Part shown: in pieces, positions 1 through 64,000 of the stretch
Position numbering within the stretch: the stretch's first letter is position 1
Layout: each line of letters begins with the position of its first letter
DNA from: Hyphomonadaceae bacterium
Lineage (GTDB): Bacteria > Pseudomonadota > Alphaproteobacteria > Caulobacterales > Aquidulcibacteraceae
Direction of reading: 5' to 3'
DNA: 64,000 nucleotides
Assembly: GCA_016791365.1 (NCBI GenBank)
Contig: JAEUMT010000005.1
Location: forward strand, 28,394-92,393
Notes under the pieces: generated by a model
Seen by the model: only the letters and a program-made list of their open reading frames with translations
What the model was told of the DNA's origin: nothing
The model's database searches: none
Position numbers and translations under genes: made by a program

Positions 1-1219
1 TTGCGGACGGAACGCCGGTTGAAGCGGGCTTGCGCATATAGTCTTCAGAGCCGTTCGACACGGCCGTCGCTGACGTTTCCGTCATGCCCCAGCCTTGGCC
101 GGGTTGCGCCGTAGGAAAGCGCGCTTTGATGCGATTGACCAATTCGGGCGCAGCTGGCGCGCCGCCGTACGAAACGCCTTCGATCGAGGAGAGATCGTAC
201 TCGTCGATCTTCGGATGCTCGAGCACTTGCCACGCAATTGTCGGCACGCCGCCAAAATGCGTGATGCGTTCTTTTTCCATCAGCGGCAGCGCCTGGTCGA
301 CGTCCCAGCGGCGCTGCATGACGATCTTATTTCCGGTCAGCATCGCCGGGATCATGATCGCGAAGCACCCGGTGGCGTGAAAGAACGGCACTGAAATGAG
401 GAACGAACGCTGCGGACCGTTTGGATCGGGCGCAGGCGGCGCTTCACCGCGGCGCAGGAAGGCGCGCGCTTGCGCCGACATGCCGTTCAGCATGTTGGAG
501 ATGATATTGCGATGAGAGATCACCGCGCCCTTTGGGTTTCCGGTGGTGCCGGAGGTGTAGAAGATGGCGACGTCGTCGTCCGGCTGTGTCGGGATCGCAG
601 GCGGCGCAACCGGCGCGATGGAGGCCCAATCAGCTGTCTTGCCGACGATGCTCTCGAAACGCGCGACGCGCGGATCGGCGATTTCTTCTTTTGAACGCGA
701 GACGTAGATCTTGCGCAGGTCCGGGCAGTTGTCGACGTGTTCGCGGACGCGCTCGTAGCGTTCGACATCCATGATCGCGAGCGAGGTGCCGGAATTCTTG
801 AGGCCGTATTCCAGCTCGGCGCCCGTCCACCACGCGTTTAGGGGGGTGACGATTGCCCCAGCGAGAACCGCGCCCCAAAAAGCGACCGGCCATTCCGGCA
901 GATTGCGCATGATGACGGCGACGCGGTCGCCCGGCTTCACGCCGTCGGCGATGAGTTGGTGGGCGAATTTGTTGGCGGCGGCCTGGAAGGCGGCGATGGT
1001 CGCGCGCTCGTCCTCGAACACGAGGTGGTCGCGCGCGCCCCATGCGGCGCCGGCGGCATAGACTTCACGCAGCGTCGGCGGCGCGTTCTTCCATACTTTC
1101 ATACGGATGCCGCGGATTTCTTCTTCGCCTACCTCAAGCGGCGTGCCTGGCGCGGTGAGCAGCTTGTGCGCCTGCTCAATAGACATGGCTGGAAAACCGG
1201 GCTTGGCGCCGTCGCTCAT
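1..1219 (-). CDS. Long-chain acyl-CoA synthetase (AMP-binding), 3' end cut by window
   Basis: Adenylate-forming ligase that activates a carboxylic acid, most likely a fatty acid, with ATP and CoA. About 406 codons are visible and the gene runs off the left edge. The translation reads MSDGAKPGFPAM at the start, contains the AMP-binding P-loop YTSGTTGNPKGAV (about residue 195), FFHATGCFA, and GWGMTETSA (about residue 380), the last being the ANL-family A5-type motif. The C-terminal lid domain with the catalytic lysine lies outside the window. The ATG at 1217-1219 is preceded by a GGGAGGAC ribosome site. Substrate chain length cannot be read from the sequence; the class is secure. Confidence 0.9.
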   Translation of the reverse strand, partial: MSDGAKPGFPAMSIEQAHKLLTAPGTPLEVGEEEIRGIRMKVWKNAPPTLREVYAAGAAWGARDHLVFEDERATIAAFQAAANKFAHQLIADGVKPGDRVAVIMRNLPEWPVAFWGAVLAGAIVTPLNAWWTGAELEYGLKNSGTSLAIMDVERYERVREHVDNCPDLRKIYVSRSKEEIADPRVARFESIVGKTADWASIAPVAPPAIPTQPDDDVAIFYTSGTTGNPKGAVISHRNIISNMLNGMSAQARAFLRRGEAPPAPDPNGPQRSFLISVPFFHATGCFAIMIPAMLTGNKIVMQRRWDVDQALPLMEKERITHFGGVPTIAWQVLEHPKIDEYDLSSIEGVSYGGAPAAPELVNRIKARFPTAQPGQGWGMTETSATAVSNGSEDYMRKPASTGVPSA

Positions 1220-1412
1220 CGTGTCCTCCCGCTTTGACGGCAAAGGCGCCGCCAGCGTCATTTTTGATTACGCCTGTTGAAACACGTCGCTGGGCGCGCC
1301 GCAACAGCAGCGCCAGACTAAACTTTGCCGGAATTTAATGGTGGCTTGTCGCTTGCGCGAGCCTCGGGCAAGCATGATGCCAACGCCCTAGGCGGGATGG
1401 GAGACGCGCGAC

Positions 1413-4400
1413 ATGGCCTTTGATTGGAAAGCGCTCGCGGAGCGCGTCGACCCGCGTAAATGGAATTGGTCCTGGGTAGCGCCTGCGCGCGACTGGGCGG
1501 TGACAAACCGCACGACCGTGCTCGCGACATCGATGGCGCTGCTCGTCGGCTTATGGGGCGGCGCTGTGCTTGGGCGCGTGTCGCTCGGCGCGCCGGCCTT
1601 TGAGTTCGCGCAGCTCGGTTCGATTGGCGCGGGCGGCAATGCGCGCAGTCAGAACGCGGCGCGCGCCGGCCTGCCGCAGGTCGACGGCATGGCGTTCGTG
1701 CGTTTGCGCGCCGAGATGGATCGCACCGAGCCGCGCGCGTGCCTGGAATTCTCGCAAAATCTTTCGGCCGATCCTTCGGTCAACTTCGCTGACTACATCG
1801 CGCTGGAGCCGGCGGCGCCGTTCCAGGTCGATGTGTCAGGCAATCTGCTCTGCCTTGGCGGCCTGCCGCTCGAGCCGGAGCGCCAAATCACCATCCGTGA
1901 AGGTCTGCCGTCGCAAACCGGCGAGCGCACGGAATACGACGAGAACTTCACGCTCACCTTCGGCGATCGCCCGGCTTATGTCGGCTTCGCCGGCAACGGC
2001 GTGATCCTGCCGCGTTCGGAAGCCGACGGCATCGCCATCGAGACGGTGAACGTGTCGCGCATCGAAGTTGAAGTTCTGCGCGTGCCGGATCGCATCCTCT
2101 CGCAATACCAATTGGAGCAGGGCGAGACCAACGAAGAAGGCGGCTGGGGCTATTGGAGCTTCAACGGCGCGGGCGAGAGCGTCGGCGTTTCGGTTTACAA
2201 GGGCGAGATCGACGTTGATACGCGCGTGCGCAATAGCGCTGTAACGACGGTGTTTTCCCTCACCGGCGCGCTGCGCGAGTTCCGTCCGGGCGCGTATATC
2301 GTGAAGGTGAAGGACGTTTCGCCGAGCGCTGGTCAGCGCGGCGAGGGTGAGAACGAATCCGCTGCCTCGTCCTATCGCTGGATTCTCTACACGGATATGG
2401 CGCTGCAAAGCTTCTCGGGCGCGACCGGCCTTGATGTCGTTGTACGTTCTCTGCGTACGGCGCGGCCGATGAGCAACGTCACGCTGACGCTCATTGCTTC
2501 AAACAACGAGGAGCTGGCGCGTGTGCGCAGCGATCGCGAAGGGCGCGTTCACTTCAACGACGCGCTGGTGAATGGCGATGGCCCCGCGCGGGCGCGGTAC
2601 GTGATGGCCTATGGCGGCGAAGGCGACTTCGCGGCGCTCGATCTGCAGCGCGCGAGCCTCGATCTTTCCGATCGCGGCGTTGATGGGCGTGCAGCGCCTG
2701 GCGATGTCGATGCGTATCTCTACACCGAGCGCGGCATCTATAGGCCTGGCGAGCGGGTGCGCCTGATCGGCTTGATCCGTGATCAAGTCGGCCGCGCGAT
2801 CGCGAACCGGCAATCGACGCTTGTCGTCTATCGTCCGAACGGAACCGAAGCGCGGCGCATCCGCTTGACGGAAGCCGTTGATGGCGGCGCGATTGCGAAG
2901 AACATCGAGCTCGACCGTTCGGCGCCGCGCGGCGTCTGGAGCGCGCAGCTCACCGTTGATGGTCAGGAAGCCATTGCCGGCAGCGTCAGCTGGTCGGTTG
3001 AAGATTTCGTGCCGGAACGGCTGCGCGTGCAGATCGAGGCGAGCGAAGACGTGCTCCGCCGCGGCCAGTCACGGCCGATCAATGTGCAGGCTGACTTCCT
3101 CTATGGCGCGCCGGGCTCCGGTCTCGCCGTGGAAGCGGAAGGCCGGTTGATGATCGACCCGAACCCGTTCCCGGAACAGGAAGGCTATAGCTTCGGCGTC
3201 GCCGACGAGAGCTTCGACGAACGCTTCTTCCAATTGCCAGGCACGGTGACGGACGGCACGGGCGCGGCGCAGCTTGCGTTCCGCCTGCCGGAAGAGCCGC
3301 AAACGACGATGCCGCTGCGTGCGCGCATGTTGGCAAGTGTCGCCGATCCGGGCGGGCGTGTGGTGCGTGAGAACTTCACGGTGCCGGTGCGCCTGAACGA
3401 ATTCTATCTCGGCATGAAGCCGACGTTCGAGAACCGTCGCGCGGGCCAGGGCGAAGCCGTTGGCTATGACGTGATTGCGCTCAACGCCAACGGCCAGCGC
3501 GTCGCCGTGCGCGGCGTGCAATGGCAGATCGTGCGAGAGGACTGGAATTACGATTGGTATTTGGACGGCGGCCAATGGCGTTGGCGCCGGACGGGCCGCG
3601 ATATTCCGGTCGATGGCGCGACCGCCGACGTTGGCGCGAACCAGCCGCTGCGTATCTCTGAAGAAGGACTGCGCTCGGGCTCGTATCGGCTGATCCTGCG
3701 CCGCGGCGCCGACATCGTTGCGGCGCAACGCTTCGGCGTTGGCTGGGGCGGCCCCGCGGATGACGATCAAACGCCGGACATGGTCAGCGTTGTTGCGCCA
3801 ACCGATCCGGTGCGGCCGGGTGCGCGGGCGCGGGTGCAAATCCGTCCGCCATATGCGGGCGAGGCGCAGATCGTGGTGGCGACGGATCGCGTGATCGAAA
3901 CGCGGACGGTTCATGTCGATGCAAACGGCGCGACGATTGATCTGCCGGTGAGCGCGGACTGGGGTTCGGGCGCGTATGTGCTCGTGACCGTCATGACGCC
4001 GCGCGATCCGGTGAACTTGCCGGTGCCGCGTCGTGCGATTGGCGTGGCGTACGTGCCTGTCGATATGGGCGGGCGGACGCTGACTGTTGAAGCGGGCGAG
4101 GGCCTGCAGAACGTGCGTCCGCGCACGCACATCGAAGTGCCGGTGCGCGTGACCGGCGGCGGCGCTGGTCAGCGCGTGCGTGTGGCGATCGCGCTGGTGG
4201 ATGAGGGCATCCTCAACATCACCAAGTACGAAAGTCCGAATCCGGTGAACTATTTCTTCGGCCGGCGCGCGCTGGGCGTGGAGATTCGCGACGACTACGG
4301 CCGCCTGCTCAATCCGAACCTCGGCGCGCCGGCGACGGCGCGCCAGGGCGGTGACTCGCTTGGCGGCGAGGGACTGACGGTTGTGCCGACGCGCACGGTG

Positions 4401-6443
4401 TCGCTGTTCTCCGATATTGTTGAAGTGCGTGGCGGGCGGGCCGTGATCCCGATCGATATTCCAGACTTCAACGGAACGCTGCGGCTCATGGCTGTGGCGT
4501 GGAGTGAGAACGCTCTGGGGCAGGATGCCGAGCAGATCGTCGTACGCGACCCAGTTGTGGCGGAACTGATCCTGCCGCGTTTCCTCGCGCCTGGTGATGC
4601 GGCGCAAGGGGCGTTGAACGTCGATAACGTCGAAGGTCCGAATGGCGCCTACACGGTGACCATCACCGGCTCGTCGACCGCGCAAATTCAGGCGCAGCCG
4701 CGACGCTTCAACCTCACGCGCGGCAACCGGCAAACGGCGCTGATTCCGATCTCGGGCGGTCCGCTTGGCGTTGGCGATATCCGTTTGCGCCTCGAAGGCC
4801 CGCAAGGGTTCGCGCCGGTGGAGCGGACGTACAACATCCAATCGCGTGCGCCGTTCCTGCCGATCACGATCACGCGGACAGAGCCGCAAGTTGCGAATGC
4901 TTCGTGGCGGGCGCCGTCTGATGCCTTGGCTGGCTTCCAGCCAAGCGCGCAGGCGCTGATCTCGTTCTCGAACTTGGCGGGCATCGATCCGGCGCCGTTG
5001 CTGGATTCGCTTTATCGCTATCCGTACGGTTGCACCGAGCAGCTGACGTCGGTGGCGATGCCGCTGCTCTACTACAACTCGTTGACGGCCGACGCGAGCC
5101 GGCAAGCCGATCCGCGTCTGCGGCGGCGTGTGCAGGAAGCGGCGACGCAATTGCTGGATCGCCAAGGTCCGGATGGCGCCTTTGGTCTATGGAGCGCCGG
5201 TGACGGCGCGGCCAGCCCGTGGCTCGGCGCGTACGCGACGGATTTCCTCCGTCGTGCGCAGGCCGAAGGCTATGCGGTGCCGCGTCAGCCGATGCAGCAA
5301 GCGTATGCGGCGTTGCGGCGTGTGGCGCGGCTCAATGACTTCGGCTCGGTGCGTTATGAGTTCGAAGTCTATCGCTGGCCGGGTTCGAACGACACGACCG
5401 AGCTGATGCGCTCGCGCGCGGCGGCTTATGCGCTCTACGTGCTGGCGATGGCGGGCGAGGCCGATATCGGTCAGGTCCGCTACTTCCACGACAACCGCTT
5501 GCGTGGCGAACCTTCGCCATTGGCGCGGGCGCAGATCGGCGCGGCTTTGGCGCACATGGGCGACCGTGTGCGTTCGCGCAATGCGTTCCAAATGGCCGAG
5601 CAGGCGCTTGGCTATCGCAACACCGGCGACTGGTATCAGACGCCGTTGCGTGACCTGGCTGGCGTGATTGCGCTGGCGGCCGACGCGGGCGAGACCGAAA
5701 TGGTCGATCGTTTGCGCCGCCGTCTTGAACGCGACGCGCCGGATGCGGGTGAGCTGATGACGCAGGAGCAAGTGCAGCTCCTGCTCGCGGCGCACACGCT
5801 GCAGGATCGTGCGGGCCCGGTGAACGTGACGCTGAACGGCGAAGCGTTGGCCGAGCGGCGCGTGATGGCGAACGCGCAGCGTCTGGCGGCTGGCCTTGTG
5901 TTCCGCAATGCGGCGCGCGGTCCAGTGTGGCGGACGATGGCGTTGACGGGCGCGCCGCGCGAGGCGCCGCCTTCGATGCAAGCCGGCTACACGATCAACA
6001 AGACGATCTATCGCCTGGATGGATCGTTGGCTGATCTTGGCGCCATCCGTCAGGGCGATCGCGTCGTCGTGGTGCTCTCGGGTCAGCCCGAGGGCGCGCG
6101 CAACTTCCCGACGGTGCTTGTCGATCTTCTGCCGGCTGGCTTGGAGATCGAGACGTTGCTCAATCCAAGCGATGGCTTCCAAGGGCAGAGCTATGATGGC
6201 TCGACGCGCAATGGGCCGTTCTCGTGGATTGGCTCCATCACCTACACGCAAGTGCAGGAATCGCGTGACGATCGCTTTGTCGCTTCGGCCAATCTGCGCG
6301 GGCAGTATCGCTATGCGTACATCGCGCGTGCGGTGACGCCGGGCCGCTACACGATGCCGGCGGCGCAAGTCGAAGACATGTATCGCCCGGGCGTGATGGC
6401 CCGGACCGACACCGGCACGATCGTCATCGCGCCGCGCGGTTAG
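1413..6443 (+). CDS. Alpha-2-macroglobulin family protein with thioester
   Basis: 1676-residue periplasmic protease-trapping protein of the bacterial A2M family. A single hydrophobic segment at about residues 35-56 (after a basic stretch) anchors it to the inner membrane; there is no lipobox, unlike the lipoprotein ECAM of E. coli. Repeated MG-type beta domains fill the N-terminal two thirds. The CTEQ thioester motif is intact with Cys1207 in the context YPYGCTEQ, followed by a TED-like alpha-helical stretch and a C-terminal receptor-binding-like domain. The gene sits just upstream of a PBP1C gene, the classical partner. Known for the family: the protein ensnares attacking proteases while PBP1C repairs peptidoglycan. 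The ATG follows GGGATGGGAGAC. Confidence 0.95.
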   Translation: MAFDWKALAERVDPRKWNWSWVAPARDWAVTNRTTVLATSMALLVGLWGGAVLGRVSLGAPAFEFAQLGSIGAGGNARSQNAARAGLPQVDGMAFVRLRAEMDRTEPRACLEFSQNLSADPSVNFADYIALEPAAPFQVDVSGNLLCLGGLPLEPERQITIREGLPSQTGERTEYDENFTLTFGDRPAYVGFAGNGVILPRSEADGIAIETVNVSRIEVEVLRVPDRILSQYQLEQGETNEEGGWGYWSFNGAGESVGVSVYKGEIDVDTRVRNSAVTTVFSLTGALREFRPGAYIVKVKDVSPSAGQRGEGENESAASSYRWILYTDMALQSFSGATGLDVVVRSLRTARPMSNVTLTLIASNNEELARVRSDREGRVHFNDALVNGDGPARARYVMAYGGEGDFAALDLQRASLDLSDRGVDGRAAPGDVDAYLYTERGIYRPGERVRLIGLIRDQVGRAIANRQSTLVVYRPNGTEARRIRLTEAVDGGAIAKNIELDRSAPRGVWSAQLTVDGQEAIAGSVSWSVEDFVPERLRVQIEASEDVLRRGQSRPINVQADFLYGAPGSGLAVEAEGRLMIDPNPFPEQEGYSFGVADESFDERFFQLPGTVTDGTGAAQLAFRLPEEPQTTMPLRARMLASVADPGGRVVRENFTVPVRLNEFYLGMKPTFENRRAGQGEAVGYDVIALNANGQRVAVRGVQWQIVREDWNYDWYLDGGQWRWRRTGRDIPVDGATADVGANQPLRISEEGLRSGSYRLILRRGADIVAAQRFGVGWGGPADDDQTPDMVSVVAPTDPVRPGARARVQIRPPYAGEAQIVVATDRVIETRTVHVDANGATIDLPVSADWGSGAYVLVTVMTPRDPVNLPVPRRAIGVAYVPVDMGGRTLTVEAGEGLQNVRPRTHIEVPVRVTGGGAGQRVRVAIALVDEGILNITKYESPNPVNYFFGRRALGVEIRDDYGRLLNPNLGAPATARQGGDSLGGEGLTVVPTRTVSLFSDIVEVRGGRAVIPIDIPDFNGTLRLMAVAWSENALGQDAEQIVVRDPVVAELILPRFLAPGDAAQGALNVDNVEGPNGAYTVTITGSSTAQIQAQPRRFNLTRGNRQTALIPISGGPLGVGDIRLRLEGPQGFAPVERTYNIQSRAPFLPITITRTEPQVANASWRAPSDALAGFQPSAQALISFSNLAGIDPAPLLDSLYRYPYGCTEQLTSVAMPLLYYNSLTADASRQADPRLRRRVQEAATQLLDRQGPDGAFGLWSAGDGAASPWLGAYATDFLRRAQAEGYAVPRQPMQQAYAALRRVARLNDFGSVRYEFEVYRWPGSNDTTELMRSRAAAYALYVLAMAGEADIGQVRYFHDNRLRGEPSPLARAQIGAALAHMGDRVRSRNAFQMAEQALGYRNTGDWYQTPLRDLAGVIALAADAGETEMVDRLRRRLERDAPDAGELMTQEQVQLLLAAHTLQDRAGPVNVTLNGEALAERRVMANAQRLAAGLVFRNAARGPVWRTMALTGAPREAPPSMQAGYTINKTIYRLDGSLADLGAIRQGDRVVVVLSGQPEGARNFPTVLVDLLPAGLEIETLLNPSDGFQGQSYDGSTRNGPFSWIGSITYTQVQESRDDRFVASANLRGQYRYAYIARAVTPGRYTMPAAQVEDMYRPGVMARTDTGTIVIAPRG

Positions 6444-6457
6444 CAATGAGGCGTCAC

Positions 6458-6573
6458 CACTCTTCTCCCTCCCCCCTTGTGGGGGAGGGCGGGGAGGGGG
6501 GAGCAAGCGCAACTGCTTCAAACAGCAGCGCTGATACCCCCACCCCCGACCCCGCCCCACAAGGGGGCGGGGC
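6458..6573. repeat. GC-rich inverted intergenic repeat (REP-like)
   Basis: The spacer between the A2M gene and pbpC carries two G/C-homopolymer blocks in inverted orientation: CTCCCTCCCCCCTTGTGGGG at 6465-6484 and, further on, a run ending CCCCACAAGGGGGCGGGG. They can fold into a long hairpin in the RNA. A degenerate relative (CCCCCACCC...CCACAAGGGAGGAGGG) is seen at 29921-29960. The element extends right up to the GTG start of the next gene, so it forms its 5' leader. Whether it is mobile cannot be told here. Confidence 0.6.
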
Positions 6574-8649
6574 GTGAAGCGCGGGCCTGGCACTCCGCTC
6601 CCACTCAGCGAAAATGGCAAACGCATTGCGCGTGGGCTGTTTGTTGCTCTGTTTGCATTGTTCACCGTGGATCAGCTCTTTGCGCCGCCGCTGCAGCGGG
6701 TGCGCGAGGTGTCGCCGGTTGTACTCGATCACAATGGCGAATGGCTGATGGCGTTCACGACGCGCGATGGCGCCTGGCGGCTGGAAGCGCGGCTCGATGA
6801 AATCGATCCGGAATTTCAGCGCCGCCTGATTGCGATCGAGGACGAGCGCTTCTGGTTTCATCCCGGCTTCGATCCGATCGCGCTGGCGCGGGCGAGTGTT
6901 TCGTACGTGCGGGTGGGACGCGTCACGCAGGGCGGCTCGACCATCACGATGCAGTTGGCGCGGTTATTGGAGCCGCGGCCGCGGACGATTGGCTCGAAGC
7001 TGATCGAGATTATCCGCGCGATGCAGATCGAAGCGCGGATGTCGAAGCGCGAGATCCTGGCGGCGTATCTGACGATGGCGCCCTATGGCGGCAATCTGCA
7101 GGGCGTGCGCGCGGCGTCACGCGCTTACTTTCAACGCGATCCGCAATGGCTCGATGATGCGGAGATGGCGCTACTCATCGCGCTGCCGCAGGCGCCGGAA
7201 GCGCGGCGCCCGGATCGGCATCCGCAGGCGGCGCGGGCGTCGCGTGATCGGGTGTTGGACCTCTTTGCCAGCACCGGGCTGATCAATCGCCGTCGCGCCG
7301 ATGAGGGCAAGCAAAGCGCGATCCCGGCCCGCGCGCCGTTTCCGTATTCGGCGCCGCATGCGGCTTACGCTTTGGTGCGGGAGCATCCGGGCGAGGGTGT
7401 CGTGCATTCCTCGCTCGACGCGACGCTGCAGCGTGATCTGGAAGCGCTGGTGCGGCGCAGCGCTGTTGGGTTGGAGCGCGAGGCGCAGATATCCATCCTG
7501 GCCGTGCAGATTGATGGCCGCGCCGTCCGCGCGCGTGTCGGCGGCGCGGAGTATGGAAACGGTCAGCGCGCCGGCGGCTATATCGATATGACGCGTGCGG
7601 TGCGTTCGCCCGGTTCGGCGTTGAAGCCGTTTCTCTATGCGATCGCGTTTGATGAGAATATTGCCGCGCCGGAGACATTGGTGCGGGATGCGCCGCGCCG
7701 GTTTGGCGGCTATCTGCCGGAGAATTTTGATCGGCGTTTCCACGGCGATGTCACGCTTGAGGATGCGTTGCGCCATTCCTTGAACTTGCCTGCCGTGGCG
7801 ACGCTTGAACGCATTGGCGCCGGCCGCTTCCAGTCCGCGCTCACGCGCGCGGGGGCGCATGTGCGGATGCCGCGCCGCGCGGACAGTGAGCCGGGATTGG
7901 CGCTGGCGCTCGGCGGCGTCGGTCTGACGCTCGAAGATCTGGTGCAGCTCTATGCGGCTCTGGGCGATGAAGGCGAGGCGCGGCCTCTGGTGACGACGGA
8001 TGTCGCGAACCTCGCATTCAGCCGCCGCTTCGTGCGGCCGCAGACGGCCGAACGTGTGCTGGAAATTCTCGCAAGTTCGCCGCACCCCGCGGGACGCGTT
8101 CCGGCAGCTGTCGCGCAAGGCGCGCCGCAAGTCGCGTTCAAGACGGGCACTTCGTATGGCTTCCGCGATGCGTGGGCGATGGGCGTGTCGAACGGCTACG
8201 CGATCGGTGTGTGGGTTGGCCGGCCCGATGGCGCGCCGCGACCCGGGCACACGGGTCGCAGCGAGGCGTTGCCGGTCTTGTTTGAAGCGTTCGATTTGCT
8301 CGGCGCGCCGCCGCCTCCAGAGCACGAAGAAGAGCATCACGATCCCGTCGCGCCGGCGCTGGCGCGTTTCGAAGGCAGCGACGGCGAGGATTTGTCGATC
8401 CTGTTCCCGCCGTCCGGCGCGGAGGTGCTGGTGCTCGACTACACGTCCAATTCACGCGGGCTTTCGCTTTCAGCGCGGGGCGGGCGCGCGCCGTTGACGT
8501 GGTATGCGGAAGGTCAGCGCGTTGGCAGTGAATCAACAAGCGGGCGCTCGATTTGGCGCCCGTCCGCGCCCGGCTTCTACAATGTCACTGTCGTCGATGC
8601 CGACGGCCGGAGCGCACATGCGCGCGTACGCATTCGCGATAGCGGCTAA
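6574..8649 (+). CDS. pbpC: Penicillin-binding protein 1C (bifunctional transglycosylase/transpeptidase)
   Basis: 691-residue peptidoglycan synthase. After a membrane anchor (residues 18-36) comes a GT51 glycosyltransferase domain with catalytic Glu in IEDERFW (residues 88-94) and [12 protein letters not shown] (119-130). The transpeptidase domain has SxxK at Ser348-Lys351 (SPGSALKPF), SxN at Ser402 (HSLNLPA) and KTG at Lys523 (FKTGTSYG), all intact. The C-terminal 90 residues match the BiPBP_C beta domain typical of PBP1C. The start is GTG at 6574, inside the end of a GC-rich repeat, so translation initiation may be affected by that hairpin; no clear alternative start lies between it and the membrane segment. 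It is the usual partner of the upstream A2M. Confidence 0.95.
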
Positions 8650-8652
8650 GTC

Positions 8653-8693
8653 AAAAGAAAAGGCGCGGATCGTGGGAGGGACGATCCGCGCCT
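8653..8693 (-). terminator. Rho-independent terminator of micropeptide gene 1
   Basis: Minus-strand RNA would form a perfect 13-bp stem (AGGCGCGGATCGT with ACGATCCGCGCCT, 7-nt loop) followed by TTTTCTTTT. It ends the transcript of the micropeptide gene at 8728-8820 and lies tail to tail with the end of pbpC. Confidence 0.85.
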
Positions 8694-8727
8694 GAGTGCG
8701 CTGATGTTTGCGTATTCGGGGGAGGGA

Positions 8728-8820
8728 TTACGCGACAATCAGAGCAGCTTGATACAGCGCCGCATACGCGACGGGCGCGAAGAGCACGAGCGCTGCGAGG
8801 ACGAAGGCGAACTTCTTCAT
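8728..8820 (-). CDS. 30-residue micropeptide, paralogue 1 of 3
   Basis: Unrecognised family. A 31-codon gene with a basic start (MKKF), a hydrophobic core and FAPVAYA, which resembles a Sec signal ending in A-x-A after residue 20. The remaining ten residues read ALYQAALIVA. Two further genes downstream in sequence (8993-9085, 9518-9610) have exactly the same length and the shared pattern K3, F14-A15-P16, A18, A20, Q24-A25-A26, I28-V29-A30. Each has its own terminator. It may be a secreted decapeptide precursor or a small membrane protein. The ribosome site is weak here (CACTCCA before ATG), unlike in the other two copies. Being real is supported by the threefold conservation. Confidence 0.75.
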   Translation of the reverse strand: MKKFAFVLAALVLFAPVAYAALYQAALIVA

Positions 8821-8855
8821 TGGAGTGACTTTCAAATCGAGCTGGTTGTTTCTGT

Positions 8856-8873
8856 GTTGACTATGAGATGCCG
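8856..8873 (-). promoter_or_regulatory. Conserved upstream box of micropeptide gene 1
   Basis: On the plus strand this reads GTTGACTATGAGATGCCG and recurs without change upstream of micropeptide gene 2 (9115-9132). It lies 35 nt before the start codon here and 29 nt before it there. The surrounding sequences have diverged, so the box is probably a promoter -10/start region or leader element. Its exact role is not visible. Confidence 0.5.
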
Positions 8874-8927
8874 GTGTTGCTCTCGGCGGATGCGCGAAAC
8901 GCAAATTTCTTCACGTTAAGAATTGCC

Positions 8928-8961
8928 CAAAACAAAAGGCGCGGAGCCCAAGCTCCGCGCC
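8928..8961 (-). terminator. Rho-independent terminator of micropeptide gene 2
   Basis: Minus-strand RNA: 10-bp perfect stem GGCGCGGAGC/GCTCCGCGCC with a 4-nt loop followed by TTTTGTTTT. It ends the transcript of the gene at 8993-9085. Confidence 0.85.
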
Positions 8962-8992
8962 TTCGTTTGCGACGGTCGCTGCGGGGGCAGGG

Positions 8993-9085
8993 TTAGGCGA
9001 CGATCTGGGCAGCTTGCGCAAAGATCGCGACGGCGACTGGAGCAAACAAAACAAAGGCGGCGGCGATAGAAGCAATCTTGGTCAT
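8993..9085 (-). CDS. 30-residue micropeptide, paralogue 2 of 3
   Basis: Second copy of the micropeptide family: MTKI start, hydrophobic core, FAPVAVA at residues 14-20, then the ten-residue tail IFAQAAQIVA. Same 93-bp length as its neighbours. A good ribosome site (GAGGGA, 8 nt before ATG) favours this start over an in-frame ATG 183 bp further upstream that would add an unrelated polar 61-residue extension. Function unknown; see paralogue 1 for the family description. Confidence 0.75.
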   Translation of the reverse strand: MTKIASIAAAFVLFAPVAVAIFAQAAQIVA

Positions 9086-9114
9086 TTTCGTTTCCCTCAG
9101 GTGTTTCGTGGTTC

Positions 9115-9132
9115 GTTGACTATGAGATGCCG
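9115..9132 (-). promoter_or_regulatory. Conserved upstream box of micropeptide gene 2
   Basis: Exact 18-nt repeat of the element at 8856-8873 (plus-strand GTTGACTATGAGATGCCG), 29 nt from the start codon. The third gene has only a vague equivalent (TCTGAACCTCTGATGCAGCC at 9641-9660) at a similar distance. Confidence 0.5.
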
Positions 9133-9446
9133 CGTGCTCCGCGCTTGGATGCGGCGTGATGAATTTTTTCCGCGCTTCGTTTGCGCATCCCAGTTCAGTC
9201 AAAAGCGCGGAGCTTGTGACCACGAGAGGGAAAGCGGCGCGGCGCATTTCAACGGGCTCGGCGCCCATCGTTAAGATGCGCTTGCGGATGGTGGATGCGT
9301 CAATGCCGCGTGGACCGCTTCGCCTTCGACAGGCTCAGGCTGACGCTACCTTGAAATCGCGAATGTGAGCTGCCGTTTGAATTGGGTCATGCTGGGCCGG
9401 ACTTGATCCGGGGTTGCCGAAGCACGACGCCACGCATGAAACGCGC
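9133..9446. other. Intergenic stretch between micropeptide genes 2 and 3
   Basis: About 310 bases with no supported gene. It contains the upstream region of micropeptide gene 2 and one copy of a short dispersed repeat (9324-9347). No tRNA or structured RNA was recognised. Confidence 0.5.
9324..9347. repeat. Dispersed CTTCGACAGGCTCAGG-type repeat
   Basis: CTTCGACAGGCTCAGGCTGA core. Related copies are at 56209-56232, 56263-56287 (inverted) and 59258-59276. The motif is a common small intergenic repeat in many proteobacterial genomes (established observation); its role is unknown. Confidence 0.6.
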
Positions 9447-9484
9447 AAAAGAAAAGCCGCGAACCTCTAGGCGGTTCGCGGCTT
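9447..9484 (-). terminator. Rho-independent terminator of micropeptide gene 3
   Basis: Minus-strand RNA: 12-bp stem AAGCCGCGAACC/GGTTCGCGGCTT with a 7-nt loop followed by TTCTTTT. It ends the transcript of the gene at 9518-9610. Confidence 0.85.
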
Positions 9485-9517
9485 CCTTTGTTGACCGTCG
9501 CCGGCGGGTTTGGGGGA

Positions 9518-9610
9518 TCAGGCGACGATCAAAGCGGCTTGGTTGAGAGTGGCGAACGCAGCCGGTGCGAAGAAAGCCAGCGCGGCGGCGATGCAGAGAA
9601 ACTTGGACAT
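9518..9610 (-). CDS. 30-residue micropeptide, paralogue 3 of 3
   Basis: Third copy: MSKF start, hydrophobic core, FAPAAFA at residues 14-20 and tail TLNQAALIVA. The ATG has a good ribosome site (AAGGGAG, 6-7 nt away). Identical length and the invariant QAAxIVA ending tie it to the two copies at 8728 and 8993. Function unknown. Confidence 0.75.
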   Translation of the reverse strand: MSKFLCIAAALAFFAPAAFATLNQAALIVA

Positions 9611-9758
9611 GTGTGGCTCCCTTGTTGGCGTTGCGGTTCGTCTGAACCTCTGATGCAGCCAAGATATTGTTTGGATGCACTGGGCGCTGTGACTTTGGTC
9701 ACGATGCGGTGGATAAGGCTCCCGGCCGGGGCTGGATGGGGCCCCGGCCGGGCCCGAA

Positions 9759-10625
9759 CTAGCGCCGACGCGGCGGTTCGGGTGGAGCGGGCGGCGCCGG
9801 CGGACGCGGTGGCGCCGGCGGTTCTTCAAACCGGACGCGGCCATCGCCGTTCGCATCGCTGGCGTCGAAGAAGCGCAGGTGCATGTTGCGGAATTCGTCG
9901 AGCGTAAGCGCGCCGTCGCCGTTGAGATCGGCTTCTTCCGAGTTGGCGATCAGCAGCATGAAGGGCGCGATTGGCGGCACAGGCGGGATCGGCGGCACGG
10001 GGGCTTCGACGTCGAAGTCGAATTCGTCGCCATCCAGTGAGGACCAGGCGCCGCCTTCATCACCGTCGCCGCGGATGATGACGATGTGACGATCGCCGCG
10101 CACGTGGCGGCCTTCGCGTTCGGCGCGTTCCACAGCCCGCTCCACTTCGCGCTCAACGCGCTCGGCGCGGCGCTCGGCTTCCTCTGACATGCGCTCGGCG
10201 CGTTCGGCGTGACGTTCGGCGCGGGCGACGTCAGCTTCCGCGCGCGCCATCGCTTCCGCGACCTGAACCTCAATGCGCGCTTCGTCTTCGGCGCTGAGAT
10301 CGCCGGTGACGACGCGTACTTCGCGGCGGTCGCCGTCACCGTGACGGAAGATGTGCACGGCGGGCGCATCGCCGGTGACATGGATCCGATGCTGTTCGCG
10401 ATCGCTGTCATCGAGCTTGCCGTCATCGTTGGCGTCGAGCTCGTTGAAAATCTGCTCATAGGCGGTGGAGGCTTCGCCGCGCGTGATCCAGCCGTCTTCG
10501 TTGGCGTCGAGTTTGACGTCGTCGCTGAACGAGCGGTTGATGACGATGTGCCGGCTGGCCGACTGGGCCGCCGCCGCGACCGTCAGGCCGGCGAAGGCGA
10601 TGCCCAAGGCGATCGGTAGTTTCAT
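9759..10625 (-). CDS. Secreted EF-hand protein with charged coiled coil
   Basis: 288-residue exported protein. A signal peptide (MKLPIALGIAFAGLTVAAAA) is followed by two EF-hand loops near residues 40-75 (DANEDGWITRGE, DANDDGKLDDSD). A central Ala/Arg/Glu heptad region follows (about 118-170), then a strand-like segment RHIVIIRGDGDE, a Pro/Val linker, two more EF-hand loops (DLNGDGALTLDE, DANGDGRVRFEE) and a Pro-rich tail. It therefore probably binds calcium in the periplasm. It is divergent from the serine hydrolase/two-component operon. The coiled coil plus VIIR segment resembles the periplasmic part of the nearby histidine kinase (12596-14452), suggesting a functional link. Confidence 0.85.
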   Translation of the reverse strand: MKLPIALGIAFAGLTVAAAAQSASRHIVINRSFSDDVKLDANEDGWITRGEASTAYEQIFNELDANDDGKLDDSDREQHRIHVTGDAPAVHIFRHGDGDRREVRVVTGDLSAEDEARIEVQVAEAMARAEADVARAERHAERAERMSEEAERRAERVEREVERAVERAEREGRHVRGDRHIVIIRGDGDEGGAWSSLDGDEFDFDVEAPVPPIPPVPPIAPFMLLIANSEEADLNGDGALTLDEFRNMHLRFFDASDANGDGRVRFEEPPAPPRPPAPPAPPEPPRRR

Positions 10626-10777
10626 GACTTTTCCCCTCTTGGCCCGAGTGGTCGGGCTGAATGACCAGGCGGACCATGGGACTGCTACGTTTCCTGCGTA
10701 CGTCAGCGCTGAAACATTGCCGAAACAGAGCGCCCGTATCTGTGGGGCCGGCTGATATCGTGGCTGGAGGGCGGGAA

Positions 10778-11875
10778 ATGGCTAATAAATTCGCGGCGTT
10801 GACGCTCGGTATCGCGATTTTGGCGGGTCCGGCGCTGGCGCAGGATGACGGCCCGCCGCCGCCGCAACTGCCGTCCTTGGCGCTGACGACGCAATCAAGC
10901 GACGCTCAGATTGGCGCGGCGCTTGATCCCTGGCTGGCCGGGTTGGAGCGCGGTGGGGTGTTCAATGGCGCTGTTCTCGTGGCGCGCAACGGACAGGAAG
11001 TGTTCGCACGGGCGTACGGTGAGCGGGACGTGGCGAGCCACGCAAGCTTGAGCGTTGATGATCGCTTCCCGGTGGCCTCAATCGGCAAGGCCTTCACCCA
11101 CGTCGCGATCGCACAACTCATCCAAGCGAGACGACTTTCGCCGACGACAACGATCGCTGATGTGATCCCGGATTATCCGGGCGCTGTGTCGCGTACGGCG
11201 ACCGTGCAGCAATTGCTTGGGCACGAAGGCGGTGTCGCCGACATTTTCGGACCGGCGTTTCGCCAGGCGCCGAAAGAGCGGTTTACGAACAATCATGCGT
11301 ACTATGAATTTGTATCGCAACAGCCGCCGACCTTCGCGCCAGGCGCGGGCAATGAATATTGCAACGGCTGCTATGTCGTACTTGGCGAGATCATCGAACG
11401 CGTGAGCGGGCTGCCTTATGAGCAGTATGTCGCCGAGCATGTGTTCACGCCGGCGGGCATGGCCCGGAGCAGCTTTCCGCGCAGCGACCAATTGCCCGCG
11501 GATACGGCGCGCTTCATCGGCCACCCACGCGGACCCGAAGCGCCCGCCGAGGACGTGACGCGGTTTCACGGTGTCGCGGGAAGTGCGGCGGGCAACGCCT
11601 ATTCGACGCTGCGCGACATGCTGGCGTTCGACAACGCGTTGCGTGAGCATCGTTTGCTGAATGCGGAGCTCACGGCGCAGGTGTTGCGCGGCCAGCCCGA
11701 GGCCGGGCGCGCGACGGCGCGGATAGGCTTTGCCGGTGGGGCGCCTGGCGTTAACACGCTGGCGATCGGCAACGGCGCCTGGACAGTGATCGTGCTCACC
11801 AATCGCGAGCCCCCGGCCGGCGAAACCATCGGCTCTACAGTGTTTCCTCTGTTGGCCGGACCGAGGCCGCAATAA
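10778..11875 (+). CDS. Serine hydrolase (class C beta-lactamase family)
   Basis: Exported serine hydrolase of the beta-lactamase/DD-peptidase/esterase superfamily, 365 residues from the chosen ATG. The ATG at 10778 has a GGAGGGCGGG ribosome site and is followed directly by a signal peptide ending ALAQ; a longer frame from 10661 is less likely. Motifs: SxxK in VASIGKAF, YxN in NEYCNGCYVVLG, and GFAGGAPG near the C terminus in place of the KTG box. Substrate (beta-lactam, peptide or ester) is open. The gene ends 1 nt before the response regulator and may be cotranscribed with it. Confidence 0.88.
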   Translation: MANKFAALTLGIAILAGPALAQDDGPPPPQLPSLALTTQSSDAQIGAALDPWLAGLERGGVFNGAVLVARNGQEVFARAYGERDVASHASLSVDDRFPVASIGKAFTHVAIAQLIQARRLSPTTTIADVIPDYPGAVSRTATVQQLLGHEGGVADIFGPAFRQAPKERFTNNHAYYEFVSQQPPTFAPGAGNEYCNGCYVVLGEIIERVSGLPYEQYVAEHVFTPAGMARSSFPRSDQLPADTARFIGHPRGPEAPAEDVTRFHGVAGSAAGNAYSTLRDMLAFDNALREHRLLNAELTAQVLRGQPEAGRATARIGFAGGAPGVNTLAIGNGAWTVIVLTNREPPAGETIGSTVFPLLAGPRPQ

Positions 11876-11876
11876 T

Positions 11877-12596
11877 ATGGCGCTTATGAATGAGATCGCT
11901 CAGCCGCCGCGTGTCCTGATCGTCGATGACGACAACGCCATCCGCGATGGATTGGTGGAAGTGTTCCAGCGCGCGGGTTTCGCGGCGTCGTCCGCGAGCG
12001 ATGTGCCGGGCATGGAGAAAATACTGAGCGCCAAAGGCGCCGACGTTATCGTGCTTGATGTGATGATGCCGGGAGAGGACGGCTTGTCCGCGTGCAAGCG
12101 CTTGTCCGGCAAAGGGCGACCCGCGATCATCATGCTCTCCGCATTGGGCGATGACGCGGACCGCATCGTCGGCCTCGAAATTGGCGCTGACGATTACATG
12201 GCCAAGCCCTGCAATCCGCGCGAGCTGGTCGCGCGCGCCAAGGCGGTGCTGCGGCGGCGGGACAGTGAGGGATCGACGCCGGCCGATGGCGTTCGCTTTG
12301 CGGGCTTTCGCATCGACATTGCGCGGCGCGAGCTGATTGATCCGGATGATGTGGTTATCCCGCTGTCCGCGGGCGAGTTTCGGTTGCTGCGCGCGTTCGT
12401 CGAGCGGCCGCAGCGCGTGCTCTCGCGCGAGCAATTGCTGGACTATGCGTTCGACAACGACGGCGATGTTTTCGATCGCGCGGTGGACGTCCAGGTGTCG
12501 CGGTTGCGCCGCAAGCTTGAGCGCCCGGGTGGGATCGACATTATCCGTACGGTGCGGGGCGAGGGCTATTTGTTTGCGGTGAAGCCGACGTCCTGA
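11877..12596 (+). CDS. OmpR-family response regulator
   Basis: 239-residue DNA-binding response regulator. Receiver domain with acidic pocket VDDDN (residues 17-20), phospho-acceptor Asp61 in VLDVMMPGEDG and conserved Lys in MAKPCNPREL. The winged-helix output domain (about 140-235) ends with VRGEGYLFAVKP, typical of OmpR/PhoB. The stop overlaps the start of the kinase gene by one base (TGATG), so the two are translationally coupled and form a cognate pair. Confidence 0.95.
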   Translation: MALMNEIAQPPRVLIVDDDNAIRDGLVEVFQRAGFAASSASDVPGMEKILSAKGADVIVLDVMMPGEDGLSACKRLSGKGRPAIIMLSALGDDADRIVGLEIGADDYMAKPCNPRELVARAKAVLRRRDSEGSTPADGVRFAGFRIDIARRELIDPDDVVIPLSAGEFRLLRAFVERPQRVLSREQLLDYAFDNDGDVFDRAVDVQVSRLRRKLERPGGIDIIRTVRGEGYLFAVKPTS

Positions 12597-14452
12597 TGCG
12601 TGAAACCCGTGGTTTTCCGATTGCAGCCTATCTCGGCATGCTGGTGGCGCTCGCTTTGGCGGCGGCGTTTGTCGCGACATTGGCGATCGTGATCTTCCTG
12701 CCGCCGCGGCCGCCGGATGTGATGCGCGCTGACATCGTCGCCGACAATTTCCAGGCCGGCTACGACCACATGATCGCGCTGAACCGGCCGATGAATGAGC
12801 GCGGCATGGTTTGGGAGGTTCGCGCCGAGCCGCCGGAGGAAATTGAGTCTCCGGCAATGGACGATACGCGTATCCAGCTGGCCGAAGCGCTTGATGTGAC
12901 GCCGGATCAAATCCGGATCCAGGCGTCGAATGTCGTGCAGAACGATACGTTCGTGTTTCGCGTGGCGGAACTGGAGGATTGGACCGAACAATCCCAGCAG
13001 GCGGCGGAAGACGCTTGGGAAGCTGCAGAAGAAGCCCGGCGCGCGCACCAGGAGGCCGCCGAAAGATTGCAGGCGGCGGAGGAGCGCATCGAGGGCCTCG
13101 AGCACGATCGCGAAGAGATGAACGCGCGCGAGCATGCGATCGAGATCATGCGTGAGCGCCAGATCGCGCGCGCCGAGGCCGCGGCCGAAGCAATGGCGGA
13201 GCGCCAGGCCGCCGCCGCCGAGCGTTTGGCCGAGCGGCTTGAGCAGCGTGTGCAGGTTGAAAACGGTCGCGTGATCATTCGCCGTCGTGATGGCGAGACC
13301 GAGACCGTCGAGATTCGCGGGCCGGGATCGGGCACGCCGGCGCCGCATTATGAAATTCCGCACATCGAACTGAACGTCGATACTTCCGGGATGGCGCCGC
13401 CAGCGCCGCCCGCGGCGCCGCAGGCCGTGCGGCTGCCGGAGCAGCCGCGCGCGGCGCCTACGCCGACGCCGCGCGTTGCGCCGGTGGCGCCGACGCCGCC
13501 CGTGTTCGCGCCGGCGCCGGTTGGCGTCGTGTTGATCTCCGGGTTCGAGATCGGCGCGCAATTGCCGGACGGCCGCTGGTTGGTCATGCGTCAAGGCCGC
13601 AACTGGGCTGAGCTTGGTTGGATTGCACGCGCCGCTCTCATTATGGGCGGCACGTTGCTGGTGCTCTCCGTGCTGGCGCTGCTGTTCGCGCGCTACCTGA
13701 CGCGACCGATCCGCAACTTTTCGGACGCGGTTCAGGCGGTTGGCGTCAACCCGCAAAGCGAGCCGGTCATGGAGGATGGGCCGCGTGAATTGCGCGGGGC
13801 CGCGCGCGCGGTGAACACGATGCAAGCGCGCCTGCGGGCGCTGATCGCGGATCGGACAAAAACGCTTGCCGCCGTGGCGCACGACATGCGCACGCCGCTG
13901 ATGCGGCTACGGCTTGCGGCGGAGAACGCGCCGCCCGAACAGCGTGAGCGCATGGCGAAGGAAATCGGTGAAGTCGAGGCCCTGGTTGCGAGCTTTATCG
14001 CGTTCGCCCGCGACGATCCGGCCGAAGAAGCGCGCGTGCGTCTGGATATCGCGTCCCTGCTGCAGAGCATTGCGGATGATCATTGCGAGCACGGCCGTAA
14101 CGTGACGTTTGAAGGTGATGCGCGGGTCGTGATGACCGGTCAGTCGCTCGGACTAAAGCGCCTGTTTGGCAATCTCGTTGAGAACGCGCTGAAGTATGGC
14201 GATGCGGCGCGCATCAAATTGCGCAGCGAGGAAGGTGCGGTCGTTGTCGATATCGAAGATGACGGCCCTGGCATTCCGCCCGACCAGCGCGAAAGCGTCT
14301 TCGAACCGTTCGTGCGTTTGAACGAGGAGGGCACGCGCGGGGCAGGCCTTGGCCTCGCCGCGGCGCAGTCGATCGCCCGCGCTCATGCCGGCGAGATCAC
14401 AATTCTGGATGCCGAGAAGGGCGCCCTGATCCGCGTTACGCTGCCGGCTTAG
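12596..14452 (+). CDS. Sensor histidine kinase with periplasmic coiled coil and Pro-rich region
   Basis: 618-residue membrane kinase partnered with the preceding regulator. TM1 is at residues 10-36 and TM2 at about 345-368, followed by HAMP, HisKA with His429 (VAHDMRTPL), N box NLVENALKYG and G boxes DIEDDGPGIPP and GAGLGLAAAQS. The roughly 305-residue periplasmic part is unusual: an Ala/Arg/Glu coiled coil (about 131-225), a VIIRRRDGETETVEI strand segment and a long Pro/Ala linker (about 265-310). No standard sensor fold was recognised. The coiled coil plus strand layout echoes the neighbouring EF-hand protein. Confidence 0.93.
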   Translation: MRETRGFPIAAYLGMLVALALAAAFVATLAIVIFLPPRPPDVMRADIVADNFQAGYDHMIALNRPMNERGMVWEVRAEPPEEIESPAMDDTRIQLAEALDVTPDQIRIQASNVVQNDTFVFRVAELEDWTEQSQQAAEDAWEAAEEARRAHQEAAERLQAAEERIEGLEHDREEMNAREHAIEIMRERQIARAEAAAEAMAERQAAAAERLAERLEQRVQVENGRVIIRRRDGETETVEIRGPGSGTPAPHYEIPHIELNVDTSGMAPPAPPAAPQAVRLPEQPRAAPTPTPRVAPVAPTPPVFAPAPVGVVLISGFEIGAQLPDGRWLVMRQGRNWAELGWIARAALIMGGTLLVLSVLALLFARYLTRPIRNFSDAVQAVGVNPQSEPVMEDGPRELRGAARAVNTMQARLRALIADRTKTLAAVAHDMRTPLMRLRLAAENAPPEQRERMAKEIGEVEALVASFIAFARDDPAEEARVRLDIASLLQSIADDHCEHGRNVTFEGDARVVMTGQSLGLKRLFGNLVENALKYGDAARIKLRSEEGAVVVDIEDDGPGIPPDQRESVFEPFVRLNEEGTRGAGLGLAAAQSIARAHAGEITILDAEKGALIRVTLPA

Positions 14453-14582
14453 GCGCTTTATTCTCCCGCCGCGCGAGCGAACGGTGTGGATCACACGCGC
14501 CGGACGCGCGCGGATGCCGCGCGGGATTAACCACGCCACGTTTCCCGCAGCCGGTGCTGACATCACCGGCGGGGAGGTTCTT

Positions 14583-17438
14583 ATGTCATCAGGCCGCAAG
14601 CGTTTGCTGAGCACCTCGGTGCTGCGTCCGATCATGTCTGCGTTGGTTCTTGGCGTTGTCGCATTGGGCGCCGCGCCGGTTTACGCGCAGGATGCGGGCG
14701 AAGACGAAATCGTTGTGACGGGCACGCGGATCAGATCGCCGCTGTCGCAGAACGAACCGATCGTGAATTTCGGACAAGAAGATATTGCGCGGACGGGTCT
14801 TTCGTCGACCGCCGACATTCTTCAGCGCTCGCCGATTTCGGGCGGCGGTCTGAATACGCGTTTCAACTCGTCGGGCAATTTCGGCAATCCGCCTGATGGC
14901 GGCGGTGTCGGCGCGGGTGCGGCGGAAGTCGATCTGCGTTATTTGGGCGGCGCGCGCACCCTGGTGCTTGTTGACGGTCTGCGTTGGGTAAATGGCGCCT
15001 CTGCGTCAGGCGTGCCGGGTTCAGTCGATCTGAACACGATCCCGCCGGGCCTGATTGATCGTATCGAAGTGCTGCAGCAAGGCGCCTCGTCGATCTATGG
15101 TTCGGATGCGATCGCGGGTGTCGTGAACATCATCATGCGCGATGAGCAGGATGGCTTGATCGCCTCGGCGCAGTACGGCGGCTATTTCGATTCCAGCGAT
15201 GGTATGGTGCAGGAGTACAATGCGTCGTACGGCATCAATGTCGGCGGCACGCACATCATCGTGGGCGGCGGCTATGTCGATCAGGACGACGTGCTCGCGG
15301 CTGACCGTGAAGTCGCGCTCTTCCCGCAGCCAGGCGCGACGTCGTGCCTGGCCGGCGGCTGCAGCTCTGGCACGCCGCTCGGCCGCTTCATCCTGACCGA
15401 TCCGAATACGCTCCAAGAACTGGACGTGACGCTCGCCAACGGTTTCCCGCCAGGCGGCTTCCCGAACTACAATCCGGCGTTGCCGAATGGCGGTCCGGAC
15501 TTCGTCGGCTTCACGGACGCCGCCCGGTTCAATTTCCAGCCGTTCAACTATGTTGTCACGCCGTCTGAGCGCATGAGTCTCTTTGGCCAATTAGTCCAAG
15601 AGTTCGGCAACGGCACGGAGCTCCGTGTCCGCGCGACGTACGTCGATCGCCAATCGGCCAACCAGGCCGCGCCGCTGCCGCTCTTTGTCGGTCCCGACGC
15701 CGGCAACGGCAATCTGCTCGATACGGTCTCGATCGCGGCGGACAATCCATACAATCCGTTCGGCTTCGACCTTGGCCCGGGCACGCTCGTGTTCGTTGGC
15801 CGCCGCCTCGTCGAGGCGGGTCCGCGTCACTACGAACAGGACGTCGATACGTTCAATCTCAGCGCGACTTTGAGCGGTGAAGTCCCGCTCTTCGGCAGCG
15901 ACTGGAATTGGGACCTGAACGGCGTGTTCTCGGAGAACAAGGCCGAGCAAACGTTCACGGGCAATGTGAATGCTCAGCGCGTCGTGCAAGCGCTCGGTCC
16001 GTTGGCCGGTTGCACCGCGCCATGTGTGCCGCTCAACATTTTTGGCGGCCCGGGCACGATCACCCCGGAGATGCTGAACTATATCAGCTTCATCCAACGT
16101 GACCGTTCCGAACAGGAATTGCTCGATTTCAGCGCGAATATCACCGGCGACCTCATGCGCCTGCCGGCTGGTCCGTTGAGCGCCGCATTCGGTATCGAAA
16201 ATCGACACACCGAAGGATCGTTCAATCCGGATCCGATCGTCTCGGCTGGGTTCTCGTCCGATATCCCGGCGCAGCCGGCGAGCGGCAAGATCGATGTTCG
16301 TGAGGCCTATGCGGAATTCCGGGTTCCATTGCTGAGCGACGCGCCGCTTGCGCGTGAACTCACGGCCACGGTCGCGGCGCGCGTGTTCGATTACTCGACC
16401 TCAGGTTCGGACTCGACCTTCCAGGCGGGTCTGAACTGGCGGCCAACCGAAGACGTGCTCGTTCGCTTCAACTGGGGCGAGGGCTTCCGCGCTCCGTCGA
16501 TCGGCGAACTTTACGGCACGGCTTCGCGCTTCGACCAGGAAGTGACGGATCCGTGCTCGAATCTTCTCGCGCAGCCCGCCAACGTGCAGACTAACTGCAT
16601 CAATAACGGCGCGCCGGCGAGTGGTTCGTACACGCAGCTCAATCCGCAACTGCCGGTGATCACCAGCGGCAATCCGAACCTGCAGCCTGAAACGAGCGAA
16701 GGCTACAATATCGGCATCGTGTGGCAGCCTTCGATGCTGGCGGGCACGTCGTGGTCGGATCGCATCTCGTTCGAGGTGAACTATTCGAACATCGAACTTG
16801 ATGGCGCGATCAAAGCGCAAGACGGCCAGTCGCTTCTGGATCGTTGCGCGCAGACCGGTGACGCACTCGCGTGCGCAACCATCACGCGCACGGCTACCGG
16901 CACGGTGTCGGCGATCTCCAATCCGCTGATCAATATCGGCGGCATCGAGACAAGCGCCATCGATCTGACGGTCAACTGGGCTTCGCCCGATTGGTCATTC
17001 GGCACGTTCACTGTGCGCTCGTCGACGAACTTCCTGCTGGAGTTCAATGAACTGGTGCCGACCTCGACGGGCATCGCGGCCATCGCCCGCGAAGGCACGG
17101 AGCGCGGCAGCCCCGACCAGGCCTATCCGGAAGTGAAATCCACGCTTGTGCTGGATTGGGATTGGCGTGAGGTCGGCGCGACCGCCACGGCCCGCTACAT
17201 CTCTGAAGTTGATGAAGCTGGCGCGGCGAACTCGCTTGATGCGACCACCTACTTCGACCTGCAGGCGCGTTGGACGCCGGCGATGCTTCAGGACCGCGTA
17301 ACCCTGGCGCTCGGCGTCAACAACGTGACGGACGAAGATCCGCCAGGCTGCTTCACCTGCGGTCTGAACAACTTCGATCCGACGACGTATGATGCGCCGG
17401 GACGCTTCGGCTACATCCGGCTCAGCTATCGCCGCTAA
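14583..17438 (+). CDS. TonB-dependent receptor
   Basis: 951-residue outer-membrane receptor. The signal peptide ends PVYAQ and is followed by [11 protein letters not shown], the usual start of the N-terminal plug, with plug motifs [11 protein letters not shown] and [25 protein letters not shown]. The rest is a beta-barrel ending in a C-terminal aromatic-rich strand ([10 protein letters not shown]). The ATG at 14583 has a GGGGAGG ribosome site; a frame opening at 14484 is less likely. The substrate cannot be inferred. A strong terminator follows. It is 130 bp downstream of the histidine kinase and could be a target of that system. Confidence 0.95.
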
Positions 17439-17460
17439 GCCACGGACAAAGTGAAGAGAG

Positions 17461-17494
17461 CGGCGCTGGTGAGAAATCACCGGCGCCGTTTTTT
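17461..17494 (+). terminator. Rho-independent terminator after TonB-dependent receptor
   Basis: Stem CGGCGCTGGTGA/TCACCGGCGCCG with a GAAA loop followed by six T. It overlaps the stop codon of the convergent gene on the other strand. Confidence 0.9.
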
Positions 17495-18188
17495 ATTCGC
17501 TGCCCCGGAAGCGGCCGTCGCCTTCTTCGGTGACGAGGACCACGTTTGGATTTTCCGGCGCCTGGTTTTCGAAGAGGCCGATGTCGAGATCGGCCTGCGG
17601 CGTCGGGCCGCGCATGGGGGCTGCGACGCGCTCGGCGAGTTCGATGCGCTCTATCGGCGCAAGCGGCGCGGCGATGCCGGGAGCGTGGATCGGGCGCCAA
17701 TAGGTGATCGCGAGCGCAAATCTGCCTTCGCGTTCGACGATTTCGCCGAGGCCGCTGCGCACCACATCGCCCCAGCGCTTCATGAGCTTCTTGTGATCCG
17801 CGTAGAGCTGCGGGAGCGTTTCGGTCGCGAGCTCCGCGGGTGCGCCAAGAAGCCGCCGCGCCTCCTCGGGCGTGCGGGCGTGTCCGAGGGGCTTCTTCGA
17901 AGCAGCGTCGCCTGTGCGCGCGACCGGGGCGGGCGGCGCCGGACGCCAATAGCGCATGATCACGCGCCAGGCGCCTTCGCTCCACGTGAGCTCATAGAGC
18001 CCGGTACCGTAGAGTTCGGGGATTGCGGCTTCGGCGTCGGCGGGTGTTTCGAAGGATTCCGGCAGCTCCTCGACAGCAAGGAACACCGGCCCGCCGGCGA
18101 GGCTGGTGGCCTCGTCTTCGGTCCGGATGCGCGGCGCGTCAGGGTTGCGCGCCGCAGCCAAGTTCGCCGCCAGGGGGAATATGCTCAT
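17493..18188 (-). CDS. Hypothetical protein with two YWRP repeats
   Basis: 231-residue protein of unrecognised family, no signal peptide or membrane segment seen. Two halves look related: an aromatic strand WRVIMRYWRPAPPA near residue 80 and FALAITYWRPIHAPG near residue 165, each after a short acidic/aromatic segment. The start MSIFPLAANLAAARNP at 18186-18188 is preferred over an upstream in-frame ATG at 18254 because GGAAGCGG precedes it at a workable distance. It faces the TonB receptor tail to tail. No function proposed. Confidence 0.6.
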   Translation of the reverse strand: MSIFPLAANLAAARNPDAPRIRTEDEATSLAGGPVFLAVEELPESFETPADAEAAIPELYGTGLYELTWSEGAWRVIMRYWRPAPPAPVARTGDAASKKPLGHARTPEEARRLLGAPAELATETLPQLYADHKKLMKRWGDVVRSGLGEIVEREGRFALAITYWRPIHAPGIAAPLAPIERIELAERVAAPMRGPTPQADLDIGLFENQAPENPNVVLVTEEGDGRFRGSE

Positions 18189-18298
18189 TTCACGCCGCTT
18201 CCGGCCTTCTCCACGGACGTCCGCTGACTTCGCCTTGTCAACGCAGGTCGCCAAGCTAACGTCCCAGTGTCCTAGAATTTAGGTGGGGAGTTCAAGCG

Positions 18299-20326
18299 AT
18301 GTCGCAACGCCGGTGGAGTCTGGCAGCTCTCGCATTCGCGCCGATCCTGGCGCTGGGCGCGTGCGACCAACTCAGCGACGTCTGGGAACGCATGACAGGC
18401 GGGGCAGGCGTTGAACAGCCCGGGCCGGCGCCGCTGGACGATGTGCCTCTGGATGCGCGCGCGCTTTCCGGCGCGATTCAACCGCAAGCCGAGATGGCGG
18501 CCGTGCTCGCGCCCGATCCGGTCCTGATTGCGCCGGGGCAGATTCTGGTTGGCGCGCAAGTCGATCGCCAGCTCTCGGAAACGGCGACCGATATGGGCAT
18601 CGCCAGCACGTTGACGCGGGCCTTGCGCAATGACGGCGAAGAAGCGTTGCAGCGTTTGCCGGACGAGATCGCAACCCAATTGCGCACGCGTGCTGAGAGC
18701 GAGGCGTCCTCCGTCGCGAGCGATGCGGCGCAAGATACGCTGCGCCGTTTGGGGATCAACGGAGAGATCCGCGTACGCCCGGGCGGCGTTGTGACGGTTG
18801 ATCTGACGCACGGCGTCAGCCCCACGGCGTATCGCCGCAACAAACAGCAGCAAACCGATGCGGCCGTTGGCGCGGCCGAGATTCCGGATGCGATCGAATG
18901 GAGCCCTTCGGATCGCTGCCCGCGCATCGTGAGCCAAGCGCAACTTGAAAGCGATATCGCGCTTGCGACGCGGTGCGCGATTCAACGTCTCGCGCAGTCT
19001 GGCAGTTTTGAATACGTCGAGCCGAACTATATCGCCGACAGCGGCTTCACACGCCCGCCGCGGCGCGACCAGCCGTCGACACAAACGCCGGCGCCGACGC
19101 AACCTTCAACGCAAAATCCTTCGCAACCGCCCGCAACGACCGCTCCGGCGCCGGCGCCGGTGGGCGGCGTGCCCAACGATCCGCTCTATTCGTTGCAGTG
19201 GAATTATCGTCCGAGTTCCGGCGCCAATTCTTCGCCGGGCGGGGCGGGTTTTGTGAGTTTCTGGGAGGCGCATCAGATTGGCGCGCGCAATGTGCGGGTT
19301 GCGGTCCTGGATACAGGGCTTGACCTCGTGCATCCGGACATTCGCGGCGCCGCGAACCTCAGCACAGGCGTCGATCTCATCAACAATCCTGAACGCGGCG
19401 GCGATGGCGACGGCATTGACGCCGACGCAAACGACGCCGGTGATCGTTGCGGCGCAACGGCTGAAAATTCGTATCACGGCACGCACGTCGCGGGTACGAT
19501 CGGCGCGGCGGCCACGAACGATCGCATCGGCGTCGCGGGCGGCGCGTGGAATGTCACCGTCATTCCGGTGCGCGTACTGGGCCGCTGCGGCGGCGAGCTT
19601 GCCGATATCGTCTCGGGTATTCGCTGGGCCGCCGGCATTGCGCCCGCGATCACGGCGGGCAGCCAGCAGATCGCGAACTCGACGCAGGCTGATATCATCA
19701 ATATGAGCTTGACCATCCAGGCGCCGTGCCCCGCATCAATGCAGGCGGCGATCGATGCGGCCGTTGCGCGCAATGTCGTGGTCGTTGTGGCGGCCGGCAA
19801 CAAAGCCAACCGCACCGCGCTCTATGCGCCGGCAAACTGCAACAACGTCATTGTCGTCGGCGCCAATGATGCGCGCGGCGGCATCGCATTCTATTCGAAC
19901 TTCGGACCGGAGGTGGATGTTCTCGCGCCTGGCGGCGACGTCTTCGCCGACAGCGACAATGACGGGCGCCCGGATGGCGTGCTCTCGACGCGCGCCACGC
20001 AAAGCGGCTGCTACGATCCGCTGAACTCCAATTCGACAGAGCGTTGCTACTACTCGTTCCTGCAGGGGACTTCGATGGCGGCGCCGCATGTTTCGGCGGC
20101 GTTGGCATTGCTCGCGGCGCAGACAGGGCTGCGCGGCCGGCAATTGGAAGATGCTCTCTTCACCCGCGCGATCACGCCATTCGCGGCGAATTTTGGCGAG
20201 ATCGAATGTGCGCGATCGGCAAACGCGTCGCCGATCTCGGCTGGTTCGGCGACGTGTGCGCGGCCGAGCGGACGTGGCAGGCTCGATCTTGCGCTTGCGG
20301 CGCGCTCAATTGCGGCCTCGCCGTAG
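18299..20326 (+). CDS. S8 family (subtilisin-like) lipoprotein protease
   Basis: 675-residue subtilase. A lipobox (LALGAC, Cys at about residue 22) predicts a lipid-anchored envelope protein. Residues 80-245 form a pro-region-like part that ends SFEYVEPNYIAD, as in I9 propeptides. A Pro/Gln/Thr-rich linker follows, then the catalytic domain with Asp338 (VLDTGLDLVHPD), His393 (YHGTHVAG) and Ser592 (QGTSMAAPH). The triad is intact. The ATG follows GGTGGGGAG. The gene just downstream encodes a small exported protein that looks like a separate propeptide/inhibitor domain. Confidence 0.93.
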   Translation: MSQRRWSLAALAFAPILALGACDQLSDVWERMTGGAGVEQPGPAPLDDVPLDARALSGAIQPQAEMAAVLAPDPVLIAPGQILVGAQVDRQLSETATDMGIASTLTRALRNDGEEALQRLPDEIATQLRTRAESEASSVASDAAQDTLRRLGINGEIRVRPGGVVTVDLTHGVSPTAYRRNKQQQTDAAVGAAEIPDAIEWSPSDRCPRIVSQAQLESDIALATRCAIQRLAQSGSFEYVEPNYIADSGFTRPPRRDQPSTQTPAPTQPSTQNPSQPPATTAPAPAPVGGVPNDPLYSLQWNYRPSSGANSSPGGAGFVSFWEAHQIGARNVRVAVLDTGLDLVHPDIRGAANLSTGVDLINNPERGGDGDGIDADANDAGDRCGATAENSYHGTHVAGTIGAAATNDRIGVAGGAWNVTVIPVRVLGRCGGELADIVSGIRWAAGIAPAITAGSQQIANSTQADIINMSLTIQAPCPASMQAAIDAAVARNVVVVVAAGNKANRTALYAPANCNNVIVVGANDARGGIAFYSNFGPEVDVLAPGGDVFADSDNDGRPDGVLSTRATQSGCYDPLNSNSTERCYYSFLQGTSMAAPHVSAALALLAAQTGLRGRQLEDALFTRAITPFAANFGEIECARSANASPISAGSATCARPSGRGRLDLALAARSIAASP

Positions 20327-20371
20327 GCGATAGGGGTTTACCGCAAGGATGAGGCAGCCCAAGGTCGCGAT

Positions 20372-20836
20372 ATGGACGTGAACGCTTTGCGCATCTGGGG
20401 CATCGCCGTGACGGGCGCGCTGATGGCCGGCGCGCTTGCCGTTGCGCTCCAGCCGGACACGCACGCCGAGGCGCAAACGCTGGTGGTGGCGCAAACCGCT
20501 CAGGCCGGGGCGACCGCATCGCATGTCGGCTTCATTGTCCGGTTCCGCGGAACCGGACCAATCGCACGGGCGCAGGCGAGCGCTGCGCGGGGCAATGCGG
20601 CGCAGGCGCAGCGTCAGGTTGAAATTCAACTTGCGCGCCAGACCGCGTTCAGCGGTTTGTGTTTTGATCGCTTCACCGTCGGCGGCGCGGAGATCGTGCT
20701 GAGAACATGCGAAACCGTTGCGGCGAGTGAACGTGCTGGCGTGCAGCAAAGCTGGGGCGCGCGGTTGCGGGGCATGCGTGCGGTTGAGTATGTCGACGCC
20801 AACGCAACGGTGACGCAGCAACGCGCGCCGGGCTGA
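20372..20836 (+). CDS. Exported I9-propeptide/inhibitor-like small protein
   Basis: 154-residue protein with an N-terminal export signal (about residues 7-30). Its mature part opens with HVGFIVRFRGTG and closes with MRAVEYVDANATV. This start and end pattern matches subtilase propeptides (family I9), where a strand YIVxF begins the domain and xVxYVExN ends it. The gene lies 45 bp downstream of the S8 protease. I infer that it inhibits or helps fold that protease; the family assignment is from pattern reading only. Two cysteines (CFDRF, RTCETV) may form a disulfide. Confidence 0.6.
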   Translation: MDVNALRIWGIAVTGALMAGALAVALQPDTHAEAQTLVVAQTAQAGATASHVGFIVRFRGTGPIARAQASAARGNAAQAQRQVEIQLARQTAFSGLCFDRFTVGGAEIVLRTCETVAASERAGVQQSWGARLRGMRAVEYVDANATVTQQRAPG

Positions 20837-20847
20837 CGGAGAAGAGC

Positions 20848-21747
20848 ATGGACGCGGGCGCGCCAATCGGCATCGGTGGTTACGAAGAGCGTGTGATCGC
20901 GACTGTCGATGGGCTGGCGCTTTATGCGCGCGATTATCCGCCGCTGGCGCCGGAGACCGGCGTGCCGGTGATTTGCCTTCACGGGCTGACGCGCAACTCA
21001 AGGGATTTTGAAATCGTCGCGCCGCGGATAGCCGCGCTCGGCCGGCGTGTGGTCGCGCCGGATATGCGCGGGCGCGGCCAAAGCGCCAACGATCCCGATC
21101 CGGCGCACTACGTGCCGGCGGTGTATGCGCAAGACGTACTGAAACTGATGGATGCGCTTGGGATCGCGAAGGCGGTGTTTGTCGGCACATCGATGGGCGG
21201 ACTGATCACGATGGTGATCGCGGCGACGACGCCGGATCGTATCGCGGCGTCGGTGTTGAACGATGTCGGGCCGCAGCTGAACACGTCCGGGATTGCGCGG
21301 ATCGCCAGCTATGTCGGCAATGTGCAACCGGTGGCGTCATGGGCCGAAGCGGCCGCCGCGATGCGCGCCACCAATGGCGGCGCGTTTCCTGACCGGTTGG
21401 ACGATGACGCCTTCTGGGCCACGATCGCCCGCCGCACATTCCGCGCTCGCGATGACGGCCAATTTGAACTCGATTATGACCCGCACATCGCGCTTGCGTT
21501 TGCCGATGTCGATCCCAATGCGCCGCCGCCGGATTTGATGCCGTACTTCCAGGCGCTGGCGAAAGCGCCGGTGCTGAGTGTGCGCGGCGGGTTGTCGGAT
21601 ATCTTGACGCCGGAAACAGTGGCGCTGATGCGGGCCGCTGGTGATCGCGTCGATACGGTTACCGTCGAAGGCATCGGCCATGCTCCACTGCTCGATGAGC
21701 CTGACGCGTGGGATGCGGTATTGGATTTCCTGGCGAAAGTGGATTGA
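20848..21747 (+). CDS. Alpha/beta hydrolase
   Basis: 299-residue alpha/beta-fold hydrolase. Oxyanion motif CLHGLTRNSRDF (residues 43-54), nucleophile elbow GTSMGG with Ser115, acid Asp near residue 250 in GGLSDILTP and His near 277 in EGIGHAPLLDEP. ATG preceded by GGAGAAGAG. Substrate unknown; no membrane segment. It follows the I9-like gene by 11 bp and may be cotranscribed. Confidence 0.92.
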   Translation: MDAGAPIGIGGYEERVIATVDGLALYARDYPPLAPETGVPVICLHGLTRNSRDFEIVAPRIAALGRRVVAPDMRGRGQSANDPDPAHYVPAVYAQDVLKLMDALGIAKAVFVGTSMGGLITMVIAATTPDRIAASVLNDVGPQLNTSGIARIASYVGNVQPVASWAEAAAAMRATNGGAFPDRLDDDAFWATIARRTFRARDDGQFELDYDPHIALAFADVDPNAPPPDLMPYFQALAKAPVLSVRGGLSDILTPETVALMRAAGDRVDTVTVEGIGHAPLLDEPDAWDAVLDFLAKVD

Positions 21748-21753
21748 GCGCCT

Positions 21754-22041
21754 TTACGGAGCGAAGGCGGCGTCGAATTCGCTGGCGAGCCCGAGGAAGC
21801 GATTGCCCCAGCCGCTGCTGAGCGCCAGCTCCTGCATCGGCCCGGTCGGCGCGAACAAGATCGACATGTCGAATCTGTGCGGCACATCGCCGGCGTGGAG
21901 GCGGGCGATGATGCGGTCGAGTTCTTCGAGCGCGTCGTCCATGTCCCGCCAACTCGACCAGGCGAAATCGTTATCCGGACGCGCGACCAGATCACGGGCG
22001 CGTTGAAAGATGTCGAGCAAGGTCGTCGCGGAGGCGGTCAC
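21754..22041 (-). CDS. Hypothetical 95-residue protein
   Basis: Small soluble protein of unrecognised family, containing DNDFAWSSWRDMDDALEELD and a C-terminal SSGWGNRFLGLASEFDAAF. The GTG start at 22041 lies 4 bp after the stop of the Fe-alcohol dehydrogenase on the same strand, so it looks cotranscribed. A longer frame from 22101 would overlap that gene and is disfavoured. No function proposed. Confidence 0.6.
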   Translation of the reverse strand: MTASATTLLDIFQRARDLVARPDNDFAWSSWRDMDDALEELDRIIARLHAGDVPHRFDMSILFAPTGPMQELALSSGWGNRFLGLASEFDAAFAP

Positions 22042-22045
22042 GCGC

Positions 22046-23170
22046 CTAGAGCGCCCGCTTGAACAGTTCGCGATATTTGTCGGCGTCGAATGGCACCGCA
22101 TTGGAGAGCGTGGCGAGATCGGCGACTGCGTAATCCGTGGCGCCGTCGCCGTGCTCCTGCTTCACGCCCATCGCGCTCAAGCTCGGCGGCAGGCCGATGC
22201 GCGCGTTGAGATCGGCGATGTATTGGGCGAGGTCGGCGTTTGGCGCGAGGCCGAGCGCGCGGCGCAGGCGTGCGAACTTCTCTTCGGCGTTGTTGCCGAT
22301 CATGGCCAGCGAGTGGGGGAGAATGACGGCGTTCAGCGTGCCGTGGTGAAGCTTCAGTTCGTGAATGCGGCCGAGCGCATGGCTGAGCCCGTGCACGGCG
22401 CCCAGGCCCTTTGCGAACGCCAACGCGCCTTCGAACGATCCCATCATCATATGCCAGCGGGCGTCGCGATTGGCGCCGTCCTTCACGGCGACTTCCAACC
22501 ATTTGCTGATCCGCTCGGCGCCGTCGACGCCAATGGCCTCAGCCGGCGGATGCACGACAGGCGTCAGCACAGCTTCGATACAATGGGTCATGGCGTCCAT
22601 GCCCGTCGCGGCGGTGAGCGATGGCGGCAAGCCGAGCGTGAGGTCCGGATCGCAAACGGCCGCGGTTGGCACCAGATGGGCGGAGACGAAAGTCTCTTTC
22701 ATGCCGTTGTCGAGAATGACGACGGCGCCGGGAGAGACCTCGCTGCCGGTGCCGGCGGTTGTCGGCACGGCGATCAAGGGCGGAATCTTCGTGATGAATT
22801 TCATGCCGCGCTTTGAGCCGCCGAGGCGCTCGAACGGGCCTTCATGCGTCGCCATAAGACCCATGGCTTTTGCGAGGTCCATCGATGAACCGCCGCCGAA
22901 CGCGATGATGCCGTCGGCGCCGGATGCTTTGTAAGCGTCGGAGGCGGCGCGCGATGCGCTCTCGGTTGGGTTCGGCGGCGTGTCGGTGAATATGCCCGCG
23001 GGCGCTTCGCCCAACGCAGCGAGAAGCTTGTCGAGCAAGCCGTTGGCTTTGAGGCCCGCGTCGGTGACGACGAATGGCCGGCTGACGCCGTTGGCTTTCA
23101 GGACCTTCGGCAATTGCGCGAGCGCGCCGAAATCGAATGTGCACTGCGTGAGGAAGTTCATCTGGGCCAT
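22046..23170 (-). CDS. Iron-containing alcohol dehydrogenase
   Basis: 374-residue group III alcohol dehydrogenase. Nucleotide-binding GGGSSMDLAKA (residues 92-102), PTTAGTGSEV (136-145) and the metal-binding region with DAMTHCIEA (192-200) and GAVHGLSHALG (about 263-273) are all present. It would oxidise an alcohol or reduce an aldehyde with NAD(P). Preferred substrate is not readable. It is divergent from the ABC ATPase gene across a 90-bp spacer. Confidence 0.93.
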   Translation of the reverse strand: MAQMNFLTQCTFDFGALAQLPKVLKANGVSRPFVVTDAGLKANGLLDKLLAALGEAPAGIFTDTPPNPTESASRAASDAYKASGADGIIAFGGGSSMDLAKAMGLMATHEGPFERLGGSKRGMKFITKIPPLIAVPTTAGTGSEVSPGAVVILDNGMKETFVSAHLVPTAAVCDPDLTLGLPPSLTAATGMDAMTHCIEAVLTPVVHPPAEAIGVDGAERISKWLEVAVKDGANRDARWHMMMGSFEGALAFAKGLGAVHGLSHALGRIHELKLHHGTLNAVILPHSLAMIGNNAEEKFARLRRALGLAPNADLAQYIADLNARIGLPPSLSAMGVKQEHGDGATDYAVADLATLSNAVPFDADKYRELFKRAL

Positions 23171-23260
23171 TGATCGCTCCGTCGCGCGCTTGTCTCATAA
23201 GCGGAACAGAACCGCCACCGGCAATGGACATCCCCGGCGCCGCAGCTAGACTCGGTCGCC

Positions 23261-25075
23261 ATGACTGAATCCGTTCTCGAAATCTCCAACCTCGCCGTCA
23301 CGTTCGACACGCCGGACGGCGACGTGGAGGCGGTGAAGGGTGTTTCGTTGAGCATCAGCAAGGGCGAGTGTCTGGGGATCGTAGGGGAAAGCGGTTCGGG
23401 CAAGAGCCAGACGTTCCTCGCGGCCTTTGGTTTGACCGCCGCCAATGCGCGCATTTCGGGTTCAGTGAAGTTTCAAGGCCGCGGCGTATTGGATTTGCCC
23501 CGGCGCGAGTTGGATCAGGTGCGCGGGCGACACGTCGCGTTTGTGTTTCAGGATCCGCTCACCGCGCTCACGCCGCACCTCACTATCGAAACACAGATGA
23601 GCGAAGTGCTGGAGCACCATTTCAAGGTGACCGGCGAAGCGGCGCGTCAGCGTTGTGTCGAGTGGCTGGAGCGGGTTCGTATTCCGGAGGCGGGGCGGCG
23701 TCTGGGGCAACACCCGCATGAACTCTCTGGTGGGATGCGTCAGCGCGTGATGATCGCGATGGCGATGATGGCGGAGCCGGCGCTATTGGTCGCCGATGAG
23801 CCGACGACGGCGCTTGACGCGACCGTGCAAGCGCAAGTGCTCGATCTGATCGAGGATCTTCGCAAGGACACGGATGCGGCGGTGGCGCTCATTACGCACG
23901 ATATGGGTGTCATCGCGCGCATGGCGCAACGCGTGGTCGTGATGCGCCGCGGCGAGATCGTCGAGACCGGCGCCGTTGAAGATATCTATTCGGCGCCGAA
24001 AGCCGATTATACCAAGATGCTGCTGAAAGCCGTCCCCCGCATCGATGGCGATCGCTATGTGCCGCTGGAGCCGCACGATACGGGTGCGCCGATCCTCAAG
24101 GTCGAAGATGTGCGCGTCACGTTTCCGGTGAAGGTGAAGTCGACCGCGTTGTTCGGCGCGAGCAAGCCGCTCCGTGCGGTTGACGGCGTGAGCTTTCAAT
24201 TGCGTGTCGGCGAGACGCTCGGGATTGTCGGCGAAAGCGGTTGTGGCAAGTCCACGCTGGCGCGCGCCGTCGTGCAATTGTTGCCGCGCAATGCGGGCGA
24301 GGTGACGTTCCTGGGGCGCAATCTGCTGCCGAGTGAGCGCGAGGCGATCCGTCAATCGCGCAGAGATTTGCAGATCGTGTTCCAGGATCCGCTGGCCAGT
24401 CTAGATCCGCGCATGGCGCTTGGCGCTTCGATCGCCGAACCGTTGACTTCTTTCGAACCGCTGCTGACGCGCCACCAGCGCGAAGAGCGGGTGAAGGAGA
24501 TGATGACGCAGGTCGGCCTCGATCCTGATCTCATCAACCGTTACCCGCATGAACTATCGGGCGGCCAAAACCAGCGTGTCGGCGTGGCGCGGGCGATGAT
24601 CCTTCGGCCGAAGCTGGTGGTTTGCGATGAGGCGGTGTCGGCGCTTGATGTGTCAATCCAAGCGCAAATTCTGAGATTGCTCGCGGACCTGCAGCGCCAA
24701 TACAAGACGAGCTTTCTGTTCATCAGCCACGATCTCGCGGTCGTGCGCGAGATTTCGCACAATGTGCTGGTGCTTTATCTCGGCCGCGCCGTTGAGTATG
24801 GGCCGTCGGAAGTGATCCTGCGCGATCCGCGCCATCCGTACACGAAAGCTCTTCTCGCGGCTGCGCCAACGCCTGACCCGGATGTCGCGCGCAACAAGCC
24901 GCGTGTGCGGCTTGTTGGCGATTTGCCGAGCCCGCTCGATACGCGCGCGCCGCTACGGTTCTTGAAGTCCCGCGTCATCGACAATCCGGACGCGGTGCAA
25001 TACCGGCCGCAATGGATCGAAGTGACGTCCGGCCATTTCGTTGCCGAACACGATCCGGCATCTGCCGCCGCTTAG
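23261..25075 (+). CDS. Fused dipeptide/oligopeptide ABC transporter ATPase (DppD-DppF/YejF type)
   Basis: 604-residue protein with two complete ABC ATPase domains. Domain 1: Walker A GESGSGKSQ (42-50), signature LSGGMRQRV, Walker B LLVADEPTTALD. Domain 2: Walker A GESGCGKST (about 323-331), signature LSGGQNQRV, Walker B LVVCDEAVSALD. Each domain is followed by the oligopeptide-type C-terminal extension with HPYTKALLAA-like sequence. No permease or binding-protein gene lies beside it in this window, so its partners are elsewhere. Confidence 0.93.
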   Translation: MTESVLEISNLAVTFDTPDGDVEAVKGVSLSISKGECLGIVGESGSGKSQTFLAAFGLTAANARISGSVKFQGRGVLDLPRRELDQVRGRHVAFVFQDPLTALTPHLTIETQMSEVLEHHFKVTGEAARQRCVEWLERVRIPEAGRRLGQHPHELSGGMRQRVMIAMAMMAEPALLVADEPTTALDATVQAQVLDLIEDLRKDTDAAVALITHDMGVIARMAQRVVVMRRGEIVETGAVEDIYSAPKADYTKMLLKAVPRIDGDRYVPLEPHDTGAPILKVEDVRVTFPVKVKSTALFGASKPLRAVDGVSFQLRVGETLGIVGESGCGKSTLARAVVQLLPRNAGEVTFLGRNLLPSEREAIRQSRRDLQIVFQDPLASLDPRMALGASIAEPLTSFEPLLTRHQREERVKEMMTQVGLDPDLINRYPHELSGGQNQRVGVARAMILRPKLVVCDEAVSALDVSIQAQILRLLADLQRQYKTSFLFISHDLAVVREISHNVLVLYLGRAVEYGPSEVILRDPRHPYTKALLAAAPTPDPDVARNKPRVRLVGDLPSPLDTRAPLRFLKSRVIDNPDAVQYRPQWIEVTSGHFVAEHDPASAAA

Positions 25076-25076
25076 G

Positions 25077-25526
25077 CTATTGGCGAAGTAGTTCGGTAAG
25101 CCGCTCGCGCAGTTTCGGGGCGGATTCGCCAAGCAGGTCCTTCGGGATGTCGGCGCGAATGCGGGCTTTGGCGGAGTCCGGCAGCAGGTTGCGCAGCAAA
25201 CCCAGTGCGCGCGGCGGCGCGACGATGATCAGGTGGTCGAACAGTTTTTGTTTTTCCGCTTCGCCCAAGCGATCCGCGACGCGCTTTAGGAACTTTTCCT
25301 CTTCCATTTCGTGCAGACTGCGCCCGCCGTCCATGGCGTGGCGGCCGGCGCCGACACGGTCAAAGCTGCGCGGCGGCCGGTCCTGAATGTCGTATAGTTC
25401 GTCTTCGCCGATCTCCATGCCGAGATCCGAGGGCTCCTCGAGACTTGCGCCACGGCGGTGTTCCACCAGCACGCGGGCGCGGCGTCCATCGGCGACGAGC
25501 ATCCAGGCGGTTCCGTCTTGCAGCAT
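25077..25526 (-). CDS. Host attachment family protein
   Basis: 149-residue soluble protein of the type annotated as required for attachment to host cells (baeRF-like fold). Start MLQDGTAWMLVADGRRARVLVEH, then a charged middle with DRPPRSFDRVGAGRHAMD and a C-terminal DHLIIVAPPRALGLLRNLL. The ATG at 25526 has a strong AGGAG ribosome site; upstream in-frame codons to 25661 are not needed. Biochemical function is not established for the family. It is convergent with the ABC ATPase gene (1-bp gap). Confidence 0.8.
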   Translation of the reverse strand: MLQDGTAWMLVADGRRARVLVEHRRGASLEEPSDLGMEIGEDELYDIQDRPPRSFDRVGAGRHAMDGGRSLHEMEEEKFLKRVADRLGEAEKQKLFDHLIIVAPPRALGLLRNLLPDSAKARIRADIPKDLLGESAPKLRERLTELLRQ

Positions 25527-25575
25527 GTTGCGTCTCCTTTCCATTCGCAACGCGAGGGAGAGGGCGCCGTTCCGG

Positions 25576-26643
25576 TCAGGCGTGCAGGGCGCGCATGAGG
25601 TCGAGGCGGCGCATCGCCTTGCCGGGGAGTTCTGTAAAGCGCGTTTGCGGAAACTTTTCAATGTGCGCGCGCACCGCGTGTTCGGCGCGGCGCACGGCGG
25701 CGGACCAGGAATTGCCGGCCACTACGCCGCGCTCGAGCGTGCGTTGGCCGGTCGAGAGCTGGCGCTTGTACTGATAATCGCCCGGGCCGAAATCAATCTC
25801 GGCGATGCCGTTGTCGCCGGCCCAACCGGCAATCCAGCGCGCGAGCTGCACGCCGGGGGAGCAATTGTCGTAAGCGTTGTCGTGCGCGACGATCCAGAAG
25901 TGCAGAACCTTCGGGCTACGCAGGCAGAACGCGCCGGCTACAAGCCGTCCGTCAATCGATAGCGTAAACATGGCGCCGCCGAACTGTGAGCCACGCGTTT
26001 CGAAGCAAGCGTTGAGTGTTTGTGAAACCCACGGCGCCGCCCAGATTTCAGGCTGACCGCTACGCTTGAGCTGAGCGTTTTTCCAGGCGAGCAGGGTTTC
26101 GAAATCCGCGCGCTCAGCGGACTGCGCGCGAAATTCAATCCGGCCATGATCGCGCTCAAGCTTGCGGCGCTTCTTGTCGGTCTGGCGCACGAATTCGCCG
26201 CGGCGTTCTTTCAGCGCGGCTTCATAGAGATCGCGGCCGCCCGCGACGTTGGCGATCCATGAGCCTTCCTGGCCAGCGACGGCGCCTTTGAGCAGGTCTT
26301 GGCCGGCCGGCGCGTGCGTGATGTCGATGCGTCCGACATTGAGTGCGCGGCAGAGGTCAGCGCGGTTAATGGGAAGGTTGGGGAGGCCGACGACGCCCTG
26401 GTAGTCCGTGATCGGTGCGCCGAGGCCCATGGCCGCGAAACGCGAGAGGCGTTGGACGCCAAGGAAGCCTGCGCCGTCCTGGATCACGCACACGCGGGCG
26501 TCGTCACGGACAGCGCCGATGAGCTTTGCCCATTCAGGCGTCAAATAAGGGCTCTGCAACGCGGGATCGGCGCTTTGATGGGCGCGCCAAAGCGCGGTGT
26601 CATCAATGCTCAGTTCACGCGGATGTATCGTTTCGAGACGCAC
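25576..26643 (-). CDS. FemAB/CelD-type GNAT acetyltransferase
   Basis: 355-residue protein of the CelD/BcsL family of GNAT-fold acyltransferases found with polysaccharide genes. A hallmark C-terminal stretch EIDFGPGDYQYKRQLS is present near residue 290, after VAGAFCLRSPKVLHFWIVAHD. Acts in the cytoplasm, donor and acceptor unknown. It lies 49 bp upstream of the host-attachment gene on the same strand and may share its transcript. Confidence 0.85.
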   Translation of the reverse strand: MRLETIHPRELSIDDTALWRAHQSADPALQSPYLTPEWAKLIGAVRDDARVCVIQDGAGFLGVQRLSRFAAMGLGAPITDYQGVVGLPNLPINRADLCRALNVGRIDITHAPAGQDLLKGAVAGQEGSWIANVAGGRDLYEAALKERRGEFVRQTDKKRRKLERDHGRIEFRAQSAERADFETLLAWKNAQLKRSGQPEIWAAPWVSQTLNACFETRGSQFGGAMFTLSIDGRLVAGAFCLRSPKVLHFWIVAHDNAYDNCSPGVQLARWIAGWAGDNGIAEIDFGPGDYQYKRQLSTGQRTLERGVVAGNSWSAAVRRAEHAVRAHIEKFPQTRFTELPGKAMRRLDLMRALHA

Positions 26644-26779
26644 GAAATTGCCTCACGCTGTTCGCGCCTGAGGCGACGCAAGGGCTGGGCCTGATTGCGC
26701 CCGATTGTTGGTCCGGACCGAGGATAAGGGGCGCCCGGGCCGCTTGATCTCACGGGCAGGCTCTGAAACAAGCCAGCCT

Positions 26780-27445
26780 ATGACGCGCCCCGTCCTTTAT
26801 ATCGGCAACAAAAACTACTCCTCCTGGTCGATGCGGCCGTGGCTGGCGTTGAAATGGGGCGCGGTCGCATTCGACGAAAAGATCATTCCGTTGGGCGGCG
26901 AGGGTTACGGTCAGTCGCAGATCAGGGAAGTTCGGGAGGTATCGCCGAGCGGCCGGGTGCCGGCGCTGCATCTTGGTGACCTGGTTATCTATGAAAGCCT
27001 GGCGATTTGCGAATGGGCGGCTGAGCAGGCGCCGGCCTTGTGGCCGCGGGACGCGCTGGCGCGCGCCGACGCGCGCGCGGCTTCAAGCGAGATGCATGCT
27101 GGTTTTGCCGCGATGCGGCGCGATATGTCATGCAACATTCGCCGCCGTCTCGCGGCCGCGCCCGACTGGCCCGCGGATACACAGGCCGATCTCTCACAAT
27201 TGTTCGCGCTCTGGGCGCGTGTGCTGGAGCGCTATGGCGGGCCGTTCCTGTTCGGTCAGCGCTCCATCGCGGACGCGATGTTCGCACCGATGTGCACCAG
27301 ATTGCGGACATACGCCGTCCCGACGCCTGAATTCGCGCGGACCTATTGCGCGACAATATTTGCCGACGCGGCCTTCCAGGAATGGGAGCGCGCCGGCGAA
27401 GCCGAGCCTTGGACCATTGAACAATCGGAAGCGCTTTACAGATGA
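26780..27445 (+). CDS. Glutathione S-transferase family protein
   Basis: 221-residue GST. Thioredoxin-like N domain with YSSWSMRPWLAL (residues 13-24) containing the likely catalytic serine, cis-Pro in SGRVPAL and glutathione-contacting YESLAICEW (70-78). All-helical C domain follows. The ATG at 26780 matches the family start; an in-frame ATG-like opening 75 bp earlier adds unrelated sequence. Its stop overlaps the start of the FKBP gene (ATGA). Confidence 0.9.
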   Translation: MTRPVLYIGNKNYSSWSMRPWLALKWGAVAFDEKIIPLGGEGYGQSQIREVREVSPSGRVPALHLGDLVIYESLAICEWAAEQAPALWPRDALARADARAASSEMHAGFAAMRRDMSCNIRRRLAAAPDWPADTQADLSQLFALWARVLERYGGPFLFGQRSIADAMFAPMCTRLRTYAVPTPEFARTYCATIFADAAFQEWERAGEAEPWTIEQSEALYR

Positions 27446-27966
27446 TCAAAACACTTTTCTTCGTCGCGACGCTGGCTCTGGCGGCGTGTGGCAACAGCAA
27501 TGGCGTGATGGAAGAGATCGAGCGCGCCGAGAAGCAGGAAGCCGGCGCCGCGACGCAGTCGATTCCGGGATTGGGAGCGGAAGTGCGGGAACAAGCGCAA
27601 ACACTGCCATCAGGCCTTGAGCTTCAGTTCACGCGTCGCGGCGCCAACCAGTCGCTGCCGACGCCGACGATGAACGCGAGTGTGCTGGTGCATTATCAAG
27701 GCACATTCGTGGATGGCGGATCGGAGTTCGACTCCTCGTTCGGCAGCGATCCGGTCGAGTTTCCGTTGCAAGCCGTCGTGCCGGGCTTCTCGGAAGCAAT
27801 CACGCACATGCGTCCGGGCGATGAAGTGATCGCGACCTTCCCGGGCTCGCTTGGTTACGGCCCGGCTGGCCGTGGTCCGATCCCGCCGAACGCCGCGCTG
27901 CGCTTCCGCATCGTCTTGCTGGCGTTCCAAGAGCCGGGCGGACAGCCGGTGCAAGCGCCGCAGTGA
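27442..27966 (+). CDS. FKBP-type peptidyl-prolyl isomerase, lipoprotein
   Basis: 174-residue envelope PPIase. Lipobox LAAC with Cys16 predicts lipid anchoring. FKBP domain (about 65-165) with VLVHYQGTFVDGGSEFDSSF and the PxxxxYGPAGRGPIPPNAALRF loop. It probably assists folding in the periplasm. It overlaps the GST gene at its 5' end and argE-like gene at its 3' end by four bases each, so the three are coupled. Confidence 0.93.
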   Translation: MIKTLFFVATLALAACGNSNGVMEEIERAEKQEAGAATQSIPGLGAEVREQAQTLPSGLELQFTRRGANQSLPTPTMNASVLVHYQGTFVDGGSEFDSSFGSDPVEFPLQAVVPGFSEAITHMRPGDEVIATFPGSLGYGPAGRGPIPPNAALRFRIVLLAFQEPGGQPVQAPQ

Positions 27967-29114
27967 GCGAGATCAGCGCGACGCTCGACATTCTAACGCG
28001 CCTGATCGCGTTCGATACGACGTCGCGCAACTCGAACCTGGAGCTGATTGCGTGGGTGGAGGATTTCCTTCGCCAACGCGGGATCGCGTCGCGCCGCGTT
28101 GCCAATGCCGACGGCACGAAAGCCAATCTCTACGCATCGATCGGACCTGATGTCGCGGGCGGCGTTGTGCTCTCGGGGCACACGGACGTTGTGCCTGTCG
28201 ATGGGCAATCGTGGACGTCCGATCCGTGGCTGCTGAGCGAGCGCGACGGCAAGCTCTACGGCCGTGGGACAGCTGACATGAAGGCGTTCATCGCGCTGGC
28301 GCTGGCGAACCTGGACGAAGCGCGCACGGCGCCGTTGAAGCGGCCGATGGTGTTGGCGTTCTCCTACGATGAAGAGATCGGCTGCCTCGGCGCGCCGTCG
28401 ATGATCGCCGAACTTGTGGCGCAGACACACAGGCCTTCCGCGGTCGTCGTTGGCGAGCCGACAAGCATGAAGGTCGTCTCCGCGCACAAGGGCGTGCGCT
28501 CGTTCATCGTCGATGTGACCGGACGCGAGGGGCATTCCAGCCTGCCGGATCAAGGCGTCTCCGCTGTCATGGAAGCCGTGAAGCTCATGTCGCTCGTGGC
28601 TGAGATGGGCGAGGAGGCGCGCGCGCTGACGCATCCGCATTTCAATCCGCCCGGTCCGACCATGACGATCGGCAAAGTCGATGGCGGCACGGCGTCTAAC
28701 ATACTGGCGCGCCGGTGTTCGTTCGTATGGGATTGTCGCTGCCCTGAGACCACGCAAGGCGATGCGATCGAGTCCCGTTTCCGCGCCGTGGCCGCCGAAA
28801 TCGACGCGAGCATAAAGAAGCGCGCGCCGGAAGGCGGCGTAGCCATCACGCGCCGCACTAATACTCCTGGCCTGGCAATTGAACGCGACAGTGAGGCCGA
28901 GAGGTTGGCGCGTGCGCTGACGGGCGACAATGAAACGCGCACCGTCGCCTATGCCGCTGAAGCGGGTCTATTTCAGCGCGCCGGCATTCCCGCGATCATT
29001 TGCGGCCCAGGCTCGATTGAACAAGCGCATCAGCCAGATGAATGGATCGAACGCGCTCAACTAGAAGAGGGCGCCCAGTTCATGCGGCGGCTGATCGCGC
29101 GTCTTAGCGCTTGA
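27963..29114 (+). CDS. argE: Acetylornithine deacetylase
   Basis: 383-residue M20 metallohydrolase that removes acetyl from N-acetylornithine in arginine synthesis. Metal site SGHTDVVPVDG (His73, Asp75), YGRGTADMKAF (metal-bridging Asp about 106), EEIGCLGA (catalytic Glu about 137) and a C-terminal CGPGSIEQAHQPDEWI. The GTG start overlaps the FKBP stop. ArgE is the best match among M20 enzymes because of the SGHTDVVPV and AHQPDEW motifs; succinyl-diaminopimelate desuccinylase is the alternative. Confidence 0.88.
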   Translation: MSEISATLDILTRLIAFDTTSRNSNLELIAWVEDFLRQRGIASRRVANADGTKANLYASIGPDVAGGVVLSGHTDVVPVDGQSWTSDPWLLSERDGKLYGRGTADMKAFIALALANLDEARTAPLKRPMVLAFSYDEEIGCLGAPSMIAELVAQTHRPSAVVVGEPTSMKVVSAHKGVRSFIVDVTGREGHSSLPDQGVSAVMEAVKLMSLVAEMGEEARALTHPHFNPPGPTMTIGKVDGGTASNILARRCSFVWDCRCPETTQGDAIESRFRAVAAEIDASIKKRAPEGGVAITRRTNTPGLAIERDSEAERLARALTGDNETRTVAYAAEAGLFQRAGIPAIICGPGSIEQAHQPDEWIERAQLEEGAQFMRRLIARLSA

Positions 29115-29913
29115 GCGCGTCGAGTGCGGCGCGTTTGGCGGCATCGCTGGAATAGGCGACGAAACCGTGGATCAAAAAGTCACCGTTCCTGCCGCCATAG
29201 CGTAACGGCGAGCCGTCGAGGCTCATGATGTCGCCGCCAGCGGCTTTCAGAATCGCGTGCCCCGCGGCCGCGTCCCATTCGCTCACATCGCCGAAGCGCG
29301 GATAAAAGTCCGCGACGCCTTCCGCGACGCGGCAAAACTTGATCGAGGAGCTCGCGTGCGTCGTCGCGCCGCGCACAGCTTTGATAAATTCACCAGTGCG
29401 CTCATTGCGGCCCGAGAAATCGGACGCGACGACGCGCGGTTGCGGCGGCAAGATGGTGCGCGTGCTGATCGGCTTGACGGGCTCAAGCAGCTGCGCGGTT
29501 TGCGGATGGCACTTGCCGGAGAGCGATTTTCCCGGCTCGCCCGCATAGAGCTCCCCGGTTGCCGGCGCATACACAACGCCGACCGTCGGCACGCCGTTTT
29601 CGACGAGTGCGATGTTCACCGTGAACTCATCGCCGCCTTTGGCGAAGCCGCGCGTGCCGTCGAGCGGGTCGACGCAAAAGAACCGCCCGCTGCAATCGGC
29701 CACGCGTCCAGCCGCGACAGCTTCTTCGCCGAGCATCGGAATATCCGGCGCAAGCTCTTTCAGCCGGGCTTCGATGATCGCCTCGGCGCGCTGGTCGGCA
29801 ATCGTGACGAGCGAGCCATCGGCCTTTGTTTGCGCGTCGATGCCTGCCGCGCGCACGGCCATGATCCCGCGGCCAGCGGTGAGCGCGAGTGCGATCAGAT
29901 CGTCGAGCGTCAT
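29104..29913 (-). CDS. cysQ: 3'(2'),5'-bisphosphate nucleotidase CysQ-like
   Basis: 269-residue FIG-superfamily phosphatase. Metal-binding GEE (about residue 65), VDPLDGTRGF (about 83-92) and WDAAAGHAIL (about 215-224) are intact. It would hydrolyse 3'-phosphoadenosine 5'-phosphate from sulfate assimilation. Start MTLDDLIALAL chosen at 29913; an ATG at 29946 would lie within a repeat. It overlaps argE tail to tail by 11 bp. Inositol monophosphatase is the less likely alternative. Confidence 0.88.
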   Translation of the reverse strand: MTLDDLIALALTAGRGIMAVRAAGIDAQTKADGSLVTIADQRAEAIIEARLKELAPDIPMLGEEAVAAGRVADCSGRFFCVDPLDGTRGFAKGGDEFTVNIALVENGVPTVGVVYAPATGELYAGEPGKSLSGKCHPQTAQLLEPVKPISTRTILPPQPRVVASDFSGRNERTGEFIKAVRGATTHASSSIKFCRVAEGVADFYPRFGDVSEWDAAAGHAILKAAGGDIMSLDGSPLRYGGRNGDFLIHGFVAYSSDAAKRAALDALKR

Positions 29914-29920
29914 CAGACGA

Positions 29921-29960
29921 GCCCCGCCCCCACCCTTCTTCCACAAGGGAGGAGGGTGTC
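29921..29960. repeat. Degenerate copy of the GC-rich intergenic repeat
   Basis: GCCCCGCCCCCACCC...CCACAAGGGAGGAGGG, an imperfect inverted repeat related to 6458-6573. It sits between two co-oriented genes (cysQ and nadE). Confidence 0.5.
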
Positions 29961-30009
29961 GGTTGTTGTGTTTAGCAGCATCGCTTGCGGCTTACGAAGA
30001 GCGGTGCGT

Positions 30010-32034
30010 TCAGTCCAGCGCTTCGGGTGTGTTTGCTTCAAGTTCGGCAAGCCATGCCGCCGCGCTGGCGTCGCTCGGCATCCGCCAATCGCCGCGCGGC
30101 GAAAGCGCGCCGCCGGAGACGATCTTCGGACCGTTCGGCACGGCGCTGCGTTTGTATTGGTTGGCGAAGAAGCGGGTGATGAAGAGCGTGAGCCACTTTT
30201 TCAGGGTCGCGTAGTCGTACTGGTCGCGCCACGCGCTCCAGGCGAGGAAGAGGATTTTGCTCGGCTTCAAGCCGTAGCGCGTGAAGTAGAAAAGGTTGAA
30301 GTCCTGCAATTCGTAAGGGCCGACAACGGCCTGGGTGCTCTGCGGCGCCGCGCCGGGAATAAGTTCAGGGCTGATCTCGCCTTCAAGAACCTTGATCAGT
30401 GTTTTGGAGGCGGTGGGGTCGAACAGCTTGGAGTCGGCGACCCAGCGAATGAGATACTGGATCAGCGTCTTCGGCGCGCCGCCGTTGACGTTATAGTGGC
30501 TCATGTGATCGCCGACGCCGTAGGTGCACCAGCCGAGCGCAAGTTCGCTGAGATCGCCGGTGCCCACAACAAAGCCGCTCTCTTTGTTCGCGAGGCGGAA
30601 GAGGTAGTCGGTGCGCAGGCCCGCTTGCACGTTTTCGTACGCGATATCGTACACCGGTTCGCCGCGCGACGCCGGGTGATCGAGGTCTTCCAGCATCCGC
30701 TGCGCCAGCGGCTCGATCGAGACTTCGCGCGCATCGATGCCCAGCGCATTCATCAGCGCCCACGCATTGGCCTTCGTCGCGTCGCTGGTTGCGAAGCCAG
30801 GCATGGTGACGCCGATGATATTCTTGCGCGGCAAACCGAGCAGATCGAATGCGCGCGCGATGACGATGAGGGCGTGTGTTGAATCGAGTCCGCCGGAAAC
30901 GCCAATGACGACGCGCTTGGTGTTGGTCGCTTCGATGCGCTTGGCGAGGCCGGAAACTTGTATGTTGTAAGCCTCGAAGCAATCGCGATCGCGCTTGCTG
31001 AGGTCGTCGGGGACGAAGGGGAGGCGATCGAGCTTGCGCTTCAAGGGCGTTTCTTCGGCGGGTACGCCAAGATCAAAGCTGATGTGACGCCATTTGCTGA
31101 GTTCGTCCTTCACCCGCGCTTGCGCATCATGGAACGTGCCCATGCGGCGGCGTTCCTGGGCGATGCGCGCGACATCGATGTCCGTGGTGACGAGTTTGGG
31201 GGCGCGCGCGAAGCGTTCGCCTTCCGCAAGCTTCTCGCCCATTTCGAAAGCGATGACTTGACCATCCCAGGCGACGTCGGTCGTGCTCTCGCCGTATCCG
31301 GCGGCGGCGAAGACGTATGCGGCGGTGGCGCGGCGCGACTGGCTATCGCACAGCACAGCGCGGTCTTCGGCTTTGCCGATAACGATGTTCGAAGCAGAGA
31401 GATTGAGCAGCACATTCGCGCCGGCGAGCGCGCCCATGGTCGATGGCGGCTGCGGCGCCCAGAAATCTTCGCAGATTTCGACGTGGAAGGCGAAGTCGGG
31501 AAGGTCGGTCGCGGTGAAGACCACCTTGGCGCCGAAATCGACCCAGTCACCGGCGACGGAGATGAGATCGTCCTCGGTGTCGCTGGCGACGCTGAAGTAA
31601 CGCTTCTCGTAGAATTCGCGGTAGTTCGGCAGGAAGCTTTTCGGAACGACGCCGAGAATGGCGCCGCGATGGATCACGACGGCGCAGTTGAAGACGGATG
31701 TGCGCGAGCGCAGCGGCGCGCCGACGACGAGGATTGGAAAGAGGTCCTCGCTGGCGACAACGAGTTTGGCGATCGCCGCTTCGACGGCGTCCAGCAATGG
31801 TTCCTGCAGCAGGAGGTCGTCGATGGCGTAGCCCGAAAGCGAAAGCTCGGGCGTCAGCAACAGCGCCGCGTGTTCGGCGTCGGCTTCGCGCCAGAATTTC
31901 AGGATGGCTTGCGCATTGGCGTCCGGATTGGCCGGGGCGACGACAGGCGCACAGGCGGCCACCCGCACGAAGCCGTGGCTGTACAGCGACTTGAATCGCG
32001 CCGCGGCGTCATTTTGGGCTTTCCGGGGGGCCAT
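30010..32034 (-). CDS. nadE: Glutamine-dependent NAD(+) synthetase
   Basis: 674-residue two-domain enzyme making NAD from deamido-NAD, ATP and glutamine. Nitrilase-type glutaminase domain with Glu63 (LTPELSLSGYA), Lys132 (VVPKSFLPNYREF) and Cys188 (VEICEDFW). Synthetase domain with the PP-loop GVSGGLDST at 378-386 and the conserved TGDLSELALGWCTYG. The length is typical of the mycobacterial-type fused enzyme. Confidence 0.96.
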   Translation of the reverse strand: MAPRKAQNDAAARFKSLYSHGFVRVAACAPVVAPANPDANAQAILKFWREADAEHAALLLTPELSLSGYAIDDLLLQEPLLDAVEAAIAKLVVASEDLFPILVVGAPLRSRTSVFNCAVVIHRGAILGVVPKSFLPNYREFYEKRYFSVASDTEDDLISVAGDWVDFGAKVVFTATDLPDFAFHVEICEDFWAPQPPSTMGALAGANVLLNLSASNIVIGKAEDRAVLCDSQSRRATAAYVFAAAGYGESTTDVAWDGQVIAFEMGEKLAEGERFARAPKLVTTDIDVARIAQERRRMGTFHDAQARVKDELSKWRHISFDLGVPAEETPLKRKLDRLPFVPDDLSKRDRDCFEAYNIQVSGLAKRIEATNTKRVVIGVSGGLDSTHALIVIARAFDLLGLPRKNIIGVTMPGFATSDATKANAWALMNALGIDAREVSIEPLAQRMLEDLDHPASRGEPVYDIAYENVQAGLRTDYLFRLANKESGFVVGTGDLSELALGWCTYGVGDHMSHYNVNGGAPKTLIQYLIRWVADSKLFDPTASKTLIKVLEGEISPELIPGAAPQSTQAVVGPYELQDFNLFYFTRYGLKPSKILFLAWSAWRDQYDYATLKKWLTLFITRFFANQYKRSAVPNGPKIVSGGALSPRGDWRMPSDASAAAWLAELEANTPEALD

Positions 32035-32077
32035 GGCGTCAGTCCTACCACATTATGCTCAGACTGACCATAAGGGG

Positions 32078-32311
32078 TCAGTCCTGATCCGGCGGCACGT
32101 CGACTTCGATGCGGTCATCGTAGCCTTTGCGGGCGGAGTAAAACGTCAAAGCCATTAACCCGCCGCCAAGGGCCAAGGACAGGAATGTGCCGAGGCCGAG
32201 GGCGATCCAGCCATGGATGCTCATGGCGGAGCTATCCCAGCCGGCAAGCGTGAAGACGAGCGCGGCGGCGAGGATGCCGCTTAGGATGATCACGAGCAGG
32301 ACGATCTTCAT
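32078..32311 (-). CDS. Small two-TM membrane protein
   Basis: 77-residue protein with two hydrophobic helices, MKIVLLVIILSGILAAALVF and IALGLGTFLSLALGGGLMAL, then a charged C-terminal tail (SARKGYDDRIEVDVPPDQD). The start at MKIVL is preferred over longer openings because it begins the first helix. Function unknown. It is downstream of the ydbL terminator and upstream of nadE on the same strand. Confidence 0.7.
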   Translation of the reverse strand: MKIVLLVIILSGILAAALVFTLAGWDSSAMSIHGWIALGLGTFLSLALGGGLMALTFYSARKGYDDRIEVDVPPDQD

Positions 32312-32400
32312 GTTCGATATGTGCGCCTCGCCGTGCGCGGTTGCCAGCGCCATGGCGCCGCGCTTGGCGAGCGCGCTGATCGGAACAGTGGAGTCGTACA

Positions 32401-32436
32401 AACAAAACCGCCGCCGGTTTTACGCGGCGGCGGTTT
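32401..32436 (-). terminator. Rho-independent terminator of the ydbH-ynbE-ydbL operon
   Basis: Minus-strand RNA: AAACCGCCGCC/GGCGGCGGTTT stem (11 bp, loop about 10 nt) running into TTTTGTTTGT. It lies 21 bp after the ydbL stop. Confidence 0.85.
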
Positions 32437-32456
32437 CTTCCGGTTCCAAACAAGGA

Positions 32457-32858
32457 TTAGTCGCCGCAGAAGCTCGGGACATCGATCGCCGCGCCCGCGG
32501 TGCGCTGACGCCATTGGCCGGCTTCGTTGCGATACTTTTCGCCGACCGCGATACGCGGACGCTCAAACACTTCACACGCCACCGCGGCCGCCATTTCATT
32601 GACGGACACGCTGCGTTCAGCGGCGCGGCGTGTGTAGAGCTGGCGGCGCTGGATGTTGTTTTGATCAACGCGGCCGCGGAGATCGGCGGAGATCGTGGCG
32701 CCGGGCACAACGCCCAGATAGCCGTCGGCTTGCTCGCCAATGAGGCCGTTGGCGCGCGCCTGGGCCAACGCGGAATCCTGCGCTTGCGCCAGCGCCGCCG
32801 TGGCTGTCAGCGCCAAACCGATGGCGGCGAGACCGGCGAGAACAAAGTTGCGCTTCAT
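32457..32858 (-). CDS. ydbL: YdbL family protein
   Basis: 133-residue exported protein. Signal peptide ending AALAQ, then ALAQARANGLIGEQADGYLG, which is the hallmark of YdbL (DUF1318), and a QRRQLYTRRAAERSVSVNEMA segment. Third gene of the ydbH-ynbE-ydbL operon; in E. coli YdbL influences YdbH-YnbE bridge assembly (established knowledge). Its start overlaps the ynbE stop by four bases. Confidence 0.88.
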   Translation of the reverse strand: MKRNFVLAGLAAIGLALTATAALAQAQDSALAQARANGLIGEQADGYLGVVPGATISADLRGRVDQNNIQRRQLYTRRAAERSVSVNEMAAAVACEVFERPRIAVGEKYRNEAGQWRQRTAGAAIDVPSFCGD

Positions 32859-33055
32859 GGCGTGGTGCCTCCGAAGAGATCAGCATTCTGATCCAGTAGT
32901 TCAGCAGCGTCGCGTTCGAGGCGGACGATGACTTCCTGGCGGATGTTCACGTTGAGATTGATCTCAATCGGCTCATCCGGCGCCTGGATTTGGACAGGGA
33001 TACATCCGGCGGCGAGAACCGCCGCACCCAAGCTCGTCAACAAGGCTGCCCGCAT
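32855..33055 (-). CDS. ynbE: YnbE family outer-membrane lipoprotein
   Basis: 66-residue lipoprotein: lipobox LAAGC (Cys18), then IQAPDEPIEINLNVNIRQEV, the conserved YnbE strand region, and an acidic tail. In E. coli YnbE stacks on the C terminus of YdbH to complete a lipid bridge to the outer membrane. It sits 62 bp after the ydbH stop. Confidence 0.88.
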   Translation of the reverse strand: MRAALLTSLGAAVLAAGCIPVQIQAPDEPIEINLNVNIRQEVIVRLERDAAELLDQNADLFGGTTP

Positions 33056-33117
33056 GACGCGAAACTCCTGGCTACTTTCGTAGCCCCTCCGAGCTGAATC
33101 TGCTCTGAAGTTGGACT

Positions 33118-36100
33118 TTATCTTGGCGGCGGGGCGTCCGGGTCAACCGCTTCTTGCGCCTCTTCGGTTTGGCGCTGCTGGTTGATGAGGGCGCCGGGGT
33201 CGGTGATCGTCGCGGCGGTCTGCGCCAGGCGGCGGAAAGGCGCGGTTACGCGGACGTTGAATTGGAACGGCACGCCGCGAACCGTGACGCTGCCGACGCC
33301 CGGGATTGGCGCGATCGGGCCAAGGTCGACCGGGCGTCCCGAGTTGCGGCCGCTGAATTCGATCGACGAGATGACGTCGCCGTTGAGATCGCCGTCGATG
33401 GTGAGCGAAAGCGCGTCATAGCGGAAGCTGCGGAGCGCATCGAAAGCGATACGGGAGACGCCGGTGGCGCTGTCGCCGGCATGGCCGGTGTATGAAAGCA
33501 CGCCGCCGTCGTCGGAAGCGCGCAGGACGCCGCCGTGAACGAACGCGCTCTGGCGCGTCAGCAGCAGCGGGAAATTGCCTTCGAGTTGGCCCGTCGCTGT
33601 GAGATCGGGGACGTTAAGCGTGCGCAGGAGGTCAGCGGCATCGACGCCGCTCAAGGAGAGCTCAAAACGGGTTTCGTCAGCGCCGAGCGTGATCGTCGTT
33701 GGACGCATCGCCAATACGCCGGACGCGAAATCAAATTCCGCGCGTTCGATGGACACGCGCTGGTCAGTCAGCAATTGAAAGTTCACACGGCCGTTTGTGA
33801 CGGCGATGCCGGGATTGAGTTCGGCGATCGTGATTTGTTGGTTTGGCGCTGTTGTTAGCTGCCAGAGATCGTCGAAGAAGATTTCGCCGCGCACATTGTT
33901 GACGATCGGGATCGTGGCGGTCGCGAGCGAAACGCCGTTCAGACGCAGCCGGGCGCTGCCGAGGAGGGCGTCCGACGTCCAATTGATGTCGGCGTTGACG
34001 CCCACCGGCCCGGTAACGCCTTCGACCATGCCGCGCGCTTGTTCGGTGATTTCATAGGGCTGTAGCCGCGGGCCAAACATGATCTCTTCGGCGATCACAT
34101 TCGCCGCTCCGGCGCCTGCATCGATATTGTGATGAGCGGTGAATTGCGCCAGCTGGCTCGAGCGCGCTTCAAGCACGATGGCGCCCGACGCATTGATCTC
34201 ACCATTGGCGAGGATCGCGTCAGCATCGACTATGCGCAATGGGTTGAAGAGTGGGCGGTCTTCTTCGCTGTCGGGACGGTTTGCAGTCAGTAGCGCTTCG
34301 CCGGCGCTGACGCGTATGACCGGCTTGTTGTCGACCGGTTCGGCGGTCCATGTGCCTTCGATGGCGGAGACCGAGCCGGGGAGTGTCGGATCTGTCAGTG
34401 AGCCTGCGTCGAATGCGCCGGAGACGTTCCAACTGTCGGCAATGTGTGCGTCGGCCGTGATGCGGCGGAGGTTTATGCTCAGCGTGCGCTCTTCCGCCAT
34501 TTCGATGGCGAGGCGCGGTGTGTCCGCCGCAAGCTCAAGCGTGAAATCGCCGCTGCGGCCGCGGAATAGGCCGACCACATTGCTGGCGCTTAGCCGCGCC
34601 GCCTGGCGTTGCGGGCCGGACATATGGCCGTTGAGGCCGAGACCGCGAATAGCGAAGCCGCCAGAGAGATTTTCGCGCGCGTCCGCCGCGATCAGCGCGC
34701 CGTTGAGCGGGCAGAGCGCGAAATTGCCGTTGGCGAAGGAAAGCCCCGCGGCGTCGATGCCGCCCAGCCGAATGGGCAAACAGCCGCTGTTCGGCGTCAC
34801 GCGCCAGCCGTTGCCCCATTGAATGCCGAGATCGAGTGTGGCGACGAGGTCGCGCACTTCGCCGTCGCCGAGCGGCCCCGTGATGCGAGCGGGCCCGCGC
34901 AGATCGACGCGGCCCCCGCCTTGCGGCTGCACGACGATGCCGACGCCGAGCTCATCCGTGGTGATGCTGGCGTTGCCGGCGCGCCAGTTGGCAAGCGTGA
35001 GAGTGCCGTCGGCTTCAAACGGCGCGTCCGGCGTCCAATCGACTGTGTCGAACAGAAGCGACGCATTCGGCGCGCCGCCGCCGCCGAGTTCGACGGCTAT
35101 CGAGCCGGAAAGCGATGGCCCCGGCCATTGCAGCACCAACGCCGGACTGTCCTGGCGCAGTGGCGACAGAGTTAGGCGCGTCCCCGAACTGGCGCGCGCC
35201 TCGATTGGCGCAGCCACTTGGACGCGCACGCCGTCTTCGGTCGCGTTCATCGCGATCGGAATCGAGAGATCAAAGCGGTCGGCTGCGCGATCAAGAGCTG
35301 CTTCCGCTTGCGCGAAGGTGGGGCCAACCGGCGCATCGGGAATATTGGGGAAGGCGGCGCGCAAATCCCGCTGCGCGGCGTCATTCAAGCGCGTTTGCCC
35401 GAGTACGATGCTTGCTTCGCCGTTGAGCGTTTCATCGCCCTGCAGTTCAAAGCGGAAGACGCCGTTCGCATTCGGCTGTTCGGAGATGAGCGAGAGCCCG
35501 TCAAACCGCCCGCCCGACAGTGACCACCTTCCTTGGCCGCGCGCTTCCCGGCCATCGATGCGGCTTTCGAGGCGCGCATGTTGGAGAAGGTTTTTGCCGA
35601 CACGCAATTCGGCTGCGCCGCCGCGTATTTCACTTGCCCAGGTTTCCGGCGCGAGCTGGGTTTCGCGCGCGATGCCTTCGAAGCTGAACGCCGCGGTGAT
35701 CGCCGATGCGATGACATCGGCGGCACGGTAAGTGCTGGCGCGGCTGGTGATCTCGATGTCGTAGCGGCCGAGATCGAGCGGGGCGCGGCCCAGCACCCGC
35801 ACTTGCGGGCCGGTGATGCGGGCGTCATCCCAGAGGAGCGCATTGGCGCTGGCGCTGAGGCGAAACGCGAGGTTGGCGTCGCGCGAAACAACAATCAGTT
35901 CGGCCGCGCCGTTCTCAAGCGCGAAGGCGTCGCCCGGACGCGAAGTTGGCGCGATTTGACCGGTGGCGGAAAAGTCTTCGCCCAAAGTCCCCGAACTTTG
36001 GAGCGTTGCGTCGAGGGGCCCGAAGGGAGTGTCGATCCGCGCCTGGCCTTCGAGGATTTTCAGCTCGATCGCCGGAATCCCCGGCCGGCGGCGGCCGGGA

Positions 36101-36552
36101 GCGCCGCGACCGAGATGCTCAAGGGTACCGGCGGAGACGCGGCCGCCCTCGTCCATGCGAAAGTGGAGGCGGGGCCGGACCACGCGAAGGAAGTGAAGCC
36201 GCGGGGTCAGGCCATTCCAATGCCAGCGCGCCTCGACCAGGGGAATGGTGGCGTCCGGCGCGGTTTCTGGCCCAAAACGGACATTTGCGAGCGCGGCGCC
36301 GTTGAGATCGAGGTTAACGAACTCGAAATCGGCGTCCGCTCCGCGCTCTGAAAGCGCGGCGCCGAGCATGAACGAGGCGATCGAATAGCGCACCAGCCAG
36401 ATGCCGCCGCCCAGCAAAATAAGGCTTATTCCCAGGGCGCCGAGCGCCATGGACCAGCCGGCGATAACCCGGCTTGGGGGTGGCGGGTCGTCCGGAGAGT
36501 CTTTCAGCTCTCGTTCTTGACTCGCAACGGCCTGGTTAGACCTATGTGCCAT
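33118..36552 (-). CDS. ydbH: YdbH family AsmA-like intermembrane lipid transport protein
   Basis: 1144-residue protein. A cytosolic Pro-rich N terminus, one membrane segment (about residues 31-57), then a very long beta-rich periplasmic part typical of AsmA-like bridge proteins, with a conserved C-terminal DUF2125/YdbH-type half. Together with YnbE and YdbL it is expected to carry phospholipids between the inner and outer membranes (knowledge from E. coli). Length is somewhat above that of E. coli YdbH. The ATG at 36552 is the first in the frame. Confidence 0.9.
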   Translation of the reverse strand: MAHRSNQAVASQERELKDSPDDPPPPSRVIAGWSMALGALGISLILLGGGIWLVRYSIASFMLGAALSERGADADFEFVNLDLNGAALANVRFGPETAPDATIPLVEARWHWNGLTPRLHFLRVVRPRLHFRMDEGGRVSAGTLEHLGRGAPGRRRPGIPAIELKILEGQARIDTPFGPLDATLQSSGTLGEDFSATGQIAPTSRPGDAFALENGAAELIVVSRDANLAFRLSASANALLWDDARITGPQVRVLGRAPLDLGRYDIEITSRASTYRAADVIASAITAAFSFEGIARETQLAPETWASEIRGGAAELRVGKNLLQHARLESRIDGREARGQGRWSLSGGRFDGLSLISEQPNANGVFRFELQGDETLNGEASIVLGQTRLNDAAQRDLRAAFPNIPDAPVGPTFAQAEAALDRAADRFDLSIPIAMNATEDGVRVQVAAPIEARASSGTRLTLSPLRQDSPALVLQWPGPSLSGSIAVELGGGGAPNASLLFDTVDWTPDAPFEADGTLTLANWRAGNASITTDELGVGIVVQPQGGGRVDLRGPARITGPLGDGEVRDLVATLDLGIQWGNGWRVTPNSGCLPIRLGGIDAAGLSFANGNFALCPLNGALIAADARENLSGGFAIRGLGLNGHMSGPQRQAARLSASNVVGLFRGRSGDFTLELAADTPRLAIEMAEERTLSINLRRITADAHIADSWNVSGAFDAGSLTDPTLPGSVSAIEGTWTAEPVDNKPVIRVSAGEALLTANRPDSEEDRPLFNPLRIVDADAILANGEINASGAIVLEARSSQLAQFTAHHNIDAGAGAANVIAEEIMFGPRLQPYEITEQARGMVEGVTGPVGVNADINWTSDALLGSARLRLNGVSLATATIPIVNNVRGEIFFDDLWQLTTAPNQQITIAELNPGIAVTNGRVNFQLLTDQRVSIERAEFDFASGVLAMRPTTITLGADETRFELSLSGVDAADLLRTLNVPDLTATGQLEGNFPLLLTRQSAFVHGGVLRASDDGGVLSYTGHAGDSATGVSRIAFDALRSFRYDALSLTIDGDLNGDVISSIEFSGRNSGRPVDLGPIAPIPGVGSVTVRGVPFQFNVRVTAPFRRLAQTAATITDPGALINQQRQTEEAQEAVDPDAPPPR

Positions 36553-36713
36553 ACTCTTCTGCTGGCTCTATCCTTGCTGGGGTCTCAGGCGGTCATTTTG
36601 TCGTCTTTGAAGCTAACTGGATGAAGCCAATACGGTTTCTGGCTGAATAACCACACGCCGGAAAACGCTTGTGATAGTGCGTTTTCTGCCGATGGCAGCT
36701 ATTGGAGCATGAA

Positions 36714-38087
36714 TTGAGAGCAGAATTCGCTCATCGGCTCATGAAAGCCCGTAAAGGAATGGCCGCCGCCGGCCTTATGGCGGCGGCTTCTCTGGTGGGT
36801 TTAGGGCTAGCCTGGAATGCAGGCTTATTTAGCGGCGCAGCTGATGCAGCGGCCGCTGAAAGCTTGGCGCTGCGCGAAGCCGCGGCCCGCCGTGCCGAAC
36901 AAACAGCGTTTACGGAAGTTTACCTTCGTCACGAAACGAAGGAGATGCGCGTCGCCAACGGCGAAACGCTCGCGGGCTTGCTCTCGCGCGCCGGCGCGTC
37001 TTCGACGGAGGCCTCGGCGGTGCTCAACTCGATCGCCGACGTTTACAATCCGCGCCGCCTTCGCCCGGGCCAACCTATCAGTCTCTATTTCCAGCGCGAC
37101 GGCGCGGACACGCAGCTGACCGGTGTGGCGTTCCGATCGGAGCCTGGCGCGTCGGTGACGGCGAACCGCACGACGACGGGCGGCTTCGAAGCGCGCGAAG
37201 TGCAGATGCCGCTGACGTTCGAGATCGCCCGCATCGCGGCGCCGGTTGAGACCAGCCTCTATTCCAGCGCGTTGCAGCTTGGCGCGACCGATCGCGAAGT
37301 CGCGGCGTTGGCGGACGCGTTTTCGTATGACGTCGACTTCCAGCGCGACGTTCGGCCGGGCGATGCCTTCGAACTGGTGTTTGAGCGCTTCTATGACGAC
37401 GAGGGCAACACCGTCCGGACTGGCGATCTGTTGTTTGTTTCCCTGGAGTCGAGCCGCGGGTCGCGCGAATTCTATCAGTTCATGGCGCCGGGGGATTCGC
37501 GTCCGGATTGGTACGATGCCGATGGCAAGAGCGCCCGTCGTTTCCTGATGAAAACGCCAATCAACGGCGCGCGCCTCTCATCCGGGTTCGGCATGCGACG
37601 CCACCCCATTTTGGGTTATTCGCGCATGCACCGCGGCACCGATTTCGCCGCGCCGACGGGAACACCGATCCTGGCGGCCGGCGACGGCACCGTTGAGCGT
37701 GCGGGGCCATTCAGCTCGTTTGGCAATTATGTCCGCATCCGTCATGCCAATGGCTATGAAACCGCTTACGCGCACTTGTCGCGCTTTGCGCGCGGCATGC
37801 GCGCTGGCGCGCGGGTTCGCCAGGGGCAGGTGATTGGCTATGTGGGAACCACAGGTCGCTCGACTGGACCTCACTTGCACTACGAGGTGATGCGTCGCGG
37901 CCAACAAGTGAATCCAATGAGCCTGCGTGTGGCAAACGGCCGGAACCTGACTGGTCGCGCGTTGGAACTCTTCATGATCGAACGCGAACGCATCAACACG
38001 CTCCGTCAGGTCCGTGCGCGTGAAAATCCTTCGCAGGAAGCGGTTGCGCGGCCGATCGCGAACGTCGGCGGCGCCGGCGCGCCGTAA
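36714..38087 (+). CDS. M23 family metallopeptidase (LytM domain)
   Basis: Periplasmic peptidoglycan endopeptidase or LytM regulator of about 457 residues. A basic N terminus and membrane segment (MAAAGLMAAASLVGLGLAW), a LysM/OapA-like region (NGETLAGLLSRAG, RRLRPGQPISLYF) and an M23 domain with HRGTDFAAPTGTP and GPHLHYEVM; all zinc ligands are present, so it is likely active. No ATG has a ribosome site; TTG at 36714 follows GGAG by six bases and is my choice, with TTG 36702 and ATG 36741 as alternatives. Confidence 0.9.
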   Translation: MRAEFAHRLMKARKGMAAAGLMAAASLVGLGLAWNAGLFSGAADAAAAESLALREAAARRAEQTAFTEVYLRHETKEMRVANGETLAGLLSRAGASSTEASAVLNSIADVYNPRRLRPGQPISLYFQRDGADTQLTGVAFRSEPGASVTANRTTTGGFEAREVQMPLTFEIARIAAPVETSLYSSALQLGATDREVAALADAFSYDVDFQRDVRPGDAFELVFERFYDDEGNTVRTGDLLFVSLESSRGSREFYQFMAPGDSRPDWYDADGKSARRFLMKTPINGARLSSGFGMRRHPILGYSRMHRGTDFAAPTGTPILAAGDGTVERAGPFSSFGNYVRIRHANGYETAYAHLSRFARGMRAGARVRQGQVIGYVGTTGRSTGPHLHYEVMRRGQQVNPMSLRVANGRNLTGRALELFMIERERINTLRQVRARENPSQEAVARPIANVGGAGAP

Positions 38088-38169
38088 GGCAAATTCGAGG
38101 TTGAGTGGATAGGGAATCCGTCGCAAGGTTCGCGTTGCGCAAACGCGCTTTGGAGAGCGGCGACGGAAC

Positions 38170-38805
38170 ATGCCGATCAGAGCATTGATTGCAGACGATC
38201 ACGAGCTGTTTCGCAGTGGAATGAAGCAGCTTCTCGTAGATGTGCTTCACGCCGAAGATGTGCGCGAAGCAGAAAGCATGGATCGCGCTCTCGAAATCTT
38301 GACCAATGAGGGCGCGGGCGATCTGGTGCTCGTCGATTGGCGTATGCCCGGAATGTCCGGCGCGGAATCTTTGGCCGCGCTGCGCGACGGATTTCCGGAA
38401 GCGAAGGTTGCTGTCATTTCGGCTTGGGAAGACCGTTCAGATATTCTCGCGGCGCTTGGCGCCGGCGTGCACGGATACATTCCAAAGTCGCTGTCCTCGA
38501 CGCAGATCGCCGCGGCGCTTCAAGGCATTCTCGACGGGCGGATTTTCGTGCCGCCGGCAATGGGCAAGCGCGAAGGCATGGGCGACGGCGCGGGCGGCGG
38601 CGTCTCGAAGCTCGATCAAGACAAGCTCACGCTGCGCCAGCGCGACGTGCTTCAGGAATTGCTGAAAGGGCAGGCGAGCAAGGAGATTGCGCGCACGCTC
38701 GATATCGCTGAAGGCACTGTGAAGATTCACCTGGCCGCGATCTACCGCGCGCTCGGCGTACGTACGCGCGCCGAGGCCATCGCCAAGATGAGCAAGAACA
38801 ACTAG
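38170..38805 (+). CDS. NarL/LuxR-family response regulator
   Basis: 211-residue regulator: receiver with IADDHELFRSG and phospho-acceptor Asp56 (VLVDWRMPG), a Gly-rich linker, and a C-terminal LuxR-type HTH (LTLRQRDVLQELLKGQASKEIARTL, about 145-205). No kinase gene precedes it; a sensor-less kinase lies tail to tail with it with a 4-bp overlap. Confidence 0.93.
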   Translation: MPIRALIADDHELFRSGMKQLLVDVLHAEDVREAESMDRALEILTNEGAGDLVLVDWRMPGMSGAESLAALRDGFPEAKVAVISAWEDRSDILAALGAGVHGYIPKSLSSTQIAAALQGILDGRIFVPPAMGKREGMGDGAGGGVSKLDQDKLTLRQRDVLQELLKGQASKEIARTLDIAEGTVKIHLAAIYRALGVRTRAEAIAKMSKNN

Positions 38806-39437
38806 GCGCGTTGAGCGCGTATGATGAATGTTGCGCCTTGGTCCGGCGCCGATCTTACACCGAGCTTGTGTCCGAGCACTGTCGCCAGTTTGCGTGCAAC
38901 CGTAAGGCCGATGCCGAGGCCGCTGTTTTTCGCGCCGTCGAGGCGGACAAACTCCTCGAATATTCTTTCCTGGTCGGCTGGCGCGATGCCCGGGCCTTCG
39001 TCGTGAACCGAAATCTCGACGTGATCGTCCACTTTCGCGGCGCTCACGATTGCGCGGCCGCCGCCATGGGTCGCGGCGTTTGATGCAAGGTGGCGCAAGA
39101 TCGCCCCAAGCAAGATCGGATCGGATTTCACTGAAAGCGGCGTGGCTTCCGCTGTCACGTTCGGAGCGTGTTCCAAGAGATCGTCGAACAGCGCCTGCAG
39201 GGACGTTGTCTCAATGTCTGCTTCCACCTTGCCGGCGTCCAGGCGGGCGAGATCTATCAGGCTTTCGATCATCGAGGCCAGTGACTGCGCGGCGCGATCA
39301 GCCTTGCCGAGGATCTCGCGGGCCTCGTCGTCTTTGATGCGACGGTCGAGCGCGCTCAGGTAAAGCAACAGCGCATGCAACGGCTGGCGCATGTCGTGGC
39401 CAATCGCTGTCAGGAAGCGCGTCTTGGAATTGTCCAT
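38802..39437 (-). CDS. Sensor-less soluble histidine kinase
   Basis: 211-residue kinase core only: H box FLTAIGHDMRQPLHAL with His14, N-box region LRHLASNAATHGGG, G1 VHDEGPGIAP and G2 SGLGIGLTVA. There is no input domain and no membrane segment, which is short for the family. The start is an ATG close to the H box. It may be driven by protein partners such as the single-domain regulator just upstream at 39477. Confidence 0.88.
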   Translation of the reverse strand: MDNSKTRFLTAIGHDMRQPLHALLLYLSALDRRIKDDEAREILGKADRAAQSLASMIESLIDLARLDAGKVEADIETTSLQALFDDLLEHAPNVTAEATPLSVKSDPILLGAILRHLASNAATHGGGRAIVSAAKVDDHVEISVHDEGPGIAPADQERIFEEFVRLDGAKNSGLGIGLTVARKLATVLGHKLGVRSAPDQGATFIIRAQRA

Positions 39438-39476
39438 CGGCGCCTTCTCGCTTGCTAGCGCAGGCCGCGCAAGCGG

Positions 39477-39857
39477 CTATTCCGCTGTGGCGTACGCGCG
39501 TTCGAGCCAAGCGATGATGTCACGCGTCGGTGCGGGTTTTGGCATGAATGCGTAGCCGGCGCCTTTTGCGGCGCGTCGCGCATCATTGTTGAGTGAGCCT
39601 GACAAAACCAGCACCCGCGCATCAGGCGCGCGCTTACGGATTTGCCTTGCCGCCGATACGCCGTCGGCGACGGGAAGGTGAAAGTCGGTAATGATCATGC
39701 GCGCTGACGAGGCGCGGGTTCCGGCCGCGGATACGACATCTTCGGCGTCCGCGCCGTGTACAACATCGGCGCCCCAGTCGCGCAGCACAATCTCCATCGC
39801 TTCCGCCGAAGCCTTGTCGTCTTCAAGCAAGAGGATGAGGGGACGTGCGACCGTCAT
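39477..39857 (-). CDS. Single-domain response regulator
   Basis: 126-residue receiver with no output domain: acidic pocket LLEDDK, Asp58 in IITDFHLPVADG, Thr/Ser in VLSGS and Lys in FMPKPAP. It precedes the sensor-less kinase by 39 bp on the same strand and probably forms a phosphorelay with it. Start MTVARPLILLLEDD chosen because the frame further upstream is unlike receiver domains. Confidence 0.88.
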   Translation of the reverse strand: MTVARPLILLLEDDKASAEAMEIVLRDWGADVVHGADAEDVVSAAGTRASSARMIITDFHLPVADGVSAARQIRKRAPDARVLVLSGSLNNDARRAAKGAGYAFMPKPAPTRDIIAWLERAYATAE

Positions 39858-40016
39858 AGGGTTCAGATCATCACACAAAATGCGTTTACGGCAGTCAAAC
39901 GCGCGACATAGGTCAGACGGCATAGGCTGTTGCCTAGCGCTTCAACCACGACTTCTGGGCGATTCCCCGACGGCGCGCGCCCGTGCATATTTTTGCACAG
40001 CAAAGGGATTGACAGA

Positions 40017-40370
40017 ATGCTCATGAACAGCGGTGCAGCCGAACGCTTTGATGTCGAAAGTTCAGACGATGGCGATTACTTCGCGTCCGCTCATTTGAGC
40101 GCCGGCGAGTCCGACTTTTGCTCACGCGAAGGTGCTCATGCATTGAAGGCCAAGATCGAAGCCTATTGGCGTGAGCGCGGTCAGCATGTGCAGATCATGC
40201 TGCACAATGTTGGTTTCCATCCCGCGATCCGCGCCGCGCGCTTCGACGTGCGCAGCGACATGATCAACGGCATGCCGCGGGCCGCGGGCGCCAAGCCCAA
40301 GAAGGTCGCGCCGGCCGAAACCTATGTCGAGGAATTTGACCAATCGGACGACGATCTCGCCTTCGAATAG
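40017..40370 (+). CDS. Hypothetical 117-residue protein
   Basis: Small soluble protein of unrecognised family. Acidic N terminus, a helix KAKIEAYWRERGQHVQIML followed by HNVGFHPAIRAARFDVRSDMINGMP, basic PKKVAP and an acidic tail. The ATG at 40017 follows AAGGGA at nine bases. A hairpin terminator follows. Monocistronic. No function proposed. Confidence 0.7.
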   Translation: MLMNSGAAERFDVESSDDGDYFASAHLSAGESDFCSREGAHALKAKIEAYWRERGQHVQIMLHNVGFHPAIRAARFDVRSDMINGMPRAAGAKPKKVAPAETYVEEFDQSDDDLAFE

Positions 40371-40404
40371 AGCACACCAGTTGACCCTGGGCGGGTCCCG
40401 GTAG

Positions 40405-40443
40405 CGAAGGGCGCGGCTTGTCCCTCCTGAGCCGCGCCCTTCG
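40405..40443 (+). terminator. Hairpin, likely terminator
   Basis: CGAAGGGCGCGGCT pairs with AGCCGCGCCCTTCG (14 bp) across an 11-nt loop. There is no T run, so termination strength is uncertain. Confidence 0.55.
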
Positions 40444-40488
40444 TGTATCCGGAATTTGCCTTGCATCGGCGCGGGCGGCGCGGAATTG

Positions 40489-40968
40489 ATGCGCGTTATG
40501 TCCGACGATATCTCACCGCCACAGTTTGAAATCCCAGAAGGTTACGCGGCGCTTGAGTGGCGGCGTGGTTTCGTGCGCCAGATCGGGCCGCTCTACCGGC
40601 GTGGGCGAGACGGCGCCTACACGATGGGTTTTCGCGTTGAAGAGCATCACACCAATGGGATGACCAATGCTCACGGCGGCATGCTGATGAGCTTTGCCGA
40701 TATGGCCTGGGGGCATGTCGTCTCGGTTGAGACGTCCTCCTATTGGGTCACGGTGCGGCTGACGCTCGACTTTCTCTCCAGCGCGCATATGGGCGATTGG
40801 GTGGAAGGCGCGAGCGAGGTGTTATCCACCGAGGATGATCTTTATGTGGTGCGCGGCCGCATCTGGGTTGGGGAACGCACGCTGATCACCGGAACCGGCA
40901 TTTTCAAACCGATACAGCGGCGCGATCCGCGACCCGGGGAAAAGGCGTTCACGCCGGCGGCAACCTAG
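40489..40968 (+). CDS. PaaI-type hotdog thioesterase
   Basis: 159-residue hotdog-fold protein with [21 protein letters not shown], the typical active-site helix with the catalytic Asp/Asn positions, and a C-terminal [18 protein letters not shown] strand pair. It would hydrolyse an acyl-CoA. The ATG at 40489 has GGA close by; ATG at 40498 is possible. Confidence 0.87.
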
Positions 40969-41021
40969 CCCGCAACGCGCGTGCAGTGGACGCCATCGGC
41001 GGGCTATCGCAGAGTGCCGGC

Positions 41022-42272
41022 ATGCGTCCTTCCCGCCGATCCGTCCTTGCCGCCATTCCGCTTATGGGGTGCGCGGGCGAAGCGCGGGCGCGTGTCAACG
41101 TGATCCATGTCACCCCGAACGGCGAAGGCGATGGCTCGTCGTGGGCGAACGCGGCGGGTTTCTACGCGATCGCTGACTTGCTTGAACACTTGGAACCGGG
41201 CGGCGAAGTCCTCGTCGCCGCCGACCGGGGAGAGTACGCGCTCAGTGAGCCGCTGGAGCTCGGGCGTGGCGGGCGCGCGAGCCAAGAGGTGCGTATTCAC
41301 GGTGTGAACAGCCAAACCGGTGCGCCGATGGCGGCGTTGCTGCGCGGTAACCGTACGGAGCGGGAGGAAGGCGCCGAGGTTTTCAAACTGCTGCGCGGCG
41401 CCAGTCACCTCAAGTTTTCGCATTTCGATTTTCGTGACGTCGGCAACGGCGCGTTCCGCGTCGCGGGCGCTGTGTCGAACATCGCGATCGAAGATTGTTC
41501 GTTCGAGAACATTTACCGCTTTTTCGAGAACACGGCCGGGAATGGCGAAGGGCACGCCAGCATGGACGGGTTCGTGCTGCGCCGGTGCCGGGGGTCGCGC
41601 GTGCAACGCGGCTTTCTTCGAATCCGCTACAATTCGCGCAATGGCCTGATCGAAGATTGCGCCGCGCGAGGGCAGATCAACGAAGGCGGTTTGATCCCCG
41701 TGGGGTGCGCGCTCGATGATCGCGCCAATGCGATCACGTACCGCCGCGTGGTGATGGAAGGGTTTCAGCAGCTGAATGGCGCCGAGTATTGGAATGGAGA
41801 CGGCTTCTCCGACGAACCCGGCAATGGCGCTATTCGTTACGAGTCGTGCGAAGCGCGTGGGTCAACCGATGGCGGCTTTGACTGCAAGAGCCGTGATGTG
41901 GTGCTGGAAAACTGTGTTGCGGAGGACAATAAGCGCAACTTCCGGCTCTGGGGCGATCACGCCACGATGACGAATTGCATCAGTCGCGATCCCAACTTCC
42001 GCGGCCGCGACGCGAACGAAAACGCCAGCTCTTCGCATATCTGGATTGGTGGCGAGGAGAACATCGACATTGATATCGCCAACCTCATCATCGAGGATCG
42101 CGACGCGACGCCGATCATAGAGTTCAATCATGATGTCGGGCGCGTGCAGATTCGCGGCGTGACTATTAACAGTCCGCGCGTGAACTGGGGGAATGACGAA
42201 GGCCGGATCCGCGCCGGCATGCTCATCGGTGAGCCGCGGTTCCACCAGAATATAGCTAATGGCACACCTTAA
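41022..42272 (+). CDS. Right-handed beta-helix protein, Tat lipoprotein-like
   Basis: 416-residue pectate-lyase-fold protein. The N terminus MRPSRRSVLAAIPLMGCAG combines a twin-arginine motif with a lipobox-like LMGC. Repeated short strands with Asn/Gly turns (IEDCSFENIY, LIEDCAARGQ, VVLENCVAEDN, MTNCISRDP) indicate a parallel beta-helix. It lies at the head of the polysaccharide locus and could be a polysaccharide lyase, epimerase or binding protein. A GTG at 40986 would lengthen it by 12 residues. Catalytic residues are not identifiable. Confidence 0.82.
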   Translation: MRPSRRSVLAAIPLMGCAGEARARVNVIHVTPNGEGDGSSWANAAGFYAIADLLEHLEPGGEVLVAADRGEYALSEPLELGRGGRASQEVRIHGVNSQTGAPMAALLRGNRTEREEGAEVFKLLRGASHLKFSHFDFRDVGNGAFRVAGAVSNIAIEDCSFENIYRFFENTAGNGEGHASMDGFVLRRCRGSRVQRGFLRIRYNSRNGLIEDCAARGQINEGGLIPVGCALDDRANAITYRRVVMEGFQQLNGAEYWNGDGFSDEPGNGAIRYESCEARGSTDGGFDCKSRDVVLENCVAEDNKRNFRLWGDHATMTNCISRDPNFRGRDANENASSSHIWIGGEENIDIDIANLIIEDRDATPIIEFNHDVGRVQIRGVTINSPRVNWGNDEGRIRAGMLIGEPRFHQNIANGTP

Positions 42273-42395
42273 GCGCGCAGCGCGAAGCAGTAGCGCCGCA
42301 GGTGAGAAACGTTGCATGCGCTCTTCATTGAAGAATATGTAGAACTCGCGCGCGGACGTCGGGGTTCGCGCGTATGATCGAGCTGCTCGCGAGAT

Positions 42396-43550
42396 ATGTC
42401 TGCCAAGCCGCAAACCAAAAACGGCGCCGAGGCTCCGCTGATCTTTGTGGTCGGCGCGCGCGGTGTGCCTGACGTCGAGGGCGGCGCCGAGAAGAACGCG
42501 GAGATGCTGTTTCCGCTGGTGGCCGCGAGCGGAAACTATCGCGTCACCCTGGTGGGCCTCGCCGACAACATCAAGTCGGACACGTTCAAGGGCGTGCGTC
42601 TGTTGAAGGCGCCGCGCTCGAACATTATGAAGACCGACAAGATCCTCTACTATGTCGCCGCGATTTTCATGGCGCTGCGGCTGCGGCCACGCATCGTGCA
42701 CTTTCAGGGTTTGGGCTCGGCGCTGTTCTTGTGGGCGTACAAGCTCATGGGCGCCAAGACGGTCGTGCGGTATGGCTCGGCCGACTACCTGGTCGGCAAG
42801 TGGGGGCTGCTCGGCAAGCTCGGCTTTCTGCTGGCCGAGTTCCAGTTGCGCTTTGCCGATGCGGTGATTGCCGTGACGCCAGCGCTCGCGGAGCGCCTGG
42901 CGCGGCGGGGCATCAAGAGCAATGTTCATGTCATCGCCAACGCCGCTGACCCGCTGCCGCCGGTCGAGCCGAGCGCCCAGCAGCCGGCGGGCGAGTATAT
43001 CCTCACGGTCGGGCGGGTAACGGCGCAGAAGAATGTCGCGAACCTGATCCGCGGCTATGAGATTTTTGCAAAGGGCGTTGCGAACGCACCGAAGCTGGTT
43101 GTCGCTGGTGGATTGGACGAAGCCGACTACGTTGAAAGCCTGCAGCCTCTGCTGACTGAGCGCACGGTGCTTGCTGGCAAATTCACGCGCAGCGCGATGG
43201 CGCCGCTTTATCGCGGCTCCAAGATTTATATTAACGCGTCGTTGCACGAAGGCAGCTCGAACGCCGTGCTTGAAGCGATCGGCGCGGGTTGTTCGATCCT
43301 GCTCAGCGACATTCCCGAGAACCGCGATTTTGGGATGCCGCCGCAGAACTATTTCGATCCGAATTCGCCGGACTCAATCGCCGGGGCGCTGAAGCGCGCG
43401 CTGGCAGATCCGCAGGCTTATGTCGCTGACGCCGGCAAATATTTGACCTGGACGAAGGTTGCTGAGCGAACGCTTGACATCTATCGGGGCATCGCGCCTT
43501 TCCACAGCTCCGAGACCGGGCGCGCAAGCACGCTCGTCTCGGCCTCCTAG
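42396..43550 (+). CDS. Glycosyltransferase family 4 (GT-B)
   Basis: 384-residue cytoplasmic glycosyltransferase. N-terminal FVVGARGVPDVEGGAEKNAE matches the rhamnosyl/galactosyl-type GT4 start; C-terminal donor domain with YILTVGRVTAQKN, then NASLHEGSSNAVLEAIGAG, the E-x7-E region. Sugar and acceptor unknown. It is followed 12 bp later by asnB. Confidence 0.9.
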   Translation: MSAKPQTKNGAEAPLIFVVGARGVPDVEGGAEKNAEMLFPLVAASGNYRVTLVGLADNIKSDTFKGVRLLKAPRSNIMKTDKILYYVAAIFMALRLRPRIVHFQGLGSALFLWAYKLMGAKTVVRYGSADYLVGKWGLLGKLGFLLAEFQLRFADAVIAVTPALAERLARRGIKSNVHVIANAADPLPPVEPSAQQPAGEYILTVGRVTAQKNVANLIRGYEIFAKGVANAPKLVVAGGLDEADYVESLQPLLTERTVLAGKFTRSAMAPLYRGSKIYINASLHEGSSNAVLEAIGAGCSILLSDIPENRDFGMPPQNYFDPNSPDSIAGALKRALADPQAYVADAGKYLTWTKVAERTLDIYRGIAPFHSSETGRASTLVSAS

Positions 43551-43562
43551 CGGGGCGGATGC

Positions 43563-45482
43563 ATGTGCGGAATTGTGGGCGTTGTCGAAGGCCGGGGCTT
43601 CGAGGTCCCGTGGGCACAGATTGATGCGGCGCTTGCCGCCATTCGTTATCGCGGCCCGGACGATCAGGATGTCTGGTCGGAAGGTGCGGTGACGTTCGGC
43701 CATTTGCGGCTGTCGATCGTCGATCTGTCGCCGATGGGCCGCCAGCCGATGTTCTCGGCCGATGAGCGCTATGTCATCACGTACAACGGCGAGATTTATA
43801 ACCATAACGAGCTGCGCGCTGAGCTTGAGGCTGAATCGGCGCACAAATGGCGCGGCAGCTCGGACACTGAGGTTCTGCTTGAGCTGATTTCGCGGCGCGG
43901 CGTGGAAGCGGCGCTCCAGAAGGTCGATGGCATGTTTGCCTTCGCGCTGTGGGACCGGCGCGAGAAGCGGATTTTCCTGGCGCGTGACCGCTTTGGCGAA
44001 AAGCCGCTTTTCTATGCGATCCGGGGTGAGGGGCTGGCGTTCGCGTCGGAGCTTGCGGCGCTGGAGCAATTCAAGGCGCTCGATTTGAAGGTTAGCCGCG
44101 ATAACGTGGCGCGCTATTTCACCTGCGGCTACGTGCCGTCGCCGTTCAGCATTTACGAGAATGTCTTCAAGTTGCCGCCCGCGTCTTTGTTGACGTGGAA
44201 GGCCGGCGAACAGGCGAAGGTCCGCGAGTACTGGTCCATCGACGAGATGGCGCGTGACGCTATCTCCGAACGCCGGCCGATGAGCATGGATGAGGCGGTC
44301 AACGAGCTGGATCGTTTGCTCGCGGCTTCGGTCGCTGAACGCATGTCGGCGGACGTGCCCGTGGGCGTGTTCCTGTCGGGCGGGATTGATTCATCGCTTG
44401 TAACCGCCGCGATGCAAAAGTGCGCGACCCGGCCGGTGACGACGCTGACGTTGGGCTTTGAAGATCCGCGTTTTAACGAAGCCGATCACGCACGCGCGAT
44501 CGCCAAGCACCTCGGCACGAACCACATCGAGGAAGTGGTGACGGCGGAGCAGGCGCGTTCCGTGGTGACGCGGCTTGGCCGCATGTACGACGAACCGTTG
44601 GCGGACGCATCGCAAATCCCGACCTATCTGGTCTCGGAGATGGCGCGCAAGCACGTCACCGTCGCGCTTTCGGGCGATGGCGGCGATGAAGGCTTTGCGG
44701 GCTACCGCCGTCACTTCGCGACGCCGAAGCTATGGCACCGGATGCGCAAAATGCCGATGCGCGGCGCCGCCGGCGCTGTCATTAACGCGACGCCCGTTTC
44801 AGCGCTCAATCTCGGCTTGGGCTTCCTCAAGGGCTTTACCGACCGCTACGGCGCGGGCGGCGACGTCGGGCCGACGCTGAAGCGTGTTGCGCCGTGGCTG
44901 GGTGCGACCTCGCTGATCAATCTCCATGAACTCAGCCTGGAGAAATGGCCGAGCAACGAGCCGGTCGTGCCTGGCATCGGCCATATCAATGGCCGCGATC
45001 ACGGCTTCCTGCCGGAGAGCGAAATCGATCAGCTTTGCCTGCATGACATGCGCAATTACCTGCCCGGCGATATCCTGGCGAAGGTTGATCGCGCCTCCAT
45101 GGCTGTCAGCCTCGAGACGCGCATTCCGTTGCTCGATCCCGATGTCGTCCGCTTTGCGATGACGTTGCCGGAAGACCTGCGGATGAAAGGCGCCAAGGGC
45201 AAGCTCATCCTTCGCGAAGCGTTGAAGCGCCACGTTCCGGAAGAGATGTTCGATCGTCCCAAGACCGGTTTTTCGCCGCCGCTGGAAAGCTGGCTGCTTG
45301 GGCCGCTTCGCGACTGGGCCGAGGATCTGCTGTCGCCGGCGCAGCTGTCGCGTCACGGCCTGCTGGACGTTGAGCGCGTTCGCGATTTTTGGGCGCGCTA
45401 CCAGCGTGGCGGCACCATGGAAGAGGCGCGCCTCTGGTCGGTGCTGCAACTTCAAAGCTGGATGGCGGCGCGCGGTCTCTAG
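43563..45482 (+). CDS. asnB: Glutamine-hydrolysing asparagine synthase
   Basis: 639-residue AsnB-type enzyme. Cys2 after the initiator Met is the glutaminase nucleophile (MCGIVGVVEG), with RGPDDQD and YNGEIYNH. The synthetase domain carries the PP-loop FLSGGIDSSL (Ser272 to Ser278). In exopolysaccharide loci such proteins often amidate sugar carboxylates; this is plausible here given the context. The 3' end overlaps the convergent polymerase gene by 4 bp. Confidence 0.93.
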   Translation: MCGIVGVVEGRGFEVPWAQIDAALAAIRYRGPDDQDVWSEGAVTFGHLRLSIVDLSPMGRQPMFSADERYVITYNGEIYNHNELRAELEAESAHKWRGSSDTEVLLELISRRGVEAALQKVDGMFAFALWDRREKRIFLARDRFGEKPLFYAIRGEGLAFASELAALEQFKALDLKVSRDNVARYFTCGYVPSPFSIYENVFKLPPASLLTWKAGEQAKVREYWSIDEMARDAISERRPMSMDEAVNELDRLLAASVAERMSADVPVGVFLSGGIDSSLVTAAMQKCATRPVTTLTLGFEDPRFNEADHARAIAKHLGTNHIEEVVTAEQARSVVTRLGRMYDEPLADASQIPTYLVSEMARKHVTVALSGDGGDEGFAGYRRHFATPKLWHRMRKMPMRGAAGAVINATPVSALNLGLGFLKGFTDRYGAGGDVGPTLKRVAPWLGATSLINLHELSLEKWPSNEPVVPGIGHINGRDHGFLPESEIDQLCLHDMRNYLPGDILAKVDRASMAVSLETRIPLLDPDVVRFAMTLPEDLRMKGAKGKLILREALKRHVPEEMFDRPKTGFSPPLESWLLGPLRDWAEDLLSPAQLSRHGLLDVERVRDFWARYQRGGTMEEARLWSVLQLQSWMAARGL

Positions 45483-46822
45483 GCGCTGGCGCTTGCGGGT
45501 GTTGGTTGTCGTTTCTGCAGTGACAACAAGTAAAGCGTGTAGCCGCAGATCAGGCCGTAGAGGATATTCCCCTCGACCATCCACATCGGCATCGTCGCCA
45601 TGTTGAGCACGATGTAGCTTAAATGCGCGCCGACCAGGACGCCGCCCTGGCGGTGCTTCACGCGCAGCGCCGAGACCAGCATCGACATCCAGACCCACAG
45701 GATCACGACGACGCCGACGGCGCCGTATTCGTAAAGGTAGTTGACGAGCGTGTTGTGGGCATAGAGCGGGAAAGTGTCGTTCCAGGATTCCGGGCCGAAA
45801 CCGATGACGTATTCGGCCAGATCGCCTTGCATCCAGGCGTAGATGTAATTGCTCCAGATCGCAGGCCTGCCAGAGAGCAGGCGGCCTTCTTCGACTGTAT
45901 ATTCGCTGGGCGGCTTGAAGAAATTGACGTCGCCGGAGGTGGCGACGGTCACGTCGCTGAAGCGCTCCGCGAGCAGCAAGCTCAGGACGCCAAGGCCGAT
46001 CGCGGCGACGACGATGAGGGCGCTGACTACAAAAGGCCGGTCTCTCCACGGAAATTGTCTGAGCGACGACGAGGCAAAGAACATCAGCAAAAGCGGCGCG
46101 ATCGCCACCAAAGTCGTGCGGTAGTTGGCGAGGACGATACCGGCGACACAGGTGACTACGATTGCGAAGCGGAGCTGGCGGTTGATGCCGGTTGTGAAGC
46201 AAGCGGCTGTGAGGCAGGTCGCCAGAATGACCGAGAAGGCCGCTTCGTGGTTGTAGCCGCCAATGTAGCTGATGTCGTTGATATCGGTCTCGGTCATCTT
46301 GCCATAACCGAAGACCACCGAAATCAGCTGCCACACGACCACCGGGAAGAACGCCCACAGCATCGAGGCCATGAAGTCGCCGCCGCGCGCGCGGCTCATC
46401 GCGCCGTAAGTCGCGAGAATAATAACGATCAGATAACCGTGCTTGGTGATGACGGTGATGAGACCCGAGGTGAACCCGCCATTGCCGAGCGCGCTGATGA
46501 TCGCGAGGGCGATGAGGACGTAGAACGGCAGCAGGAACCGCAGCGTCAGGTGCCGCAGGTTGATGTTCATCAGGCCGATGACAAAGATTCCGATCGACGC
46601 CAGTGCGTTCGCTGACATGCCCGCGGCCAGCGGACGGTAGGTAAATTGGTGAAATGCCGACATGATGTAGCGCAGCCAGGCGGCGCCGACGACGAATGCG
46701 CCGGCGCGGTCGCGCATGCGCACCATCACGAACAAGATGATTAACAAGCTGAGGATCGCGACCGGGTACAGGAAGTACGCGGGTAGCGCTGGCGAACCTG
46801 CGCCGAGCTCGTTCGACATCAT
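45479..46822 (-). CDS. O-antigen ligase/polymerase family protein (Wzy-like)
   Basis: 447-residue integral membrane protein with about ten to twelve hydrophobic helices and a large periplasmic loop between about residues 285 and 350. The loop ends in FGPESWNDTFPLYAHNTLVNYLYEYGAVG, the H-N containing segment conserved in Wzy_C/WaaL proteins. It probably polymerises repeat units in this locus. It is the only gene on the minus strand between asnB and the GT2 gene. Confidence 0.87.
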   Translation of the reverse strand: MMSNELGAGSPALPAYFLYPVAILSLLIILFVMVRMRDRAGAFVVGAAWLRYIMSAFHQFTYRPLAAGMSANALASIGIFVIGLMNINLRHLTLRFLLPFYVLIALAIISALGNGGFTSGLITVITKHGYLIVIILATYGAMSRARGGDFMASMLWAFFPVVVWQLISVVFGYGKMTETDINDISYIGGYNHEAAFSVILATCLTAACFTTGINRQLRFAIVVTCVAGIVLANYRTTLVAIAPLLLMFFASSSLRQFPWRDRPFVVSALIVVAAIGLGVLSLLLAERFSDVTVATSGDVNFFKPPSEYTVEEGRLLSGRPAIWSNYIYAWMQGDLAEYVIGFGPESWNDTFPLYAHNTLVNYLYEYGAVGVVVILWVWMSMLVSALRVKHRQGGVLVGAHLSYIVLNMATMPMWMVEGNILYGLICGYTLYLLSLQKRQPTPASASA

Positions 46823-46971
46823 GACCGGTTACTCAGCCCATTAGACGTTGCGCCGCACTGCATTTCACTTGTGGGGCGCCTCGTACATCGTAAGCAAGAC
46901 TTGTGCGGCGCGCGTGGATCGGCTCTTGCTTGCCGGATGCGGTTGCCCGGGCAGATTCGAGGAGGAGCAGC

Positions 46972-48114
46972 GTGACGAGACGCAAACGCGCGCTCTTCTT
47001 GATTAATTCGCTCACCGGCGGCGGCGCCGAACGGGTGATGTGCACGCTCTTGCGCCATTCCGAGCCGGAGCGCGACGAGTTCGATATTTCGCTGGCGGTC
47101 TTGGACAAGGAGCAGGCCGGAAATTCCGCTCCAGATTGGGTCGATGTTCACCAATTTGACTGCCGGTTTTCGATGGCCCGGAGCATCATGGCGGTGCGTC
47201 AGCTGCACGCCGCGCTGCAGCCGGACGTTTCCCTGAGCTTCCTGACGCGGGCAAATATCGCCAACGTGATTAATGCGCGCACGCCGTGCGTGATCAGCGA
47301 GCGGGCGCATACGTCGCATCATTTTGCCAAGGGTCTGCGCGGCGCTGTTTCGCGGACGATGGTGCGGGCCGTCTATCCTCGCGCCTCGCGCGTCATCGCC
47401 GTCTCTGACGGTGTCGCGCGCGATTTGCGTGACAATTTCGGCGTGCCGGAAAGCACGCTGGTCAGCATTCCGAACCCTGTCGATGCCGATGCAATCAAGG
47501 AAAAGGCGAAAGAGGCGCCGACGATCGCGATCGACGCGCCCTTTATCATGTCGGCGGGCCGACTGGTGTCCGTGAAGAATTTCGCGATGCTGATAAGGGC
47601 TTTCGCGGCGGCGGGCGGCGATCGCAAATTGCTGATTGCCGGCGAAGGCGAAGAGCGCGGCGCGCTTGAGCAGCTGGCGCGTGAACTGGGCGTCGCAGAG
47701 CGCGTCATCCTGCCCGGCTATGTCGCCAACCCTTATCCCATGATGGCGGCGGCGGACATCTTCATCTTGTCGTCGGATTCAGAGGGCTACCCGAATGCGC
47801 TTATCGAGGGCATGGCCGTGGGGCGCCCCGTGATCGCGACAAACTGCAATTCGGGGCCGTCGGAAATTCTGGCCGGCAAGCCGCGTGTCGCGGTCAGCGG
47901 AATCACATATGCCGAGCACGGCGTGCTTGTGCCCGTTGACAACGCCGATGCGATGGCTGAGGCGATCCGCACTTTGGACGATCCAAAAAAGCGTGCGGAT
48001 TATGGTGAGAAGGCCGCGGCGCGCGCGGCGTCATTTAGCGCGGGCGCGATCAAAGACCGTTATTGGGATGTGCTACGCGAGGCGATGAACGCTGCGCCGA
48101 CGCATAAGCGTTAA
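46972..48114 (+). CDS. Glycosyltransferase family 4 (GT-B)
   Basis: 380-residue glycosyltransferase starting MTRRKRALFLINSLTGGGAERV (initiated by GTG), where GGGAERV is the typical GT4 acceptor-site start. Donor domain with MSAGRLVSVKNF and SDSEGYPNALIEGMAVGRPVIA (E-x7-E). The GTG at 46972 has a strong AGGAGGAGC ribosome site, so an opening at 46903 is rejected. Followed 4 bp later by a pyruvyl transferase gene. Confidence 0.9.
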   Translation: MTRRKRALFLINSLTGGGAERVMCTLLRHSEPERDEFDISLAVLDKEQAGNSAPDWVDVHQFDCRFSMARSIMAVRQLHAALQPDVSLSFLTRANIANVINARTPCVISERAHTSHHFAKGLRGAVSRTMVRAVYPRASRVIAVSDGVARDLRDNFGVPESTLVSIPNPVDADAIKEKAKEAPTIAIDAPFIMSAGRLVSVKNFAMLIRAFAAAGGDRKLLIAGEGEERGALEQLARELGVAERVILPGYVANPYPMMAAADIFILSSDSEGYPNALIEGMAVGRPVIATNCNSGPSEILAGKPRVAVSGITYAEHGVLVPVDNADAMAEAIRTLDDPKKRADYGEKAAARAASFSAGAIKDRYWDVLREAMNAAPTHKR

Positions 48115-48118
48115 CGCC

Positions 48119-49279
48119 ATGCGCATCGGTATTTTCGGCGGCTACGGCACGGGCAATTTCGGCAACGACGCATCGTTCGAAGCGCTGCGCGATTTCCTGC
48201 GTGCGGAAATGCCGGATGCGGATATCTCCGCGATCTGCAGCAAGCCTGAGCCAACGGCAAAACGCTTCAACGTGAAGGCCGTTGGGATCGCCGCGCCGCG
48301 TCCGGAAGGCATTTGGCGCAAGCTCGATACGCTGATGCTGCGCCAGCCGAGCACGTGGCGAAACTGGGCGCGCACGCTGAAATTGCTCAACGATTACGAC
48401 GTGATCCTTTCAGGCGGGACGGGCGTGTTCGACGATTTTCGCGATACGCCGTTGGGGTGGCCGAGCGTGCTGTTGCGTTGGTGTTTGGCCGCGCGCATGA
48501 AGCGTGTGCAGTGGCGCTTCATCAGCGTTGGCGCAGGTCCAATCGTGAATCCGATCGGGCGTGAGATGATGAAGCTCGCGGGTTCGCTGGCGCGTCAGCG
48601 GCTCTATCGTGACGAAGATTCCTATCAGTTCATGCAAGAGCTCGGCGTTGATGGGCCGGACGACGGCGTCGTGCCTGACCTGGCGTTTTTGCTGGCGCCA
48701 GTGGCTGATGCGGCGCGTCCCGCGGGCGAACCGCTGGTCGTGGGCGTCGGCATGATGACGTATCATGGCTGGCATTCGAGCGCGGGCGTTTATGAGGCGT
48801 ACATCGATCTGCATGTGCGGCTGATCGAATGGTTGCAGGCGCAGGGCTACGGCGTGCGCATGATCCTCGGACAGACGCCAGCCGATGTTGGCGCCGCGCG
48901 CGATGTGGATGCGCGCTTGAAGCAGAAGGCGCTTACGCCGTTTGAAGAAAACGCGACGTCGATCCACGATGCGATGGCGGTGATCGCCGGGACGGATCTG
49001 GTGATCGCTTCGCGCTATCACGTGCAGATCGCGGCGCTGAAGATGGGGCGGCCGCTGATCGGATTGAGCTACGGGCCGAAAACCGATGCGCTGATGGCGG
49101 ATGTCGGGCTCAGCGAATTTTGCCAGGATCTGGATCACGTCGACTTTGATCGCCTGACGCGGCAGGTCGAGAAGATGGTCGCTGGCCGTGAAAGCTACGC
49201 CGCGCAAGTGCGTGAGAAGGTGGCGGCAATGAAGGCGAAACTGGTCACTGCGCTGAAGGCGCTTGATCTCAACACCTAG
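48119..49279 (+). CDS. Polysaccharide pyruvyl transferase family protein
   Basis: 386-residue CsaB/WcaK-type enzyme (PS_pyruv_trans). IGIFGGYGTGNFGND at the N terminus, VILSGGTGVFDDFRDTP, VGAGPIVNP and a C-terminal VIASRYHVQIAALKMGRPLIG. It would place a pyruvate ketal on a sugar of the polymer, adding negative charge. It directly follows the GT4 gene. Confidence 0.9.
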   Translation: MRIGIFGGYGTGNFGNDASFEALRDFLRAEMPDADISAICSKPEPTAKRFNVKAVGIAAPRPEGIWRKLDTLMLRQPSTWRNWARTLKLLNDYDVILSGGTGVFDDFRDTPLGWPSVLLRWCLAARMKRVQWRFISVGAGPIVNPIGREMMKLAGSLARQRLYRDEDSYQFMQELGVDGPDDGVVPDLAFLLAPVADAARPAGEPLVVGVGMMTYHGWHSSAGVYEAYIDLHVRLIEWLQAQGYGVRMILGQTPADVGAARDVDARLKQKALTPFEENATSIHDAMAVIAGTDLVIASRYHVQIAALKMGRPLIGLSYGPKTDALMADVGLSEFCQDLDHVDFDRLTRQVEKMVAGRESYAAQVREKVAAMKAKLVTALKALDLNT

Positions 49280-49308
49280 AAGCGCCGCGCTCCATAAAAG
49301 AGGCGAGA

Positions 49309-50322
49309 CTAGCTTGCGGCGGTGGTGGCGTCCGCCGGCCAACGCGGCGGCGCTTGCGGGCGCTTCACGCGCTTCAAGAACAAATAGTACGGCCACACCG
49401 CGACCGACGCGATGAAGTCCAGCAGGTTTGGCTTGTGGCCGCGCGAGGCAAGGCGGCCCAGGTCGCGCTTGGCGATGGCGCCGGAACCAGAGACAGCCCA
49501 GAACAGAATGCGCCGGTAAAACACGCGCAGGAAGCGGTTCAGCACGCGCTTGTATTCGGTGTTTGAAAGTGCGGCGGGGCCGTAGCGCTCGATGAAGAGC
49601 AGCTTCTCCCAGATCACCGCTTTAACTTTAGGCGCCAGCGTGAACACAAGTGAGCCGGAATCTGGGTGGCGGATCGTGTCGGCGATGTATTTGTGCACGA
49701 AGCCCGCGCGCTTGCCGCGCGAGAGCGTGCGGCAGACCGAGGCGATGTAGCACTCGACGATATCGTTCGGATAAAAATCCTCGCCCGCGCGCATGGCGTC
49801 GGTGCGGAAGAGCACGTGCGCCGTGGGGATGTGCGCTTCGTCCGAGAGGAAGCGGGCCAGCATGTTGCCGGACTCATAGAAGGTGCATTCCGGCGGGAAG
49901 TTGTGCGTCCGCAACTCGCCGTTCATCTTCTCGATGCCGGCAACCATGACGATCGTCTCGTCCGCGAGCGCGACGTCCATCATGTCAGCGATGGCGTTAG
50001 GGGGCATGGTGTCGTCCGCATGCAGCATGCGGAAGTGGGTGGCCTCTGGCGGGATCAGAGAGGCGACTTTGTTGGAGTTCTGTTGGAAGGTGACTGTCTC
50101 GGGGTTCCGGATCGTGATGATTGGCACGCCGGCGTTGGCGTAGCGGGCAATGATCTCAGGGGTCGCGTCGGTGCTGGCGTTGTCGACGATGCAGTGGACC
50201 AGCGGCCGGTAGGTCTGCGCCTGAACCGCCTTGATCGCGTTTTCGACGTGCCGCTCACCATTATAGCAAGGCGTGATCACCGCCACGAGCGGCCTGGCCG
50301 GAGAGGGGGAGGTAGCGGTCAT
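49309..50322 (-). CDS. Glycosyltransferase family 2
   Basis: 337-residue GT-A enzyme. AVITPCYNGERHVENAIKAV start, CIVDNASTDATPE nucleotide-sugar site and LHADDTMPP (DxD-type metal site). A hydrophobic stretch near the C terminus may associate with the membrane. Convergent with the pyruvyl transferase gene. Confidence 0.9.
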   Translation of the reverse strand: MTATSPSPARPLVAVITPCYNGERHVENAIKAVQAQTYRPLVHCIVDNASTDATPEIIARYANAGVPIITIRNPETVTFQQNSNKVASLIPPEATHFRMLHADDTMPPNAIADMMDVALADETIVMVAGIEKMNGELRTHNFPPECTFYESGNMLARFLSDEAHIPTAHVLFRTDAMRAGEDFYPNDIVECYIASVCRTLSRGKRAGFVHKYIADTIRHPDSGSLVFTLAPKVKAVIWEKLLFIERYGPAALSNTEYKRVLNRFLRVFYRRILFWAVSGSGAIAKRDLGRLASRGHKPNLLDFIASVAVWPYYLFLKRVKRPQAPPRWPADATTAAS

Positions 50323-50423
50323 GAACCCGGAGCATGCTGGTTATCCCGCACGCCGGGATATTTTTCAGTGCTGCCAGAGCAATAGTCGGGCCGTCAAAGC
50401 CCATCGGGAAGACGTTGGGCGGG

Positions 50424-50633
50424 TTAGTCAAAAAGGCTCACGAAGGCCAGCACGATCCAGCCCAGGCCGGCCCAAAGAGCCAGGCTAACGCTCACTGCAC
50501 CTAAGATTGAAAAAGCCATCGGCCAACGCTTCTGAGTTGCGCGCGGCGCCGGCGGCGAGCCGACGTGCACTTCGGCCTTCGGGAGGGCCGCGTGGGGGAC
50601 CGTGTAAGCCAACTTCTCTGCCCGCTTGCTCAC
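50424..50633 (-). CDS. Small protein with C-terminal membrane helix
   Basis: About 69 residues: a polar Pro-containing N-terminal half and a hydrophobic end (MAFSILGAVSVSLALWAGLG and onward, ending FVSLFD). The start is GTG at 50633 (or TTG at 50642); neither has a clear ribosome site. Unrecognised, lies between the GT2 gene and the divergent kinase gene. Confidence 0.5.
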   Translation of the reverse strand: MSKRAEKLAYTVPHAALPKAEVHVGSPPAPRATQKRWPMAFSILGAVSVSLALWAGLGWIVLAFVSLFD

Positions 50634-50642
50634 TATCCACAA

Positions 50643-51212
50643 CCGCCAGAATTGACGTCCCGCGACTTAAGTCTCGGGCGCTAGCTGGAAAGTTGATGGG
50701 CCAGAATGATCTTCTTTACTCAGTTAAATTTCGGACAATTTTCAGTCGATCCTGGGGGTAACGCAGTCCGTCGTGTCCGGTTCCAGCTAATTCCGCCGCC
50801 AGGTTTTGCGCGACCGGGAATAAACTCTGACGCGCAACGTAGCTGTAGTCGAAATTCCCCAACCACGCGAATTGAATCCTAAGTGCGTTTTGCAGGATCA
50901 CCCGATTAGGTGATGCGTGCGCCATGCGCGCGATGATCGCGCCCCGTGAGCTGCGGTGCACGCTGGTGTCGGAGAGCTTTCGCGTTGATGCCGAGCGACG
51001 TCTTTTGTCGAGTGTGCTTTGACTTCGTTCGACGCGAGATTTCCGCGACGCAAAAGCGACACGCGTGGCGTTTTCACCAAGGGTGAGCATAGAATTCTTA
51101 ACTGTGCGCTTTGTGCCAACTTAAGACGTGCTAAGCCGAAGCCTGCTGGCTGAGTAATTGCTTTCTCCGCACGAAGGTCCGCCGAGAACCGCGCGGGCAA
51201 GGAACGCCGAAC
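50643..51212. other. 570-bp intergenic region upstream of the tyrosine kinase gene
   Basis: No supported gene. Base composition is visibly lower in G+C than its surroundings (runs such as CTTTACTCAGTTAAATTTCGGACAATTTTC and AGCATAGAATTCTTAACTG are broken across it). It probably contains the promoter for the kinase/sugar transferase genes. A 124-codon minus-strand frame at 50716-51090 lacks a ribosome site and any recognisable feature. Confidence 0.5.
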
Positions 51213-53405
51213 ATGAACGTGATTGCCATTCGCAAACCCACGGGTGAGATGAATCTCCCACCCGAGGAGGGGGGCGAACTCGGTACGTTCAGCTTGAAGT
51301 GGATCTTCGAGTTTCTGCTCCGCCGCTGGATGTTGATCGCGGCGATCGGTGCGGTTGCGTTCGCGCTCGCGTTCACGGTTTTCATGATCCAGCCGCCGCA
51401 ATACAGCGCGACCGCTTTGGTGATGATGAGCGGCGGCGGCGAACAATTGCCAGGCCCGCAAACGCCCACCGGGCGCGCCGATGCGCCGCCCAGCGCGCCG
51501 GTTGTCGACTCCCAACTCGAGGTTCTGCGCTCCGACATGCTGACGGGCCGTCTGGTTGACGCTCTGAGCCTCATGGATGACCCGGAATGGAACGCGGCGC
51601 TGGATGATCGCGACGCGCCGCTGGCCACAGACCAGAGCCCGGCCGCCCAAGCCTATCGCGCGGAAGTGCGCCAGGCGGTCGTGAAAGCCGTTGGCGGCGC
51701 GATCAGCGTCCGCCGCCGCGGCCTGACCTACGCTGCTGAGGTATCGGCAACGTCGCAAAGCCCGGAGCGGGCGGCCGCGCTTGCCAATCATCTGGTTGAG
51801 CAATTCCAGCGCTATCAGATCGAAGCGCGCATCGAGAGCGCTGCGCGGGCCAACACCTGGCTGTCATCGCGCCTTCAAGAGCTGCGCACGGACGTCCAGA
51901 CCAAGGAAAGCGAAGTCGAGCAATACCGCGCCTCCACGGGCCTGGTTTCGACGCAGGGCGCGTTCCTGATCGAGCAGCAGATTACAGACGCGCAGACCTC
52001 CCTCGCGCAAGCGCGCGGAGAGCTCTCGGAGCGCCAGGCGCGCTACTCGCAGCTCCAGGAGATGGTTGCACAGGGCGGTTCAGCCGACACGCTCGGGACC
52101 GTCATGAACTCGGTGGTGATCTCGCAGCTTCGTTCGCAGGAAGCCATGGTCGCCCGCCAACTCGCTGACTATCAGACCCGTTATGGCGAAGCTCACCCGG
52201 CGATCGCCAACGTGCGCGCTGAACTGGCGGACATCCGCACGCAGATCGCGGCCGAGACGCGCCGTATCCAGGCCGGCATGCGCAACGACGTGGACATCGC
52301 CAACGCGCGCGTCATCCAGGCCCAGGCCTCGCTCGATGCGCTTCGCATGCAGATGACCGGCGGCGGGCCTGAAATGGTTCGTCTGCGGGAACTCGAACGC
52401 GAGGCCGCCGCGGCGCGAACCGTGTACGAGTCTTTCCTGCAGCGCGCGCACGAGCTTGCCGACCAGGGTACGATCAATTCGGCGCCGGCTGAACTGATCT
52501 CGGCGGCAGCCGTTCCAAATGAGAAAAGCTCGCCGCGCCTGTCGATCTCGTTTGTGCTGTCGTTCGCGCTTGGCTTGGGCCTTGGTCTGGCCGCCGCCTT
52601 CCTGGTGGAAGCGCTCGATGATGGCTTCGCCAGCTCCGATGACGTGGAGCGCAAGACCGGCGCGCCGGCGCTCGCCAGCATCCCGCAGGTTCGCCGCAGC
52701 GAGCTTCGCCAGTCGCCAACCACGTCGCAGCATCCCGCAGCCTATATGATCGAGCGGCAGATGTCGGCGTTCACGGAAGCCTTCCGCGTTCTCCGTACGA
52801 CGATCCTGTTCGCCGCCGGCCAACCGAAAACGCAGGTGGTTGCGGTAACTTCGGCGTTGCCCAATGAAGGCAAGACGACGACTTCGCTCTGCCTTGCGCG
52901 CGTTTCGGCGCTTTCCGGCCAGCGTGTTCTGCTGATCGATTGCGATCTCCGCCGCCGCTCGGTGAAGGAGGTTCTCGATATCGAACCGGATATCGGCCTT
53001 CTCCAGGTGCTTTCGGGTGAGGCGACCTGGCGCCAGGCCATGTACCTCGATGAAGCCAGCGGCATGTGCGTGCTGCCGGTCAGCGGCTCGGGCTTCACGC
53101 CGAAGGAGATTTTCGGCGCGGAGGACATGAGCCGGCTGATCGCGGAGCTCCGTGGCTCGTTCGACCTCATCGTCCTGGACTGCGCGCCGGTGCTGGCGGT
53201 GGCCGAAACCCGCGTCGCCGCGTCCCGGGCTGACGCTGTAGTGCTGGTTTCGCGTTGGCAGAAGACGCCGATGCGCGCGGTGCGCGCGGCGCTTCAACAA
53301 TTGCATGACGCCGGCGCGAACATTCGCGGCGTCGCGCTCAACGGCGTCGACCGCCGTGTGCCGGGTTATTACTCGTATCCGACGTACGACTTCAGCAAGG
53401 GCTGA
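51213..53405 (+). CDS. Polysaccharide co-polymerase/tyrosine autokinase (Wzc-like)
   Basis: 730-residue inner-membrane protein. Wzz domain between TM1 (about 43-66) and TM2 (about 443-467), with a periplasmic coiled coil between. The cytoplasmic BY-kinase domain has Walker A PNEGKTTTS with Lys554, Walker A' LLIDCDLRRR and Walker B LIVLDCAPVL. A short C-terminal Tyr cluster (GYYSYPTYDF) is the likely autophosphorylation site. It would set chain length and control export. Confidence 0.93.
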   Translation: MNVIAIRKPTGEMNLPPEEGGELGTFSLKWIFEFLLRRWMLIAAIGAVAFALAFTVFMIQPPQYSATALVMMSGGGEQLPGPQTPTGRADAPPSAPVVDSQLEVLRSDMLTGRLVDALSLMDDPEWNAALDDRDAPLATDQSPAAQAYRAEVRQAVVKAVGGAISVRRRGLTYAAEVSATSQSPERAAALANHLVEQFQRYQIEARIESAARANTWLSSRLQELRTDVQTKESEVEQYRASTGLVSTQGAFLIEQQITDAQTSLAQARGELSERQARYSQLQEMVAQGGSADTLGTVMNSVVISQLRSQEAMVARQLADYQTRYGEAHPAIANVRAELADIRTQIAAETRRIQAGMRNDVDIANARVIQAQASLDALRMQMTGGGPEMVRLRELEREAAAARTVYESFLQRAHELADQGTINSAPAELISAAAVPNEKSSPRLSISFVLSFALGLGLGLAAAFLVEALDDGFASSDDVERKTGAPALASIPQVRRSELRQSPTTSQHPAAYMIERQMSAFTEAFRVLRTTILFAAGQPKTQVVAVTSALPNEGKTTTSLCLARVSALSGQRVLLIDCDLRRRSVKEVLDIEPDIGLLQVLSGEATWRQAMYLDEASGMCVLPVSGSGFTPKEIFGAEDMSRLIAELRGSFDLIVLDCAPVLAVAETRVAASRADAVVLVSRWQKTPMRAVRAALQQLHDAGANIRGVALNGVDRRVPGYYSYPTYDFSKG

Positions 53406-53543
53406 GACGGGTTTTCGTCGGTTGCGTGTTTTCCACAGCCGTTGGGCGAATTGTTTCGCTTTGGCGCTTGCTTCGCTCACCGGGCGAGCAATGTGGAGTT
53501 TCGATACTGAGATATCAGTGAGCGCTTGCAATGAGCTCACGCG

Positions 53544-54401
53544 ATGTCTTTAAGTGAAGGTGCTGAGAGGCTCGCCACAGAAGGAGGCGAGCGACGCGGG
53601 GTTGCTATGCAGGAAACGTCGAAAGCTAGCGAAGAAGCCGCTAGCGCCGCAGCACCAGTTCGTGCGCCGACGACGTCGCGTGCGCAGCCGCGCCTCACTG
53701 CAATTTCTCCCTCCGCCACAGCGCCCACGATCGTCGAGCCCCAGGCGAAGGTCGAAGTCGTCCGCATGGCCGCGACCGAAGTCGCCGCCGATACGCAGCC
53801 CTCCCCGGTAGGCGGCTGGACGAAGCGCGCTTTCGATATCTGCGCCTCTTCATCGGCGCTGGTCGTGCTTGCGCCCTTGCTAGTCGCGACCGCGATCGCG
53901 GTGAAGATGGATAGCCCCGGCGACGCGATATTCCGCCAGGAGCGCGGCGGGTTGGGCGGCAGGACTTTCCGGATTTGGAAATTCCGCACGATGTCGGTGA
54001 TGGAAAACCGCGGCGTCGTGCAGGCCCGTCACCACGATGCACGCATTACGCGCCTCGGCTCCTTCCTGCGCCGGTCGAGCTGGGATGAGCTGCCGCAGCT
54101 GTTCAACGTGCTGCTGGGCGATATGTCGATCATCGGCCCGCGTCCGCACGCGCTCGAGCACGACATTCATTTCCACAAAGTCGACGCGACCTATCCGGAA
54201 CGTTTCACGGCGCGCCCTGGCGTTACTGGCTTGGCGCAAGTGAACGGCTGCCGCGGTCCGACGGAAACCGACGAGAAGATCAAAGCGCGCACGCGGTATG
54301 ATGTCGAATACGTGCGCAACTGGACGTGGGGCCGCGAGATCGAGATCGTGTTCGCGACGGTGGCGCTGCTGTTCTGGAAAAAAGACCCCGGCGCACTTTG
54401 A
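53544..54401 (+). CDS. Polyprenyl-phosphate sugar phosphotransferase (initiating)
   Basis: 285-residue initiating enzyme. A disordered Ala/Pro-rich N terminus (about 90 residues) is followed by one re-entrant membrane helix and the catalytic domain: KRAFDICASSSALVVLAPLL, WKFRTM, SSWDELPQLFNVLLGDMSIIGPRP and the ARPGVTGLAQVNG segment. It moves a sugar-1-phosphate onto undecaprenyl phosphate. It follows the Wzc-like gene by 138 bp. ATG at 53607 is a possible alternative start. Confidence 0.92.
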   Translation: MSLSEGAERLATEGGERRGVAMQETSKASEEAASAAAPVRAPTTSRAQPRLTAISPSATAPTIVEPQAKVEVVRMAATEVAADTQPSPVGGWTKRAFDICASSSALVVLAPLLVATAIAVKMDSPGDAIFRQERGGLGGRTFRIWKFRTMSVMENRGVVQARHHDARITRLGSFLRRSSWDELPQLFNVLLGDMSIIGPRPHALEHDIHFHKVDATYPERFTARPGVTGLAQVNGCRGPTETDEKIKARTRYDVEYVRNWTWGREIEIVFATVALLFWKKDPGAL

Positions 54402-54556
54402 GCCGGAATTAGCGCGGCGCGTGTGCGGCGCTATTTGCATGAATAAACATCAGTACGCGGACGTGTCCGGCCTTGGGGCGGGGCGCGCCCGTGGCATAGA
54501 ATAGAAGCGCCCGCATCGCTGGATACGTGCGGGCTAACGAGAGAGGCGAGAGTTCC

Positions 54557-55609
54557 ATGAAGGTGCTGTTGACAGGTTCGCGCGGGTACATCGGCACAGT
54601 GATGACGCCGATGCTGCAAAAGGCTGGGCACGAAGTCGTGGGCCTCGACGCTGACCTCTATTCGCGGTGCACCTTTGAGGACGGCGGCCAGATCGTCGAC
54701 ATCCCGACCATCATCCGCGACACGCGCGATGTGCGTTTGGAAGATGTTGAAGGCTTTGACGCGATCATTCACCTCGCGGCGCTCTCGAACGACCCGCTCA
54801 GCGATTTGAACCCTACGTTGACCTATGACGTGAACCACCTCGCGTCAGTGAAGATCGCCGAACTGGCCAAGAAGGCCGGCGTGCCGAAATTCATCTTCGC
54901 GTCGTCGTGCTCGAACTACGGCAAGACCGAAGGCGACGAGATGATCGACGAAACCGGCAAGCTCGCGCCGGTCTCGGCTTACGGTGAATCGAAGGTGCTG
55001 GTTGAGCGCGACGTGAAGCCGATGGCCGACGAAGATTTTTGCCCGGTGTTCATCCGCCCGGCGACGGCCTACGGCGTGTCACCGCGTCAGCGTTTCGACA
55101 TCGTGCTGAACAACCTCGTCGCTTGGGGCATGACCAAGGGCGTCATCCTCCTGAAGTCGGACGGCACGCCGATCCGCCCGATCGTTCACATCGAAGACAT
55201 CTCGCGCGCCTTCATCGCAGCACTCGAAGCGCCGACCGATCTGGTCCGTGGCGAAGCCTTCAACGTCGGCCAAACGGCGCACAACTACACCGTCCGCCAG
55301 ATCGCCGAGATCGTGCGCGACATCGTCCCGAACACGACGATCGAACTCACCAGCGAAGCCGGCCCGGACCCGCGCTCGTATCGCGTCAGTTTCGAGAAGA
55401 TCAAGCGCGTCCTGCCGGGCTTCCAGCCGCAATGGGATGCCGTGAAGGGCGCCGAGCAGCTCTACGCCGCTTACAAGAAGAGCGGCATCACGGTCGAGGA
55501 ATTCGAAGGCACGCGCTACAACCGCATCAAGCACATCAAGAAGCTGCTTGCGGACCAAATGCTCACCAACGAGCTGCGCCCGGGCGCCGAAGCGGTGGCC
55601 GCGGAATGA
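54557..55609 (+). CDS. NAD-dependent epimerase/dehydratase (extended SDR)
   Basis: 350-residue nucleotide-sugar SDR. Rossmann glycine motif TGSRGYIG (6-13), catalytic YGESK (Tyr142, Lys146) and SSCSNYG (117-122). The ATG at 54557 has GAGAGGCGAGAG upstream; a frame opening 30 bp earlier is rejected. It overlaps the next gene by ATGA. Specific sugar unknown; a dTDP- or CDP-hexose is likely from context. Confidence 0.9.
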   Translation: MKVLLTGSRGYIGTVMTPMLQKAGHEVVGLDADLYSRCTFEDGGQIVDIPTIIRDTRDVRLEDVEGFDAIIHLAALSNDPLSDLNPTLTYDVNHLASVKIAELAKKAGVPKFIFASSCSNYGKTEGDEMIDETGKLAPVSAYGESKVLVERDVKPMADEDFCPVFIRPATAYGVSPRQRFDIVLNNLVAWGMTKGVILLKSDGTPIRPIVHIEDISRAFIAALEAPTDLVRGEAFNVGQTAHNYTVRQIAEIVRDIVPNTTIELTSEAGPDPRSYRVSFEKIKRVLPGFQPQWDAVKGAEQLYAAYKKSGITVEEFEGTRYNRIKHIKKLLADQMLTNELRPGAEAVAAE

Positions 55610-56181
55610 AATTCCACAAGACTAGTCTGCAGGACGTCGTCCTCATCGAGATGACGCCGTTTGGCGACAATCGCGGTTGGTTCGGCCGTTCCTTCTGCAT
55701 GAAGGAATTCGCCGAGAACAATCTCGAGATCAGCTACCCGCAGCACAACACAGGCTACTCGAAGAAGAAGGGCACCGTTCGCGGCATGCACTTCCAAGTC
55801 GATCCGCATTACGAAGTGAAGGTCGTCCGGGCGCTGCAAGGGGCCGTGCACGACATCATCGTAGATATGCGTCCGCATTCGAGCACGTATCTGAAGTGGG
55901 AAGGGTTCGACCTCTCATTCGAGAACGGCCGCCAGCTCTATGTCCCGCGTGGTTTCGCGCACGGCTATCAGACGCTCGTGGACGATACGCAGGTGAGCTA
56001 TCTCTGCTCGGCCATGTACGTGCCGGATTCAAACGGCGGCTATCGCCACGACGATCCGGCGTTTGGCTTGAAGTGGCCGCTGCCGGTTTCTGAAATGTCG
56101 GACAAGGACAAGGCCTGGCCGGATTTCGTCGCCCCTGAAAAGAGCGGCGTGAAACCAAGCTCGATGCCGGTGCGCTTCTAA
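55606..56181 (+). CDS. dTDP-4-dehydrorhamnose 3,5-epimerase-like (RmlC family)
   Basis: 191-residue cupin epimerase. QHNTGYSKKKGTVRGMHFQ includes catalytic His62, followed by VHDIIVDMRPHS and LYVPRGFAHGYQTL with the conserved Tyr. It is translationally coupled with the preceding SDR. Given the CDP-glucose synthase nearby the true substrate could be a CDP- or dTDP-4-keto sugar. Confidence 0.9.
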   Translation: MKFHKTSLQDVVLIEMTPFGDNRGWFGRSFCMKEFAENNLEISYPQHNTGYSKKKGTVRGMHFQVDPHYEVKVVRALQGAVHDIIVDMRPHSSTYLKWEGFDLSFENGRQLYVPRGFAHGYQTLVDDTQVSYLCSAMYVPDSNGGYRHDDPAFGLKWPLPVSEMSDKDKAWPDFVAPEKSGVKPSSMPVRF

Positions 56182-56208
56182 GCACAAGCACCTGCGGGCC
56201 CGCGTCTG

Positions 56209-56287
56209 CTTCGACAAGCTCAGCATGACGCTACTTGGGGTAACGGTGCGAATGTCAGCAGCGCGTCACCCTGAGCTTGTCGAAGGG
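56209..56287. repeat. Inverted pair of the dispersed CTTCGACAAGCTCAGC-type repeat
   Basis: Two copies facing each other: CTTCGACAAGCTCAGCATGA at 56209-56228 and GCGTCACCCTGAGCTTGTCG at 56263-56282. Related copies are at 9324-9347 and 59258-59276, the latter on the far side of the Ro/RNA module. Confidence 0.7.
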
Positions 56288-56302
56288 CGACGTCACCGGT
56301 CT

Positions 56303-56348
56303 CAAACAAAAGGCCCGCGCTCCTCACGGAACGCGGGCCTTTCTTTAC
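56303..56348. terminator. Bidirectional terminator between RmlC-like and Ro genes
   Basis: AGGCCCGCG/CGCGGGCCT stem (56311-56319 with 56332-56340) with T-rich runs on both sides (TTTCTTT on the plus strand, TTTTGTTT on the minus). It serves both convergent genes. Confidence 0.85.
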
Positions 56349-57667
56349 TCCGCAGCTTCACTGGCGATGATCCAATCTAGGATCTTCTCCGAGAAGCCGT
56401 CGACGCGGCGCCATGGCCCATGGCCGACGCCGTGTTGGTACGACGCGACGTTGACCATGTAGCCAACGCCCTTCGGCGCATCGACCGCATCGTGCGATTG
56501 CTCGTCCGTGAAGACGATCAGGCGCGCGTCCTTGCGATCGACCTCGGCGACAGCCTTGCCGAGCCACGTGCCGCCGTGCGGCTGCGACGTGACGATGGCG
56601 TCGCGCAAAGCGAAGCCACGGCGCGGCGCGATCTTCTTCACCTTGTCGGAGAAGGTGTAGATCTCGATGTCCTCGCCGATCTCGCGCGCCAGAATGGCGA
56701 GGCCCACCGCCGCTTCGAGACGGCGCATCTCCGAACGCCCCGAAAGTGGGGAGTCCATCGAGCCCGAAACGTCGACAAGCAGGATCGTCTTGCCCGCGAG
56801 CTTTGCGTGGCCCTCGATTGAACGGAACATAGCATGTTCGAGTTCGGGTTCGAGGTCCGGCGCGTGCTGCGCGGCCGCGATGAAGCGGTAGGGCAGGACG
56901 CGGTCGGTGCGCATCTCGTCGAGCGCCTTGCCGATCGCCTTCTTCGAAACGCCGGCGACCTGCATGTTGCGCAGGTTGCGCAGCAGTGCGAGGGCGCCGA
57001 GCTTCTTGTCGGCGATCAGACGTTCGAACGTCTCCTTCTTGTCAGCGCCGCCGGACAGCGCGACTTCCCACGTATCGGGGGAGGCGAGCTTGCCGTCGAT
57101 CAGCTGCTTCCAGATCTTCTCCTGCGCCTCGTCCTTCGGCTTGGCGTGGGTGATGAACAGCACGTCGCGCAGGCGCACGGCGCCGTCGCGGTCGTACTTG
57201 GCGAGCTGGTAGGCGTCGAACTTCGCGAACGCGCGCGCCAGGCCCTTCTTGACCTGCGCCGAGACCGCAGCCTTCTTGCGTTGCTGCATCGGTCCAAGCG
57301 CGTCGACCCAGTAGATGGCGAGGAATTCGGTCAGTTCGTCCGGACGCTGGATGACGCGCTCGAGCGTGTCGGCCACGAGCCCGCGGTGGGTCTCATGACG
57401 CGCCATCTCACGCACGATCAGAAGCGGCGCATGACGCAGCTTCATATCTTCGCGCGCTTCGATGGCGAGCGCGGCGACGCGTTCGGCCTTCACCTTCGGC
57501 ACAAGCGCGGCCATGCGCTCGGCGATGGCGACGCCGTCCTCGTAGAACTGGCTTTCCCACAGCATCGAGTTCATCAACGCACGGCGCAATTGCTGCTCCG
57601 GCGTGAACGCGCGGCCCTTCGCGCCTTCATGCGTGCGCGCGGCCTGGGACTTGTTCAACTTCACCAT
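56345..57667 (-). CDS. rsr: Ro60/Rsr family RNA-binding protein (TROVE + vWA)
   Basis: 440-residue bacterial Ro orthologue. The TROVE ring of helical repeats spans about residues 1-285 with typical segments AKYDRDGAVRLRDVLFITHA and LGALALLRNLRNM. The vWA domain (293-440) has an intact MIDAS start DVSGSMDS (299-306). Known for the family: Ro binds Y RNAs on its outer surface and the 3' ends of misfolded RNAs in its central hole, and in Deinococcus it couples to PNPase. Here seven Y-RNA-like units lie directly upstream on the same strand. The start codon lies in a near copy of their conserved box (GATGGTGAAGT). No rtcB/rtcA genes are adjacent. Confidence 0.93.
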   Translation of the reverse strand: MVKLNKSQAARTHEGAKGRAFTPEQQLRRALMNSMLWESQFYEDGVAIAERMAALVPKVKAERVAALAIEAREDMKLRHAPLLIVREMARHETHRGLVADTLERVIQRPDELTEFLAIYWVDALGPMQQRKKAAVSAQVKKGLARAFAKFDAYQLAKYDRDGAVRLRDVLFITHAKPKDEAQEKIWKQLIDGKLASPDTWEVALSGGADKKETFERLIADKKLGALALLRNLRNMQVAGVSKKAIGKALDEMRTDRVLPYRFIAAAQHAPDLEPELEHAMFRSIEGHAKLAGKTILLVDVSGSMDSPLSGRSEMRRLEAAVGLAILAREIGEDIEIYTFSDKVKKIAPRRGFALRDAIVTSQPHGGTWLGKAVAEVDRKDARLIVFTDEQSHDAVDAPKGVGYMVNVASYQHGVGHGPWRRVDGFSEKILDWIIASEAAE

Positions 57668-57701
57668 CTCACTTCACCTACACTTCCTACTCCATCTGTT
57701 T

Positions 57702-57856
57702 GCCTCCTCCTCGATGGAGGAGGCGCCGCGAAGCGGCGGAGGAGGTGCGCGTTCGATGATGAAGGATGAGCCTTTTTAGGCTCAATCTTCAACACCATTG
57801 GCCTCACCTCCTCAGTCAGCGCTTCGCGCTGACAGCTCCTCCATCGAGGAGGAGCA
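57702..57856. repeat. Inverted pair of palindromic repeats upstream of the Ro gene
   Basis: Two related palindromic elements face each other: CCTCCTCCTCGATGGAGGAG at 57704-57723 with GCCGCGAAGCGGC inside, and at 57805-57856 one containing GTCAGCGCTTCGCGCTGAC and ending CTCCTCCATCGAGGAGGAG. They occupy most of the 195 bp between the last RNA unit and the Ro start, so they lie in the leader if Ro is cotranscribed with the array. Confidence 0.75.
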
Positions 57857-57861
57857 GAATC

Positions 57862-58002
57862 CGTCAGCCAGGGGAACGTACGAGACCGTAACGTGCTCTA
57901 CCAACTGAGCTACAGGTCCACAGTGTTGGACCTGGCGGGACTCGAACCCGCGACCACGCGATTAACAGTCGAAGTAACGGACCTCTTCACCACCTGCTGA
58001 CG
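57862..58002 (-). ncRNA. Y-RNA-like unit 7 with permuted tRNA-like domain
   Basis: Minus-strand RNA of about 140 nt closed by a helix CGTCAGC/GCTGACG. GGTGGTGAAGA (57984-57994) faces GTTCCCC (57871-57877). The inner helix CCGT/ACGG lies eight bases on, next to ACTTC. Then come a T arm (GCGGG TTCGAGT CCCGC), acceptor 3' strand CAGGTCCA, a 6-nt loop, acceptor 5' strand TGGACCTG and a D arm (AGCTCAGTTGGTAGAGC). The tRNA order is thus reversed: 3' half first, 5' half second, with a closed acceptor end and no CCA. This is the copy nearest the Ro gene and has the most canonical tRNA features. Confidence 0.85.
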
Positions 58003-58008
58003 CACGAC

Positions 58009-58028
58009 TTGGCGGTCACCACCGCCAA
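58009..58028 (-). other. Perfect hairpin between RNA units 6 and 7
   Basis: TTGGCGGT GGTG ACCGCCAA: 8-bp stem, 4-nt loop, in the largest spacer of the array (58003-58045). It may be a processing site or a relic of another unit, as its loop sequence GGTGAC resembles part of the conserved box. No T run follows. Confidence 0.5.
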
Positions 58029-58045
58029 ATTTCATAGATCCAAAT

Positions 58046-58137
58046 GCCGGCCGGGGAACGCTGCGATCTCCGCGTGTTCGACCTGGAAGGTCGAGCTTCA
58101 CCCAAAGAAGTAGCGGACATCTTCACCACCGGCCGAC
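58046..58137 (-). ncRNA. Y-RNA-like unit 6, short, without tRNA domain
   Basis: About 92 nt. Terminal helix GTCGGCC/GGCCGGC, boxes GGTGGTGAAGA (58120-58130) and GTTCCCC (58053-58059), inner helix CCGC/GCGG. The interior has only two simple hairpins (CTTC/GAAG and CGACC/GGTCG). It lacks T and D arms, so it corresponds to the short Y RNA form. The TCG preceding GTTCCCC is four bases away rather than three as in the other units. Confidence 0.8.
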
Positions 58138-58284
58138 GTTGGATGGCGGGGAACGAGCGAATACGAGAACCCCCTCGCGGGGAGACTGAGCTACGGGTTT
58201 CCCCGGCGCGATTTGAACGCGCGACCTCCGCGCGATGCGCGGTGCTCTACCGATGCACTCATACTCTTCACCACCGCCAAACGT
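58138..58284 (-). ncRNA. Y-RNA-like unit 5 with tRNA-like domain capped by a GAAA loop
   Basis: About 147 nt. Outer helix GGC/GCC extended by CGTT/AACG around an internal loop. Boxes at 58265-58275 and 58148-58154, inner helix TGAG/CTCG. T arm GCGCG TTCAAAT CGCGC, then acceptor CGGG GAAA CCCG, in which a GNRA tetraloop closes the acceptor stem, then TAGCTCAG of the D arm, which is altered (CTCCCCGCGAGGGGG follows). Because the acceptor end is a hairpin loop, aminoacylation is impossible. Confidence 0.8.
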
Positions 58285-58287
58285 GAT

Positions 58288-58428
58288 GCCGGGCTGGGGA
58301 ACGGACGACCTCTGATTGCCGCCGAAGCAGCATCTGCTCTCCCAACTGAGCTACGGGCCCCCAACGTGGACCCGGCGGGATTCGAACCCGCGACCCGATG
58401 AATCAGACATCTTCACCACCAACTCGGC
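58288..58428 (-). ncRNA. Y-RNA-like unit 4 with permuted tRNA-like domain
   Basis: About 141 nt. Terminal helix GCCGAGTT/AGCCCGGC (7 of 8 pairs). Boxes at 58410-58420 and 58296-58302, inner helix CTGA/TCAG. T arm GCGGG TTCGAAT CCCGC, acceptor CGGGTCC/GGGCCCG closed by ACGTTG, D arm AGCTCAGTTGGGAGAGC, then hairpin GCTGC TTCG GCGGC. All tRNA core contacts (TTCGAAT loop, D-loop GG) look present. Confidence 0.85.
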
Positions 58429-58436
58429 AAGTCGGA

Positions 58437-58590
58437 CCGATCCGGGGAACAGGCGAAACCTGCAACGCTGCCGAAGCAGCCACGCGCTCTACTGCTGAGC
58501 TACAGGTCCACAAGAAGACCTGGCGGGACTTGCACCCGCGCGACCTCGTCGGTGTGAACGAAGAAACAGATCTCTTCACCACCGGATCGG
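58437..58590 (-). ncRNA. Y-RNA-like unit 3 with permuted tRNA-like domain
   Basis: About 154 nt. Terminal helix CCGATCC/GGATCGG (7 perfect pairs). Boxes at 58573-58583 and 58444-58450, inner helix CTG/CAG. T arm GCGGG TGCAAGT CCCGC (loop differs from the usual TTCGAAT), acceptor CAGGTC/GACCTG closed by TTCTTGTG, D arm AGCTCAGCAGTAGAGC, hairpin GGCTGC TTCG GCAGC. Confidence 0.83.
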
Positions 58591-58597
58591 AATTGGC

Positions 58598-58784
58598 TTT
58601 GTCGGGGAACGGTCGAGAGCGGGCCAAGCCATCATCATCGCAAAGCTTGAGACAAGGTCTCGCGCTCGGAGCCCGCGTCACGACGATCTTTGCGGGATCG
58701 CCTCCACGGTACGATGCATGCGCCGGCTGGATTCGAACCAGCTTTATCCAGAGCGAAGTATCCGCGCTCTTCACCACCGACAAA
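58598..58784 (-). ncRNA. Y-RNA-like unit 2, long, with T arm only
   Basis: About 187 nt, the longest unit. Terminal helix TTTGTC/GACAAA (6 perfect pairs). Boxes at 58768-58778 and 58604-58610, inner helix GCGG/CCGC. A T arm GCTGG TTCGAAT CCAGC is clear, but no D arm was recognised; the remaining about 100 nt can fold into other hairpins. It may be a degenerated or alternative tRNA mimic. Confidence 0.75.
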
Positions 58785-58788
58785 TTGT

Positions 58789-58850
58789 ATTCAGGGGAAC
58801 GGCCGACGCGGCCTTTTTGCAGAAGAACTCCGCATCTTCACCACCTGAAT
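58789..58850 (-). ncRNA. Y-RNA-like unit 1, minimal
   Basis: About 62 nt, the shortest unit and first in the direction of transcription. Terminal helix ATTCA/TGAAT, boxes at 58835-58845 and 58794-58800, inner helix GCGG/CCGC, with small hairpins (GGCC GCGTC GGCC) and no tRNA-like arms. It defines the minimal core shared by all seven. Confidence 0.78.
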
Positions 58851-58900
58851 TTCAAAAACTCTCCTTCGTTTCCACATGACAAAGGCTTCGGAGAGGCTGG

Positions 58901-58938
58901 AAACAAAAACCCCTCCGGAGCGTGGCTCTGGAGGGGTT
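58901..58938 (-). terminator. Rho-independent terminator upstream of the RNA array
   Basis: Minus-strand RNA: AACCCCTCC/GGAGGGGTT stem (13-nt loop) followed by TTTTTGTTT. It lies about 50 bp before unit 1, so it either ends a separate upstream transcript or acts as an attenuator for the array. Confidence 0.75.
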
Positions 58939-59150
58939 CGAAAAATGCGAACACTCGAAATGGGATCAGCCCATTTCGCCTCCATGAGAAAGCGCGCGTG
59001 CATCGACGCCGCCCTGAGCATTCAGCTCAAGCGCGCACGGCGATCCGGCTATGAAATTCAAAACGCTTTTCATTCGACTTTCTCATTCCCGCGCACGATC
59101 ACCGCACGCGAAGGGGCGGCTGTATGATCTTCGTTCGTGGCGGCGTCAAG
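58939..59150 (-). other. Candidate structured leader or small RNA
   Basis: No supported protein gene. Read on the minus strand it has a stem region GTGCGCGC...GCGCGC enclosing TGAGC TGAAT GCTCA (about 58990-59040), then a perfect 9-bp hairpin CGAAATGGG CTGAT CCCATTTCG (58956-58978), then the terminator at 58901-58938. A row of hairpins ending in a terminator looks like a small RNA or a regulatory leader. Nothing places it in a known family. Confidence 0.45.
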
Positions 59151-59196
59151 GCGAAAAAACGCGACGATGCGCATTTTTGAGTCGGGTGATGTAGCG

Positions 59197-59235
59197 AAAA
59201 CAAGAAGGCCGCAGCGCTGTTACACGCTGCGGCCT
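59197..59235 (-). terminator. Rho-independent terminator of the DUF4910 gene
   Basis: Minus-strand RNA: AGGCCGCAGCG/CGCTGCGGCCT (11 bp, 8-nt loop) followed by TCTTGTTTT. It is about 85 bp past the stop codon of the gene at 59321-60649 and separates it from the RNA array. Confidence 0.85.
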
Positions 59236-59257
59236 GATTCTGATCGACGCACCAACA

Positions 59258-59276
59258 GCGTCAGCCTGTCGAAGGC
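59258..59276. repeat. Dispersed GCGTCAGCCTGTCGAAGG-type repeat
   Basis: One copy of the short repeat also found at 9324, 56209 and 56263. With the pair at 56209-56287 it brackets the Ro/RNA module. Confidence 0.6.
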
Positions 59277-59320
59277 GGGTGATTGCGCGCGAACGCCGGT
59301 GCGTGGCGTCGCGCTTCGCG

Positions 59321-60649
59321 TTAGCCTTTAACTTCGAGCAGGCCGTTTTCGCTCAGCACCTTCGCCGCATCATGGATGCGCTCGTAGGGGAGCTTCGCGC
59401 GTTGTGCGATGTCGAGCAGCGAGTGGTTGCCGTCCGATTGGTTCAGCATCCAGAACACCGGCAGGTTGGCGTCGTAGGCTTTCTTGTCGCCGCCGATCGC
59501 GCCGTAGAGGCCGCGCTTGCCGAGGTTCGGCTCGCCGTGCGGCGCCAAGTTCACCGTTTTGTACTCGTTCTCGAGCACGTCGATGATTTGCAGCGTGTGC
59601 TTGTAGGACTTCTCAAGTGCTTCCGGCTTCAGGAATTCCATGTTGTCGGCTGACGTATGGTATTCCGGGAAGAGGCCGAAGCGTGAGCGCAGCAGCAGGC
59701 CGACGTTCAGGCGGAACGCTGGCGAGTTGTATTGGCGCTCGTCATAGCCGTAGGGCCAGAAGTCGACGATGTTCGGGTTGGCTTCTTCGTCACGCAGGAT
59801 CTTTTCGACCGCGCGATCGACGATCGCGTCGCCGGCTTGGCTGCGCTTATAGGTCGGGCCGCCCGGATCGCCGACGCATGACAGGATCAGGCCGTTCTTG
59901 ATGCGCTTGATCTTGTCTTCGTTCCGCGACAGCCAGGTGATCGAGCCGATCGTGCCTGGTGCGAAGATGAACTGGTACGAGTAGCGCGTCTTGCCTTGGA
60001 GCTGGGTCAGCGCCTGCGCCAAGTGCGTGTTGACGCTCATGCCTGAGCAATTGTCGTTGGCGAGCGAGGGGTGGCAGCAATGTGCCGAGAACAGGAAGAT
60101 CTCGTCGCTCTCGCCCTGAAGGAAGTATTCGCCGTAGGTCAGCGAACCCTTCGGGTCGTGGTCTGAGTCAATGAATGCCTCATACTCGCCGTCCGGCAGG
60201 CTCATCAGCTGGTCGTGGCTCATGCAGAAGCCCCAGTTGATGTTGTAGTAGCTCGTCCGGTACGGGATCAGGTCAGGCTGATCCGGCATGGTGAAGATGT
60301 GCTTCTTGAGGTCCGCGAGCTGGAACTTGCCGTTGATCGGGGCCGAATAGTTCAAGACGTGCAGATTGTGCTTCTTGAAGTCGATGATCTTGTTGCCCTG
60401 CGGGTCCTTGATCCAGGCGTCGCGGACGTTCCATTCCGGCGCGATGGTCCAGTCGAAGGCCTGGGTGCCTGACGGGACTTCGTGGATTTGCAGATCGATC
60501 TTCGATTTAATGTGACCGAGCGTCTCGCGGACGCCGTTGCCCGAAATCGAGCGGCAGATCGGGTAGAGCGTGTTGGCGAAGTCCCAGAGCTCCTGGCCGA
60601 TGCCCGGCTTGTAGAGTTGGTTGACCACTGACTCACGAATAACGGGCAT
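59321..60649 (-). CDS. DUF4910 aminopeptidase-like protein
   Basis: 442-residue protein with the DUF4910/DUF2172 aminopeptidase-like fold and a C-terminal winged-helix-like end. Putative metal-site segments FLFSAHCCHPSLANDNCSG (around residue 190) and PEYHTSADNMEFL (around 337) are intact. Such proteins are common in surface-polysaccharide loci, where they are thought to act on modified sugars or peptides. The actual reaction is not known. It is divergent from rfbF across 307 bp. Confidence 0.87.
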   Translation of the reverse strand: MPVIRESVVNQLYKPGIGQELWDFANTLYPICRSISGNGVRETLGHIKSKIDLQIHEVPSGTQAFDWTIAPEWNVRDAWIKDPQGNKIIDFKKHNLHVLNYSAPINGKFQLADLKKHIFTMPDQPDLIPYRTSYYNINWGFCMSHDQLMSLPDGEYEAFIDSDHDPKGSLTYGEYFLQGESDEIFLFSAHCCHPSLANDNCSGMSVNTHLAQALTQLQGKTRYSYQFIFAPGTIGSITWLSRNEDKIKRIKNGLILSCVGDPGGPTYKRSQAGDAIVDRAVEKILRDEEANPNIVDFWPYGYDERQYNSPAFRLNVGLLLRSRFGLFPEYHTSADNMEFLKPEALEKSYKHTLQIIDVLENEYKTVNLAPHGEPNLGKRGLYGAIGGDKKAYDANLPVFWMLNQSDGNHSLLDIAQRAKLPYERIHDAAKVLSENGLLEVKG

Positions 60650-60956
60650 GGAGAGCTTTCCTAAATCGCGACGGTTCGCCGTTCACCAACGCGTAAAGCA
60701 CGTTCCGGGCCGCACGATTTCGCGTCCACGGCCGCTCGCGCGCCGGTGATGACTTCCAAATTTTGTCGGGATTTTTCAGATGCCGTCAGAGCCGGTGTTT
60801 TGTCAAGTTAAACGCCCAACTGCATGTGTTTTCCGCCGATCGAACGAGCTTGTTGACGGCGCCTGAAATTGGTGCGCGTAACAAGGCTCTACGGCATGGG
60901 TGTTGCAGCCTTAACGGCTGGCGCGAGAAGCGCGTCCAGCCTTGCGAGCAGGGGTC
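60650..60956. promoter_or_regulatory. Divergent intergenic region of rfbF and the DUF4910 gene
   Basis: 307 bp without a supported gene. Candidate promoter elements are TTGACA on the minus strand near 60802-60807 (weak -10) and TTGACG near 60851 on the plus strand. Both are weak guesses. Confidence 0.35.
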
Positions 60957-61745
60957 ATGAAAGTCGTTCTATTCTGCGGCGGTCTCGGTACGCGCATCCG
61001 CGAGTATTCCGAAAGTGTGCCGAAACCGATGATCCCGATCGGCCATCAGCCGATCCTGTGGCACGTGATGAATTACTACAGCCAGTACGGGCACAAGGAT
61101 TTCGTGCTGTGCCTTGGCTACAAGGCCAACACGGTTAAGGAATTTTTCCTTAACTATAAGACGCAGACCTATGGCGATGTCATCGTCGAAGGCTCGAAGG
61201 TTGAGCTGCTCGGCCCGCGCGAGGAAGATTGGCGCGTGGCGATGATCGATACGGGCGTCTGGCGCAATATCGGCAGCCGCCTCTGGGCCGTGCGCGATCA
61301 CGTGAAGAACGAAGAGATGTTCTGCGCCAATTACAGCGACGGCCTCTCGGATGTGAACCTCGACGACATGATCGCGAAGTTCAAAGCCAGCGATAAGATC
61401 GCCTGCTTCCTCGCCGTGCACCCGCCGGTGACCTACCACCTCGCCGACATCGCCGAAGACGGCAAGGTCAACGCGTTCATCACGTCGGATCGCTCGGAGA
61501 TCTGGATCAATGGCGGATTCTTCCTGCTGAAGCCGGAGATCTTCGACTATATGAGCGACGGCGAAGAACTCGTGGTCGAGCCGTTCGCGCGCCTGATCAA
61601 AGAGAACAAGCTGATGGCCTATCGCCACACCGGCTTCTGGCGCTCAATGGACACGCTGCGTGACCGCCAAGTGCTGGAAGAGATGATGGAGAAGGGCGAG
61701 ATGCCCTGGAAGGTCAACGGCAACGGCAAGAAGCCGAAAGTCTGA
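60957..61745 (+). CDS. rfbF: Glucose-1-phosphate cytidylyltransferase
   Basis: 262-residue nucleotidyltransferase making CDP-glucose. MKVVLFCGGLGTRIREYSE with GGLGTR at 8-13, VPKPMIPIG and the RfbF-type WRNIGSRLW, CANYSDGLSDV and HTGFWRSMDTLRD. No CDP-glucose 4,6-dehydratase (rfbG) lies nearby in this window; the SDR at 54557 is the closest candidate. The ATG at 60957 follows GCAGGGGTC. Confidence 0.9.
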   Translation: MKVVLFCGGLGTRIREYSESVPKPMIPIGHQPILWHVMNYYSQYGHKDFVLCLGYKANTVKEFFLNYKTQTYGDVIVEGSKVELLGPREEDWRVAMIDTGVWRNIGSRLWAVRDHVKNEEMFCANYSDGLSDVNLDDMIAKFKASDKIACFLAVHPPVTYHLADIAEDGKVNAFITSDRSEIWINGGFFLLKPEIFDYMSDGEELVVEPFARLIKENKLMAYRHTGFWRSMDTLRDRQVLEEMMEKGEMPWKVNGNGKKPKV

Positions 61746-61746
61746 G

Positions 61747-62394
61747 ATGTTGGCGCTCGACCTCGCACGGCCGGGCAAGGCGCTGCGCGTATTGGCGCTC
61801 GGCGCGCATTCGGATGACATCGAAATCGGCGCCGGTGGCGCGATCCTTTCCTGGATCGCGTCCGGCGCTGAAGTGTCGGTCGATTGGTGTGCGCTCTCGG
61901 CGCCGGGCGAACGTGCGGATGAGGCGCGCGCGAGTGCGATGGAGTTTCTGGCTGGCGCCGCGCGCGCGGACATTCATCTCGGCGAGTTTCGAGATGGCTA
62001 CTTTCCCGCCGAACGCACGGCGGTGAAGGATTGGGTCGAGGGGCTGAAGCGGCTGGAGAAGCCGGATGTCGTGCTCTGCCACCAGCGCAACGACGCGCAC
62101 CAAGATCACCGCATGGTGTGCGAACTCGCGTGGAATACGTTCCGCGACCACCTGATCCTCGAATACGAAATTCCCAAGTGGGATGGCGATTTGGGTCAAC
62201 CAAATATCTATGTGCCGCTGAGCGAAGAGGTGCTCGCGAAGAAGATCGAGCTGCTGCACAAGCATTTCGGCACGCAGCGCTCGAAAGCCTGGTTTGACGA
62301 TGAGACTTTCCGTGGCCTGGCGCGCCTCCGCGGCGTCGAGTGTCGCGAGCGTTATGCGGAAGCGTTTTTCGCGCGCAAACTTCTGTTGAAATAG
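61747..62394 (+). CDS. PIG-L family deacetylase
   Basis: 215-residue LmbE-like zinc deacetylase. The N-terminal metal motif reads LGAHSDDIEIGAGG, i.e. H-S-D-D in place of the usual H-P-D-D, and the third ligand region is DAHQDHRMVCEL. It would remove an acyl group from an amino sugar. It starts 1 bp after rfbF and is clearly in its operon. Confidence 0.9.
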   Translation: MLALDLARPGKALRVLALGAHSDDIEIGAGGAILSWIASGAEVSVDWCALSAPGERADEARASAMEFLAGAARADIHLGEFRDGYFPAERTAVKDWVEGLKRLEKPDVVLCHQRNDAHQDHRMVCELAWNTFRDHLILEYEIPKWDGDLGQPNIYVPLSEEVLAKKIELLHKHFGTQRSKAWFDDETFRGLARLRGVECRERYAEAFFARKLLLK

Positions 62395-62405
62395 GGAAGA
62401 CGACG

Positions 62406-63755
62406 ATGGCCCACCGCGGCTTTGAAAAGTCCAACGTGCTGCGCGCAAAGGGCCAGCGCCTGATCCCTGGCGGCGCGCATACCTACGCGAAGGGCGATGA
62501 CCAGTATCCGCTGCTCGCGCCGGGACACATCGTGCGCGGCAAGGGCTGCCGCGCGTGGGACGCCGATGGCAACGAATACATTGAATACGGCATGGGCAAC
62601 CGCGCCGTCACGCTTGGCCACGCCTACGAGCCGGTGCTGGCCGCGGTGCGGGCGGAATTGGAAAACGGCGTGAACTTCACGCGGCCGGCGGCGATTGAAG
62701 TTGCCGCCGCCGAGAAATTCCTCTCGATGATCCCGAACGCCGAGATGGTGAAGTTCTCGAAGGACGGTTCGGACGCGACCTCAGGCGCCGTGAAAATCGC
62801 GCGCGCCTACACTGGCCGCGACTACATCGCCATCTGCGGCGACCACCCGTTTTTTGCGGTCGACGATTGGTTCATTGGCTCGACGCCGATCAATGGCGGC
62901 GTGCCGAAGGCGATCAGCGACCTTACGGTGAAGTTCAAGTACAACGATATCGAAAGCGTCAAAGCGCTGCTGAAGCAGTATCCCAAGCAGATTGCCTGTT
63001 TCATCCTGGAGCCGACGCGCGGCAACGATCCGAAGGATAACTTCCTTCACGAACTGAAGCGCCTCGCCCACGAGGATGGCGCGCTCTTCATTCTGGACGA
63101 GATGATTTCCGGCTTCCGTCTGCACAATTACGGCGCGCAGCACATGTACGACATCGACCCCGATCTTTCGACCTGGGGCAAAGCCATCGCCAACGGCTTC
63201 TCAGTCTCGGCGCTCGTCGGCAAGCGTGAGTTCATGCGCCTGGGTGATCTGGAGCAATGGGACAAGCCGCGCGTGTTCCTGATGTCGACGACGCACGGCG
63301 GCGAGACGCATGGCTTGGCCGCGATGATGGCGACGATGGACGTCTATAAGAACGAGCCGGTGATCGAACACATGGTCCGGGCCGGAAAGCGGCTGATGAC
63401 GGGCATCGAGCAGGCGGCGCGCGCGCGCGGCGTGCACGAGCACATCACGGTCATGGGGATGCCGTCGAACGCCGTGTTCGGTACGACCGATCCGGACAAG
63501 AAGCCGAGTCAGGCTTATCGTTGCGTCCTGCTGCAGGAGCTGATCAAACGCGGCGTCATTGCCCCGTCAATCGTTGTTTCCTATGCGCACAAGGATTCCG
63601 ACATCGATCAGACCATCGAGGCTTTCGATGGCGCGATGGAAGTTTATGCCCGGGCGCTGAGCGACGGCGCGGAGAAATTCCTCGTCGGGCCGCCGTCTGA
63701 GATGGTGTATCGCGCCTACAACAAGAAGCCGGAAGCGACGGCGCCGACCGCTTAA
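62406..63755 (+). CDS. Class III PLP aminotransferase (glutamate-1-semialdehyde aminomutase-like)
   Basis: 449-residue PLP enzyme. KDGSDATSGAVKIARAYTGRD, DEMISGFRLH (PLP Asp) and STWGKAIANGF with the Schiff-base Lys259. Sequence is HemL-like, but position after rfbF and a sugar deacetylase indicates a sugar- or amino-acid-modifying role rather than tetrapyrrole synthesis. The ATG at 62406 is 11 bp after the preceding stop; an opening at 62340 overlaps that gene and is rejected. Confidence 0.88.
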   Translation: MAHRGFEKSNVLRAKGQRLIPGGAHTYAKGDDQYPLLAPGHIVRGKGCRAWDADGNEYIEYGMGNRAVTLGHAYEPVLAAVRAELENGVNFTRPAAIEVAAAEKFLSMIPNAEMVKFSKDGSDATSGAVKIARAYTGRDYIAICGDHPFFAVDDWFIGSTPINGGVPKAISDLTVKFKYNDIESVKALLKQYPKQIACFILEPTRGNDPKDNFLHELKRLAHEDGALFILDEMISGFRLHNYGAQHMYDIDPDLSTWGKAIANGFSVSALVGKREFMRLGDLEQWDKPRVFLMSTTHGGETHGLAAMMATMDVYKNEPVIEHMVRAGKRLMTGIEQAARARGVHEHITVMGMPSNAVFGTTDPDKKPSQAYRCVLLQELIKRGVIAPSIVVSYAHKDSDIDQTIEAFDGAMEVYARALSDGAEKFLVGPPSEMVYRAYNKKPEATAPTA

Positions 63756-63787
63756 GGCCCGTAAGGCGCTTGAAATTACCGAACTTT

Positions 63788-63812
63788 ACCGGCGCTGCGC
63801 GCCGGCGCCGGT
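63788..63812 (+). terminator. Possible terminator hairpin after the aminotransferase gene
   Basis: ACCGGCG/CGCCGGT stem without a clear T run, 30 bp after the stop codon. Confidence 0.3.
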
Positions 63813-63885
63813 TGCGTTCGGTTAACCGCGGTCCGGCACTGTGCGCTCCAAATCACTGCCCCCAGGCGGGCAATTGGAGCCGCAA

Positions 63886-64000
63886 ATGTCCGCTCGTTCT
63901 CGGCGCGTTAATCAATCCACGGCGCAAATTCCCGCTGCTGGCGCAATCCGTTGCGATCTGGGCCATTCGCGCCAAATCCTCTGCCGTTCACTCTTTTCAT
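63886..64000 (+). CDS. Possible 5' end of a gene, cut by window
   Basis: An open frame runs from ATG 63886 (preceded by TTGGAGCC) to the window end, 38 codons starting MSARSRRVNQSTAQIP. Codon use is less typical than in the neighbouring genes and no family is recognisable. Confidence 0.3.
   Translation, partial: MSARSRRVNQSTAQIPAAGAIRCDLGHSRQILCRSLFS

What the first reader, a model, noticed from the sequence alone, without database searches (positions are those of the whole stretch)
57862..58850. Tandem array of seven Y-RNA-like structured RNAs directly upstream of a Ro60/Rsr gene
Seen directly: on the minus strand seven units each contain an invariant GGTGGTGAAGA and an invariant GTTCCCC. 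Outside these boxes each unit has a terminal helix of its own sequence that still pairs (TTTGTC/GACAAA, CCGATCC/GGATCGG, GTCGGCC/GGCCGGC, CGTCAGC/GCTGACG and others). Inside, a second copy-specific helix (CCGT/ACGG, CCGC/GCGG, CTGA/TCAG, CTG/CAG) always begins 2-4 bases after the first box, and NCWTC always follows after exactly eight bases. TCG lies three bases before GTTCCCC in six of seven. Paired changes across seven copies are strong evidence for conserved RNA structure. Known: bacterial Ro proteins bind Y RNAs through a closed end helix with a bulge. Inference: this is a Y RNA family expanded to seven members next to its protein, which is far more than the one or few copies usually described.
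Basis: partly seen in the sequence, partly recalled or inferred. Interest (0 to 1): 0.95.

Follow-up and report, generated by a model that had tools for sequence, protein, structure and literature searches.

The report
Y RNAs carrying whole tRNA look-alikes
Directly upstream of a bacterial Ro60-like gene lie seven different predicted Y RNAs, and two of them can be read as a complete tRNA cloverleaf in rearranged order, anticodon loop included, which would let the Ro protein hold a tRNA look-alike out to enzymes that handle tRNA.

Summary
In detail: seven minus-strand units, each with GGTGGTGAAGA, GTTCCCC and its own helices, directly upstream of a TROVE/vWA gene (rsr). The Y RNA reading is supported: 10 of 11 family genomes with rsr carry 4-7 units, and 71 of 80 named rsr loci have units upstream on the rsr strand (2 of 80 on the other). 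Four units hold tRNA-like modules, joined to the Ro helix at three places: the anticodon-loop end (U4, the Rfam YrlA layout), inside the anticodon stem between nt 28 and 29 (U3, U7), and in the D loop (U5). U3 and U7 keep a whole anticodon arm. Over 33 distinct relatives its five stem pairs covary strongly; the 7-nt loops look like real anticodon loops (30 of 34 distinct loops have U33, none A34), spell 20 anticodons, and often differ between orthologs. U3 and U7 match the genome's own Val(CAC) and Asn(GUU) loops exactly. U1 and U6 lack a tRNA module. Expression, Rsr binding and function are untested, and the main Y RNA papers were not readable. I read the array as interchangeable Rsr-bound effectors; anticodon-nuclease decoys are the boldest reading.

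The parts
56345..57667 (-). rsr: TROVE/vWA (Ro60-like) protein, 440 aa
   Evidence: PF05731 70.6 bits (cut-off 23), VWA_2 28.9 bits (cut-off 27); MIDAS-type DVSGS invariant in the 10 aligned sequences; PDB relatives 9l5y and 9kop, E 7e-29
58794..58845 (-). U1 (type I): minimal unit, no tRNA module
   Evidence: boxes; type found in 10 of 14 Hyphomonadaceae loci, the window's included, mean identity 0.74; not matched by model R1
58604..58778 (-). U2 (type II): long unit with a T-arm-like hairpin (GCTGG-TTCGAAT-CCAGC) and a further conserved module of unknown kind
   Evidence: (11 of 14 loci); model R1 45.5 bits
58444..58583 (-). U3 (type III): complete cloverleaf, Ro helix between nt 28 and 29; two extra bases before the T stem
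   Evidence: anticodon arm CGTCG-TTCACAC-CGACG when read in tRNA order, with a two-base shift of the frame; R1 97.0 bits
58552..58558 (-). U3 anticodon loop TTCACAC, identical to the genome's tRNA-Val(CAC) loop
58296..58420 (-). U4: YrlA of the Rfam layout: T, acceptor and D arms, anticodon stem GATG/CATC (27-30/40-43), no anticodon loop
   Evidence: read by me; Rfam YrlA 39.7 bits; R1 90.4 bits
58148..58275 (-). U5 (type V): tRNA-like module with the Ro helix in the D loop; acceptor closed by a GAAA tetraloop
   Evidence: GAGCA | CCGCGCATCGCGCGG | AGGTC | T arm | CGGGGAAACCCG | TAGCTCAG; R1 56.2 bits
58053..58130 (-). U6 (type VI): short hairpin unit, no tRNA module
   Evidence: type found in 8 of 14 loci; fold
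57871..57994 (-). U7 (type VII): complete cloverleaf, Ro helix between nt 28 and 29
   Evidence: A-CGCGA-CTGTTAA-TCGCG in tRNA order; R1 139 bits (U7 is in the model's training set)
57962..57968 (-). U7 anticodon loop CTGTTAA, identical to the genome's tRNA-Asn(GUU) loop
58860..59075 (-). conserved structured leader with an intrinsic-terminator-like hairpin just upstream of U1; possible attenuator, function unknown

Best explanation
The region encodes seven predicted Y RNAs that share one likely Rsr-binding bulged helix but carry different inner modules, two of which keep all four arms of a tRNA cloverleaf with a genuine-looking anticodon loop. The Ro-type helix (GG-U-GG pairing with CCCC, plus the conserved internal loop) would dock each RNA on the Rsr ring made from the gene just downstream. 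In U3 and U7 that helix enters the tRNA body inside the anticodon stem, between nt 28 and 29, and the acceptor end is closed into a loop, so the module can look like a tRNA to D-arm, T-arm and anticodon-arm binders but is not expected to be charged. I infer that the array makes a set of interchangeable Rsr RNPs whose inner modules recruit tRNA-handling factors (PNPase by analogy with known bacterial Y RNAs; tRNA-modifying or tRNA-cutting enzymes) to Rsr, and that the different layouts present the tRNA body in different orientations. Shown: anatomy, synteny, covariation, loop statistics. Inferred: transcription as one precursor cut into units, Rsr binding, recruitment.
For: Synteny: rsr in 11 of 60 family genomes, 10 of these 11 with 4-7 units on the rsr strand; 71 of 80 named loci have box1-box2-helix units on the rsr strand, 2 of 80 on the other (my count of the listing). 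Cloverleaf: of 36 units (34 chosen by length alone, 2 added by hand) one was dropped for an aberrant D arm; in the other 35, pairs 27-43 and 28-42 form in 68 of 70 cells against a maximum of 55 in 20,000 shuffles and 11-39 at other offsets. On the 33 distinct ones the 5-bp anticodon stem is paired in 91.5% of cells, covariation score 0.871 against 0.244 +- 0.037 shuffled (0 of 500) and at most 0.313 when slid. Loop: in the 34 length-chosen units U33 in 32, purine 37 in 31, exact own-genome tRNA loop in 14, against 4 of 4384 other 7-mers of the same units. A second set of 30 units found by model R1: U33 27, R37 29, all five pairs 26, exact loops 8. 34 distinct loops from 62 units: 30 with U33, none with A34 (p 0.00018 on the 30), 20 anticodons for 16 amino acids, 19 of the 20 among the genome's own tRNA anticodons. 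G36 goes with G37 as in real tRNAs (p 0.0035, distinct loops). Tertiary positions not forced by the search pattern: R15 60 of 60, Y48 60 of 60, D-loop GG 59 of 60. Acceptor closed: 39 of 60 closing loops are 5 nt or shorter.
Against: No transcript, Rsr-binding or partner data exist here. No window unit reaches Rfam's YrlA cut-off (no YrlA hit at cut-off in 12 further loci). Model R1 is not specific genome-wide: 263 of 398 genomes match at E <= 0.001, and 19 of the 30 loci fetched are clusters of real tRNAs. R1 contains the anticodon stem, so the second set of 30 units is not fully independent, and related units are counted as separate in all these tests. In one search two of the five measures do not stand out from shuffles (pairs changed on both sides 5, reached by 86 of 500; further pair types 14, reached by 58 of 500). 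Four of 34 distinct loops lack U33, some units have 6- or 8-nt loops, and U3 has two extra bases before the T stem. U1 and U6 have no tRNA module, so tRNA mimicry cannot be the whole function. The extra arm may be only structural.
Confidence: 0.6

Rival explanations
1. Ordinary YrlA RNAs: the anticodon arm is kept only as a structural cap that steadies the tRNA-like fold, and its loop identity has no role.
For: A YrlA described as having D, T and acceptor arms is known in Salmonella (passages of PMC8394870), and U4 has that layout. Loop identity varies between orthologs while the stem stays. Type V units cap the same arm with other, non-anticodon loops.
Against: A mere cap would not need U33, R37, absence of A34 and the 36-37 linkage.
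Confidence: 0.35
2. Anticodon-nuclease decoy or sensor bank: the varied loops bait anticodon-cutting enzymes, and Rsr/PNPase then removes or signals the cut product.
For: 20 anticodons, different ones in orthologous units; in the closest Bradyrhizobium pair 5 of 7 loop bases differ while 5 of 150 others do. An RtcB-like ligase gene recurs in 11 of 81 neighbourhoods compared (one member, L025, identified as RtcB family though below NCBIfam's cut-offs). A decoy role for YrlA was proposed in PMC7790460 (passages).
Against: In that paper fragments of Salmonella YrlA were not detected, i.e. it was not cut. The loop is stable within a Bradyrhizobium sub-clade (CTGTGAA in 6 units of 6 loci). I did not search for anticodon nucleases beside the arrays; none is named among the Pfam hits of the four neighbouring proteins scanned.
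Confidence: 0.22
3. Permuted, working tRNA genes that are cut open at the acceptor and used in translation.
For: Complete cloverleaf with real anticodons.
Against: 39 of 60 closing loops are 5 nt or shorter, too short for a discriminator, CCA and leader; 6 of 8 type V acceptors end in GNRA-like loops (my reading). The genome already has tRNAs for 38 anticodons. The D and T arms do not follow the anticodon: the same-anticodon tRNA ranks first for 2 of the 33 units that have one to rank (tRNAs of the window genome only).
Confidence: 0.03
4. Leader of the rsr mRNA: the seven Rsr-binding structures mainly titrate Rsr and control rsr expression in cis.
For: Same strand, directly upstream, a terminator-like structured leader ahead of U1.
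Against: Inner modules are conserved separately as tRNA mimics, which titration would not require. In a second Ro-box class the units lie downstream of the Ro60 gene in 8 of 8 loci. Known bacterial Y RNAs are described as separate RNAs (PMC8394870 passages).
Confidence: 0.1

Closest known systems
YrlA (Y RNA-like A; Rfam RF02553), bacterial Y RNAs of Salmonella and others
   Same: Encoded beside rsr; terminal Ro-type helix; permuted D, T and acceptor arms with a closed acceptor. The 3D structure 6CU1 is described as a circularly permuted match to tRNA in PMC11472068 (passages).
   Different: The Rfam consensus shown by cmscan has the Ro helix at the end of a 4-bp anticodon stem and no anticodon loop. 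U3/U7 keep the anticodon loop with the Ro helix between nt 28 and 29, U5 has it in the D loop, and U1/U6 have no tRNA part.
Deinococcus radiodurans Rsr-Y RNA-PNPase complex (RYPER)
   Same: Y RNA as tether and gate on a Ro ring; the proposed working principle (passages of PMC8394870 and PMC4726728).
   Different: PNPase tethering not tested here; seven RNAs of several types instead of the one discussed in those passages.
rsr-yrlBA-rtcBA RNA repair operon (Salmonella; PMC7790460 passages)
   Same: rsr with Y RNAs; an RtcB-like gene recurs in 11 of the 81 neighbourhoods compared and directly follows rsr in L025.
   Different: No RtcB-like ORF in the window stretch compared.
tRNA genes
   Same: All cloverleaf helices and anticodon loops.
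   Different: Order permuted, acceptor closed, Ro helix inserted; ARAGORN finds no tRNA in the window.

Membership tests
bacterial Y RNA / YrlA | encoded next to a Ro60/Rsr gene | tested here: met
bacterial Y RNA / YrlA | terminal helix with conserved bulged Ro-type boxes | tested here: met
   7 of 7 units; sequence and covariation only
bacterial Y RNA / YrlA | tRNA-like domain with D, T and acceptor arms | tested here: met
   U3, U4, U7; U5 in another layout; not met in U1 and U6; U2 has a T-arm-like hairpin only
bacterial Y RNA / YrlA | score above Rfam RF02553 cut-off (69 bits) | tested here: not met
   best 48.1 bits; no YrlA hit at cut-off in 12 other loci
bacterial Y RNA / YrlA | made as a discrete RNA and bound by Rsr | not testable with these tools
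   needs RNA-seq and pull-down
Ro60/Rsr protein | TROVE domain | tested here: met
   70.6 bits, cut-off 23
Ro60/Rsr protein | C-terminal vWA domain with MIDAS motif | tested here: met
   VWA_2 28.9 bits, cut-off 27; vWA_Ro60 20.0 bits, below its cut-off 27.7; DVSGS
tRNA gene | canonical arm order recognised by a tRNA finder | tested here: not met
   0 tRNAs; the RF00005 hit 58367-58509 joins halves of two neighbouring units
tRNA gene | free acceptor end for CCA | tested here: not met
   closed acceptor; 39 of 60 closing loops 5 nt or shorter
RYPER | Y RNA tethers PNPase to Rsr | not testable with these tools
   no interaction data

The most novel reading that the evidence does not exclude
The Rsr-Y RNA array is an anticodon bank: Ro ribonucleoproteins display swappable, real anticodon arms on uncharged tRNA mimics as decoys or sensors for anticodon nucleases, with the anticodon replaced between species while the rest of the RNA is kept, and with three different attachment points that present the tRNA body in different orientations on one Ro ring.
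Probability: 0.2. Interest if true: 0.93.

Novelty: new variant of a known kind. Interest (0 to 1): 0.8.

Why it matters
Bacterial Y RNAs are described in the passages I could read as mimicking the D, T and acceptor arms of tRNA. A complete cloverleaf with 20 different anticodons across species, held on a Ro ring, would make the open question of what the tRNA mimicry is for directly testable: change three bases of the loop and ask which partner, modification or cut is lost. It also shows that one conserved Ro-type helix has been joined to tRNA bodies at three different points, and to non-tRNA modules, within one array.

Tried and rejected
Tandem copies of a single RNA: rejected, the units fall into distinct types. 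Canonical tRNA across units (Rfam tRNA hit 58367-58509): rejected as an artefact of the permuted order in tandem. First model of the anticodon arm with 27-28 supplied from the 5' side: replaced, since 28-42 paired in only 16 of 35 units (27-43 in 28), whereas the bases after the D arm pair in 34 of 35 at each position. Wholesale capture of the same-anticodon host tRNA: not supported (rank 1 for 2 of 33). Specific genome-wide search by covariance model: failed on specificity because clusters of real tRNAs match. Defence-system model for Rsr: none in PADLOC; NCBIfam none for Rsr. Sigma-70 consensus promoter in 57600-59320: none found. Strict automatic search for D-loop units found 8 distinct ones, and their anticodon-stem pairing did not exceed shuffles (30 of 40 cells; shuffled mean 24, maximum 34), partly because two need a one-base shift; further likely cases were seen by eye (L042, L059, L145, L148). 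Key papers on bacterial Y RNAs (Chen 2013, Chen 2014, Wang 2018, Sim and Wolin 2018) are not held, so novelty rests on passages of five papers and on the listings of searches; I recall the gist of Chen 2014 but did not read it.

Full report
WHAT IS THERE. The minus strand from 58850 to 57862 holds seven units, each bounded by its own terminal helix and containing GGTGGTGAAGA near its 5' end and GTTCCCC near its 3' end. The first box is far above chance; the second is not on its own, but the two alternate without exception. The next gene downstream on the same strand, 57667-56345, is a TROVE plus vWA protein, 86-95% identical to its three nearest aligned relatives and 52% to the most distant of nine, with two solved TROVE relatives in the PDB. 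The genome has 16 exact matches to the first box: seven here and nine scattered over seven other contigs.

RELATIVES. In 60 genomes of the family rsr occurs in 11; in 10 of these 11 an array of 4-7 units precedes it on its strand, and the exception (L010) has a distant Rsr. A scan of named genomes gave 80 rsr loci, mainly from Hyphomonadaceae, Bradyrhizobium and other Alphaproteobacteria, and Acidobacteria (best 80 of 215 relatives kept). Units with both boxes and an outer helix of at least 4 bp occur on the rsr strand, upstream, in 71 of 80 and on the other strand in 2 of 80 (my count of the listing). In 14 Hyphomonadaceae loci the units fall into types in a conserved order: mini (I), long (II), YrlA-like (III), then non-tRNA (IV) or D-loop type (V), short hairpin (VI), YrlA-like (VII); no locus is obliged to have all. 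A different alphaproteobacterial family (G063, loci L140/L145) has eight model matches upstream of its TROVE gene.

THE tRNA MODULES. Rfam gives YrlA matches below its cut-off on the window units (48.1, 39.7, 30.3, 17.2, 16.9 bits; cut-off 69). The solved YrlA structure is described as circularly permuted relative to tRNA (PMC11472068, passages), with similarity to the D, T and acceptor arms (PMC8394870, passages). In the Rfam consensus printed a 4-bp helix, which corresponds to the outer anticodon stem, leads into the Ro helix and there is no anticodon loop. U4 has this layout (GATG/CATC).

U3 and U7, and their relatives, do not. Counting back from the T loop with canonical tRNA spacing (T stem 5, variable loop 5, then nt 43-39) one meets a 7-nt loop. 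In 34 units chosen by length alone it has U33 in 32, a purine at 37 in 31 and is identical to an anticodon loop of the window genome's own tRNAs in 14; elsewhere in the same units 4 of 4384 7-mers are. The inner stem pairs 29-31 with 39-41. The outer pairs 27-43 and 28-42 are made by the two bases that follow nt 26 after the D arm, as in a real tRNA: 68 of 70 cells, against a maximum of 55 in 20,000 shuffles and 11-39 at other offsets. On 33 distinct units the five pairs are formed in 91.5% of cells with changes on both sides at every pair; covariation 0.871 against 0.244 +- 0.037 (0 of 500 shuffles), slid versions at most 0.313; two coarser measures of the same call are reached by 86 and 58 of 500 shuffles. 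So the Ro helix enters between nt 28 and 29 and the cloverleaf is otherwise complete, with the acceptor closed by a loop (5 nt or shorter in 39 of 60). U3 itself needs a two-base shift because of two extra bases before its T stem.

THE ANTICODON LOOPS. Thirty further units found with model R1 (built from 21 units; the model holds the anticodon stem, so these are not fully independent) repeat the pattern: U33 27, R37 29, all five pairs 26, exact own-genome loop 8, of 30. Over 62 units there are 34 distinct loops; 30 have U33 and none has A34 (p 0.00018 on the 30); they spell 20 anticodons of 16 amino acids, 19 of which the window genome's own tRNAs carry. G at 36 goes with G at 37 as in real tRNAs (p 0.0035). 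Type III: 9 of 14 units fit perfectly and show 8 anticodons; over these 9, entropy is zero at 29-31, 33 and 39-41 and 1.35-1.75 bits at 34-36. Among Bradyrhizobium units the closest pair differs at 5 of 7 loop bases and 5 of 150 others; of 45 pairs under 12% divergence the loop differs in 23, and six units keep one loop, so turnover is episodic. The D and T arms do not follow the anticodon (same-anticodon tRNA first for 2 of 33), so whole-tRNA capture is not the usual route.

THIRD LAYOUT. In U5 the order is GAGCA, anticodon arm, variable loop, T arm, a short acceptor capped by GAAA, then TAGCTCAG: the Ro helix sits in the D loop. A strict search found 8 distinct such units, 6 of them with a GNRA-like acceptor cap by my reading; more were seen by eye in Bradyrhizobium, Acidobacteria and G063. 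The set is too small for a covariation claim: arm pairing did not exceed shuffles.

R1 over 398 genomes of the phylum matched 263 at E <= 0.001, so it is not specific. Of the 30 loci fetched, 19 hold 2-7 real tRNAs. The other 11 all lie beside a Ro60-type gene: two with close Rsr (L147 own, L148), L156 by PF05731, and eight whose weak tblastn match (22-28% identity) is a protein with the Ro60 vWA domain above cut-off in 8 of 8 and TROVE above cut-off in 4 of 8, several reading frames being cut by the locus ends. Most of these eight have a second Ro-box class (CGAATGC...GGAACTACA); there the RNAs lie downstream of the Ro60 gene, and anticodon arms and D-loop units can be seen by eye. In the window R1 matches 6 of 7 units, not U1.

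HOW IT PROBABLY WORKS. Inference: the units are cut from a common precursor, bound by Rsr through the shared helix, and differ in what they recruit. By analogy with RYPER one partner is PNPase; the tRNA bodies would add tRNA-handling enzymes. An RtcB-like ligase gene recurs in 11 of 81 neighbourhoods compared (L025's copy, next to rsr, was identified, below NCBIfam's cut-offs), though not in the window, which fits a link to tRNA damage. The decoy idea was raised for YrlA in PMC7790460 (passages), where fragments of Salmonella YrlA were not detected; here a true anticodon loop is present, so the idea becomes testable.

LIMITS. No expression or binding data; key papers were not readable; own-genome tRNAs (40 distinct, tRNA-Ile GAU absent from the set) were the only loop reference; related sequences inflate shuffle tests, which is why slid and offset controls are given. 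A terminator-like leader ahead of U1 is conserved in the 12 loci I aligned and found in 12 of 60 family genomes, 10 of which carry rsr; the other two are G040, where no box or rsr was found in the stretch read, and a 34-base match in G030.

Noticed in passing
window 58860-59075 (minus): Structured leader conserved in the 12 relatives' loci aligned: a possible three-way junction whose last strand also forms an intrinsic-terminator-like hairpin, then a GTTTCC/GGAAAC hairpin before U1. It could be an attenuator of the array; in G040 it occurs without the array.
   Followed up: partly
window around 57667 (minus); L002, L003, L005, L011 likewise: The rsr start region GATGGTGAAG(A/T/C) resembles the first box of the Y RNA units (1-2 mismatches); it also simply encodes Met-Val-Lys. 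Possible Rsr autoregulation.
   Followed up: no
window 57705-57854: Large inverted repeats (CCTCCTC.../GAGGAGG...) between U7 and rsr, including a hairpin that begins GGTGTTGAAGATTGAGCC, one mismatch from the first box.
   Followed up: no
60 family genomes: rsr is patchy (11 of 60 genomes, 3 of 14 genera), which suggests repeated loss or transfer as a cassette.
   Followed up: no
L024:427-583 and L028:4599-4756: Two Bradyrhizobium Y RNAs differ at 5 of 7 anticodon-loop bases (CTGTGAA, TTCCCAC) but only 5 of 150 other bases, as if the loop were replaced as a block.
   Followed up: partly
window 58778-58604 (U2) and its type in 11 loci: Type II unit holds a conserved stretch (CGTACCGTGGAGGCG...GACGCGGG) of unknown kind beside a T-arm-like hairpin.
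   Followed up: no
L149, L150, L151, L152, L153, L157, L162, L168: A second Ro-box class of Y RNAs lies downstream of its Ro60-type gene and by eye also carries anticodon arms (e.g. AGC-CTGTCAC-GCT in L168).
   Followed up: partly
tRNA clusters in many genomes: Neighbouring real tRNAs (T arm of one, D arm of the next) score as permuted tRNAs; a trap for any search for permuted tRNA mimics.
   Followed up: yes
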